Shown: positions 1-40,181 of the stretch, one piece after another
Layout of the letters: every line of letters starts with the position of its first letter
Numbering within the stretch: the first letter of the stretch is position 1
Virus record (IMG/VR): IMGVR_UViG_3300044858_000724
Span: 1 to 40,181 of that record
DNA from: a virus
Direction: 5' to 3' (one strand)
Length of the DNA: 40,181 bases
The notes under the pieces: generated by a model
Told to the model about the DNA's origin: nothing
What the model saw: the letters and a program-made list of their open reading frames with translations, nothing else
Databases searched by the model: none
Position numbers and translations under genes: made by a program

Positions 1-133
1 TATAAAGATTACCTGTCTCCTGCCATCGTCTATCTGTTTTAACCTCTACTGTATCAAGAGAGAGCAAGTCCGCAATCTCACTCTCTCCTCTCTCACCAGC
101 CCGTAGGTCTAAATCCCAATCAGAGTTCTTCAT
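1..133 (-). CDS. PD-(D/E)XK-type nuclease, N-terminal part (gene crosses the contig junction)
   Basis: This is the first 44 codons of a gene that runs off the left edge and continues, in the same frame, in the copy at the right end (39746-40181). The start ATG at 131-133 overlaps the end of the preceding 33-residue gene. The N-terminus has a GERGESEIA segment followed by VEVKTD (E30, K32), and TGNLYIE follows. This is the E...ExK arrangement of PD-(D/E)XK nucleases of the Hjc/Mrr kind seen in actinophages. The role is inferred to be DNA junction or end processing. The family call rests on motifs only. Confidence 0.6.
   Translation of the reverse strand, partial: MKNSDWDLDLRAGERGESEIADLLSLDTVEVKTDRRWQETGNLY
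3..128. repeat. Terminal direct repeat, left copy (126 bp)
   Basis: Identical base for base to 40056-40181. Extending one base further left gives a mismatch (A at position 2, G at 40055), which is synonymous in the overlapping nuclease gene. The repeat shows that the sequence closes into a circle. It may be an assembly overlap of a circularly permuted genome rather than a physical terminal repeat, because it lies inside a coding region. Confidence 0.95.
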
Positions 134-221
134 CTATTCCTTTCATGTTGCGTTTGATTATCTCTAAGTTTTCTAGTATCTCTGCAATTAGTTCTTCTTT
201 TGTTTTATCTTCGTCGTTCAT
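120..221 (-). CDS. Small acidic/lysine-rich helical protein (33 aa)
   Basis: The ORF MNDEDKTKEELIAEILENLE... starts directly after the stop of the FmdB-like gene (TAG then ATG) and overlaps the start of the nuclease gene by 14 bases. AGGAGG lies just upstream of the start, within the end of the FmdB-like gene. It is highly charged and probably one amphipathic helix. No family is recognised. Tight coupling to both neighbours and a good ribosome site support a real gene despite its length. Confidence 0.55.
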   Translation of the reverse strand: MNDEDKTKEELIAEILENLEIIKRNMKGIDEEL

Positions 222-392
222 CTATCCTCCTGTGCTGTAGAATCCTGTACCCTTGAAGTGTACCGCAGTGCTGCCCCATTGTCTAATCGTAAGCACTCCA
301 CAGCATACAGGCACTCCATCCTCGCTGCCGATACTACTCTGGCGTTCTATAGTAACGGCGCAAATGGAACACTTGTATTCATAAGTTGGCAT
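222..392 (-). CDS. FmdB-family zinc-ribbon protein (56 aa)
   Basis: It begins MPTYEYKCSIC and ends HFKGTGFYSTGG, the two hallmarks of the FmdB regulatory zinc-ribbon family. Cysteines sit at 8, 11, 30 and 31. The second knuckle (VCCG) is compressed relative to the usual CPxCG, which might alter metal binding. GGAGG precedes the ATG at a good distance. It is first in a short leftward unit (this gene, the 33-residue gene, the nuclease) headed by palindrome copy 1 at 418-434, giving a predicted leader of about 28 bases. Family members are suspected regulators, but the function in phages is unknown. Confidence 0.85.
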   Translation of the reverse strand: MPTYEYKCSICAVTIERQSSIGSEDGVPVCCGVLTIRQWGSTAVHFKGTGFYSTGG

Positions 393-417
393 CGTCCCTC
401 CATTGGTTTGTGTCGGG

Positions 418-434
418 CATATTATTATAATATG
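418..434 (-). promoter_or_regulatory. 17-bp palindromic promoter/operator, copy 1
   Basis: Read leftward it is CATATTATAATAATATG: near-perfect inverted arms CATATTA/TAATATG around a 3-base centre. TATTAT lies six bases before the terminal ATG, fitting a TAnnnT -10 box with +1 at that A. It sits between the 71-residue gene and the FmdB-like gene. Confidence 0.75.
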
Positions 435-437
435 CCA

Positions 438-653
438 TTAGTATTCATCCTCAGCAGGTGTTGGGGCTGTAGCAAGTGTACCACATTCAGCACACTCCAT
501 GTCAATAAAGTACATAGCCATGTTGCCATCTTCTTCATCCCAGATTACCTTAACATTCCACACTATACACCCACATGGGCATATAGTCGTCGGCTCACCC
601 CTGACATCCATTGAGTTATAGTAGTCAGGCTTGAGGGTAGTTATATCTTTCAT
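438..653 (-). CDS. Small zinc-ribbon-like protein (71 aa)
   Basis: The start MKDITTLKPDYYN is chosen because its ATG shares one base with the TGA of the upstream transglycosylase gene. An upstream start at 695 would overlap that gene by 43 bases. Two cysteine pairs (CPCGC and CAEC) frame a beta-type stretch that would fold as a small zinc ribbon. The tail is acidic. It is the last gene of the WhiB unit. No named family is recognised. Confidence 0.7.
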   Translation of the reverse strand: MKDITTLKPDYYNSMDVRGEPTTICPCGCIVWNVKVIWDEEDGNMAMYFIDMECAECGTLATAPTPAEDEY

Positions 654-1048
654 CAGTACCACTTCTTTTTCTGCCAGTGCTTCCAAGCGTTGCATGGTGT
701 GTCATAGCGATAATAGATATAGGCTAATCCTCTATCTATCTGCTGTGCTGGCGATAGAGAATGGTCCAACTTGAGCATCTGCGGTATGCCAAAGGCACTA
801 CTGTGCTTATTCTTAGCCTTAGGATTCCATGCGGATTCCTTGCCCCATAGTCTACTCAAGCATACCATTTGCTTGTCTGCCCACATCACCAAGCCATCAT
901 TTGCGTAGGCTAGGCTATCTGCCTTAGTCCAAGCGTGTTGCTTATGTTCAACAGGCTTAGATTCTGGCGTTGGAGAGATAAGAAGTGCAAGTAATACACC
1001 TATAATGATTAGTTGTATCGTTGTTGCTACTAATAGTCCACGTTTCAT
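653..1048 (-). CDS. Membrane-anchored lytic transglycosylase-like protein
   Basis: 131 residues. A hydrophobic segment at about 5-25 is a signal anchor or uncleaved signal peptide. The C-terminal domain has WGKESAWNPKA (candidate catalytic E71), AFGIPQM and a TPCNAWKHWQ ending, the layout of actinobacterial aggregation-promoting/transglycosylase domains that cleave peptidoglycan glycan strands. SD AAGGAGATGAT precedes the ATG just after the WhiB stop. Its place in the regulatory arm, far from the M15 peptidase at 32571-33020, suggests that it is not the sole endolysin. It may act on the wall earlier or provide glycosidase activity during lysis. Confidence 0.78.
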   Translation of the reverse strand: MKRGLLVATTIQLIIIGVLLALLISPTPESKPVEHKQHAWTKADSLAYANDGLVMWADKQMVCLSRLWGKESAWNPKAKNKHSSAFGIPQMLKLDHSLSPAQQIDRGLAYIYYRYDTPCNAWKHWQKKKWY

Positions 1049-1049
1049 A

Positions 1050-1382
1050 TCATCTCCTTAGTAAGGGTTCGATTCTTTTTAACATATTGAACGCAATCTT
1101 TTCAGCAGACCCATCATAGAACTCATCAGGGCTGTGTCCTACTATAGCAAGCCTCTCAGCAGCGAGAAGCCCGCCCCAGATGCCATGCGCTAAGTTTTCA
1201 GGGCGCATACCATCATCCAAGCATCTATCTTTAGCCGGACAGGTAGCACATTCACTTAGAGCATAGTTCACTTGGTATACAACCTCATCCACTCTTGAAC
1301 GAGGTATAGTACCACCAGCGAACTCGGGAAACCAAGCATCTGGGTTGCCGTTGCCAGTACAGTTACCTATGATGGTATCCAT
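1050..1382 (-). CDS. WhiB-family iron-sulfur transcriptional regulator
   Basis: 110 residues with the four WhiB cysteines (C8, C45, C48, C54; CATCPAKDRC) and the GIWGG turn at 67-71 followed by a basic/hydrophobic helix. WhiB-like proteins bind an Fe-S cluster and usually the host principal sigma factor. Phage members can modulate host transcription or superinfection. The start is placed at the ATG that ends palindrome copy 2. The longer frame would need a GTG at 1400 and would translate the palindrome. There is no Shine-Dalgarno upstream, so translation is probably leaderless. The family is essentially restricted to Actinobacteria and their phages. Confidence 0.92.
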   Translation of the reverse strand: MDTIIGNCTGNGNPDAWFPEFAGGTIPRSRVDEVVYQVNYALSECATCPAKDRCLDDGMRPENLAHGIWGGLLAAERLAIVGHSPDEFYDGSAEKIAFNMLKRIEPLLRR

Positions 1383-1396
1383 ATTATTATAATATG
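1380..1396 (-). promoter_or_regulatory. 17-bp palindromic promoter/operator, copy 2 (leaderless whiB)
   Basis: Leftward CATATTATAATAATATG. Its last three bases are the whiB start codon, so a transcript starting six bases after TATTAT begins exactly at AUG. It shares a further flank (GCCAYTAG on the + strand) with copy 1, which suggests the two arose by duplication. Confidence 0.78.
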
Positions 1397-1399
1397 CCA

Positions 1400-1666
1400 C
1401 TAGACTTCACTGCCTTCCGTAATGCAGTCTAATACATATTCAAACTCAGGCAAACGTGCATGAGGTAAGGTAGCACCCTCCCAATAGGTAGAGTATCCAT
1501 TATTCTCATCCCAGTTCAAGCGTACCTCATACTCAGCACCATCATAGGTAATGATTACAGTTTTAGCCCACGCAGTTTCTTCCCTGCCATAGCACTCAAT
1601 CTGTAACTCCCGTAGTGCATCCTGTGTTGCTTGTGCATTTTCGACATCTACATCTATTGCGCTCAA
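1400..1666 (-). CDS. Conserved-looking hypothetical protein (88 aa)
   Basis: Starts at TTG (MSAIDVDVENAQ) one base after the stop of the amidotransferase gene, with AAAGGTGG upstream. It is acidic, has one central YDGAEYEVRLNWDE strand pair and no zinc motif. It is third in the amidoligase-amidotransferase unit, so it may assist that system, but the sequence gives no functional clue. The TTG start is the only in-frame option that keeps the whole N-terminus. Confidence 0.65.
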   Translation of the reverse strand: MSAIDVDVENAQATQDALRELQIECYGREETAWAKTVIITYDGAEYEVRLNWDENNGYSTYWEGATLPHARLPEFEYVLDCITEGSEV

Positions 1667-1667
1667 C

Positions 1668-2507
1668 TTATTCCACCTTTCCTAGTATGTATTGTTCATT
1701 ACGTTTTTGCTTAGCCCAAGCATCCATCTCTGGTGCCCAGCATAGACAATCTCCATCATATATCTGACCGCAATCATAACATGCCATACACATCTCGCAA
1801 TAGTATGGGTTAGCCTCTAAGAACGGTAAGGAACCACAGCCCTGACAGGTAACATCATCTCGCCCGCCCCAACTGCTTAGTAGTTCAGCCTCATTCACAT
1901 CAGGATTCTTGGTGAAGTATTGACCCCACGTCTTATCCCATACAGCAGGTTTATAGGTGTCATTACTCCACCAGATACCTTCGTTATCCCAATGACCTAG
2001 ACCTTCATTGAGGATATAACAGTTATCCCTAGCATCAGGGTCAACAGTAAGTACGGCTATCTTGTTACCACTAGCCCACTTACCTAGTATTTTCCATATG
2101 TTATCGTCATCTAATGAGGTAACGCCACCCATCTTGGGTAGAATATCCTCAGCAAATATGCGCGTGTCGCTACGTCTGTCAGTTGCGTGTATATCTACGT
2201 CAAGGATGCCATTGTGCGCCAAGTAGGTACGCTTATCCCCACCTACTATGAATGGATGGCAGTTCTCTTGATTCTTTACTCCATGCGTGGCGAACCTAGC
2301 ATGAAACATGGCGTATGATGCTGGGTATTGCTTGCGCTTCTCAAGAAACTCAGCAATCATCTTACGTGCAGACATACCTCTGTTGGTAAGTATGCCATCT
2401 GGTGTAATGATAGCATAGCCAAAGCCATGCGGATTATTACACGTGGCACATTCTAAGTCCTTCTTCTTTGGTATCGCATTAGGCGACATTACTGCTAATA
2501 AACACAT
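1668..2507 (-). CDS. Class II (Ntn) glutamine amidotransferase with C-terminal zinc cluster
   Basis: 279 residues. The N-terminus MCLLAV supplies Cys2, the Ntn nucleophile after Met removal. GFGYA, HARFATHG and LAHNGIL are the glutamine-binding and oxyanion segments of GAT-II domains, which release ammonia from glutamine for a partner synthetase. The last 60 residues carry about nine cysteines in zinc-ribbon pairs (CQGCG, CEMCMACYDCG, CLC). SD AAAGGAT overlaps the stop of the amidoligase gene, with a 3-base gap, so the two are translationally linked. It is inferred to be the ammonia donor or mimic-substrate partner of that amidoligase. The substrate is unknown. Confidence 0.85.
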   Translation of the reverse strand: MCLLAVMSPNAIPKKKDLECATCNNPHGFGYAIITPDGILTNRGMSARKMIAEFLEKRKQYPASYAMFHARFATHGVKNQENCHPFIVGGDKRTYLAHNGILDVDIHATDRRSDTRIFAEDILPKMGGVTSLDDDNIWKILGKWASGNKIAVLTVDPDARDNCYILNEGLGHWDNEGIWWSNDTYKPAVWDKTWGQYFTKNPDVNEAELLSSWGGRDDVTCQGCGSLPFLEANPYYCEMCMACYDCGQIYDGDCLCWAPEMDAWAKQKRNEQYILGKVE

Positions 2508-2510
2508 AGT

Positions 2511-3728
2511 CTATCCTTTCGTTTCGAGTACAAGGAGGTCTATTCTAGACATCCGTCCTATCAAATCAGCGTACAGGTCAGCATTGGCTAACACGTACCC
2601 CATAAATGCTGATGGTGTTAGCGCACCATCTTTTATCTCTTGCAACGACATCACGCGAGTATATTCTACACTTGCATGAGCCAAATCTATTGATGCTTTT
2701 ATAAAGTTCTGATTCAAACTACCCCTAAAGATTCGCATCTCTAGTGTATGGCGGTTGATAGTATTGACAGCAGAATACCTATCCGTATCCCTATGATTTT
2801 TTATCTTGTTAGCAAGTGATATTTTGCCTGTGTTGTAATTAACCACGTCAGTAAACTTAGCCCAGTTATCGGACTCACGTCCGGCTAGTTCTGAGTAGAA
2901 GTCCTTATTGTGGTACACCAGTTGCAAGAATCGGTGTTGATGCGCACCACCAGCAAACCCAGCGCGAGATATATGTATGTGGATACCGCAGGTTTTAGTA
3001 CCCCACGACATCATATTCATCTCATCTTTTAACTTGTCGGTAGTATTCCATAACTCTTGCGCCTCATTCTTGAAGTAAGCGTGGGTCATGGGATGGGTAA
3101 CTATCTCGAAGCCACAAGCCAGAGAGCCATCACTCTTGAGATAAGCCAAGTCATAGGCATCCTCTAATCGGTAAGCATACTCAGCCGCTTCTTGGCGCGT
3201 ATCCCAGTTGGCACTCTTGGCTTCTATCTCAATCTCAATACCAAAGTACAGCCTAGTATTGTCGCTATCGGTTGCATAAAAGATAGGGTCTGGCTTGTAA
3301 GAATAATCATGGATGAAACCTCCATCACTCCGACTCTCCTCACATTCCTCACAACCCTCTCTGTTGTAGGAATCACAACCCTCACACCATTCAGCATAAG
3401 ATTCGCAACATGAACTACACCAGTATTCACTCTGGTCATTGAGATAATACTCAGGGTATGTGTGGTACTCAGCATGTCTGTAAAAATTGCAATAGTTAGC
3501 ATAATTGGTAACGCACTCAGCGCACCATATCTGCGAACCATCTACTGTGTGGAAGTTATCATCCATAGAGCCTAAGTCGCCACATCTTTCGCAAGTGTAG
3601 CCACACTCATTGCAGATGTTTTCACCACTACTGGCAATCTGTACATTGAATTCCTCACCAGTATTACTACAGTAACCACAGGTTAGAGGCTCAACAACCT
3701 CATCCTCTGTGATTTCATTTGCTGTCAT
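2511..3728 (-). CDS. Glutamine-synthetase-fold amidoligase with N-terminal multi-zinc region
   Basis: 405 residues. Residues about 17-130 hold some twenty cysteines in CxxC pairs (several zinc knuckles). Residues about 160-400 match the 'putative amidoligase' (COOH-NH2 ligase, GS-like) pattern: GIEIEIE at 163-169, KSDGSL 198-203, FEIVT 207-211, CGIHIHIS 247-254 and EMRIFRGSLN 330-339, which supply metal, ATP and substrate contacts. Known relatives make amide bonds on peptides or small molecules and are often paired with class II amidotransferases, as here. SD AAGGAG follows palindrome copy 3. It is inferred to conjugate an amine or ammonia to a carboxylate on a host or phage protein or wall peptide. 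Confidence 0.85.
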   Translation of the reverse strand: MTANEITEDEVVEPLTCGYCSNTGEEFNVQIASSGENICNECGYTCERCGDLGSMDDNFHTVDGSQIWCAECVTNYANYCNFYRHAEYHTYPEYYLNDQSEYWCSSCCESYAEWCEGCDSYNREGCEECEESRSDGGFIHDYSYKPDPIFYATDSDNTRLYFGIEIEIEAKSANWDTRQEAAEYAYRLEDAYDLAYLKSDGSLACGFEIVTHPMTHAYFKNEAQELWNTTDKLKDEMNMMSWGTKTCGIHIHISRAGFAGGAHQHRFLQLVYHNKDFYSELAGRESDNWAKFTDVVNYNTGKISLANKIKNHRDTDRYSAVNTINRHTLEMRIFRGSLNQNFIKASIDLAHASVEYTRVMSLQEIKDGALTPSAFMGYVLANADLYADLIGRMSRIDLLVLETKG

Positions 3729-3738
3729 GATTTCTCCT

Positions 3739-3755
3739 TATATTATAATAATATG
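3739..3755 (-). promoter_or_regulatory. 17-bp palindromic promoter/operator, copy 3 (inverted centre, one arm base changed)
   Basis: Leftward reading CATATTATTATAATATA: the centre is inverted relative to the other leftward copies and the last base is A instead of G. AAGGAG and the amidoligase ATG follow within about 10 bases. It retains TATTAT and TATAAT -10-like boxes. Confidence 0.7.
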
Positions 3756-3773
3756 ATGGATTCTCCACCATAT

Positions 3774-3950
3774 CTACTTGCCTACCTTGGCGAGCATTGC
3801 CTCAAGTATAGCATCACTCAACCTAGAGCGCAAGCCCTCGACCTGAATCGCATGCCCTTCGTATCTATTGCGTAGTGTAGCACTATTGGCATATTCCGCT
3901 AGTGCTGTGCGTATGATTTCAGACTCATCTCTGGTTAGTTCCAGATTCAT
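3774..3950 (-). CDS. Small helical hypothetical protein (58 aa)
   Basis: The start MNLELTRDESEIIRTALAEY is one base beyond the stop of the upstream membrane protein gene. The longer frame to 4019 is the shadow of that gene. The predicted fold is two charged helices with heptad-like spacing (LELTRDE, IIRTALAEY, LRSRLSDAILEAML). No family is recognised. It is the second gene of the copy-4 unit. Confidence 0.65.
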   Translation of the reverse strand: MNLELTRDESEIIRTALAEYANSATLRNRYEGHAIQVEGLRSRLSDAILEAMLAKVGK

Positions 3951-3951
3951 A

Positions 3952-4107
3952 TTAACCACGCTCGGCTGGCGTAAGTGATTTAACCCACCTGCGCTTGGCT
4001 TCCCATAATTGCCGTTCAAGTACGATATTGCGCCTAATGGCTATGACGTTCACCATACCGCTAGTTACTAGCGCAATAATTACCGCTAGCATATCCCATT
4101 TACTCAT
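3952..4107 (-). CDS. Small single-pass membrane protein (51 aa)
   Basis: MSKWDM then the hydrophobic stretch LAVIIALVTSGMVNVIAI (7-24), followed by a very basic amphipathic tail (RRNIVLERQLWEAKRRWVK). SD AAGGAG precedes the ATG at about eight bases. This N-out/C-in topology with a positively charged tail resembles small phage membrane effectors or holin-like proteins, but no family is recognised. It is first in the unit headed by palindrome copy 4, with a leader of about 23 bases. Confidence 0.7.
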   Translation of the reverse strand: MSKWDMLAVIIALVTSGMVNVIAIRRNIVLERQLWEAKRRWVKSLTPAERG

Positions 4108-4127
4108 ACCTACTCCTTATCTAGTGT

Positions 4128-4144
4128 CATATTATTATAATATG
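4128..4144 (-). promoter_or_regulatory. 17-bp palindromic promoter/operator, copy 4
   Basis: Leftward CATATTATAATAATATG, 20 bases upstream of the membrane-protein start. No TTGACA-like -35 is visible. The tRNA-like stem-loop at 4150-4191 occupies the -35 region. Confidence 0.75.
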
Positions 4145-4149
4145 AACGT

Positions 4150-4191
4150 GCCCACCGCAGGAATTGCACCTGCGTAATGCCTAGCGTGGGC
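4150..4191 (-). other. tRNA-like minihelix (acceptor plus T-arm only)
   Basis: Leftward strand: GCCCAC (4191-4186) pairs with GTGGGC (4155-4150). Between them a 6-bp stem CGCAGG/CCTGCG closes the 7-base loop TGCAATT, which matches the tRNA T-loop except at position 55. An 11-base linker replaces the D and anticodon arms, so it is not a functional tRNA. It could be a tRNA remnant, an attachment-site relic (no integrase is present), a transcript-end structure for the operon ending at 4198, or a structural decoy. Confidence 0.4.
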
Positions 4192-4197
4192 TATTAC

Positions 4198-4341
4198 TTA
4201 TGACTCATCTACATCTGCCCATCCATGAATTGGGCAATCCCAATCTGCTCTTTCTCCACAATTTTCACAGATATCCTCACCACACCAATCACAAGAAGTC
4301 AAAAACTTTTCATCACAATCTGAGTGCTGAATCTGAATCAT
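4198..4341 (-). CDS. Small zinc-finger-like protein (47 aa)
   Basis: MIQIQHSDCDEKFLTSCDWCGEDICENCGERADWDC...: cysteines in CDWC, CENC and single C/H positions form one or two zinc knuckles. The start ATG overlaps the stop of the previous gene as ATGA, so the two are coupled. The tail is acidic. The family is unrecognised, and it could bind protein rather than DNA. It is the last of four coupled genes from copy 5. Confidence 0.7.
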   Translation of the reverse strand: MIQIQHSDCDEKFLTSCDWCGEDICENCGERADWDCPIHGWADVDES

Positions 4342-4493
4342 GCGTACAACTCCTTTTTCCATTGACGATTCTCAGCCTGACGGCTTTCAAAACGCCTATC
4401 CTCTGGGTCATCATGCTTGAGATTCAACTTAAACTCAAGCCATTTAGGAAAACCCTTGTCGAATTTTCGTTGGGTGTTATCGCTGTGGCTCAT
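4338..4493 (-). CDS. Small charged hypothetical protein (51 aa)
   Basis: MSHSDNTQRKFDKGFPKWLEFKLNL... with strong SD AAGGAGG 5 bases before the ATG. The start overlaps the TAA of the 31-residue gene. The C-terminus (DPEDRRFESRQAENRQWKKEL) is a highly charged helix. No family is recognised. The start at 4493 rather than 4541 is fixed by the SD and the upstream gene. Confidence 0.7.
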   Translation of the reverse strand: MSHSDNTQRKFDKGFPKWLEFKLNLKHDDPEDRRFESRQAENRQWKKELYA

Positions 4494-4588
4494 TATGACC
4501 TCCTTAATTTTCTTAAACTTAATTCGTAGCACCATAAACATAAGCCAGTAACATTAGCCCAACCAAATATCTTGCAATTTTTACACAT
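4493..4588 (-). CDS. Tiny zinc-ribbon-like protein (31 aa)
   Basis: MCKNCKIFGWANVTGLCLWCYELSLRKLRRS has two CxxC pairs 12 residues apart, the minimum for one zinc knuckle, and a basic tail. The start shares a base with the upstream stop (TAATG), and its end overlaps the next start, so it lies in a fully coupled four-gene set. The length is unusual, but coupling on both sides and the metal motif support it. Confidence 0.6.
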   Translation of the reverse strand: MCKNCKIFGWANVTGLCLWCYELSLRKLRRS

Positions 4589-4734
4589 TAGTCAATCATC
4601 CCAAGAGCGCGAAGCGCAGGGATATTGACCTCATACTTGCGAGCATCCAAAGCCTTATTATGCTCTACTGTGGCTCTCATCAAGTCCTGTAATTGCTTAA
4701 TCATGCGTTCTGAATCCTCTACTAAGTTACCCAT
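4588..4734 (-). CDS. Small hypothetical protein (48 aa)
   Basis: MGNLVEDSERMIKQLQDLMRATVEHNKALDARKYEVNIPALRALGMID. AGGAT lies upstream of the ATG, and palindrome copy 5 sits 14 bases further up. It is mostly helical, with a coiled-coil-like first half. No family is recognised. It is first of the four coupled genes 4734-4198. Confidence 0.65.
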   Translation of the reverse strand: MGNLVEDSERMIKQLQDLMRATVEHNKALDARKYEVNIPALRALGMID

Positions 4735-4748
4735 TTTTTATCCTTCCC

Positions 4749-4765
4749 CATATTATTATAATATG
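4749..4765 (-). promoter_or_regulatory. 17-bp palindromic promoter/operator, copy 5
   Basis: Leftward CATATTATAATAATATG followed by GGGAAGGAT and the 48-residue gene, giving a predicted leader of about 17 bases. Confidence 0.75.
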
Positions 4766-4855
4766 AGATTGATTTAGGAGTTGGACTATCCATCTCCGAC
4801 CTTCTTGAGAGAAGTCTACCATGCCCAGCCCCAAAGCGCAAGCGCAAAAGGTTTC

Positions 4856-4872
4856 CATATTATAATAATATG
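4856..4872 (+). promoter_or_regulatory. 17-bp palindromic promoter/operator, copy 6 (points rightward)
   Basis: The only copy whose standard reading CATATTATAATAATATG is on the + strand. It faces away from copy 5, 90 bases to the left, and reads into the stretch 4873-5050, which has no convincing leftward gene. Confidence 0.65.
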
Positions 4873-5050
4873 CCCTGCCCCATGCGCCACGCGCTACTCG
4901 CTACGCATCAGGTTTGTGTTGAAAATTGGGTGCGCTGTTCGACTCGCGGCTCGTTTCGCTTCTCCTCAAAAAGTTTGTGTTGGGTTTGTGTTGGAAAAAT
5001 TTTTGGGCAAAAAAATAACCCCCAACCCTTTCGGGCTGAGGGCTACTTTT
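4870..5050 (+). ncRNA. Candidate short rightward transcript (RNA or 63-aa ORF), uncertain
   Basis: Copy 6 would start transcription at about 4870, and a hairpin at 5017-5044 followed by TACTTTTCT could end it. The stretch holds three copies of GTTTGTGTTG (4912, 4973, 4984). An ORF beginning at the palindrome's ATG (MPCPMRHALLATHQ...) stays open for 63 codons but reads like random sequence and runs through the terminator, so an RNA or simply a spacer is more likely. The left half, 4766-4855, shows nothing else. Confidence 0.25.
5009..5044 (-). terminator. Rho-independent terminator of the 216-aa gene
   Basis: Leftward strand: a nested stem AGCCCTC/GGGGGTT with inner AGCCC-GAAA-GGGTT and a GAAA tetraloop, then ATTTTTTT. 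G-T pairs make it stronger leftward than rightward, but the rightward strand also has a short T-run, so it may be bidirectional. It lies 13 bases after the stop at 5058. Confidence 0.85.
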
Positions 5051-5057
5051 CTACTTA

Positions 5058-5708
5058 CTAGGCTTTAGCCTTATCTAGTCCACTATTCTTAGCGACTATC
5101 GCTAGAATTTTGTTCATCTCGATAAGGTACTGGATGTCCAAGCCTTCTAGTTTAACTTTGGTCAGGTCTAGTTTTTTGGCTTCTTTGATGGTCTTTTGGA
5201 AAATCTGCGCTAATCCTAAGACTTTTGCTTCTTTTGCTGGCTTGGCTTCTGCTTTTTCTGCTTGGATTTCGGCTGTGCTTTTGGTGCCATCCTTCAACTC
5301 TTGGAATGTTGCGAATTTTCCAATGTGAACAATCGCGCCATCAATCCCAACCTCAGAATTTACACGCTTGGCAAGTGTCAAAATTTCGCTGACCTTATTT
5401 TCACGTCCGTACTTGGTAATAATATGGACGGCGGTTCCGGTTACTTGGACATGAGAAGCCTTTACCGGCATTGAAAAAGTGAGGTCTTTTGATAGTGCTG
5501 AAATTGTTGCCTTCTTGATTTCAACGCTCTCACGCTGTGCATCAAGCCAGACTACGAATTCAATCGCATCAGAATTAAAGTTACTTTTAGCGGATTCAGC
5601 ATTGACTCCGGCTGTAATTAATTCAGAGTAAGCGGTTGAAATTTTTGGTGAAATTACTGGTGCGGCTTTTGGTGCTTTTGCTTTTGGTGCCATTTTTGAA
5701 GCGGTCAT
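5058..5708 (-). CDS. Hypothetical protein with Lys/Ala/Pro-rich N-terminus (216 aa)
   Basis: The start MTASKMAPKAKAPKAAP is placed at the ATG with AAGGAT upstream. The open frame continues back to the ATG of palindrome copy 7 (5831), which would add 41 residues. Residues 1-20 are an AK/P-rich tail. The middle (30-130) looks mixed alpha/beta (IEFVVWLDAQRE, VQVTGTAVHIITKYG, IVHIGKFATF). The rest is charged helices with a KAEAKPAKEAK linker. It has its own promoter and terminator, as expected for an abundant early product. No family is recognised. A basic tail allows a nucleic-acid-binding role, but nothing proves it. Confidence 0.75.
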   Translation of the reverse strand: MTASKMAPKAKAPKAAPVISPKISTAYSELITAGVNAESAKSNFNSDAIEFVVWLDAQRESVEIKKATISALSKDLTFSMPVKASHVQVTGTAVHIITKYGRENKVSEILTLAKRVNSEVGIDGAIVHIGKFATFQELKDGTKSTAEIQAEKAEAKPAKEAKVLGLAQIFQKTIKEAKKLDLTKVKLEGLDIQYLIEMNKILAIVAKNSGLDKAKA

Positions 5709-5726
5709 TTTTCTATCCTTAGAAAA

Positions 5727-5756
5727 GAGCCTGAATCGGCTCAGGGGATTTTCCCC
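5727..5756 (-). promoter_or_regulatory. Overlapping hairpins in the leader of the 216-aa gene (attenuator-like)
   Basis: Three mutually exclusive stems in the leftward leader: GGGG/CCCC (5756-5744), CCTGA/TCAGG (5745-5730) and GAGCC/GGCTC (5742-5727). The last is followed by TTTTCT just before the ribosome site. This could be an attenuator or a translation switch. Confidence 0.45.
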
Positions 5757-5828
5757 ATGTCTTAAGTGTCCTCTCTTTTGCCAGAATTGCAACCCCAAAA
5801 GGCAAAAAGAAAAAAAACTTTTCCTGCT

Positions 5829-5845
5829 CATATTATTATAATATG
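5829..5845 (-). promoter_or_regulatory. 17-bp palindromic promoter/operator, copy 7
   Basis: Leftward CATATTATAATAATATG, first element of the leftward arm. The predicted leader to the ATG at 5708 is about 123 bases, far longer than for the other copies. TGGACA occurs about 19 bases upstream of TATTAT as a weak -35 candidate. Confidence 0.75.
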
Positions 5846-6170
5846 GACACACTCGCCGGATATGTCCAGCCTTCAAGGATAAGTTGAGGGTTGCCGCTGT
5901 CAGGTCAGGACTTGCCCGCATATTTATTTATTTATTGCCCCCAATTTTCAATGTTGTTTTGGTATGGCAGATAGTTACTCACTCATTAAGTGCATGAACC
6001 AGAAGAAAAGAATAGTCCAGACAATAAATAGGCATGAACTAGAGCATAATTACAAATGTTTGACCCTAGGGTTATTTAATTGCGAAGCAATACACTTATA
6101 TAGTATCCCATAAAAATTATCTGTTATATAATATACCCCCCTATATAATAGGACAAACTAGGACAATATC

Positions 6171-6185
6171 CCGAACTTTGTTCGG
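6171..6185. repeat. Inverted repeat CCGAAC-ttt-GTTCGG
   Basis: Perfect 6-bp arms with a 3-base centre, downstream of a TATAAT box at about 6150. It is a candidate operator. Confidence 0.55.
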
Positions 6186-6211
6186 AATTACTACTTTGAA
6201 CAGGTTATCTT

Positions 6212-6227
6212 AAGTATATAAATACTT
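6212..6227. repeat. Inverted repeat AAGTAT-ataa-ATACTT
   Basis: Perfect 6-bp arms with a 4-base spacer in the divergent control region. It overlaps a TATAAA-like box preceded by TTGAAC at 6196-6201, so it may be an operator over a weak promoter. Confidence 0.4.
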
Positions 6228-6230
6228 TAC

Positions 6231-6257
6231 GGAGTTCCTCCTTTTACCCGGAACTCC
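6231..6257. repeat. Inverted repeat GGAGTTCC/GGAACTCC
   Basis: Perfect 8-bp arms with an 11-base loop. It has no T-run on the rightward strand and is followed by an AT-rich tract, so it is more likely an operator or origin hairpin than a terminator. Confidence 0.55.
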
Positions 6258-6288
6258 TATATATAATATATAGTAATATATATGTAAT

Positions 6289-6294
6289 TATAAT
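6289..6294 (+). promoter_or_regulatory. Candidate -10 box of the terL/virion operon
   Basis: TATAAT within an AT-rich run immediately before GGGAGAG. The predicted start near 6301 gives a leader of about 70 bases that can form several short hairpins (CCAA/TTGG, CTACT/AGTAG) before the terL ATG. No clear -35 is seen. Confidence 0.45.
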
Positions 6295-6371
6295 GGGAGA
6301 GTACTGCCTATAGGGTAGTTAGACCCAACCGTTAGATTGGCTACTAAGAGCCACCAGTAGGGACACAGGTA

Positions 6372-8228
6372 ATGGCTACTAAGAACCTATCTAAAGAGGA
6401 TTCCCAGAAGATGGTCCTTACCCTGCTTGAGCAGGGACAGACCATTAAGATGGCTATGGAGGCGGTCAACCGCTCCGAGTCAGCCTACCGGCAGTGGACC
6501 TTTACAGACCCAACCTTTAAGGAAGAAGCCGAGAAAGCCCGCCTTGTAGGCGAGGGCATCAAGGTAGACCTAGCCGACCTAAAGAACATATCTTTTGAAG
6601 ACTTCTCAGCCCAGTTCCTAGACAGCCAACTCTTTGACCATCACAAGTCATGGGTAGACCTAATTGAAGAACGAGAGCCTAGATGGATACATCCTTCTAT
6701 GACCTACGAGTCTGGGGCTAAGAACCGGGTACTTATTAACGTACCTCCCGAGCATGCCAAATCGACCGTACTGACCATCAACTACGTCACCTACCGTCTG
6801 GCTATCGACCCTAACGTCAGAATCATTATTGTTTCCAAAACCCAGGGTATGGCCCGAAAGTTCCTTTCAGCCATTAAGACCCGCCTTAGCCATCCTAACT
6901 GGACTAAGTTACAAGTAGCCTTTGGTCCTCAAGGTGGCTACAAAGCAGACTCTCCAACTTGGTCAGCAGACATGCTCTACCTAGGTGCTGGACGAGACTC
7001 TGGTGAGAAGGACCCCTCTGTACAGGCTTTAGGATTTGGGTCTCAGATTTATGGCGCACGCGCCGACCTGATTATCCTAGACGATGTGGTGATGAACGCA
7101 AATGCCCATGAATGGGAGAAGCAAATTGAATGGCTTCAAAAAGAAGTTATCACCCGTCTGGGACGACATGGAAAACTACTTATAGTAGGAACCCGTGTCG
7201 CTCCCATCGATTTATATAAAATGATACAAGATGGCAACCAATGGACTGGCGGTAAATCCCCCTTTACCTATATGGCAATGCCAGCCGTTTTAGAGTTTGA
7301 TGAGAAGCCAGAGAACTGGAAAACACTCTGGCCCTGGACGGACAAGCAAGAGGGCGACGTAGATGAGGTTAACGAGCAAGGGCTATATCCCAAATGGGAC
7401 GGACCCTCGTTATTTACGCGACGCTCTGAAGTTGCTCCTTCCGTATGGGCAATGGTTTACCAACAAGAAGATGTCCAATCGGACTCCATCTTCCCCCCTG
7501 CTTGCGTTGCAGGAAGCGTTAACGGTATGCGAAAGCGCGGTCCACTTAAAGAGGACACCCCAGGACATCCTAAAAACGTAGGCTCTCTTTACACAGTAAT
7601 TGGCTTTGACCCTGCTGTGACGGGACGTTCTGCCTTTGTGGCTGTATCTTACAACCGCTCAGATGGCAAGATATATGTTTTAGATTGCATCAATATGGTT
7701 GACCCTACTCCACAAAAAGAGACTGCTCTTATTGAAGAATGGGTAGAACGGTTTAGACCACAAGAGTTTAGGGTTGAAATCAACGCCCACCAGAAGTACT
7801 ACGCTATGGATACAGACCTTAGAAACTTTTTGGCTTCTTACGGTTGCCAGTTAAACTCCCACTTTACAGGTAAGAACAAATGGGATGTTGGATTTGGTGT
7901 AGCATCTATGGCTGCCTTATTTGGCAGTATGCGTGATACACGTTTCCAAGATAACAATATGATTGAATTACCATCTAATGAGGGTTCTGAAGGACTTAAG
8001 TCTTTAGTGCAACAACTCATTACATGGAAGCCTGACACTAAGAACCCAACTGACTGTGTAATGGCATTGTGGTTTGCAGTGATAAGATGTAGAGAATTAA
8101 TGCAGCAAAATACAAAAGTAGGTAACTATCAAAACAACCGTTGGGCTACAAGAGCGCAGATGTCCAATCGCATGGGTATCAATCTAGACGAAGCGTTTGC
8201 AGACCAATGGCAAGAACAATACAACTAA
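6372..8228 (+). CDS. terL: Terminase large subunit (ATPase-nuclease), with HTH-like N-terminus
   Basis: 618 residues. The packaging motor cuts and pumps DNA into proheads. The Walker A variant NVPPEHAKST lies at about 123-132, Walker B LIILDD at about 233-238, the coupling motif after GTRVAP, and the nuclease domain begins with GFDPAVTGRSAF. The first 60 residues (LLEQGQTIKMAMEAVNRSESAYRQW by position, about 18-42) look like a helix-turn-helix of terminase small subunits. No separate small terminase gene is visible upstream, so the function may be fused or missing. It is first in the virion arm, followed 9 bases later by the portal gene. Confidence 0.93.
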   Translation: MATKNLSKEDSQKMVLTLLEQGQTIKMAMEAVNRSESAYRQWTFTDPTFKEEAEKARLVGEGIKVDLADLKNISFEDFSAQFLDSQLFDHHKSWVDLIEEREPRWIHPSMTYESGAKNRVLINVPPEHAKSTVLTINYVTYRLAIDPNVRIIIVSKTQGMARKFLSAIKTRLSHPNWTKLQVAFGPQGGYKADSPTWSADMLYLGAGRDSGEKDPSVQALGFGSQIYGARADLIILDDVVMNANAHEWEKQIEWLQKEVITRLGRHGKLLIVGTRVAPIDLYKMIQDGNQWTGGKSPFTYMAMPAVLEFDEKPENWKTLWPWTDKQEGDVDEVNEQGLYPKWDGPSLFTRRSEVAPSVWAMVYQQEDVQSDSIFPPACVAGSVNGMRKRGPLKEDTPGHPKNVGSLYTVIGFDPAVTGRSAFVAVSYNRSDGKIYVLDCINMVDPTPQKETALIEEWVERFRPQEFRVEINAHQKYYAMDTDLRNFLASYGCQLNSHFTGKNKWDVGFGVASMAALFGSMRDTRFQDNNMIELPSNEGSEGLKSLVQQLITWKPDTKNPTDCVMALWFAVIRCRELMQQNTKVGNYQNNRWATRAQMSNRMGINLDEAFADQWQEQYN

Positions 8229-8237
8229 AGGACAACT

Positions 8238-10007
8238 GTGGCATTATCAATTGAACAGATTGCAGCACGTGTAGAGTCTTTACGTTATCGCAACAGAGAA
8301 CGCGATGGTCGTAACCTTGACGTACTTGCTGTCCGTAAAGGAAAGATATCACAGGTTTATCCAGACTTCTTTCCAGATGGTGTAGATGCTAACGTAGTTG
8401 CTAACTTTATTGATATCGTTGCCCGTGATTTATCTGAGGTAATGGCACCACTTCCAGCAATCAACTGTTCTGCAGCAGTGCAGACAAGTGACCGTGCTCG
8501 TACGTTTGCAGATAAAAGAACTCGTATTGCTTCTAACTACTTTCAGCATTCAGACCTTTCAGTACAAATGTACTCAGGTGCTGACTGGTATATTACCTAT
8601 GGTTTTGTTCCTTTTATTATTGAATTAGATGAAGAAGCCAAACTTCCCCGTATTCGTATTGAAAATCCAATTGGTTCCTATCCTGAGTTTGACCGCTTTG
8701 GACGTTGTATTGCTTTTGCAAAAAGATACTTCTTAACTTTAGGTGAACTCATTTCTGAGTTTCCTGAGTATGATACTCAGTTACTTGGTAAAGATGGATA
8801 CACCCAAGATTTAAATGCGCAAGTTGAAATGATTCGTTATTATGATGACGAACAATCTTTAATCTTTATTCCTGCTAGAAACAACTTAGTTTTATCACGC
8901 GTAGCAAACCCTATTGGTAAGATGATGGTTATTATTGCTCGTAAACCATCTATTGATAATGAACTACGTGGACAGTTTGATGATGTTCTAGGCATTCAGT
9001 TACTTCGTAACCGTTTTGCATTGCTTGCAATGGAGGCAGCAGAGAAATCTGTACAGGCTCCTATTGTATTGCCAAATGATGTGCAAGAATTACAACTTGG
9101 TGGAGATGCAGTCATCCGTACTGCTAATCCTGCAGGTGTACGTCGTGTAGAATTGACTCTACCACAAGGTGCCTTTACAGAACAGACACTTCTTAACCAA
9201 GAATTACGAGTTGGCTCACGTTATCCTGAGTCTCGTACTGGTAATATCAGCGCATCTGTTGTAACTGGTCAAGGTGTGCAAGCACTTATGGGTGCTTTTG
9301 ATACACAAGTTAAATCAGCACAAGCAATCTTTGCTGCAGCGTTACGTGATGTTATTAAAATCTGTTTTGAAGCAGACGAAGTAATTTTTCCAGAAGAAAA
9401 AACAATTCGTGGTGTAGATTCTGGTTCACCTTACGAGGTTATTTACAAGCCAACTAAAGACATTAAGGGCGATTACTCAGCAGATGTACGTTATGGTATG
9501 CTTGCTGGTCTTAATCCTGCACAAGGTCTTATCTTCATGCTACAGGCTCTTGGCGGTAAGTTAATATCTAAAGATATGGCTATGAGAGAGTTGCCATTTA
9601 CTGTAAACGTAACTCAAGAACTAGAAAAAATTGAAATTGAAGACATGCGGGCAGCATTACTAGGCTCGCTTACTGCTTATACACAGGCAATACCACAAAT
9701 GGCTACACAGGGACAAGACGCTTCCGAAGTTGTACGTAAAATTGCTGCGGTTATCAAGGCTCGTCAAAAAGGTCAAGCATTAGAAGACGCTATTGAAGCC
9801 ACATTTACCCCGCAGCAGCAAGTCCCTCCTGCTGGTGAGCCTACTCAAACGGTTGAGCAAACGTCCCCTGCTCCCTCAGGTCCTCCAGCAGGAGGCTCTC
9901 CGTTACCACCTCAAGAAGCACCACCTCAGGACGCTATGAGTTTAATATCTAGTCTTACAGGAACAGGTAAAGCGAACGCAAGCGTTCGTACATCACGAAC
10001 AAGATAA
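8238..10007 (+). CDS. Portal protein
   Basis: 589 residues, GTG start with AAGGAC upstream. Position directly after terL, length, the beta-rich N-terminal half with FPDGVDANVVANFIDIVARDLSEVMAPLP, a helical stem region (QLLRNRFALLAMEAAEKSVQAP) and a Pro/Gln-rich flexible tail (QQQVPPAGEPTQTVEQTS) fit a portal of short-tailed actinophages. The portal forms the dodecameric DNA gate at one capsid vertex. Assignment is by context and general pattern. No signature catalytic motif is expected. Confidence 0.8.
   Translation: MALSIEQIAARVESLRYRNRERDGRNLDVLAVRKGKISQVYPDFFPDGVDANVVANFIDIVARDLSEVMAPLPAINCSAAVQTSDRARTFADKRTRIASNYFQHSDLSVQMYSGADWYITYGFVPFIIELDEEAKLPRIRIENPIGSYPEFDRFGRCIAFAKRYFLTLGELISEFPEYDTQLLGKDGYTQDLNAQVEMIRYYDDEQSLIFIPARNNLVLSRVANPIGKMMVIIARKPSIDNELRGQFDDVLGIQLLRNRFALLAMEAAEKSVQAPIVLPNDVQELQLGGDAVIRTANPAGVRRVELTLPQGAFTEQTLLNQELRVGSRYPESRTGNISASVVTGQGVQALMGAFDTQVKSAQAIFAAALRDVIKICFEADEVIFPEEKTIRGVDSGSPYEVIYKPTKDIKGDYSADVRYGMLAGLNPAQGLIFMLQALGGKLISKDMAMRELPFTVNVTQELEKIEIEDMRAALLGSLTAYTQAIPQMATQGQDASEVVRKIAAVIKARQKGQALEDAIEATFTPQQQVPPAGEPTQTVEQTSPAPSGPPAGGSPLPPQEAPPQDAMSLISSLTGTGKANASVRTSRTR
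9973..9988. repeat. Inverted repeat CGAACGC-aa-GCGTTCG inside the portal gene
   Basis: The same 7-bp arms occur at 33503-33520 with a 4-base centre in the second control region. Here they encode part of the portal tail (NASVR). Confidence 0.5.
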
Positions 10008-10020
10008 CTAAGTAGGGGAC

Positions 10021-10590
10021 ATGACAACATTAGTTGCAATACAAGGTGATGGCTGGTCAGTATTAGGATGTGATTCACGCTCAAGTGATGATAGTGGTAG
10101 ACCAATTGATATGGCTACTAATAAAATTATAGAAAACAATGGAATTTTAATTGCTGGTGCAGGTTCTGGTAGAGGTTCTAACCTACTGCAGTTTGGTTGG
10201 AAAGCCCCTAAGCCAACAGCAGCACAAGATTTAGATGTATTCGTAACTCAGACATTTATACCTGCTATGCGTAAGTTATTTGTTGATGCAGGTTATGATA
10301 TGAAAGAGGATGGAGAGGCTGCAGAGCATGATTCATCTTTCTTGGTCTCGGTTAAAGGCGTTATCTACCCTATTTTTGAAGATTATTCTTGGGATAGAGA
10401 TGTTCGCGGCATTTATTATTCTGGTTCTGGAGGCGATGTTGCCCTCGGTGCAATGGAAGCGTTGGGTATATCGAAAGTAACTACCGTAGAGTCTACAGAA
10501 AAGATTGTACGTAAAGCAATAGAGATTGCCTCTAAATGGGACATATATACAAGCAAACCAATTATAACTAAAATACAATTTATTAAGTAG
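10021..10590 (+). CDS. Proteasome/HslV-like Ntn-hydrolase, putative prohead protease
   Basis: 189 residues. MTTLVAI exposes an N-terminal Thr (T2 or T3). GCDSRSSD places Asp18, and K35 follows, near the Thr1/Asp17/Lys33 spacing of proteasome beta and HslV subunits. SGSGGDVALGAMEA at about 138-150 is the conserved Gly-rich helix start of that fold. T-nucleophile proteases degrade peptides after self-assembly. Here the gene lies between portal and the structural genes, where prohead maturation proteases usually sit, so cleavage of scaffold or capsid precursors is the likely role. There is no propeptide, and the start Met would be removed. Confidence 0.75.
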   Translation: MTTLVAIQGDGWSVLGCDSRSSDDSGRPIDMATNKIIENNGILIAGAGSGRGSNLLQFGWKAPKPTAAQDLDVFVTQTFIPAMRKLFVDAGYDMKEDGEAAEHDSSFLVSVKGVIYPIFEDYSWDRDVRGIYYSGSGGDVALGAMEALGISKVTTVESTEKIVRKAIEIASKWDIYTSKPIITKIQFIK

Positions 10591-10598
10591 GAGGAAAA

Positions 10599-11075
10599 AT
10601 GTCTGTGCCAGACAATAGGGGCGGTATACGACCAGATGCCCCACAGAACAATCCTGCAAATATTTCTGCTAATGGTGGAAATGGTCAATCTGGCACACAA
10701 GCACCTAAGTATATTCCTGGAATGGCAGCATTAGGTTCATCTGGTGTTGAAACAATGGCACAACAACAGGGTGCTCCTATGTCTGGTGGTTCATCCCCAC
10801 AACCACAAGGTTTGCCAGAATTGTCTCCACTTACTGCGGAAAGTCAATTGCCCGACCAGCCTATTACTGATGGTGCTCCAATTGGCGATGGTGCAAATAG
10901 TGTTGCTAATCTTCCAATGGGTGTTTCTGAAGACCCAGATGTACAATCTGCACGGGACCATTTACCTATTATTGAATGGTGGGCAACTCAACCTGGCTCA
11001 ACACAGGCAACAAGAGACTATGCTTCTTATCTGAGAACAATTCTTACCAACCCTACTCCTGGAGCGCCTGCTTAA
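10599..11075 (+). CDS. Pro/Gly/Gln-rich low-complexity virion protein (158 aa)
   Basis: Strong SD AGGAGGAAAA. The first 110 residues are disordered (GGNGQSGTQAP, QQQGAPMSGGSSPQPQG). A short ordered C-terminus follows, ARDHLPIIEWWATQPGSTQATRDYASYLRTIL. The end overlaps the next start (TAATG), so it is co-translated with the giant protein gene. No family is recognised. A linker or internal head protein is inferred from location. Confidence 0.7.
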   Translation: MSVPDNRGGIRPDAPQNNPANISANGGNGQSGTQAPKYIPGMAALGSSGVETMAQQQGAPMSGGSSPQPQGLPELSPLTAESQLPDQPITDGAPIGDGANSVANLPMGVSEDPDVQSARDHLPIIEWWATQPGSTQATRDYASYLRTILTNPTPGAPA

Positions 11076-14000
11076 TGTGGGATATACTAGGAAATATACA
11101 AAAGTTTTTTAATGGTAATCAAGGTGGTCAAGCACCTTATGATGCTAACAAAAAATTAAACTTTGGTGTTGCACTTGACACTTCAAAAAACATGCCAAAG
11201 AACCCAAACTCTTACAATGACTACGTTGAAAAAGCAAGACTAGGCGGAATTGATGCTGCTGAATTTGTTTTAAAACCAGTAACTTATACTATTGGAGAAC
11301 TTGACAAAAAATCCAACGGTAATCTTGTAAAAGCCTTAATGGCTGGTACTGGTAACGTACGTTCTAACTACGCATTTATAAATGACATTGCTCGCAAAGA
11401 TGCAGGCATGGGTTTAATGGCTACGCTTGGCGTTGTTGGTGGTGGTATTGTTGGAGGCGTAGGCGGATTTGCTGTAGGGCTACTTGCAGGTGGTGTAGGT
11501 GCAGTACCAGGTGCTATCGCAGGATTTGGCGTTGGTTCAGGAATTGCAGGTAAAGTTGAACGCTCTCTTGCAAAATCTGGAACATTTGATGCTTTAGATA
11601 AAACTATAAAAATTTCTGCAAAACTTTCTGAGACTGCAGTAGGTCAAGAAAAATATAACTTTGGTAGAGATGTTGTTCACGCTGCAAGTAATGTCAGCGG
11701 TTGGAAAACACTTGGCGATACCAGTAAAGGTATCGGAGCCTTAACTTCTGGTTTAATTAACTTTGGATTTGAAGTTTCAGTAGCACCTGATATTAAAGGC
11801 GTAAAACTTGGTGGTGTTGCAGTAAAAGGCGTCAGAAGTGGTGGCATTCAAGCAAAGATTAGCGGACCAGTAGAGTCAGCACTTGCAAAATTAACAAATG
11901 AAGAAGGCAGACAAGCAAAGCGCATAGAAGCAGATATTGCTTTACATAAAAAAACTGCTGCGGGAGAAGAAACTGCCTACTCTCCACTATACAAATTTAA
12001 TCAAGAAAACAATGTTGTTACAGTACAACAACATTCAAGTTTTAAAGGAAATGAATTTGGACAGATTGGTTCTGCTCTTCTTGCAGGAAAAGACTTTCAA
12101 ACTCAAAGTTTAGTTTACCGAGTTGGCAGAGGCGACAAAGATGCTATAGCCGAACTAGAAGCCAAATCACCAGGTACACATGCGGAGATACAACGCTATG
12201 AAGGTGCTATTGAGTTTGTAGAAAATGCTGGTTCTCAAAAAGCAGTCCTCAACTTTTACTCTACTGCACAAAATAAAAACCTTCCATTATCAGCAAAAAA
12301 TGCTGCAAATAAAAAAATAGTTGAAGAAGAATTAAAAGCATTACGTGCAGAAAAAAGTTGGTTAGATAATACTTTAAAACTTACAGATGCTTTGCCTACA
12401 GATAAAACTATATCTAAATTTAAATGGTTTGAAAATCAAAAGGCTGACGCAGCAAAACAACGTGTTGCTTTAGGACTAGAACAAGGCAGTGCTAAACTTC
12501 TTGCTAAAGAATTAAATAACAAAGCATTAGATATTACTACACGCGAAACTATGCGCGGTAAAGTAATTCAATCTTTTTATCAAAAAAATAGTATATCTGC
12601 AGTAGTTAGATTTGTTCACAGAACATTTGATGACGCACCTCATCAGACTGTAAACTACAATGATGTTTTGCAGAGCAACGGAAGAGTGCGCACCACTGCC
12701 AGAATGGCAGTTAGAAAAAAGGCTTACACACCTGAAGAAGCCCTTAAGTTTGCTGATGATTTTGCAAAACTTACTAATGAAGGTGAAAAGAATTTATTAA
12801 TTGAATCTTTTACTGAAAAAGCAATTTCAAATTTAGCAGATAAATACAAAATACCTAAAAATTTAAAAGATGATATCGTAGCCCAACATCTTAAAATGAC
12901 AAGAGAAAACGTTGCTAAGGCAAAAGAGTCAAGTTCAAAAAATGAAGCATACTTTTTTGATGACACAACTGGTTCTGGAGAAATTATTCATGACCCACAG
13001 TTAGTATCACAATTAGCAAACGGTGGTTATCTTCCAGATATAGAATTAATAGATAAAGCAATGAAGCGTTGGACAAAGAAAAAAGGCGCAGAAGCCTCTC
13101 TTCCAATTAATACACTTTATCTTGGAACTTCCGCCTTAGATGAATTTCAATCTATTTGGCGTACATTTACATTGGGTCGTGTTGGTTTTCCTATAAACAT
13201 TATTAGAGACTCAACCTTACGCGCCTATGGTGATGGCGTTTTGTTTGCAATGACAAAAGAACTAAGCAAAGATGCTTTAGAAATGATGTCTAATGGCAAT
13301 AACGCTATATCAAAAATTAAAAGAGTAACTGCTGCTAGATTAAATCCTAATCAAAATCTTAAAAAACTTAGAGCAGAAGTTGAATACTACGAAAAAATTA
13401 TTGCTAGTTCTGAAGAACTATTAAAAGATGCAGGGTATGATTTTGCAAAACCATCTAAGAATGTTTCTGCAGAAGTTCAAAAACAACTTTACTATGTTCA
13501 AAAAGCAAAAACTGAATTAGACGCTATTCGTGGTGTCCGTGACGCTTTAGAATCAAAAGTGCCAGCCAAAGTCGTATCTAGAAAACCTCTTACTGTTAAA
13601 GGTATTGAAGGATTTCAAAGATATGATGGTGGTGTTCAAGGACAGATTATGGTTGAAAAAATCCGAGGCAAAGATACTATGCGTGGGTTGATTAGTTCAA
13701 ACCGCGAACTTGGTATGGCAAACATTCGTCGTGACCGTGATGGTGGTCATTCTGTTGTTGCTCGCGAAAATGAAGACTTACACATGACTTCATGGATAAA
13801 CACATTAACCAATCAATTATCTCAAGACATTGTTGCTAGAAAAATTATGGCTGGAAAGATGTCAGAAAAAGATATAGTCAATTGGATTGGTAGTCATGAG
13901 TCAGGAACTTATCTAGAAAGATTTGGTTTTGTAAAAGACAAAGGTCGCAACCTTAGAACTAGTGATGCACAATATGTATACAATAGAGTTTTAACTGTTG

Positions 14001-15907
14001 TTAATCAGATTGCACCAGACACTGCCCTACATCCTTTAATTCTTGAAGGAAAAGTCACCTCTAAAATATTAAAAGAAATGTATCCTGATTTAGCAACACG
14101 ACCAACTGTTGTTACGGATTTAACAAAAGACATACTTGGTCAAAGTACTTTTGTGCAATCTATGGAAAAAACATTAAAAAATGGTGTTGCTTGGTTGGCA
14201 ACCGTACCAACCAGTAAGTTATCTTACAATCCATATTTTAGTGTTAAGTACCAACAAAAATTACAAAACATGGTTGCAATGGCAAACATTCAAGGTCGTA
14301 AATTAACTGAAAAAGACCAGAGGCAATTTGAGTCTGTTGCGAGAGCACATGCTTTAAATGAATTGCGCGGAAAAATAAACGCTTTCTCTAGAGATATGAA
14401 CTATCATTCCGCAGTCAACTATCTTGTTGCATTCTTTCCAGCAATTGTAGAACAGTACCGTGCCTATGGCAAGATAATGTTAGACCACCCAGAGTTTCCA
14501 TATAAAATTGCTACCATTAGTCAAATACCAGATTACATTGGCGATGTGCAAATTGATGCTTTTGGTGACGAATACATCCCAGTTGATTTGCCGTTACTAG
14601 GAATGCAGGGCAGACTGCCTACATCTTGGTTTAATGCTATTAATCCTACCGGTGGGCAGATAATTTCTCCTGGTCCTTTAGGTGGCGTAGCAATGAATGA
14701 ACTTTCAAAAAGTATAAATTTTGAAGGAATGGCTGCTGACTTGTTGCTTCCCTTTGGAACTACAGCAAATCACTTTGCTCCGTTAACTCCTAATACACTT
14801 CGTAGAGGCGCACAAGCACTCCAAGCATACTTTACTAAAAATGGAGACCAATTTAATAGAGATGTAAATATAATTTTACAAAAAGAACATTTTGACTTTA
14901 AAGAAGAAAATGATAGAGAACCTACTAAATCTGAACTTGCTGATTTAAATTCTACTGCAAAAAAGAATGCAATTAGTCTGTCATTTTTAAGAGCATTGGG
15001 TTCTGGCATATTGCCGTTGCAGCCAAAGTACGTAACTCCTTTGCAGGTTTATTCTGATTTGTTTAGTAAATACACCAAGGAATTTGGAAGCGAAGGAACT
15101 GAGCGTTTCTTAGATGACTACCCAGATTACTTTATGATAACAAATTCTTTGTCTGATTCTACATCGGGTATCCGACCAAACGATACCGCTGTTGCATTAG
15201 TAAAGAAAAATGGCAAAGTTATAGAAACAATTATTGCTGGTATGGGAGAAAAAGGAAATCTTTCTGCATTGGGTGCTATATTCAATGATGAGAATTATGC
15301 CTTCTCTAGTTCTGCACAAGCCTACTTGGTAAGCAAATCAATTCCTGGCACAAGACAAAAGTTTAAAGAACAAGGTGCTGCTTTAGATAACAGTCGCTCT
15401 TCAATTGTTAATAAAGGTTGGTCTGATTACACCAAGATGGTTGAAATTGTATCAGATGAATTAGCAAAAGCCAATTATGACCCAGGTAGTGGTTATGGTT
15501 TAGCGGTTCTTTCACAGTACAAAGACGCTTTTACAGAACAAATGCGGACTGAAAACAATTTATGGTATGAAGAAAAACAAGGTGCTGGTTTCCAAAAGAA
15601 AACAGTTGATACCATCAGTGCAATTACAACTGCAGTAAATACTCCAGACCTTTGGCAAGATTTAGCCAAACAAGACCGCTGGCATACTATTGTAGAATAC
15701 ATGAATTTTAGATATGACGTGTATGATATACTTAAGTATAGAGGAACCAGTATTACTTCTGACAAAGCAGTAGATATTAAACTTGCAGCAGAAGCCAAAG
15801 TTGCTGAATTAAGAAAACAAAATGTTGAATTTGGAAAATTCTATGACAGATATTTTTCAAATGATGATTTTAGTTATATAGTTGAAGAACCTTTCGGAGG
15901 TAAATAA
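11075..15907 (+). CDS. Very large structural/internal virion protein (1610 aa)
   Basis: The start MWDILGNIQKFFNGNQGG is set by the TAATG overlap with the upstream gene. Residues about 105-165 are a glycine-zipper hydrophobic segment (GVVGGGIVGGVGGFAVGLL) that could insert into membrane. Long charged helical stretches follow, with a better ordered part near 1040-1250. No catalytic motif was recognised. In short-tailed phages, proteins of this size next to the head genes are ejected with DNA to extend a channel through the envelope, and this is the favoured role. A tape-measure role is less likely because it precedes the scaffold and capsid genes. Confidence 0.75.
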   Translation: MWDILGNIQKFFNGNQGGQAPYDANKKLNFGVALDTSKNMPKNPNSYNDYVEKARLGGIDAAEFVLKPVTYTIGELDKKSNGNLVKALMAGTGNVRSNYAFINDIARKDAGMGLMATLGVVGGGIVGGVGGFAVGLLAGGVGAVPGAIAGFGVGSGIAGKVERSLAKSGTFDALDKTIKISAKLSETAVGQEKYNFGRDVVHAASNVSGWKTLGDTSKGIGALTSGLINFGFEVSVAPDIKGVKLGGVAVKGVRSGGIQAKISGPVESALAKLTNEEGRQAKRIEADIALHKKTAAGEETAYSPLYKFNQENNVVTVQQHSSFKGNEFGQIGSALLAGKDFQTQSLVYRVGRGDKDAIAELEAKSPGTHAEIQRYEGAIEFVENAGSQKAVLNFYSTAQNKNLPLSAKNAANKKIVEEELKALRAEKSWLDNTLKLTDALPTDKTISKFKWFENQKADAAKQRVALGLEQGSAKLLAKELNNKALDITTRETMRGKVIQSFYQKNSISAVVRFVHRTFDDAPHQTVNYNDVLQSNGRVRTTARMAVRKKAYTPEEALKFADDFAKLTNEGEKNLLIESFTEKAISNLADKYKIPKNLKDDIVAQHLKMTRENVAKAKESSSKNEAYFFDDTTGSGEIIHDPQLVSQLANGGYLPDIELIDKAMKRWTKKKGAEASLPINTLYLGTSALDEFQSIWRTFTLGRVGFPINIIRDSTLRAYGDGVLFAMTKELSKDALEMMSNGNNAISKIKRVTAARLNPNQNLKKLRAEVEYYEKIIASSEELLKDAGYDFAKPSKNVSAEVQKQLYYVQKAKTELDAIRGVRDALESKVPAKVVSRKPLTVKGIEGFQRYDGGVQGQIMVEKIRGKDTMRGLISSNRELGMANIRRDRDGGHSVVARENEDLHMTSWINTLTNQLSQDIVARKIMAGKMSEKDIVNWIGSHESGTYLERFGFVKDKGRNLRTSDAQYVYNRVLTVVNQIAPDTALHPLILEGKVTSKILKEMYPDLATRPTVVTDLTKDILGQSTFVQSMEKTLKNGVAWLATVPTSKLSYNPYFSVKYQQKLQNMVAMANIQGRKLTEKDQRQFESVARAHALNELRGKINAFSRDMNYHSAVNYLVAFFPAIVEQYRAYGKIMLDHPEFPYKIATISQIPDYIGDVQIDAFGDEYIPVDLPLLGMQGRLPTSWFNAINPTGGQIISPGPLGGVAMNELSKSINFEGMAADLLLPFGTTANHFAPLTPNTLRRGAQALQAYFTKNGDQFNRDVNIILQKEHFDFKEENDREPTKSELADLNSTAKKNAISLSFLRALGSGILPLQPKYVTPLQVYSDLFSKYTKEFGSEGTERFLDDYPDYFMITNSLSDSTSGIRPNDTAVALVKKNGKVIETIIAGMGEKGNLSALGAIFNDENYAFSSSAQAYLVSKSIPGTRQKFKEQGAALDNSRSSIVNKGWSDYTKMVEIVSDELAKANYDPGSGYGLAVLSQYKDAFTEQMRTENNLWYEEKQGAGFQKKTVDTISAITTAVNTPDLWQDLAKQDRWHTIVEYMNFRYDVYDILKYRGTSITSDKAVDIKLAAEAKVAELRKQNVEFGKFYDRYFSNDDFSYIVEEPFGGK

Positions 15908-16653
15908 TGTCAGTAGAACCAGTAGTAGGACGACCAACAAACTCCGGGCGGAGTACAGCAGTTGTTCCACCACCAAGTGGTACCACTCCCGTTCCGGGAT
16001 TAGTAACTGGCATTAACTCTAGATTACAAACAAATGTAGGTATAAATGCTGCCGCTTTAAATCTTGGTAATACTGGTCTTACATCAACTTTGACACCACA
16101 AGAATTGGCTCAAATTGGTTCTTTGTTAAAAAAAGCCGGTGTGTCATTAAGAGCATCTAATGAACAAATTAGAACAATATTAACTTCTGACCCAGTATAT
16201 TCAAATATTGCAAAACAATCAACTACTTTTCCACAATTATATCAGGCATTGTTAAATGATTATAATCCTGCATTAGATTCTGCAAAGAAAGAAAAAGAGT
16301 ATTTACCAACTCGTTCTCTTACCGATGTAACGGATGAGCAAATTGGAAAGATAATTGACAATGCTTCTTTAGCAACAATTGGCAGAGTACTTCCAAAGAA
16401 ACAAAGAGATGCAGAGATTGCAAAGAATAGAAAACTTGCAGACCAAGGAACTTTAACTACTACTGAAAAAGTTAAAGACCCTAAGACTGGCAAAACAACA
16501 CTTGTTACTAAAAGCAAAACTCCTTTTACTGCAGAGAAAGTAACAACTCAACTAGATGAATCTTTGAAGACAAGTAATCCTAAGCAGTATCAACTTAATA
16601 AATCTCTTGAATTTAACAACGAAATGACCAAAATATTATCAGGTGGGATTTAA
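15907..16653 (+). CDS. Hypothetical virion-operon protein (248 aa)
   Basis: Start coupled to the upstream stop (TAATG). The N-terminus is Thr/Pro/Gly-rich (RSTAVVPPPSGTTPVPG). Then come short helices with a TSTLTPQELAQIGSLLKKAGV segment that recurs in style in the next two proteins, and a Lys/Thr-rich basic part. No family is recognised. The set 15907-18919 looks like partners of the giant protein (internal or ejection proteins). Confidence 0.7.
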   Translation: MSVEPVVGRPTNSGRSTAVVPPPSGTTPVPGLVTGINSRLQTNVGINAAALNLGNTGLTSTLTPQELAQIGSLLKKAGVSLRASNEQIRTILTSDPVYSNIAKQSTTFPQLYQALLNDYNPALDSAKKEKEYLPTRSLTDVTDEQIGKIIDNASLATIGRVLPKKQRDAEIAKNRKLADQGTLTTTEKVKDPKTGKTTLVTKSKTPFTAEKVTTQLDESLKTSNPKQYQLNKSLEFNNEMTKILSGGI

Positions 16654-17579
16654 TGGCAAATACTTATTTAGAATCACTTACTGGTGGTCAAGTCACTTCC
16701 TCCCCAGCAGATACTCCTACGCCTCCAACTAACATGCCTACAGGCGCAGATGATTTAATTAATATGGTAACTGCACTTCAAAATAGTGACCCGCAATTAG
16801 CAGCAGCATACCAAGAATATTTAAATGGCAATGTTGCCAAAATGAAAGCATTAATTTTAAACAGTGATTTTTATAAAAACAACACTGCGGCTGCTAGAGA
16901 ACGCATGCAAGCACAAAAATCACAACCTGGCGCATATGCGCAACAGTTAAAAGAATATGTCATTGCTACCAAGAAACGTCTTGTACAACAAGGTGTTAAA
17001 GTTACAGATGCAATTAATGCACAGATTGAAAGTGCTTATCTTAATGGCATGGGTGATGATGCATTAGATAATCTTCTTATCACAACTAATAAATTAACAC
17101 TTGGTGGCCAAGCACAGGCTCAGACCGATTCGCTTAAAAGTTTTGCTGATTCTTATGGTGTAGGTAAATTTTACAATGATGCCTATTGGACACAGAAGGC
17201 AACGGATTTATTTGCAGGAACTACTACTGCTCAAGATATTCAAAAAGAAATTCAAAACTTATCTGCTGGAGCCTATCCTGCCTTTGCAGAAGGCATTATG
17301 AATAACAAATCTCTTGACATGCAAGCAGGATATATCAAAACAACTGTAGCAAACACACTAGGAGTAGACCCTAACAGTCTATCATGGGACGATTTAAACG
17401 TAAAGAAGTTTACTCAGTACATGGACCCAGTATCAAAAAAACCTATGTTGCCCCCACAGTGGCAAGTTGAAACAGAAACTAAAAAGGCTAACTATGACCA
17501 ATGGTCTAAAACACCAGATGGAACGAATACAATTAATTCTTTGTCAATGACAGTACTTAGAGATATGGGAATGATGTAA
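16653..17579 (+). CDS. Hypothetical virion-operon protein (308 aa)
   Basis: Start coupled to the upstream stop. A Pro/Thr-rich head (SSPADTPTPPTNMPTGADD) is followed by helices. The block DPQLAAAYQEYLNGNVAKMKALI...FYKNN resembles a short structural repeat, seen again as YKTR/EYLN in the following protein. The ending ...SLSMTVLRDMGMM is typical of the set. No enzyme motif. The role is inferred as an internal or ejected virion protein. Confidence 0.7.
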   Translation: MANTYLESLTGGQVTSSPADTPTPPTNMPTGADDLINMVTALQNSDPQLAAAYQEYLNGNVAKMKALILNSDFYKNNTAAARERMQAQKSQPGAYAQQLKEYVIATKKRLVQQGVKVTDAINAQIESAYLNGMGDDALDNLLITTNKLTLGGQAQAQTDSLKSFADSYGVGKFYNDAYWTQKATDLFAGTTTAQDIQKEIQNLSAGAYPAFAEGIMNNKSLDMQAGYIKTTVANTLGVDPNSLSWDDLNVKKFTQYMDPVSKKPMLPPQWQVETETKKANYDQWSKTPDGTNTINSLSMTVLRDMGMM

Positions 17580-18919
17580 TGGCTAATTCAATATATCCTT
17601 TCTTTCCTACAAATAAGACATCTGCACCAAAACAAACAACAGCAACACCAATGCCTGCTTACATAGACCCTACAACAGGCTTTCCAATTTATGGGCAAAT
17701 GGCTCCAACGCCATCTACTACACCTAGTATTGATTCTGCAGGAGAAAATAGAACACCAGCAGACCCGTACGTTCCACCAGTAGACCCTCGAGTTGCTGAA
17801 ATTGAAAAGATGCGCCAAGCAGGAAGAGATGCACAGGCTGCAACAGCAGAAGCCGAACGTCAAAAAATTCTTGATTCTCTTTATGACCCAACATTTGGTA
17901 AGCCAGGAAATATGGGATTGCCTAACTTTGGCACTCGAGTAACTCCAGCACCTGCAGCACCTGCAGCACCCATAGCGCCTGTAGTACCTGCAGCACCCAT
18001 AGCGCCTGCAGCACCTGCAGCACCCATAGCGCCTGTAGTACCTGTAGCACCTGCAGTAACGCCTGTGGCACCTGTAGTAACACCTGCGGGTTTAACTGCA
18101 GCCCAAAGTGAACTTATTGCCGTTACGGCAGACCGTTTTGCAAAATATAATTTAACTAGTCTTTTGCCTGTAATTAAAAAATTAGCGGTTGAAGGTGCAA
18201 CAGAAGCAACCATTAGTATAACATTACAAGAAACACCAGAGTATAAAACACGTTTTAAAGCAAATGATGACCGTATTAAAAAAGGACTAAAAGTTCTTAC
18301 TCCTGCCGAGTATTTAAACGTTGAAGATAGTTATCGTCAAGTACTTCGTGCCTATGGGTTAAAGCAATTTGATACTGATGCTTATGTTTCTCAGTTTATT
18401 GCAAATGACATGTCTCCTACGGAACTATCTAATAGAGTTCAGACTGCCGTGCAAAGAGTGCAGAATGCAGACCCTGGGGTCTCTCAGACACTACGTGATT
18501 ATTATGGTATAGGACAAGCAGACCTAGTAGGTTATGTTCTTGACCCAGCAGCAAATATGGAAAGAATTAACCGTCAAGTATCTGCAGCAGAGATTGGTAA
18601 CGCAGCACGTGTACAAGGACTTAATGCAGGCGTTGCAGTATCTGAGCAACTAGCATCCCAAGGTATAACTCAAGCAGAAGCACAAAAGGGTTACTCTACA
18701 ATTGCTGACATTCTTCCAACTGCAGAAAAACTTAGTGGCATTTATGGCACACAGATGCCTGGATACGATATGTCTGCAGCAGAACAAGAAACATTTAACG
18801 GACTTGCTTCTGCACAACGTAAACGAAAAAGACTTTCTTCCGCTGAAATAGCATCCTTTTCAGGTGCAACCGGAATTAACAAAACCTCACTAACAACATC
18901 ATCTAGAGGTCAAATATAG
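17579..18919 (+). CDS. Virion protein with Ala-Pro repeat hinge (446 aa)
   Basis: Start coupled to the upstream stop. Residues about 120-170 are a tandem (A/V)PAAP(I/V)AP hinge encoded by a DNA repeat. After it come helices sharing the style of the preceding protein (TEATISITLQETPEYKTRF, YGLKQFDTDAYVSQFIANDM). The C-terminus is Ser/Thr-rich with a QRKRKRLSSAE basic patch. It is probably an extended virion component, and the function is unknown. Confidence 0.7.
   Translation: MANSIYPFFPTNKTSAPKQTTATPMPAYIDPTTGFPIYGQMAPTPSTTPSIDSAGENRTPADPYVPPVDPRVAEIEKMRQAGRDAQAATAEAERQKILDSLYDPTFGKPGNMGLPNFGTRVTPAPAAPAAPIAPVVPAAPIAPAAPAAPIAPVVPVAPAVTPVAPVVTPAGLTAAQSELIAVTADRFAKYNLTSLLPVIKKLAVEGATEATISITLQETPEYKTRFKANDDRIKKGLKVLTPAEYLNVEDSYRQVLRAYGLKQFDTDAYVSQFIANDMSPTELSNRVQTAVQRVQNADPGVSQTLRDYYGIGQADLVGYVLDPAANMERINRQVSAAEIGNAARVQGLNAGVAVSEQLASQGITQAEAQKGYSTIADILPTAEKLSGIYGTQMPGYDMSAAEQETFNGLASAQRKRKRLSSAEIASFSGATGINKTSLTTSSRGQI
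17944..18088 (+). repeat. Tandem Ala/Pro-coding repeat
   Basis: Imperfect repeats built from CCTGCAGCACC and CCCATAGCGCCTGTAGTA units. Copy number could vary by slippage, changing the length of the hinge in the 446-residue protein. Confidence 0.8.
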
Positions 18920-19033
18920 AATCCTAATGGACCCACCAGCCCCATTAGCGTATAAGACTGGTAGTAAGAGCCAGACCAATTCCCCGATTGGAACCTGAGG
19001 CTTGCGACTAACGAATAGAAAGGGTGGGTTGCT
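18920..19033 (+). promoter_or_regulatory. Structured leader of the scaffold/capsid genes
   Basis: ACCCACC (18931-18937) pairs with GGTGGGT (19023-19029), enclosing hairpins CTGG-tagtaagag-CCAG and CCAAT-tccccg-ATTGG. The 3' side of the outer stem contains the AGGGTGGG ribosome site for the scaffold gene at 19034, so folding would hide it. This suggests translational control or an RNA-processing element between late genes. Confidence 0.5.
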
Positions 19034-19513
19034 ATGAGCAACAACTACTGGGATGACGACGAAGACGACCTAGATACCGAAACTGAGGTACAGATGGATG
19101 GAAGTGACTTGTTAAAAAAGTTACGGAAAGCCAAACGTTCTGATGAAAAACGTATTAAGGAACTCACTGAGCAACTTGAGGGTTTATCCAAGTCGCAGCG
19201 TGAGCGTACAGTCAAAGAGGTCCTAGAAAAGAAGGGCGTAAATCCAAAGGCACAACGTTTAATCCTTAAAGACTTAGAAGACGTTAATGAAGAGTCAGTT
19301 AATAACTGGCTTGAAGATAACGGCGATTTGTTTGGATTAGCGTCGTCTAAAATATCAGAAGAGAAACAACTTGACTTAGCAGCCTTACGGCAGCAAGATG
19401 TTGTGACTCAACTGGGAACAAGCCCTGACCGAGCAGATGATTTAAGTATGAGGATTGCTAACGCGGCAAGCGCGGAAGAACTCACTGCACTTATCTACTC
19501 ACAACAAAACTAA
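19034..19513 (+). CDS. Capsid scaffolding protein
   Basis: 159 residues, very acidic at the start (DDDEDDLDTETEVQMDG), then a long charged coiled-coil-like helix (LLKKLRKAKRSDEKRIKELTEQLEGLSKSQRERT) and a helical C-terminus. It lies immediately upstream of the major capsid gene, the standard scaffold position. Scaffolds guide shell assembly and leave or are cleaved, and the proteasome-like protease upstream is a candidate to remove it. Assigned by context and composition. Confidence 0.78.
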   Translation: MSNNYWDDDEDDLDTETEVQMDGSDLLKKLRKAKRSDEKRIKELTEQLEGLSKSQRERTVKEVLEKKGVNPKAQRLILKDLEDVNEESVNNWLEDNGDLFGLASSKISEEKQLDLAALRQQDVVTQLGTSPDRADDLSMRIANAASAEELTALIYSQQN

Positions 19514-19550
19514 TCCATAGTAATACCAATCACCTTGGAGGTGACGAACA

Positions 19551-20501
19551 ATGGCTAATGCATATACATCCACAGGGTCCTCTACACTCGGAGGTACCGC
19601 TGGTGCAGCCGGTCTAGTCCAAAAGGCTTATGACCGTCTTCTAGAATTCGCATTGCGTTCGGAACCGCTTATTCGTAGTGTCGCTGACAAGCGTCCCGCA
19701 AAACAAGCGCATCCCGGCTCAACTGTAGTTCTACAAATTCATCAAGACCTATCAGAGCAGACCACTGCTCTAACTGAGGCAACAGAGCGTGACTCTGTAG
19801 CAATCTCAACCCCAACATCAGTAACCATTACTCTTGCTGAGTATGGTAACTCTGTTCTTGTTACCCGTGCGTTGGAACTCTTCAGCCTTGCTGATGTAGA
19901 CCCAGCAATCGCTAACATCATTGCGTTCAACCTTGCCGGTTCGATTGATACAGTCGCACAGACTGAACTTCGTGGCGGAACAAACGTAATCTACTCAGGT
20001 TCAACCGCAACCTCAACTGCAACAGTTACCGCTGCAGCCACACTATCTTCAGCCAACCTCCGCAAGGCAGTTGCTAAGTTACGTGCAGGCAAGTCAGTAG
20101 CCCGCAAGGGTTCAATGTACTGGTGCGGTATCCACCCAGAAGTTTCACACGACCTTCGTGCAGAGACTGGTGCTGGCGGATGGCGTTTGCCACATGAGTA
20201 CAACTCAAATGAAAACATTTGGGCAGGTGAAATTGGTTCATACGAAGGCGCTTACTTCGTGGAATCACCTCGCATGTACACCGCAACCGATGGTGCTTCA
20301 AGCGCTAAGGTTTATCGTACAATTCTAGCAGGACAACAGGCGTTGGCTGAGGCAGTTGCCGAAGAACCACACACTGTAATCGGACCTGTTATTGACCAAC
20401 TTATGCGCTTCCGCCCAATGGGCTGGTACGGCGTTCTAGGCTTCAAGCGTTACCGCGAAGAGGCTCTATACCGCATTGAGTCTGGTTCATCAATCGCTTA
20501 G
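19551..20501 (+). CDS. Major capsid protein, N4-gp56-like HK97 fold
   Basis: 316 residues with the pattern of the N4-gp56 family: Gly/Ala-rich start, VQKAYDRLLEFALRSEPLIRSVADK, GSTVVLQIHQDL (a P-domain strand), LAEYGNSVLVTRALE, ANLRKAVAKLRAG and C-terminal GWYGVLGFKRYREEALYRIES. It forms the icosahedral shell. SD TTGGAGGTGA is strong, and the codon choice is more C-ending than in neighbours, as expected for a highly expressed gene. It is full-length for the family. Confidence 0.88.
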   Translation: MANAYTSTGSSTLGGTAGAAGLVQKAYDRLLEFALRSEPLIRSVADKRPAKQAHPGSTVVLQIHQDLSEQTTALTEATERDSVAISTPTSVTITLAEYGNSVLVTRALELFSLADVDPAIANIIAFNLAGSIDTVAQTELRGGTNVIYSGSTATSTATVTAAATLSSANLRKAVAKLRAGKSVARKGSMYWCGIHPEVSHDLRAETGAGGWRLPHEYNSNENIWAGEIGSYEGAYFVESPRMYTATDGASSAKVYRTILAGQQALAEAVAEEPHTVIGPVIDQLMRFRPMGWYGVLGFKRYREEALYRIESGSSIA

Positions 20502-20516
20502 TTGATTGACGCTGTG

Positions 20517-20538
20517 GTAGGGGTAGCAATATCCCTAC
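20517..20538 (+). terminator. Hairpin after the capsid gene (weak terminator or processing site)
   Basis: GTAGGG (20517-20522) and CCCTAC (20533-20538) flank a 10-base loop. There is no T-run, so it probably attenuates or stabilises the capsid mRNA end rather than fully terminating. Confidence 0.4.
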
Positions 20539-20565
20539 TACGGAGTAAGTCCATTAGGAGGACAA

Positions 20566-20841
20566 ATGTCTACATATACTTTCATTACGCCAACACTAGA
20601 GCAAGGCCCTATTGGTGGACATCGTTTGTTTACACACTTTAAACAACGCACTAAAGGATACACAGTTATCAATGATGCTGGTACTTATTCATTAACTCAG
20701 TACCCATCAGAGGATGACCTAGTAACTTATACTGCATACTATATAGGTGGCTGTATACATACTGGAATTAGTGAAACTATTAGAACTGACATGATAGCAG
20801 CGTCTATTGGGATAGATGCTACCAACTTTACAGTGGAGTAA
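20566..20841 (+). CDS. Hypothetical head/tail-region protein (91 aa)
   Basis: SD TTAGGAGGACAA before the ATG. MSTYTFITPTLEQGPIGGHRLFTHFKQRTKGYTV... is a compact, mostly beta protein without motif signatures. The position after the capsid gene is that of small head decoration or completion proteins. The function is not recognised. Confidence 0.75.
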   Translation: MSTYTFITPTLEQGPIGGHRLFTHFKQRTKGYTVINDAGTYSLTQYPSEDDLVTYTAYYIGGCIHTGISETIRTDMIAASIGIDATNFTVE

Positions 20842-20843
20842 AT

Positions 20844-21161
20844 ATGGGATTACACCAAGAGCGGGACCATCCTGAGTATGTCGAAGGATGTTTTGGTTGC
20901 AAGATAGGAACTCTTCAGACAAGTACTGGAGATGCTAATAGCATGAAGAGCATGGCAAGCAAGAAGTGGGATGGCGAATTGCAGTCCTACCGTGATGCAA
21001 GAGCACAAGGTATACAACCCGGTGGTACTTCTAAGAAAGCAGTAGAAGCATCCTTAAAGGCATCGGAGACATTAGGTAAAGCATATAATGGAAACACAAT
21101 GCCTAAAGCAAATAAGATAACCAAAAAAGCCGCAGCAGTTATGAAAGAACTAGGAGTATAA
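20844..21161 (+). CDS. Small phage protein with N-terminal Cys pair (105 aa)
   Basis: MGLHQERDHPEYVEGCFGCKIGTLQ: the HPEYVEGCFGCK block is a recurring N-terminus in actinophage head-region proteins. The rest is helical and basic (SMASKKWDGELQSYRDARAQGIQPGG, KANKITKKAAAVMKELGV). A possible metal-binding CxxC with histidines lies at 4-19. The exact role is unknown. It could be a virion component or DNA-binding protein. Confidence 0.75.
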   Translation: MGLHQERDHPEYVEGCFGCKIGTLQTSTGDANSMKSMASKKWDGELQSYRDARAQGIQPGGTSKKAVEASLKASETLGKAYNGNTMPKANKITKKAAAVMKELGV

Positions 21162-21163
21162 CA

Positions 21164-21301
21164 ATGCCACAAGTAGGAACAAAAGTATTTCCATATACCG
21201 CTAAAGGTAAAAAGGCCGCTAAAAAGGCTTTAGCAAAACAGGCTAAAGTAAAGAAGATGCCAAAGAGAATGGCTATGAAGAAGATGGGACCAAAGAAATA
21301 A
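21164..21301 (+). CDS. Lysine-rich mini-protein (45 aa)
   Basis: MPQVGTKVFPYTAKGKKAAKKALAK... : about one third lysine, with an AKK/MKK repeat. It is two bases after the upstream stop and its own stop overlaps the next start (TAATG). Composition is histone- or protamine-like, which fits a DNA-packaging or condensing virion peptide. It is not a family I recognise. Confidence 0.7.
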   Translation: MPQVGTKVFPYTAKGKKAAKKALAKQAKVKKMPKRMAMKKMGPKK

Positions 21302-21453
21302 TGGCTACCGCTAAGAAACCAACTGCCAAAAAAGCACCTGTTAAAAAACCTACCATGAAAGACATGGAAAAAAATCGTCCAGCAAGTAAGAACGATAAAA
21401 AGAATACAAAGCAATCTGGTCCAAAGTCTTGGAACAACGGATACACTAACTAA
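21301..21453 (+). CDS. Lysine-rich mini-protein (50 aa)
   Basis: MATAKKPTAKKAPVKKPTMK... with AKKP/VKKP repeats like bacterial and eukaryotic H1-type tails, then a polar end (GPKSWNNGYTN). The start is coupled to the preceding basic peptide gene. It probably binds DNA by charge, inferred from composition only. Confidence 0.7.
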   Translation: MATAKKPTAKKAPVKKPTMKDMEKNRPASKNDKKNTKQSGPKSWNNGYTN

Positions 21454-21466
21454 GAAAGGTAGTACA

Positions 21467-22057
21467 ATGGCAACACCACGTCAAGTAGAAACATCAATGT
21501 CAAAGAAGTACAAAGGTACTACCAAGGTATCCCAAACTACAATTGACAATATTAAAAAAATGGGAATGACCGCCTCTCTTAAAAAGGCTGCATCCTCAAA
21601 AAACCCTGAGTACTTAGAGGGTATCAAGCGTATGTACGGAGCAAACCGTTTGGCTGCTGTTAAAAAAGCAACAGTAACGTCAGCAAGTCGTATGTCACCT
21701 CGCGCTGCAGAACGTGCACCATCTACTACCAATCGTCCTTCTCCTCGGGCAATGGAACGTACCCCTGCAAAGAAATCTTCTGGTAAGGGTATTTCAATAG
21801 GAGACTTTGGCAAAGCAGTTGTTGGCGCTGCCGGAGCAACCGCTGCTATTATTCCTGTAGGAAGAGCAATTAAAGCCGGGAAATTAGCAGGAGTTATGGG
21901 TTCTAGAGCAGTCCAATCTGCTACTGGTAAGCGTGCTGCTAAAAAAACTGGAGAAGTTACACAAGAACAATATGCTGCTATGAGAGCAACTAAAATTGCA
22001 AAGCAAAAAAAGGCTGCTGCATATACTGCTAGCAAGACAAAGCCAAAAGGTAAGTAA
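21467..22057 (+). CDS. Basic protein with hydrophobic Gly/Ala segment (196 aa)
   Basis: GAAAGG precedes the ATG. The N-terminal 80 residues are basic with a VSQTTIDNIKKMGMTASLKKA helix, and YLEGIKRMYGANRLAAVKKA follows. Two SPRA(A/M)ER repeats lie at about 80-100. A hydrophobic segment GDFGKAVVGAAGATAAIIPVGRAIKAG at about 112-138 could associate with membrane. The C-terminus is Lys-rich. The repeats and charge suggest a DNA-associated virion protein. No family was recognised. Confidence 0.7.
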   Translation: MATPRQVETSMSKKYKGTTKVSQTTIDNIKKMGMTASLKKAASSKNPEYLEGIKRMYGANRLAAVKKATVTSASRMSPRAAERAPSTTNRPSPRAMERTPAKKSSGKGISIGDFGKAVVGAAGATAAIIPVGRAIKAGKLAGVMGSRAVQSATGKRAAKKTGEVTQEQYAAMRATKIAKQKKAAAYTASKTKPKGK

Positions 22058-22314
22058 TGAAAGATTCGCGTCTGACACGTGCAGGTGTGGCAGGGTACAA
22101 CAAGCCAAAGCGTACTCCTGGTCATCCTAAAAAATCACATGTTGTTGTAGCCAAAGAAGGAACTCAAGTTAAATTGATTCGCTTTGGACAGCAAGGTGTG
22201 ACAGGAGATAGAAAACCATCTGCACGTCAGGCGTCTTTCAAAGCACGTCATGCTAAGAACATTGCTAAGGGAAAGATGTCAGCAGCCTATTGGGCAGATA
22301 AGGTTAAATGGTAA
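22057..22314 (+). CDS. Small conserved phage protein (85 aa)
   Basis: MKDSRLTRAGVAGYNKPKRTPGHPKKSHVV... with QVKLIRFGQQGV and FKARHAKNIAKGKMSAAYWADKVKW. This is a widespread small basic protein of phages and giant viruses with no assigned function (a DUF-type family, number not certain). The KARHAKNI-KGK-SAAYWADKVKW end is its most conserved block. It is coupled on both sides (TAATG). Confidence 0.8.
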   Translation: MKDSRLTRAGVAGYNKPKRTPGHPKKSHVVVAKEGTQVKLIRFGQQGVTGDRKPSARQASFKARHAKNIAKGKMSAAYWADKVKW

Positions 22315-22709
22315 TGGCATACACTAAACCTGAAGCGCGTGAGCGTATCAAGAATAGAATAATGGCTGGCTCTAAAGGTGGTAAACCTGGTCAATGGTCT
22401 GCCCGTAAAGCACAGTTACTTTCACAGGCTTATGAAAAAGCAGGTGGAGGTTACTCTGGTGCTAAGACAGAAAAGCAAAAGTCTTTATCTAAATGGACCA
22501 AAGAAAAATGGGGAACCAAATCAGGCAAACCTAGCACTCAAGGTTCTAAGGCTACTGGTGAAAGATACTTACCAGAAAAAGCCCGCAAGTCTTTAACTGC
22601 TGCAGAGTATGCAGCAACAACTAAAGCAAAACGTGAAGGAACTAAGGCTGGCAAACAGTTTGTTAAACAGCCTAAAGCAATTGCAAAGAAGACTGCAAGA
22701 AGTAGATAA
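22314..22709 (+). CDS. DUF5872-like basic protein (131 aa)
   Basis: The start MAYTKPEARERIKNRIMAG is set by TAATG coupling. An ATG six bases earlier would be out of the coupled pattern. The blocks IMAGSKGGKPGQWSARKAQL, SLSKWTKEKWGTKSGK, TGERYLPEKARKSLTAAEYAATT and KQFVKQPKAIAKKTA match the DUF5872-type family found in phages and large DNA viruses. It is usually a virion-associated basic protein. The function is unknown. Confidence 0.8.
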   Translation: MAYTKPEARERIKNRIMAGSKGGKPGQWSARKAQLLSQAYEKAGGGYSGAKTEKQKSLSKWTKEKWGTKSGKPSTQGSKATGERYLPEKARKSLTAAEYAATTKAKREGTKAGKQFVKQPKAIAKKTARSR

Positions 22710-22723
22710 CTAAGGTGGGGACA

Positions 22724-23455
22724 ATGCAAGAAACAGTAGCAATCGCCTGGTGCGATAATGGTATGGTAGATGGCAAGTTTATGCAAGGTTTTACAGATGT
22801 TTTACTTAAGTCTGGAATAAACTTTGTTACTACTCTACGTAGTCAGGGCAATCAAATTGCTCGTCAACGCGAGAAGGTAATAACCTATTGGTATGAGAAG
22901 AACACATCCGATTGGTTACTATGGGTAGACTCAGATGTAGTTATCAGTCCTGAAACATTTAAGTTGTTGTGGGATAACAAAGATGCTAAAAAACGTCCGA
23001 TAGTAAGTGGCGTATACTTTACTACAGATAACCCAGAAGAACCTTTGATGGTTCCTATGCCTACAGTATATGAGTTTGCTGCAGATGAGAACACGGTAGG
23101 GATTAAACGTATACACCCACTACCTGAGAATAAGTTTATAAAGGTAGGCGCTGCAGGTATGGGCTTTGTCCTAATGCACCGCTCAGTAGTAGATAGAATT
23201 ATGGAAGCAGTTCCTAACGCTCCCTTCTTTACAGAAGTTGGCGTAGGCAATTCATTTATGGGAGAAGACATTTACTTCTTTGCCCTATGTGATAAGGCTG
23301 AGATTCCAGTATGGTGCCACACAGGGGCAACAGTGCCACACATGAAGAAGTTTTCTTTTGACGAACATTATTACAAGGCATTCTTTGGTGCAGCAGAGAA
23401 GCCAGTAGAAAAAGCATCAGGTCTTATATTACCAAAACATCATAGAAAGAAGTAA
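22724..23455 (+). CDS. GT-A-fold glycosyltransferase
   Basis: 243 residues from MQETVAIAWCDNG, chosen because AAGGTGGGG is at SD distance. The longer frame would use GTG within it. WVDSDVV (D69, D71) is the DxD nucleotide-sugar/metal motif, KVGAAGMGFVLMHRSV and GEDIYFFALC (candidate catalytic acid) complete the pattern, and C-terminal VPHMKK follows. It would transfer a sugar to a protein or glycan. Location among virion genes suggests glycosylation of tail or capsid proteins rather than DNA. Confidence 0.8.
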   Translation: MQETVAIAWCDNGMVDGKFMQGFTDVLLKSGINFVTTLRSQGNQIARQREKVITYWYEKNTSDWLLWVDSDVVISPETFKLLWDNKDAKKRPIVSGVYFTTDNPEEPLMVPMPTVYEFAADENTVGIKRIHPLPENKFIKVGAAGMGFVLMHRSVVDRIMEAVPNAPFFTEVGVGNSFMGEDIYFFALCDKAEIPVWCHTGATVPHMKKFSFDEHYYKAFFGAAEKPVEKASGLILPKHHRKK

Positions 23456-23458
23456 CAG

Positions 23459-23734
23459 ATGGCAGTTGGCAATGCAGGCAGTCCAATCAATGCAGAACTA
23501 AATCGTTTAGCAAACGGTGGGACTTATCCTGCCCGTACCGCATTCTTGGCTGAACAAGGTGCTGCTAACAAATGGGCTGGTACTACCGGCAAAGCATTGC
23601 TTGCTGCTCTTAACTATAAGGTTAGTTCAAGTCGTGGACCTGGTTCATATAAAGGACTCAATGCAGTATGTAATGAACTTGCTTCAACCACTGGTAAATC
23701 TGCAGTAGATGCATTAAGGAGCATATCTTCGTGA
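23459..23734 (+). CDS. Small Ala/Gly-rich structural-region protein (91 aa)
   Basis: MAVGNAGSPINAELNRLANGGTYPART... helical and neutral. It resembles small connector-region proteins of actinophages that precede the head-tail adaptor. Its TGA overlaps the GTG start of the next gene. No motif fixes the function. Confidence 0.7.
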   Translation: MAVGNAGSPINAELNRLANGGTYPARTAFLAEQGAANKWAGTTGKALLAALNYKVSSSRGPGSYKGLNAVCNELASTTGKSAVDALRSISS

Positions 23735-24696
23735 CAACTTTTGCTGACATGATTAATGAAGTGTCAATGAACCTATCAGGTTATACACTTCAACAAGACC
23801 GTGCTACCTATCTTAAGACTGCTATTACTACCACTACCTCTACAAGTGCATCACCTTTAATTATGTCTTTAGGTTCTACTGAGAATGTAGGTAAAGGTAT
23901 AGTAGAGGTTGATGAAGAGTTATTGTGGGTAGACTCATATGACCGCATTGGTGGTACTGCTACCATTGCACCATATGGTCGTGGCTATCTAGGTACTACT
24001 GCAGCAACACACACTGCTGATACTAAAGTAACTATTGCTCCAACCTTTCCACGCTTTGCAATCAAACGAGCAATCAACGATACAATCTCTGCAATTGGTT
24101 CTTCTATCTTTGCAGCAAGCACAACTACCATTACATCTAACGCTGCTGTTGCAGCCTTTAGATTACCATCCGGTACTGCTACCACATTAAACATTCGCAA
24201 CATTCTATCTGTTGCTTATCAATCTATTGGTGCTAGTAAGGAATGGGTTCCTATTAAAGTTTGGCGTTTTGATGGTAATGCCAATACTACTGCTTTTACT
24301 AGCGGTCAAACTATTTCTGTCTATGACAATATTCCATCAGGTCGTACAATTCAAATTGTTTATGCTAAAGACCCAACTCCTTTTACAAATACTATTAATG
24401 CAACTTACACTACTCTTGCAGCAATCAATAACCAAGTATTTACAGATATAACAGGATTGCCAGAATCTTGCAGAGATTTGATTATCCTAGGGGCTACGTA
24501 TCGTTTGCTGTCTAATCTTGACCCAGCACGTGCTTCTATGATTAGCCCGCAAGCAGATGAAACAGATGCCAAACGTCCATACGGTTCTTCACAATCAATC
24601 ACTAAACAGATATACGCTCTATACAATCAACGTCTAACTGAAGAAGTAAGAAGTCAGCAAGACAAATATCCTATTAGAATTCACTACTCCATATGA
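23731..24696 (+). CDS. Putative head-tail connector / tail protein (321 aa)
   Basis: The GTG start overlaps the upstream stop (GTGA). MTTFADMINEVSMNLSGYT, VEVDEELLWVDSYDRIGG-YGRGYLGT, then a helical FPRFAIKRAINDTISAIGSSIF and C-terminal helices. The 'ELLWVDSYD...GRGYLGT' block is a beta domain that recurs in tail-interface proteins, and a similar pattern (EEIVDVNTY...VRARDGST) begins the following tail-fibre gene. It is inferred to join portal/head to tail or fibre. Confidence 0.68.
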   Translation: MTTFADMINEVSMNLSGYTLQQDRATYLKTAITTTTSTSASPLIMSLGSTENVGKGIVEVDEELLWVDSYDRIGGTATIAPYGRGYLGTTAATHTADTKVTIAPTFPRFAIKRAINDTISAIGSSIFAASTTTITSNAAVAAFRLPSGTATTLNIRNILSVAYQSIGASKEWVPIKVWRFDGNANTTAFTSGQTISVYDNIPSGRTIQIVYAKDPTPFTNTINATYTTLAAINNQVFTDITGLPESCRDLIILGATYRLLSNLDPARASMISPQADETDAKRPYGSSQSITKQIYALYNQRLTEEVRSQQDKYPIRIHYSI

Positions 24697-24707
24697 TAGG
24701 CAAATAA

Positions 24708-26903
24708 ATGACAACTAGAAAATATTCCTCCCGTGCTCAACAGACCACACTAGCAAGCAGCATCACCTCTAGTGATGTATCTATGACTGTTGTGTCTGGT
24801 TCTAACCTTATGGGTGGTAAAACACCGGCGGCTACTGAAACCTACACTGTTGTCATTGACCCTGATACAGCCAACGAAGAAATTGTAGATGTTAATACTT
24901 ATACATCAGGTAACACTCTTACTATTGTTAGAGCCAGAGATGGCTCAACTGGCGTAGCCCACTCTGCTGGTGCAGTAGTTCGACATATGGTTATTGGTCG
25001 TGACTTACAAGAAGCCAATGACCACATTGAAGGAACACTTGCACAACACGCAGCAACAACATCTGCAGAACTTCGTGGAGTTATATCAGATGAAACAGGA
25101 ACTGGCTCTTTAGTATTTGCTACTAGCCCAACCTTAGTAACACCTATTCTTGGAACTCCTACATCTGGAACATTAACTAATACAACTGGATTACCTATTT
25201 CTACTGGTGTATCTGGTTTAGGTACAGGCGTAGCCACATTCCTTGCTACTCCATCTAGTGCTAACCTTGCTGCTGCTCTTACAGATGAAACTGGTTCAGG
25301 TGCTGTCGTACTTGGCACTAGCCCAACTATTGCATCTCCTACCATCACTGGCACTGGTGCTATCGCTGGTACATTTACTGGTAACATTACTGGTAACGTA
25401 ACTGGCAATGTGACTGGTAACGTGACTGGAACATCTGGTTCTACCACTGGCAATGCTGCTACAGCAACTGCTCTTGCAACTGCTCGTACATTCCAATTAA
25501 CTGGAGATGTAGAAGCAAGCGGAGTAACCTTTGATGGTACTGGCAACGTAAGCCTTACAACTGTTATTGGTACTGGCGCTATTGTAAATGCTGATGTTAA
25601 TGCCTCTGCAGCAATTGATAAGACTAAAATTTCTGGAACTGCTGTTACTCTTGCCGATACTGGAACAGTAACTAGCACAATGATTGCTAACGATACAATT
25701 GTAAATGCTGACATAAATACTGCTGCTGGTATTGCTTATAGTAAACTATCTCTTAACTCTTCTATTACTTCTGCTGATATTGTTAATGGAACTATCGTTG
25801 CTGGCGATATTGCAGATGGAACTATCACCGCAGCCAAGTTAACTGCTGACCCGTTTGCACGGGCTAATCATACTGGCACACAACTTGCTGCAACTGTATC
25901 TGACTTTGATACACAAGTACGCACTAGCAGACTAGACCAGATGGCTGCGCCTACTGCCTCTGTTGCTCTTAACGCTCAGAAGATTACAGGATTAGGCACA
26001 CCTACTGCTAACACTACAGATGCTGCAACAACTGCTTATGTAGATACTGCTGTAGCAAACCTTGTTAACTCCGCACCCGGAACACTAGATACTTTAGGTG
26101 AGATTGCAACTGCAATCCAAGCCGGTGGTACAGTCTTTGATGCTATGGTACTAAAGGCTGGTAGCACTATGACTGGTGCTCTTACCCTCTCTGGTGCCCC
26201 TACAGTAGACCTACACGCTGCTACTAAACTCTATGTAGATGGTGTGGCTGGTTCTGCCACTGCTGCTGCAGCCTCTGCTGCGGCTGCTGCTGCTTCTTAT
26301 GATTCTTTTGATGATAGATACTTAGGTGCTAAGTCCTCAAACCCAACTTTGGATAATGATGGTAATGCTTTAATTACTGGTGCTATCTACTTTAATACAG
26401 CATCTAACGTAATGCTTGCTTGGTCAGGTTCTGCGTGGACTTCTATATCTTCATCTGCAGAAATATATCGCTATCGCTTTACAGCAGCAGGTGGAGAAAC
26501 ATCTGTATCTGGTGCTGATGATTCCAGCCAAACACTTGCATATCTTGCTGGCAAAGAACAAGTATACCTTAACGGTGTCTTGCTTGTTAGAGGACAAGAT
26601 TACACAGCAACTAACGGCACAAGCATTACTGCATTAGCAGCCTTGGCTGCCTCTGATGTATTAGAAATTATTACCTTTACCTCATTTAGTGTTATTACCG
26701 ATATTCCTCAATCTATTGTAGATGCTAAGGGTGACTTAATTGTAGGTACTGCTGCTGACACAGTAGGTAGACTTGCAGTAGGAACTAACGGCTATTACCT
26801 TCAAGCAGATTCCACAGCAGGCACAGGGCTTGCTTGGGCAGCAGTAACAGTACCACCAGCAGATGATGACCAACCAATTCTAGCCTCTCAGATATTCGGA
26901 TAA
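24708..26903 (+). CDS. Tail fibre / receptor-binding structural protein (731 aa)
   Basis: An N-terminal beta attachment domain (1-110; YTVVIDPDTANEEIVDVNTY...RARDGST) is followed by long stretches of short Thr/Gly/Ala-rich repeats (GTLTNTTGLP, TGNVTGNVTG, DIVNGTIVAGDIADGTI) typical of trimeric beta-helical fibres. AATKLYVDGVAGSATAAAASAAAAAASYDSFDDRYLG (about 500-540) is the linker seen in phage fibres. The C-terminal region includes IVDAKGDLIVGTAADTVGRLAVGTNG, a module repeated in the 98-residue protein at 28497. It is the likely host-recognition fibre. Confidence 0.8.
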   Translation: MTTRKYSSRAQQTTLASSITSSDVSMTVVSGSNLMGGKTPAATETYTVVIDPDTANEEIVDVNTYTSGNTLTIVRARDGSTGVAHSAGAVVRHMVIGRDLQEANDHIEGTLAQHAATTSAELRGVISDETGTGSLVFATSPTLVTPILGTPTSGTLTNTTGLPISTGVSGLGTGVATFLATPSSANLAAALTDETGSGAVVLGTSPTIASPTITGTGAIAGTFTGNITGNVTGNVTGNVTGTSGSTTGNAATATALATARTFQLTGDVEASGVTFDGTGNVSLTTVIGTGAIVNADVNASAAIDKTKISGTAVTLADTGTVTSTMIANDTIVNADINTAAGIAYSKLSLNSSITSADIVNGTIVAGDIADGTITAAKLTADPFARANHTGTQLAATVSDFDTQVRTSRLDQMAAPTASVALNAQKITGLGTPTANTTDAATTAYVDTAVANLVNSAPGTLDTLGEIATAIQAGGTVFDAMVLKAGSTMTGALTLSGAPTVDLHAATKLYVDGVAGSATAAAASAAAAAASYDSFDDRYLGAKSSNPTLDNDGNALITGAIYFNTASNVMLAWSGSAWTSISSSAEIYRYRFTAAGGETSVSGADDSSQTLAYLAGKEQVYLNGVLLVRGQDYTATNGTSITALAALAASDVLEIITFTSFSVITDIPQSIVDAKGDLIVGTAADTVGRLAVGTNGYYLQADSTAGTGLAWAAVTVPPADDDQPILASQIFG

Positions 26904-26913
26904 GGAAAATATA

Positions 26914-27267
26914 ATGGCTACTTTCTCTAAACAACTCCTTAGCGGTTCAACAAATGGCAAGGCTATTAAAGTCGCTGCTACTGCTACAGCAGGAACCACT
27001 ATTCATACAGCAGTAAGCGGTACTGCATCTTTTGATGAGGTGTGGCTATACGCACATAACTCATCTGCTGCAACAGTTAAACTTACCCTTGAATGGGGAG
27101 AGGCAACTGCACCTGATGGCAACATTGAAATTAACATTGGTGCCGAAGGCACTGGACTTGTGCTTGTTGCACCGGGATTATTATTACAAAACTCATTAGT
27201 AATTAAAGCATTTGCTGGAACTGCTAACGTCGTAACCTTGACAGGTTATGTAAACAGGATTGCATAA
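26914..27267 (+). CDS. Small tail-associated beta protein (117 aa)
   Basis: MATFSKQLLSGSTNGKAIKVAATATAGTTIHTAVSG...YVNRIA: a compact beta-sandwich-type protein common next to phage fibres. SD AAGGA. Its pattern (SS-ATVKLTLEWGEAT...LVLVAPGLLLQNSLVIKAFAG) parallels the 112-residue protein at 28794. It is probably a tail or fibre accessory that forms part of an adhesin complex. Confidence 0.72.
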   Translation: MATFSKQLLSGSTNGKAIKVAATATAGTTIHTAVSGTASFDEVWLYAHNSSAATVKLTLEWGEATAPDGNIEINIGAEGTGLVLVAPGLLLQNSLVIKAFAGTANVVTLTGYVNRIA

Positions 27268-28157
27268 TGAGTAGATACGCACTACGAACTAGACTAACTG
27301 GTGAATCACAAGCCAATTCTATTAACAAATGGTTTGGTAATGGCTTTGTTGATGTAAGCAAAGTTGAATACTTGGTTGTGGCTGGCGGTGGCGGTGGTAG
27401 CGCAGCGAATAGTTACGGAGCCGGTGGCGGTGGCGGTGGATATAGAACTTCTAGCCTTGTTATTGCATTAAGTACAAATTATACTGTTACGGTTGGCGCT
27501 GGTGGAGCGGCTACAGTAAAAGGCTCTAATAGTGTATTTTCAACAATTACTTCAACTGGTGGTGGTACAAACATTGGTGGTGGAATTGAGGCTGGGTCAG
27601 CCGGTGGTTCAGGTGGCGGTGGATGCCGCGCAGCCGGTGGTGCTGGAAACCAAGGCGGATTTAATCCCGTTGAAGGATTTGCAGGTGGAGCGGGTGTTGA
27701 TTCAGGACCAAATTATACAAGTGGCGGTGGTGGTGGTTCTGGCGGCGTAGGTAAAGATGCTCCTAGTGCTTCAGAAAGTGGAGCCGGTGGACCGGGCGCA
27801 ATAAATTCAATTACGGGCGTAAGTGTAAACTATGCTGGTGGTGGTGGTGGTGGCACTTTTCAAGGTGGAACAGCAGGAGCCGGTGGAGCCGGTGGTGGTG
27901 GTGCTGGTGGAACGGCTGGTGTTAATGCTAAAGGTGCTAATGGTGCTGTAAATACTGGTGGTGGTGGCGGGGGAGCAAGTTATCAATCTGCTGGCGCGGC
28001 TGGTGGAACGGGTGGTTCTGGCGTGGTCATTTTAAAATATCCAACATCATTAGGCACAATTACAATTGGTGCAGGATTAACTGGTTCAACTGCAACAAGT
28101 GGCATTTATAAGATAACAACAATTACTGCTGGCACAGGAAATGTGAGTTGGGCATAA
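27267..28157 (+). CDS. Glycine-rich tail adhesin (296 aa)
   Basis: Start coupled to the preceding stop (TAATG). VEYLVVAGGGGG, SYGAGGGGGGY and more than ten further Gly runs up to GGGGGASYQ, then GGSGVVILKYPTS: the layout of phage fibre-tip adhesins whose polyglycine helices pack into a sandwich and display variable loops. The loops between Gly runs (for example RAAGGAGNQGGFNP, GPNYTSG) would contact receptor. It would be a variable receptor-binding tip. Confidence 0.8.
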   Translation: MSRYALRTRLTGESQANSINKWFGNGFVDVSKVEYLVVAGGGGGSAANSYGAGGGGGGYRTSSLVIALSTNYTVTVGAGGAATVKGSNSVFSTITSTGGGTNIGGGIEAGSAGGSGGGGCRAAGGAGNQGGFNPVEGFAGGAGVDSGPNYTSGGGGGSGGVGKDAPSASESGAGGPGAINSITGVSVNYAGGGGGGTFQGGTAGAGGAGGGGAGGTAGVNAKGANGAVNTGGGGGGASYQSAGAAGGTGGSGVVILKYPTSLGTITIGAGLTGSTATSGIYKITTITAGTGNVSWA

Positions 28158-28504
28158 TGGCATATTACGCATTTTTAGATTCTAATAATATTGTTACAGA
28201 AGTAATTAGTGGTATAGATGAAACCGAACTTATCGAAGGTTTAGATACAGAAACTTGGTACGGTAACTTTAGGGGTCAAGTCTGTAAGCGCACAAGTTAC
28301 AACGGCAATATACGCAAACAGTATTGCGGAATAGGTTACTCATACAATGCTGAAGCAGATGTCTTTGTAGCACCACAACCTTTTGCATCTTGGTCACTAG
28401 ACAGTAACTTTGATTGGCAACCTCCAGTTGCTAGACCAACAGATGATAAGTTCTACACTTGGTCAGAGGATGACCTTAATTGGAAAGAGGTAGTCAATGA
28501 CTAG
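28157..28504 (+). CDS. Tail accessory protein, cyanophage-like (115 aa)
   Basis: Start at the ATG overlapping the upstream TAA. A TTG nine bases earlier is less likely. MAYYAFLDSNNIVTEVISGIDE, then KQYCGIGYSYNAEADVFVAPQPFASWSLDSNFDWQPPVARP and YTWSEDDLNW, match a widespread small protein encoded beside fibres in aquatic phages. Its role in the tail is not established. It may be a chaperone or fibre cap. Confidence 0.75.
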   Translation: MAYYAFLDSNNIVTEVISGIDETELIEGLDTETWYGNFRGQVCKRTSYNGNIRKQYCGIGYSYNAEADVFVAPQPFASWSLDSNFDWQPPVARPTDDKFYTWSEDDLNWKEVVND

Positions 28505-28793
28505 AGCCAGAACTAACGCAGACAATGCACTTGCTGACATACTAGGTGTAACAGCCAGTACAGGATTAACAGGTGGTGGTACCTCCGGTACCGTTACAGT
28601 CACTAACTCAATGGCAACAACCATTGACGCTAAAGGTGATTTGATTGGCGGAACTGGTGCAGATACCTTTGCTCGTTTAGCCGTTGGCACTAACGGACAA
28701 TATTTAAAAGCAGATTCAACTCAAACAACTGGACTTGTTTGGGCTGCCGCACAAGGCGAGTCCTTCAGTCCACTATTACTAATGGGAGCATAA
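28497..28793 (+). CDS. Fibre-module protein (98 aa)
   Basis: Overlaps the previous gene by 8 bases. TGLTGGGTSGTVTVTN and TTIDAKGDLIGGTGADTFARLAVGTNGQYLKAD are the same module as the end of the 731-residue fibre. It is short and probably a separate fibre segment or exchange cassette. It is full-length with respect to the module and ends in a hydrophobic FSPLLLMGA. Confidence 0.72.
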   Translation: MTRARTNADNALADILGVTASTGLTGGGTSGTVTVTNSMATTIDAKGDLIGGTGADTFARLAVGTNGQYLKADSTQTTGLVWAAAQGESFSPLLLMGA

Positions 28794-29132
28794 ATGCCAA
28801 CAGCATATAAAGTACTAGGTCGTAAGGCTTCTGCAGCAACGACTGCTGAAACCCTTTACGAGGTACCATCATCAACAGAAGCAGTAGTTTCTACTATTGT
28901 TATTGCAAACATCTCTGCATCAAACAGAACCTATCGGTTGGCAGTTAAACCTGCTACTGCTACTACTCTGGCAAACGAACACTATCTTGCATATGATGTA
29001 GCAGTTGCTGCTAATGATTCAGTTGCATTAACATTAGGTATTACTCTGGCTGCAGCAAATATTATTATTTGCTATGCAAGTGCTTCAAGTTCTTTAACAT
29101 TTACAGCATTTGGCACAGAAATTACTGCATAA
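28794..29132 (+). CDS. Small beta-rich tail protein (112 aa)
   Basis: MPTAYKVLGRKASAATTAETLYEVPSSTEAVVSTIVIAN...TYRLAVKPA: immediately after the module protein stop. The pattern (TEAVVSTIVIANISASNRTYRLAV, AVAANDSVALTLGITLAA) is a common small tail-fibre-associated jelly-roll-like protein. Role inferred from context. Confidence 0.72.
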   Translation: MPTAYKVLGRKASAATTAETLYEVPSSTEAVVSTIVIANISASNRTYRLAVKPATATTLANEHYLAYDVAVAANDSVALTLGITLAAANIIICYASASSSLTFTAFGTEITA

Positions 29133-29134
29133 TT

Positions 29135-30103
29135 ATGGCACTGCGCAGATTTAGTACTGCCTCAATTAAAACAAGTGCCAGACTTGGTTCATTTAAATGT
29201 CGTAGTTTAACCACTGCACTTACGTGGAACGCAGTTACATTACCCAATGTTTCTGGACAATTTGCAGCCTTTGGTAATGGTATATATGTTATTGCTCCCT
29301 ACTACGGGAATACGGGCTATAGCACCAGTCCAGATGGAGTTACTTGGACTTCACGTACAGCACCATTTAGTACGGCAAATGGTTTTGGGTGGGCTGGTAG
29401 TTATTTTGTTGGCATTCTATATGGTGGTGGTACTTTTTATAAATCGTCAGATGGTATTACTTGGACTTCAGGAACCATAAGTGGTAATAGTGGTGCAGGA
29501 AGATGGAACGGCGAGATAGCGTATGATGCCACTTTAGGTATTGCCGTACAGGTTGTTAATGATAATAGCAGTCTTAGCCCATATGGAATATTTGCTTATT
29601 CAACTAATGGTGGAGATACCTGGACTGCTGGAGCAGCATCTATTTCATATAATGGTAGAAACGTTGCGAGTGATGGTACTGGTCGTTTCTTTTCTGGTGG
29701 TGAACTTAGCAACGGAATGAAATCTAGTAACGGCACAACTTGGACGGGCGTTAGTACGCCTTATACTAATGGTTATGTATTTGGTGGTAATGGACAACTT
29801 CTAGGATTTACTATTGCATCCGCTACATCAACTTATTATCTTTCAACTAATGGTGGAACTACATGGACTACTTATTCTTTTCCTGTTTCTGCTAGTTGGT
29901 ACAGTGCAAAATATAATGCTGACTTAGGTTGGATTCTTGTTGGTGCAACAACATCAAGTTATCATTCTGCTGATGGTGTTACTTGGACTGCTGCTACAAA
30001 TTCAATATCTAATTCAGGTACTCATTATGCTTTAGTGCACGCAAATAATAAAGCAATTACAGCACCATACAATAGTACAGCAGCCGATTGGTCAAACTCT
30101 TAG
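29135..30103 (+). CDS. Asp-box beta-propeller tail protein (322 aa)
   Basis: Start MALRRFSTASIKTSARL chosen next to the upstream stop. At least six repeats of the (S/T)xDGxTW kind are visible (STSPDGVTWTS, KSSDGITWTS, STNGGDTWTA, KSSNGTTWTG, STNGGTTWTT, HSADGVTWTA), i.e. Asp-box hairpins of sialidase-like propellers. No sialidase catalytic residues are evident, so sugar binding rather than cleavage is inferred. It probably decorates the fibre tip as a second receptor-binding protein. Confidence 0.8.
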   Translation: MALRRFSTASIKTSARLGSFKCRSLTTALTWNAVTLPNVSGQFAAFGNGIYVIAPYYGNTGYSTSPDGVTWTSRTAPFSTANGFGWAGSYFVGILYGGGTFYKSSDGITWTSGTISGNSGAGRWNGEIAYDATLGIAVQVVNDNSSLSPYGIFAYSTNGGDTWTAGAASISYNGRNVASDGTGRFFSGGELSNGMKSSNGTTWTGVSTPYTNGYVFGGNGQLLGFTIASATSTYYLSTNGGTTWTTYSFPVSASWYSAKYNADLGWILVGATTSSYHSADGVTWTAATNSISNSGTHYALVHANNKAITAPYNSTAADWSNS

Positions 30104-30112
30104 GGAGAAATT

Positions 30113-30316
30113 ATGAGCATAAATTATATTGTAGACATAGATGAAAATAATGTAGTTCGTATTTATGATGGTATCAATCCAGAACCATTTATTTATCAAC
30201 CACATCAACCAAATGGTGAACAATTTACTGCTGAAACAGCAGCAACTTGGGCTGAGCAATTTATTGAAGAACATCAAAAGCCTGCACCTAGAGTAGAACT
30301 CCTACCAGCAGAATAG
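30113..30316 (+). CDS. Small acidic tail-region protein (67 aa)
   Basis: AGGGAG precedes the ATG. MSINYIVDIDENNVVRIYDGINPEPFIYQPHQPNGEQF... then an Ala/Glu-rich helix. It is the kind of small accessory protein encoded after fibres. No family is recognised. Confidence 0.68.
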   Translation: MSINYIVDIDENNVVRIYDGINPEPFIYQPHQPNGEQFTAETAATWAEQFIEEHQKPAPRVELLPAE

Positions 30317-30318
30317 TA

Positions 30319-30426
30319 ATGTCTTTACTGACAGGTAGTTGTATAGATGACTACCTCCCTTCTTGGGAGGATAGGTCTGACCCATTAGATGAGCAGATGA
30401 AACCAAAGGAGCAACGTGGCAGGTAG
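30319..30426 (+). CDS. Possible small protein (35 aa)
   Basis: MSLLTGSCIDDYLPSWEDRSDPLDEQMKP... starts two bases after the upstream stop and overlaps the next gene by 11 bases. Acidic, coding-like codon use, but no clear ribosome site of its own, and the same DNA contains hairpins (GGTAGT/ACTACC, CTCCC/GGGAG). It could be either a small gene or a structured spacer. Confidence 0.45.
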   Translation: MSLLTGSCIDDYLPSWEDRSDPLDEQMKPKEQRGR

Positions 30427-32380
30427 AGATATAACTGAAGGCAGAGGCTCCGCCACTGCAAACATTGGTCGTTCTATTGCTGTTGACTTAGGTATTGTTT
30501 CATCTACTTCTGTATGGCAGAACACTACAGAGTCATATGATGTAGCAGTAGGTGGACTACCGTTCTTCTATGCTATAGCAGATGACCGTCCATACATTAG
30601 ACAGACTGCTCCATTTAATAAACAACAATCTGATATTTCTGCTGAACCGGGTGAACAATCTTTAACTGGCTGGTGGTTGCGTTCTCAATCATCATTCCAT
30701 AATGGTACTGGTATCAAATTCTATGACCCATCTGCAGGTGAAACCGTAACCCACCGTTTTGCAGACTCACAAAATGTTGATGTATGGACTAAGGGACAGG
30801 TAACATTACTTAAAGAAACAGCCAATATGACTGGTGTTACTACTGGTACATATAAAGTACTTTCTATTGTTGATGGGTCTACAAATAAAATACTTGGTTG
30901 GACTTCTCCAACAGGCACAACTATTAATAACTATACTGCTGACGGAACTGCTGCTGCATATACACATGTAACTAGTATAGGAACACCACTAGATACTGCT
31001 ATCTTGTCAATTGCTACAGATGGAACTAATCTTTTTATAGCAGACAATGACCATATTTATACAGGTCCAATTGCTACACCTACTGCTGGATACTCTCGTT
31101 ATTACAATACTGGTAGTGATAAAGTTGTATTAGGTTGGGTTAAGCAGCGTCTTGTTGGTTGCATTGATGCATCTGTTTATGAGTTAACTGCTAGCAAGAG
31201 TTCTACTCATACACTTCCAACACCTCTTTATACACATCCTAATGCTGATTGGACTTGGACGTCCATATCAGAAGGTGGTTCTGCTATTTATACTGCTGGC
31301 TATGCTGGTGGTAATGGTGCTATCTACAAATTTACTTTAAATACTGCTGGTGTTATGCCAGTTCTTACCTCTGGTGTTATTGCAGCGCAACTACCTACTG
31401 GTGAGTACCCACTTAAGATTGAATCTTATCTAGGCTACTTAGTAATTGGCACTAATAAAGGTGTACGTGTAGCAAACATATCAGACCAAGATGGTTCATT
31501 AGGTTATGGTCCACTAATTATTGAAGCAGCCAATACAGGATTAGACTTTGCCTTTAGAGATAGATTTGTATGGGTTACTGGTGCTATTGATGGTCAACCC
31601 GGACTTTATCGTATCGACTTAAGTGCTGAGATTGAACCGCTAAGGTTTGCCTATGCTACTGATACATTCTTATCGGGTGTAAGTGGCTATGCCACAAGTG
31701 TAGACTTTGTAGGTAACTCAGACCAGATAGCCTTTACTACCTCTGGTAGCAATGGTATCGCCATTCAATCTACTACTGTGTTGGCAACATCTGGCTATTT
31801 AACTACAGGTAAGATTAGATATGGCACATTAGAACCTAAAAACTTTAAGCGTTTAGTAGGTAGAGGGTCGTTTATTTCTGGTAATTTAACTTTAGCATCT
31901 GTGGCAACTGCCCCCGGTGAAACAGAAATTGAATATGACCATATTACATATGGCGCGGAAGTTGCTCCTGTAGAAGTAACTACATCTAGTCCTCAAACAG
32001 CACAAGAATTTCTTGCATATAAATTTACTTTTACTAGAGATGCAACTACTACTACTGCTGGTCCTACCTTCAAAGGCTATCAGGTTAAAGCAACCATTGC
32101 TACACCACGCCGAAGAGTGATTAGATTCCCTGCATATTGTTTTGATATAGAAACTGACCGCTTTAATACTGTAATTGGATATGAAGGCAGAGCCTTTGAC
32201 CGGATTAGATTGCTTGAAGAGATAGAACAATCAGGAGATGTACTTACTTGGCAAGACTTAACCACTGGTGAGTCACAACAAGCAGTAATAGAAGAAGTAA
32301 CTTTTACCCGTATGACTCCACCTGATAGACGCTTTGATGGCTTCGGTGGAATCCTACAGATTACCGTAAGGACCGTATAA
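30416..32380 (+). CDS. Large beta-rich tail protein, probable tail nozzle/knob or propeller (654 aa)
   Basis: GTG start (MAGRDITEGRGSATANIGRS) with AAAGGAGCAAC upstream. It is almost entirely beta with propeller-like repeats (LSIATDGTNLFIADNDHIYTGP, IYTAGYAGGNGAIYKFTLN, YLGYLVIGTNKGVRVA). The C-terminal 150 residues form a separate domain (TPRRRVIRFPAYCFDIETDRFN...GRAFDRIRLLEEIEQSG...) resembling phage distal tail/baseplate ends. It is last in the tail set and inferred to be the tail tube, knob or nozzle. Confidence 0.7.
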   Translation: MAGRDITEGRGSATANIGRSIAVDLGIVSSTSVWQNTTESYDVAVGGLPFFYAIADDRPYIRQTAPFNKQQSDISAEPGEQSLTGWWLRSQSSFHNGTGIKFYDPSAGETVTHRFADSQNVDVWTKGQVTLLKETANMTGVTTGTYKVLSIVDGSTNKILGWTSPTGTTINNYTADGTAAAYTHVTSIGTPLDTAILSIATDGTNLFIADNDHIYTGPIATPTAGYSRYYNTGSDKVVLGWVKQRLVGCIDASVYELTASKSSTHTLPTPLYTHPNADWTWTSISEGGSAIYTAGYAGGNGAIYKFTLNTAGVMPVLTSGVIAAQLPTGEYPLKIESYLGYLVIGTNKGVRVANISDQDGSLGYGPLIIEAANTGLDFAFRDRFVWVTGAIDGQPGLYRIDLSAEIEPLRFAYATDTFLSGVSGYATSVDFVGNSDQIAFTTSGSNGIAIQSTTVLATSGYLTTGKIRYGTLEPKNFKRLVGRGSFISGNLTLASVATAPGETEIEYDHITYGAEVAPVEVTTSSPQTAQEFLAYKFTFTRDATTTTAGPTFKGYQVKATIATPRRRVIRFPAYCFDIETDRFNTVIGYEGRAFDRIRLLEEIEQSGDVLTWQDLTTGESQQAVIEEVTFTRMTPPDRRFDGFGGILQITVRTV

Positions 32381-32574
32381 TGACTGCTGCTGACTGGGCT
32401 GCCTTTGCAATTAGTATCTCTACCTTAGTAGGGACCTTTGCTCTAATGATTAAGTGGATGGTAAAACATTACCTTAATGAACTTAGACCCAATGGTGGTT
32501 CGTCAGTAAAAGACCAAGTTAATAGATTGGAACTACGAGTAGATGAAATCTACAGATTGTTGGTTGACAAATGA
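32380..32574 (+). CDS. Membrane protein with coiled-coil tail, holin-like (64 aa)
   Basis: Start overlaps the upstream stop (TAATG). One TM segment at 5-28 (WAAFAISISTLVGTFALMIKWMVK) is followed by a charged coiled coil (VKDQVNRLELRVDEIYRLLVDK). It is adjacent to the peptidase and a second small hydrophobic protein. This architecture is common among actinophage lysis-cassette membrane proteins. It may be a holin, antiholin or spanin-type helper. Confidence 0.7.
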   Translation: MTAADWAAFAISISTLVGTFALMIKWMVKHYLNELRPNGGSSVKDQVNRLELRVDEIYRLLVDK

Positions 32575-33020
32575 TACCTCTAGCCCGTGCTGCACAACCG
32601 GCTGCAATTGCAATCCTGAGACAAGCGACAGCATTGTACCCGAAGAGATTGAAAGCCTCGGATGGGCTGCTCCCATCTAAAGCACATATCAAGCAGAACC
32701 CTAACTCAGACCACAACTCTGGGTTTGCATGTGACCTAAGTCACGACCCTAAGAATGGGATTGATTGCAAGGTTGCTTATAAGGAATTACAAAAAGACCC
32801 ACGCGTAAAGTACTTGATTTTCCAAGGACGTATTTGGTCAGAGATGAAGGGCGACCGTGACTTTGATGGTTACTCTCACCCAGTTCATCTGCACATTAGT
32901 ATCAAGGAAACTGCGGGAACTAATACTTCCTCTTGGTTCCCTTGGCTAGGGGACGCTAAAAAACTTAATAAGGTAAAAGCAGCACTCAAGCCCAACCCTA
33001 AAAAGAAAGAGACCAAATGA
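32571..33020 (+). CDS. M15-family peptidase, putative endolysin
   Basis: 149 residues, start overlapping the upstream stop (ATGA). The pattern SDHNSGFACDLSHDP (H48, D55) and HPVHLHISI (H106/H108) is the zinc HxxxxxxD...HxH arrangement of VanY/M15C D-Ala-D-Ala peptidases that cut peptidoglycan peptides. No signal peptide or wall-binding domain is visible, so release depends on the neighbouring holin-like proteins. The C-terminus is Lys/Pro-rich. Confidence 0.85.
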   Translation: MIPLARAAQPAAIAILRQATALYPKRLKASDGLLPSKAHIKQNPNSDHNSGFACDLSHDPKNGIDCKVAYKELQKDPRVKYLIFQGRIWSEMKGDRDFDGYSHPVHLHISIKETAGTNTSSWFPWLGDAKKLNKVKAALKPNPKKKETK

Positions 33021-33211
33021 CTCAACTCACTAAGAATAAAGTACAGGCTATGTTCATGTCCTATGTTCGGGCTGGCGTAGCATCCTGTGCAGCACTTTAT
33101 ATGGCTGGGATTACAGACCCTAAGGCATACGCTACTGTCTTCCTATCCTCGTTTGCTGGTCCTGCTATGAAAGCAGTAGATAAGTCAGCCAAGGAGTACG
33201 GCAAGAAGTAG
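33017..33211 (+). CDS. Putative holin (64 aa)
   Basis: Start overlaps the stop of the peptidase (ATGA). Two hydrophobic stretches, AMFMSYVRAGVASCAALYMAGI (10-31) and ATVFLSSFAGPAMKAV (39-54), are joined by TDPKAY, with a lysine-rich end: the layout of actinophage holins encoded beside endolysins. It would make membrane lesions for lysis. Family assignment rests on layout and location, and which of this and the 64-aa protein at 32380 is the true holin is unclear. Confidence 0.65.
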   Translation: MTQLTKNKVQAMFMSYVRAGVASCAALYMAGITDPKAYATVFLSSFAGPAMKAVDKSAKEYGKK

Positions 33212-33248
33212 GCATTTAAAGCCTTCTAAGCCCCTTTACAAACAAGAA

Positions 33249-33291
33249 ACCCCCTTCCTCTAGGTCCTACCTAGGGGTTGGGGGTCTTTTT
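33249..33291 (+). terminator. Strong rho-independent terminator of the virion/lysis operon
   Basis: ACCCCC/GGGGGT outer stem, a TT/TT internal loop, and a 9-bp CCTCTAGGT/ACCTAGGGG inner stem with a CCT loop, followed by CTTTTT. It ends the rightward arm begun before 6372. Confidence 0.92.
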
Positions 33292-33303
33292 GCGTTTAAA
33301 TTG

Positions 33304-33465
33304 CTACTCTACATCATAGTATCGGTACTCAATCTCTTCCCAGAAGCGTTCAACTTGCTTATCATAGATGGCATCTCGTACTATCTCTACTAGGTAGGCT
33401 ACTACATAGAACACCACAATAGCAGCAAGGGTTCCCCAGAATGCTGTATAGAATGAACTTGACAT
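33304..33465 (-). CDS. Small leftward membrane protein (53 aa)
   Basis: MSSSFYTAFWGTLAAIVVFYVVAYLVEIVRDAIYDKQ...: a TM segment at 7-27 and a charged, aromatic tail rich in E/Y/R. The ATG is preceded by AAGGAG at 7 bases, and the AT palindrome at 33481-33502 with TATAAT lies upstream as its promoter. It is the only leftward gene in the rightward region and is divergent from the replication arm, so it may be a lysogeny, superinfection or timing protein. No family is recognised. Confidence 0.75.
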   Translation of the reverse strand: MSSSFYTAFWGTLAAIVVFYVVAYLVEIVRDAIYDKQVERFWEEIEYRYYDVE

Positions 33466-33480
33466 ACTTCTCCTTACATA

Positions 33481-33502
33481 TATATAATATATATATTATA
33501 TA
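33481..33502. promoter_or_regulatory. Perfect 22-bp AT palindrome with -10 box
   Basis: The sequence equals its reverse complement over 22 bases and contains TATAAT on both strands. Leftward it is the likely -10 of the 53-residue membrane gene. Confidence 0.65.
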
Positions 33503-33521
33503 CGAACGCCTAAGCGTTCGT
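33502..33521. repeat. Inverted repeat ACGAACGC-ctaa-GCGTTCGT
   Basis: Perfect 8-bp arms in the divergent control region. The inner 7 bases of each arm recur at 9973-9988 in the portal gene. It is a candidate operator or RNA hairpin. Confidence 0.65.
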
Positions 33522-33571
33522 TATATTACATATTATCTTGTAAATACAATTATACATACCCAATTTTAATC

Positions 33572-33596
33572 TGTCAAATTAACTCTCAATTTGACA
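33572..33596. promoter_or_regulatory. Inverted repeat over the -35 of the replication promoter
   Basis: TGTCAAATT-aactctc-AATTTGACA: perfect 9-bp arms whose right arm contains the -35 TTGACA. A protein bound here would block the promoter, so it is a likely repressor operator. Confidence 0.7.
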
Positions 33597-33620
33597 AAAA
33601 AAGTATCATGGATGTAAACT
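33591..33620 (+). promoter_or_regulatory. Sigma-70-type promoter of the replication arm (leaderless)
   Basis: -35 TTGACA (33591-33596), an 18-base spacer, -10 TAAACT (33615-33620), then six bases to the ATG at 33627. Transcription would begin at the start codon. No ribosome site is present, in agreement with a leaderless start. Confidence 0.82.
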
Positions 33621-33626
33621 TATACC

Positions 33627-33818
33627 ATGACGATAAAACTAGAAGAATACGAACTACCGGAACATATGTCCTACAGTGCTTTCAGCACCTATTTAATCTG
33701 TGGGTACCAATACTACTTAGGTAGACTACTACAAAAACAAGAAGAGCCATCCGTCTGGTCAGTCGGTGGCTCATCCTTTCACCTTGCCTGTGAGAACTAC
33801 GACAGGAGCACAATATGA
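33627..33818 (+). CDS. Cas4/RecB-like PD-(D/E)XK nuclease, N-terminal half (63 aa)
   Basis: MSYSAFSTYLICGYQYYLGRLL (14-35) and GGSSFHLACE (48-57) are motif I and the HxxxE helix of the Cas4/RecB nuclease family. C25 is the first Fe-S cysteine. It ends in TGA overlapping the ATG of the next gene, which carries the rest of the fold. Alone it lacks the D...DxK centre, so it must act with the next protein. The start is leaderless from the 33591 promoter. Confidence 0.75.
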   Translation: MTIKLEEYELPEHMSYSAFSTYLICGYQYYLGRLLQKQEEPSVWSVGGSSFHLACENYDRSTI

Positions 33819-34426
33819 GCCAACTATTATGGGACCAAGCATGGCTTGAATGCAAGGGAGACCTCGACCTAACCAATGCACGTGTTGGTGGTCGTGCTAC
33901 TAAAGCAAATCCAAACAAGGAAGATGTAAACTTCTGGCAAACCTCAGGACCTAAATGGGTAGAGACCTACATCCAATGGCGTACGCTAAACCCTGACTGG
34001 AAGATATGGAAAACCCCAGCAGGGGAACCAGCAATCGAATTGGCGTTGCTACCTGTGGTGGCAGATGTGCCAGTCAAAATGGTTATCGATAGAGTCTTTG
34101 AAGTCAATGGACAACTTGTTATTGTTGACTTGAAAACCTCGCAACAGACACCTAGCAGTACACTTCAACTTGGATTCTACAAGTTAGGTCTTGAACAGAC
34201 CTTTGGCGTAGAGGTCAAGTGGGGTAACTACTATATGTCGCGTCAGGGCAATACCGGAGAAATGGTAGACTTGTCTGGCTATACATACGATAAAATGGAA
34301 TACCTAATTAGTCAATTTGACAAGGCTCGCAAGTCTGCGATATTCTTGCCCAACACAAACAATTGCCAGTACATGTGTGGACTCACAGCGCACTGTCAAT
34401 TCTCTACTAAAAAGGAAACTACATGA
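33815..34426 (+). CDS. Cas4/RecB-like PD-(D/E)XK nuclease, C-terminal half (203 aa)
   Basis: Begins MSQLLWDQAWLECKGD at ATGA overlapping the previous stop, with AGGAG 7 bases upstream, so it is separately initiated. IDRVFEVNGQLVIVDLKTS (D92, D105, K107) is the catalytic D-(D)xK core, and C184, C188 and C194 are the C-terminal Fe-S cysteines. Together with the 63-residue protein it makes one complete Cas4-like exonuclease for DNA-end processing in replication or recombination. The active centre and the Fe-S cluster would span two chains. Confidence 0.82.
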   Translation: MSQLLWDQAWLECKGDLDLTNARVGGRATKANPNKEDVNFWQTSGPKWVETYIQWRTLNPDWKIWKTPAGEPAIELALLPVVADVPVKMVIDRVFEVNGQLVIVDLKTSQQTPSSTLQLGFYKLGLEQTFGVEVKWGNYYMSRQGNTGEMVDLSGYTYDKMEYLISQFDKARKSAIFLPNTNNCQYMCGLTAHCQFSTKKETT

Positions 34427-34815
34427 GTGAAGAATGGAAGTTACAGGTTTCGTATAAGACTCCGGGCGGGGACATGATTAACATCCGTGCCAACACCGCT
34501 GATGAACTTAGTGTATTGCTAGAAGGTATTGGTGACTACTCAACTCAAGTCGCAGCAGTACAAAGAATGGTCGTTGGCGCATACAATGCAGCCCCTTTGG
34601 GGACACCGCCTTCAATGCCAAGCACCGCGCCCGCTCCATCCTCAATGCCAGCCCCGGTGGCGCCTCCATCCGCTACGCCAACAAGCGGACCAGTATGCAT
34701 ACACGGAGCGAGGAAGTACAGGTCGGGAGTGTCAGCCAAGACGGGTCAGCCATACGCGTTCTGGGCATGTCCAACACCACAGGGGACGCCGGACCAATGC
34801 AAGCCGGCGAACTAA
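34423..34815 (+). CDS. Putative nucleic-acid-binding protein with C-terminal zinc motif (130 aa)
   Basis: Start overlaps the nuclease stop (ATGA). The N-terminal 55 residues are an ordered alpha/beta domain (WKLQVSYKTPGGDMINIRANTADELSVLLEGI). A Pro/Ser/Ala linker follows (62-90), and the C-terminus has CIHGARKYRSG...GQPYAFWACPTPQGTPDQC, a small zinc ribbon found in actinophage replication genes near RecB-like nucleases. ssDNA or nuclease-partner binding is inferred. Confidence 0.68.
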   Translation: MSEEWKLQVSYKTPGGDMINIRANTADELSVLLEGIGDYSTQVAAVQRMVVGAYNAAPLGTPPSMPSTAPAPSSMPAPVAPPSATPTSGPVCIHGARKYRSGVSAKTGQPYAFWACPTPQGTPDQCKPAN

Positions 34816-34857
34816 AGCAAGAGTTGTTTCCATTTTAAATATTAGGGAGGGGATGTA

Positions 34858-35640
34858 ATGCGCACACTTACGAGGTCTGTGGGACGTGCTTCAATAGGTG
34901 GCGAGCCTCTCCCTAGTTGCTTTAAGGCGTTTGAATCTAATAAGATTATTATTAGACGTTCAGAAGTATCAATGTTTGCGGGTGCTCCAGGGGCGGGTAA
35001 ATCTACACTCGCCCTAGCACTTGCACTTAAGACTAACGTCCCAACTCTTTATGTTTCAGCAGACACCAATGCACATACTATGGCTATGCGTTTAGCATCT
35101 ATGATTTCTGGCAAGAGCCAGAGCGATGTTGAGCAGAAGTTAAACAATGACATTGGTTGGACTAAGGCTGTCCTGCAAAAGGGCAGTCATATTGTTTGGT
35201 CATTTGAATCTAGCCCAACCCTTCAAGATATAGATGAAGAAGTGCAATCCTTTGAAGAGTTATGGGGTTGTCCTCCAACGTTAATCATAATAGATAACCT
35301 AATGGACGTAGCCACCGATGGTGGTGAAGAGTTCGCATCCATGCGAGCCATCATGAAGGAGTTGAAGTACCTTGCTAGAGCAACTAATGCAGCGATTGTC
35401 GTATTACACCACACTTCGGAAGCAGTTCCTGGAACGCCTTGTCAGCCAAGAAGCGCGATACAAGGGAAAGTTTCTCAGTTACCTGCCCTCATATGTACGC
35501 TTGGCACTGTTGGCACGTCAATGGGCGTGGCATCAGTCAAGAACCGCTACGGTAGAGCAGATGCAGGCGGAACTCTCATGACTTGGTTAGCGTTTAACCC
35601 AGAATATATGTACGTTGAAGACATACCGGAGAACTCATGA
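34858..35640 (+). CDS. RecA/DnaB-like ATPase, putative replicative helicase
   Basis: 260 residues. Walker A AGAPGAGKST at 41-50, Walker B TLIIIDNLMD at about 139-148 and VVLHHTSE (motif with paired His) at about 180-187, ending SVKNRYGRADAGGTL. This is the RecA-fold core of DnaB/RepA-type phage helicases, without the N-terminal primase-binding domain, so it is shorter than DnaB. It probably unwinds DNA with the primase encoded downstream. SD GGGAGGGGATG is strong. Confidence 0.85.
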   Translation: MRTLTRSVGRASIGGEPLPSCFKAFESNKIIIRRSEVSMFAGAPGAGKSTLALALALKTNVPTLYVSADTNAHTMAMRLASMISGKSQSDVEQKLNNDIGWTKAVLQKGSHIVWSFESSPTLQDIDEEVQSFEELWGCPPTLIIIDNLMDVATDGGEEFASMRAIMKELKYLARATNAAIVVLHHTSEAVPGTPCQPRSAIQGKVSQLPALICTLGTVGTSMGVASVKNRYGRADAGGTLMTWLAFNPEYMYVEDIPENS

Positions 35641-35831
35641 ACTCACAAGAGTTAATCTCTGCACTTAATCAGAAAATACAGTTACATACAGAAGTTATCA
35701 AGAATAATGGGCTAGGTTTAGTCAAATGTTCTTCTTGCAACAAATTAATTAGGAACCATGAGTATACCAATGGGTTAATCTATGCCTATCGAGACATTAT
35801 AAGTCTGGTGGCATACCATGACGAGCCGTAA
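35637..35831 (+). CDS. Small CxxC protein (64 aa)
   Basis: MNSQELISALNQKIQLHTEVIKNNGLGLVKCSSCNKLIRNHEYTNG... starts by ATGA overlap with the helicase gene and overlaps the resolvase gene by 14 bases. One CSSC knuckle with nearby His could bind zinc. It may be a helicase or primase accessory. No family is recognised. Confidence 0.65.
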   Translation: MNSQELISALNQKIQLHTEVIKNNGLGLVKCSSCNKLIRNHEYTNGLIYAYRDIISLVAYHDEP

Positions 35832-36186
35832 ATCACATAAAGCAAGAGGAGCAACCTTTGAAACAGATATTAAAGATTGGTTTCGCGCTAATGGGTACGA
35901 TGCGGAAAGGCTTGCGCGTACTGGTGCAAAAGATGAGGGTGATGTGGTTGTACGAGCGGACTTCCTTGGAAATATTGGGGTTATTGAAGCCAAAGCCCCG
36001 GGTGCAGGCAACGCTATTGACCTCAGCGGTTGGACAAAAGAGGCGCAAACAGAAGCAACGCATTATGCGGAAGCAAGAGGCATCAAGAGGGAAGCAATCC
36101 TAGCAGCAGTAGTTATTAAGGCACGTGGGAAATCCATCTCAGATGCCTACCTAGTATTAAGGTTGGGCGATGTATTCGGTGGATGA
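35818..36186 (+). CDS. Hjc-like Holliday-junction resolvase
   Basis: 122 residues. ATFETDIKDWFRANGYDAERLARTGAKDEGDVVV (E15, D42) then GVIEAKA (E57, K59): the E...D...ExK motif set of PD-(D/E)XK resolvases related to archaeal Hjc and to phage enzymes. They cut four-way junctions before packaging. It is full-length for the family. The start MTSRKSHKARGA is basic, as expected for DNA contact. It overlaps the following primase gene by 17 bases. Confidence 0.82.
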   Translation: MTSRKSHKARGATFETDIKDWFRANGYDAERLARTGAKDEGDVVVRADFLGNIGVIEAKAPGAGNAIDLSGWTKEAQTEATHYAEARGIKREAILAAVVIKARGKSISDAYLVLRLGDVFGG

Positions 36187-36544
36187 CTTACCAGATATTG
36201 CGATGGTATTGGCTCATTATGGTGCCAACATTACTCGTACTGGCAGACAAGTAAACGTAAAGTGTCCATTTCATAATGATTCACACGCAAGTGCAAGTTT
36301 TAATACGCAAGACAACATCTTTAATTGTTTTGCTTGTGGTATGCAGGGCAACAGTATTCAAATCATTGCTAAGAAGGAGGGGGTGGATATAAATGAAGCA
36401 AAGTCTATCGCAGAAGGAATTACTGGGGAAAGCCATGAACAAGTACGCGGCAAACATCTTTCAGGCAGAAGATTACCTGCTAAGCAGGGGTATAACTCGG
36501 GAAGTAGCACGGGTGGCTCGATACGGCGTAGTCGTGGAGCCTGA
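36170..36544 (+). CDS. DnaG-type primase, zinc-binding (CHC2) part (124 aa)
   Basis: VKCPFHNDSHASASFNTQDNIFNCFACGMQGNSIQII: C32, H35, C53, C56 are the CHC2 zinc ligands, and GNSIQIIAKKEGVDINEAK completes the domain at about 60-80. The frame then runs on about 40 Gly/Arg/Ser-rich residues to a stop inside the next gene, which has no family character. The TOPRIM half of the primase lies in the overlapping +1 frame. The zinc domain selects template sites. Confidence 0.82.
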   Translation: MYSVDDLPDIAMVLAHYGANITRTGRQVNVKCPFHNDSHASASFNTQDNIFNCFACGMQGNSIQIIAKKEGVDINEAKSIAEGITGESHEQVRGKHLSGRRLPAKQGYNSGSSTGGSIRRSRGA

Positions 36545-37016
36545 GGTTGGTCACGAAGCATTCATCGGTCGCCTCTCGATACCTTACATTACTAAAACGG
36601 GTGTTGTTGATATCCGTTTCCGTTCTCTTAATCCTGCAGTTGAGCCAAAGTATATGGGCATGACAGGTGTTGAGACAAAGATGTATAACGTATTAGATAT
36701 TGAACGTGCTGGTGACTGGATTGGGGTGTGTGAAGGTGAACTGGACACTATTACTCTTAGTGGCTGTGTTGGCATCCCCTGTGTTGGAGTACCGGGTGCA
36801 AACAGTTGGAAGAAACACTACACTAGATTACTTGCGGACTTTGAACGAGTCTTTGTCTTTGCAGATGGAGACCAACCGGGGAAAGAATTCGCCTCTAGTC
36901 TTGCCAGAGAATTGCCAGTTACTATCGTTGCCATGCCAGACGGAGAAGATGTTAATAGTTGTTACGTAAAGTATGGTTCAGACTATATCAAAGAAAAGGC
37001 TGGCTTAAATGAGTAA
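36393..37016 (+). CDS. DnaG-type primase, TOPRIM catalytic part (207 aa)
   Basis: ATG preceded by AAGGAGG about 12 bases upstream and by an in-frame TAA, so it is initiated separately. EDYLLSRGITREVARVARYGVV is the linker preceding DnaG RNA-polymerase domains. IGVCEGELDTITLSG (E114) and VFVFADGDQPG (D158, D160) are the TOPRIM metal residues. With the preceding zinc protein it would synthesise RNA primers. The two share 152 bases in different frames. A +1 shift inside the overlap could also yield a fused product. Confidence 0.82.
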   Translation: MKQSLSQKELLGKAMNKYAANIFQAEDYLLSRGITREVARVARYGVVVEPEVGHEAFIGRLSIPYITKTGVVDIRFRSLNPAVEPKYMGMTGVETKMYNVLDIERAGDWIGVCEGELDTITLSGCVGIPCVGVPGANSWKKHYTRLLADFERVFVFADGDQPGKEFASSLARELPVTIVAMPDGEDVNSCYVKYGSDYIKEKAGLNE

Positions 37017-37389
37017 TAGAAAGTTACCTCCCATACCTCCTTGTTCTGTATGCGGAGAACGGTTCGCTAATGTATTTGAAGCGACAGACCATTTAGTTGA
37101 AGAAGGCGGAGAAGAAGTATTCGACCCTAAACTAATCCTTCCGGGTGGTTACTCTCTAATGATTGGTTCACTACTACGTTGTATATATGGATATGCCAAT
37201 AATCCAGAACAGATATCGCGTATAACTCAATCTACTTACGCTACATTATACGCTGCAGAAATCAGTCCTAAAGGGATGCAAAATCTTATAGAAGAGATGG
37301 TTGTTGATGAGCAGATGAGCAACTTCAATGTTGAACTAAAGAAACTACTAGAGAATGAACCCCCTAAAAATGACGAAACTGGAGAGTGA
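37009..37389 (+). CDS. Hypothetical protein with N-terminal zinc knuckle (126 aa)
   Basis: Overlaps the primase stop by 8 bases. PPCSVCGERFANVFEATDHLVEE looks like a CxxC...H zinc-finger turn. The rest is helical (SLMIGSLLRCIYGYANNPEQI, LIEEMVVDEQMSNFNVELKKLL). This is a common actinophage gene near primase/helicase, with no established function. Confidence 0.68.
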   Translation: MSNRKLPPIPPCSVCGERFANVFEATDHLVEEGGEEVFDPKLILPGGYSLMIGSLLRCIYGYANNPEQISRITQSTYATLYAAEISPKGMQNLIEEMVVDEQMSNFNVELKKLLENEPPKNDETGE

Positions 37390-37395
37390 AGAAAT

Positions 37396-37800
37396 ATGGA
37401 CAATCCTAAACTATCTGCTGTCGCATGGTCTGAATATAACCAAACGAACTATAACAAGTACGGACTTAGTAGTGGAGATAACGATACCGCGACTGAATAC
37501 TTAGATGAGTTCATGGGTCATGCTCGATTCGCAAGCGATGCTCAAAACGTAGCAGAAGAACTAATTGATTTACTAATCAGTAAGCATCACGATTACGGTC
37601 CTAAGAACATAGCCCAATCTCCTGGCGGTGCATTAAATGGGCTACGTGTACGTCTGTGGGACAAGTTGGCTCGCCTTAATAACTTAGTAGATACCAATGC
37701 TGCTCCAGAGCATGAGAGTTTAGAAGATACGTTCAAAGATATGGCTAACTATGCAATCATAGGATTGCTAGTACTTAGAGGGAAGTGGGATACTGAATGA
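37396..37800 (+). CDS. Nucleotide-modification-associated (Nmad1/DUF1599-like) protein
   Basis: 134 residues. LLISKHHDYGPKNI, LNGLRVRLWDKLARLNNLVD and DTFKDMANYAIIGLLVLRGKW are the blocks of the Nmad1 (DUF1599) family, which is found beside phage base-modification enzymes and resembles all-alpha nucleotide hydrolases. The E-rich segment EELIDLL...D would bind metal. It may clear or tune nucleotide pools for replication. No base-modifying enzyme was recognised in the window. Confidence 0.78.
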   Translation: MDNPKLSAVAWSEYNQTNYNKYGLSSGDNDTATEYLDEFMGHARFASDAQNVAEELIDLLISKHHDYGPKNIAQSPGGALNGLRVRLWDKLARLNNLVDTNAAPEHESLEDTFKDMANYAIIGLLVLRGKWDTE

Positions 37801-37982
37801 AGACATATAAAGTAACTTTAACTCAACGAAATCGTATCTACGCAGAAGTTGAAGCCCCTTCAAAAGATGATGCGTATTGGAAAGTTCTTGACTTAATAGA
37901 AGACCCAGCGCCAAGTGACAATTATGGTATCGGAATGATGGGACCTTCTAATGTGAAGATAAAAGTAAAGGAGAAGGCATGA
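37797..37982 (+). CDS. Small hypothetical protein (61 aa)
   Basis: ATGA overlap with the Nmad1-like gene and with the HNH gene. MKTYKVTLTQRNRIYAEVEAPSKDDAYWKVLDL...: a beta-alpha-beta small domain of the kind repeated in actinophages, without motif. The function is unknown. Confidence 0.7.
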   Translation: MKTYKVTLTQRNRIYAEVEAPSKDDAYWKVLDLIEDPAPSDNYGIGMMGPSNVKIKVKEKA

Positions 37983-38302
37983 AGATATTTGGACCATACA
38001 AAGGGAGTAAGCAAAATGGCGGACGACCAATCTACGTTTTTAAACGAAAGCGAAAAGACGGAAGTGTTGAAACTACTTCAAGTAATAAGGCAAGGGTTGA
38101 TTACGAGAAGAAAACAGGAAAAACCTTATCGCGCAGCACCGACGTTGACCATAAAGATAACGGCGGAAGAGCAGGCAAAGACGGACACAGCAACCTTCAA
38201 ACTATGTCCCACTCAAAAAACGTTGCCAAAGAAAACAAACGTCGCGCAGGTAAAAAAATTGTTAAGAAAACTATTAAGAAAGTGGTAAAAAAGAAACCAT
38301 GA
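37979..38302 (+). CDS. HNH-type (His-Me finger) endonuclease
   Basis: 107 residues. TDVDHKDNGGRAGKDGHSNLQTMSHSKNVAKENK: D57-H58, N72 and N81 correspond to the DH...N...N/H pattern of phage HNH nucleases. The N-terminus is a small basic DNA-binding strand region, and the last 25 residues are a run of KK pairs. It is small for a homing enzyme, and may be a nickase in replication/packaging or a domesticated homing nuclease. Coupled by ATGA to its neighbours. Confidence 0.75.
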   Translation: MKIFGPYKGSKQNGGRPIYVFKRKRKDGSVETTSSNKARVDYEKKTGKTLSRSTDVDHKDNGGRAGKDGHSNLQTMSHSKNVAKENKRRAGKKIVKKTIKKVVKKKP

Positions 38303-39042
38303 AAACAATAGTTTGCGTGTCAGATTTACAGATACCATACCACGATAAACGGGCGGTTGAGAACCTCGCAAAGTTCATCAAAGCGTACAAACCTACCGAA
38401 GTCGTATCAGTTGGTGACGAAATGGATATGCAAACTATATCTAAATGGTCTAAAGGTACGCCATTAGAGTATGAGCGTTCCATAGGTAGAGATAGAGACA
38501 CTACAGTTAGAGTGCTCGAGGCACTCAAGGTTAAACATATGATACGTTCTAATCATACTGATAGGTTATTCAATACAGTAATGATGAGAGCGCCGGGGTT
38601 GCTAGGGCTACCAGAGTTAGACTTACCTCAGTTCCTACGCCTAGATGATATCGGTACTACCTACCATACCAAGCCGTATGAGTTGGCTCCTAATTGGTTG
38701 CTAATGCATGGCGATGAAGGCTCTATTAACTCCACAGGAGGGCTTACAGCCCTTGGTTTAGCCAAGCGTACAGGCAAGAGCGTTGTATGTGGGCATACTC
38801 ACCGCATGGGTCTTACCCATTCTACTCAAGCCTATGGTGATAGCACACCTAAAACTATCTGGGGTATGGAAGTTGGCAACCTCATGAAGTACAAGGATGC
38901 TAAGTATATCAAGGGTGGTTTATTCACATGGCAGCAAGGATTTGGTATCTTGCGTGTTGAAGGTAACGTAGTTACTCCACAGGTTGTACCCATTCAAAAG
39001 GATGGTACGTTTATTGTAGATGGAAAGGTGTGGGGTCGATGA
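38299..39042 (+). CDS. Calcineurin-like metallophosphoesterase
   Basis: 247 residues. The five metal motifs are visible: SDLQIPYHD (D9, H15), VGDEMD (GDE 39-41), SNHTDR (N85, H86), LMHGD (H137) and CGHTHRM (H166, H168). Such proteins are dimetal phosphodiesterases/phosphatases acting on nucleic-acid ends or nucleotides, in phages often beside replication genes. It overlaps the HNH gene stop (ATGA). The substrate cannot be read from sequence. Confidence 0.87.
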   Translation: MKTIVCVSDLQIPYHDKRAVENLAKFIKAYKPTEVVSVGDEMDMQTISKWSKGTPLEYERSIGRDRDTTVRVLEALKVKHMIRSNHTDRLFNTVMMRAPGLLGLPELDLPQFLRLDDIGTTYHTKPYELAPNWLLMHGDEGSINSTGGLTALGLAKRTGKSVVCGHTHRMGLTHSTQAYGDSTPKTIWGMEVGNLMKYKDAKYIKGGLFTWQQGFGILRVEGNVVTPQVVPIQKDGTFIVDGKVWGR

Positions 39043-39731
39043 ACTGGGAACGTATCGAGCCTTGGGATTACATAGTTATCTCCGTATCTGCTGAGTACCA
39101 TAAAAAGTATGAGATGGTTGAGTTAGAGGACATCAAGCAGTCGCTCTATCAATGGTTCCTAGAGCATCCTAATAAGTTAGATGAATGGGAAGCCGTAGGC
39201 AAAAAAGACGCTAAGAATCTTATTTATCGTTCCTTACGTAACCAAGCATTAGATTATTGTCAACGCTGGAAAGCCAAGACACTAGGCTATGAAGTATCAG
39301 ATTTATTTTACTATGATATAGAAATGATTGAAGCATTACTACCTCCGGTACTACGTGGAGAGTTTGGCGTTACTCACAAGTTAAACCTCGGTAAGACAGG
39401 TAAACCACCAGCACCAGCAGAAAGTGGAAACCTAATGGCTATGATGGTTGAAGTGAGTTCTGCATACAAGAAACTCAGCACAGAGGATAGGGCTGTACTG
39501 TTCTACAAGTATGCAGAATCACTTGATTACGGCGCAATTGCTAGCCTAATGGAGATAGGTAGCGAGGATGCTGCCAGAATGCGTCACAATCGTGCTATCA
39601 AGAAGTTAATCGTTAGAATCGGTGGCTTCCGACCTAAGTTAGATAAAGATAGCAGTAAGGATGATAGCCAACCACCACACGAATTGGTAGAGAGCGATAA
39701 CAGCCCCAACGAAGATGATGGGACTGAGTAA
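39039..39731 (+). CDS. RNA polymerase sigma-like protein (region-4-type HTH)
   Basis: 230 residues from MNWERIEPWDYIV, coupled by ATGA overlap to the phosphoesterase. A GTG three codons earlier is less likely. The N-terminus is helical with RSLRNQALDYCQRWKAKTLGY (sigma-2-like). KKLSTEDRAVLFYKYAESLDYGAIASLMEIGSEDAARMRHNRAIKKLI (about 157-204) is a sigma region-4-type helix-turn-helix, and an acidic tail follows. Such actinophage proteins probably redirect host RNA polymerase. It is last in the replication arm, and a possible reader of the palindromic promoters. Confidence 0.75.
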   Translation: MNWERIEPWDYIVISVSAEYHKKYEMVELEDIKQSLYQWFLEHPNKLDEWEAVGKKDAKNLIYRSLRNQALDYCQRWKAKTLGYEVSDLFYYDIEMIEALLPPVLRGEFGVTHKLNLGKTGKPPAPAESGNLMAMMVEVSSAYKKLSTEDRAVLFYKYAESLDYGAIASLMEIGSEDAARMRHNRAIKKLIVRIGGFRPKLDKDSSKDDSQPPHELVESDNSPNEDDGTE

Positions 39732-39749
39732 TGCAAATAGCGTACTCAG
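39724..39749. terminator. Hairpin between convergent gene ends
   Basis: CTGAGTA (39724-39730) and TACTCAG (39743-39749) flank 12 bases spanning both stop codons. It has no T-tract on either side, so it is at best a weak bidirectional terminator. Confidence 0.4.
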
Positions 39750-40181
39750 ATATCCTCCCACTCTGCTGGGTCTGACCATCCTTCTTGCTCTGCCATATCC
39801 TTTAATAGTTTATCTCTTGCTGCTTTAACGCATTCTATTATCTGCGCTGGTGTAATCAAATACCCTCTTGTAGGGTTAGGTTGTATATCGCAGGTAATAG
39901 GTCTACCCACAGTATACACAGCCTCCCTTAGTTGCCACAGTGGCATAATCAAGGCTATATCTTGAAGCAGGAATGCCCAATGTGTAGCCTCGCTGACACG
40001 TATGCCTGACGGTTTCCAAGCATTATCATTTACATAGTAACACTCTGTTTCAATGTAAAGATTACCTGTCTCCTGCCATCGTCTATCTGTTTTAACCTCT
40101 ACTGTATCAAGAGAGAGCAAGTCCGCAATCTCACTCTCTCCTCTCTCACCAGCCCGTAGGTCTAAATCCCAATCAGAGTTC
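39746..40181 (-). CDS. PD-(D/E)XK-type nuclease, main part (continues from bases 1-133)
   Basis: On the circle the gene is about 146 residues, starting at base 133. The right-end copy contains VEVKTDRRWQETGNLYIE, then an all-alpha/beta C-terminal half (VSEATHWAFLLQDIALIMPLWQLREAV, ITPAQIIECVKAARDKLLKDM). The missing 5' end lies only in the left copy. It ends 14 bases from the sigma-like gene, convergently. The role is DNA processing, by family motif. This fragment alone begins without a start codon. Confidence 0.7.
   Translation of the reverse strand, partial: NSDWDLDLRAGERGESEIADLLSLDTVEVKTDRRWQETGNLYIETECYYVNDNAWKPSGIRVSEATHWAFLLQDIALIMPLWQLREAVYTVGRPITCDIQPNPTRGYLITPAQIIECVKAARDKLLKDMAEQEGWSDPAEWEDI
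40056..40181. repeat. Terminal direct repeat, right copy (126 bp)
   Basis: Identical to 3-128. See the left copy. Confidence 0.95.

Follow-up and report, generated by a model that had tools for sequence, protein, structure and literature searches.

The phage genome analysed here, a virus record of 40,181 bp referred to throughout as the window, encodes an amidoligase and a class II glutamine amidotransferase (GAT) from neighbouring genes. Both proteins carry the catalytic residue sets and the folds of their families, the two genes are linked and have diverged together, and the pair is passed on as a unit in a large number of phages and mobile elements. We see an even chance that the two proteins are subunits of one glutamine-dependent amide-forming enzyme in which a zinc array on the amidoligase would choose the target. 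Phage amidoligase/GAT pairs are already in the literature (PMC10580990, PMC3890496, PMC5498523 and PMC3517423), and the window pair is a further case of this known type, in an actinophage lineage of which we found no description. Within the accessible portions of these sources we found no earlier mention of the breadth of the pair, its co-divergence, its LIM-like array or the double pair of Nocardia; Iyer 2009 may cover part of this.

The gene block and its surroundings

An identical 126-nt repeat at both ends of the record (3-128 and 40056-40181) suggests that the genome is complete and either circular or terminally redundant and, with its terminase, portal and capsid genes, the window looks like a complete phage record. 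A WhiB gene points to an actinobacterial host. No RNA families or tRNAs were detected in the window. The class II GAT that the first-pass annotation had placed just after the amidoligase is indeed found there on the same strand, and amidoligase, GAT and an 88-aa ORF are consecutive in a leftward block, separated by gaps of 3 nt and then 1 nt (Table 1). The WhiB-like gene occurs in 56 of 66 phage loci, as does the transglycosylase-like gene, which lies in the same block as the pair. The 88-aa ORF had been taken for a partner of the two enzymes. Outside the window it turned up only in close relatives and in a single other contig (L023), and we rejected it as a third component because it is not conserved.

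Table 1. Positions in the window of the pair, its sequence features and the adjoining genes
Feature	Position	Strand	Remarks
Amidoligase (PF12224), 405 aa	2511..3728	-	residues ~1-160 Cys-rich LIM-like array, ~160-400 catalytic
Putative N-terminal zinc array of the amidoligase, 16 Cys, 7 CxxC	3264..3728	-	LIM-structure profile matches
Class II GAT-like protein, 279 aa, Cys2 nucleophile	1668..2507	-	GATase_4, GlmS fold match
C-terminal Cys tail of the GAT, C221-C256, four CxxC	1738..1847	-	
88-aa ORF adjoining the GAT	1400..1666	-	lineage-specific
WhiB-like regulator	1050..1400 (start perhaps ~1382)	-	downstream of the pair; PF02467, E 5e-8
Transglycosylase-like small protein	653..1048	-	downstream of WhiB; phrog_12661, E 4.9e-20
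17-bp near-palindrome, copy of CATATTATWATAATATG with 1 mismatch	3739..3755	.	directly upstream of the amidoligase
All copies of CATATTATWATAATATG	418, 1380, 3739, 4128, 4749, 4856, 5829		ahead of leftward genes

The near-palindrome CATATTATWATAATATG, which has TATAAT inside it, is present seven times in the window against an expectation of 0.04, and every copy falls between bases 418 and 5845. The copy at 3739..3755 precedes an AAGGAG ribosome-binding sequence and the ATG of the amidoligase. L003 and L004, which are close relatives, carry 5-6 copies, and seven more distant members of the lineage that were checked carry none. CATATTATWATAATATG is likely to be a lineage-specific promoter or operator, and the copy ahead of the amidoligase is likely to serve the unit made up of amidoligase, GAT and 88-aa ORF. 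Since further leftward genes are also preceded by a copy, these three genes probably form one transcription unit, with the WhiB-like and transglycosylase-like genes probably forming the next.

Elsewhere in the window, just past the portal gene, bases 10021-10590 (+) encode an HslV/proteasome-like Ntn hydrolase (PF00227, E 2e-6; PHROG label 'peptidase HslV family') that is possibly a capsid maturation protease. A glycosyltransferase-like protein (phrog_34859, E 1.3e-77) is encoded among the structural genes at 22715-23455 (+), a position derived from the sequence.

Catalytic residues, linkage and co-divergence

The assignment of the first gene to the GS-fold amidoligases was upheld by a Pfam match to PF12224 (E 5.5e-9, 36.7 bits against a cut-off of 22), by its catalytic residues and by its fold. 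The motifs ExE, DxS, GxHxH and ExR, which hold the metal/ATP residues, are all present. Across 49 phage amidoligases these residues are essentially invariant: G163, E165, E167, D200, S202, E208, G248, H250, R255, R284, N322, E330, R332 and F334 are 100% conserved and H252 is 98% conserved. The best PDB fold match of the amidoligase model is YbdK (E 2.3e-4); the top matches, YbdK and glutamine synthetases together, span E 2e-4 to 6e-4, and Dop is also among the matches. Mean pLDDT of this model is 55, with the catalytic half alone sound; the structure models were built on shallow alignments of 7-8 sequences, and their zinc regions are therefore unreliable. Comparison with two close relatives gave a dN/dS of 0.24-0.27, reflecting purifying selection. 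Judged by its residues the amidoligase is catalytically intact, and ATP-dependent amide formation is predicted.

The GAT matched PF13230 (GATase_4; E 4.4e-6, 26.3 bits against a cut-off of 23), and its GATase_6 score fell just under the cut-off for that family. In 51 sequences H69, R71, T74, G76, N82, H98, N99, G100 and T115 are 100% conserved, C2 96% and D114 98%; H84 is conserved too. The fold corresponds to the glutaminase domain of GlmS (E 1.9e-7), with PurF and EgtC also matched, and dN/dS against two close relatives is 0.02-0.03, again reflecting purifying selection. By residues and fold the enzyme is intact and glutaminase activity is predicted, and these residues would suit a gamma-glutamyl hydrolase equally well, EgtC being among the fold matches. 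Tandem and single copies in bacteria keep the same catalytic residues of both enzymes with minor exceptions, namely R255 replaced by K in 3 of 36 ligases and variation at the D114-aligned position in 10 of 33 GATs.

In 51 of 57 viral loci gathered by GAT similarity alone, which are not independent because most come from one actinophage lineage with conserved gene order, the amidoligase lies immediately upstream of the GAT (gap -44 to +13 nt); in the remaining six the contig ends within 76 nt of the GAT. Independent cases of linkage are provided by the Marvin-type mycobacteriophages, MEP401/402, podovirus ctgrD200, viral contig L005 and gut contig L008. In bacteria a GAT adjoins 95 of the 107 ligase copies from 69 loci, and four copies run into a contig end. 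Linkage of the pair in relatives, whose absence the first-pass annotation had named as evidence against its reading, holds in phages and bacteria alike. The distance matrices of ligase and GAT are strongly correlated (91 pairs, Mantel r 0.92; none of 2000 permutations exceeded 0.15; r 0.88 within Actinomycetota) and the main splits are common to both trees; host relatedness inflates r, so that the correlation shows joint inheritance and not contact. Fusion of the two proteins as a proof of contact was dropped, none being present among the loci examined.

Known relatives, distribution and cysteine clusters

Marvin-type phages (LittleLaf gp108/gp109 and 18 sister records) likewise encode an amidoligase relative followed directly by a class II GAT. 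Their GAT shares the four-CxxC tail of the window protein and is 34-36% identical to it over 94% of its length, whereas their ligase has 10 cysteines, fewer than in the window, and no WhiB or transglycosylase gene is annotated alongside. Both genes are annotated as 'glutamine amidotransferase domain protein', a label that looks wrong for the amidoligase (L006, 4327-5688) since Pfam gives a sub-threshold Amidoligase_2 match. The pair of the Methylophilales (OM43) phages MEP401 and MEP402, described in PMC10580990, has the same gene order with a slight overlap, but the GAT tail is without CxxC and the ligase N-terminus is longer and different, with about two CxxC. As here, the phiEco32/LUZ24-like/RIO-1 block combines a PF12224 amidoligase with a GATase_6 protein (PMC3890496). 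Those cassettes add an ATP-grasp ligase, a COOH-NH2 ligase and a gamma-glutamyl cyclotransferase, which the window phage is without; the 42 other window ORFs scanned gave no Pfam match to an ATP-grasp ligase or gamma-glutamyl cyclotransferase. PafA and Dop belong, like the window ligase, to the GS-fold carboxylate-amine ligase family, and Dop recurs among the fold matches, but no sequence match to the window ligase was found; to our knowledge they have no GAT partner, and no Pup-like tag was recognized in the window. MurT and GatD are unrelated in fold, being a Mur-ligase-like enzyme with a glutaminase partner of its own, as opposed to the GS fold and the class II Ntn fold. Their two co-transcribed genes provide glutamine-dependent peptidoglycan amidation (PMC3267633).

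The pair is patchily distributed in bacteria. A set of 14 well-known genomes used as controls had no PF12224 match, and in the genus of Nocardia cyriacigeorgica the ligase is present in 40 of 118 genomes, 39 of which carry at least two copies, mostly ~2 kb apart. Ligase-GAT-ligase-GAT tandems were examined at 24 Nocardia-type loci (L077, L102, L086 and 21 others): the upstream ligase reads D-S-S at the DGS motif in all 24 and the downstream ligase D-G-S in 18, which suggests two diverged partners kept together. The neighbourhood of the bacterial pairs is rich in mobile-element genes. Among 100 neighbouring proteins from Clostridia, Bacteroidota and Ignavibacteria there were 12 resolvases, 6 relaxases and 4 integrases (raw counts); neighbours in Actinomycetota are less striking and include Prim-Pol, SSB, integrase, ArdC N-terminal and TraG-like proteins. 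Amidoligase matches also occur on mycobacterial and Clostridioides plasmids, two of which were inspected and had no annotated GAT adjoining. Neither enzyme matched the PADLOC anti-phage defence profiles, and membership of a defence system was rejected on that ground.

Some homologues stand apart from the pair. In Clostridioides phage AR1086-1 (L009, 4919-5929) and a related plasmid (L144, 4850-5860) the gene after the amidoligase encodes a nucleotidyltransferase (RlaP in the phage) and not a GAT. Pseudonocardia homologues near base 7001 of L110, L125 and L139 have no GAT neighbour, and the L110 translation reads as two hydrophobic, membrane-like stretches before the catalytic domain instead of a zinc array. 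A giant polyvalent protein at these three loci was considered and rejected; another frame of the region is also nearly stop-free, and the long open frames are probably an effect of the 72-75% GC.

Of the 'about twenty' N-terminal cysteines first reported for the amidoligase, the cluster stands and the number does not, as 16 cysteines and seven CxxC precede the first catalytic motif; the cysteine tail of the GAT was confirmed, with eight cysteines in four CxxC. Conservation of the zinc regions was also borne out. The ligase Cys columns are 84-96% conserved in the 49 phage amidoligases, except C108 at 6%, and the tail cysteines 88-94% in the 51 GATs, so that the clusters are not due to chance. 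Arrays of the phage lineage have a median of 24 cysteines and those of Actinomycetota 20, against 16 in the window. The array gave profile matches to PDB LIM-domain chains (E 4e-4 to 5e-3) with a heavy composition bias, the similarity resting partly on Cys composition (11.8-bit bias correction). Of 13 ligase homologues, 5 reached the Pfam LIM threshold (best E 3.1e-7), which the window ligase did not. We conclude that the array resembles tandem LIM/treble-clef fingers in sequence, with scores that Cys composition inflates.

The array diverges faster than the catalytic core, at 42% identity (35% without Cys) where core identity is 60-75%. A GAT tail of eight cysteines and four CxxC is found in the actinophage lineage, the Marvin-type phages and, at the median, Actinomycetota. 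In Clostridia and Bacteroidota the ligases retain 11-23 cysteines, whereas the GAT tail has a median of three cysteines and at the median no CxxC. This weakens the earlier suggestion that the clusters bind one another or a shared carrier: where the ligase array is kept and the GAT tail lost, the two do not make up a fixed matching interface. Being LIM-like and faster-changing than the core, the ligase array is more likely to serve in docking a variable target, which it probably picks.

Proposed mechanism and alternatives

In the mechanism that we propose, Cys2 of the GAT would free ammonia from glutamine, and the GS-fold amidoligase would activate a carboxylate with ATP and Mg2+ and couple it to this ammonia or to another amine. 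A true synthetase would require that ammonia pass between the two subunits. The tandem LIM-like array, which presumably binds zinc, may dock a macromolecular target and would diverge following that target, with the catalytic domain held constant. Phages and mobile elements would use the pair on the recipient cell, perhaps on one of the host's proteins or on a wall precursor in the cytoplasm.

If the wall is the site of action, the pair may be a superinfection-exclusion or wall enzyme that amidates or cross-links stem-peptide carboxylates on cytoplasmic precursors, altering adsorption or lysis. Such a role is possible, and we hold it tentatively. Wall modification has been proposed for phage amidoligases (PMC10580990, PMC5498523 and PMC11318856), and the transglycosylase-like gene shares the block of the pair in most phage loci, yet a uniform precursor substrate would be an unusual partner for a fast-changing zinc-finger array. 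The Pseudonocardia homologue L110, which seems membrane-like where the array is expected, fits an enzyme of the wall; the ATP-grasp ligase and gamma-glutamyl cyclotransferase of phiEco32/LUZ24/RIO-1, missing from the window genome, argue the other way. If host proteins are the target, the pair could be a mobile-element protein-modification system whose LIM-like arm brings a glutamine-fed amidoligase to host proteins and amidates or tags them, favouring the incoming element, with Nocardia holding a four-gene set of two diverged pairs. We put this forward as a rather doubtful proposal.

A different division of labour, in which the amidoligase would add gamma-glutamate to an amine and the GAT-fold protein would hydrolyse the product, as in EgtA/EgtC and PuuA/PuuD, appears unlikely to us. 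The strict one-to-one linkage with the GAT second suits a synthetase and its glutaminase at least equally, and the neighbours examined included no genes of the ergothioneine or putrescine pathways, even though EgtC is among the GAT fold matches, the best ligase match, YbdK, is glutamate-cysteine ligase-like, and the conserved GAT residues would, by analogy with GlmS, hold a gamma-glutamyl group. Sequence alone cannot separate this scheme from the synthetase model. Least likely of all, and improbable in our view, is that these are auxiliary metabolic genes aiding host nitrogen assimilation during infection, as proposed for a planctomycete phage with amidoligase and glutamine amidotransferase genes (PMC10945688) and in the classing of the OM43 phage genes (PMC10580990), since a zinc array, a patchy and mobile-rich spread with usually two copies in the Nocardia group, and the lack of PF12224 in the control genomes are all unlike a nutrient pathway.

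Phage amidoligase/GAT pairs have long been labelled 'wall modification' or 'auxiliary metabolism'. With the two-subunit amide-forming enzyme as the preferred reading, a pair that is intact by its residues, linked, co-diverging, accessory and found near mobile genes makes of what was a loose annotation a defined two-component system, ranging from freshwater actinophages to Clostridia. Cultured Marvin-type mycobacteriophages and the Nocardia tandem loci offer test beds for it, and the variable zinc array may serve as a handle for finding the target.
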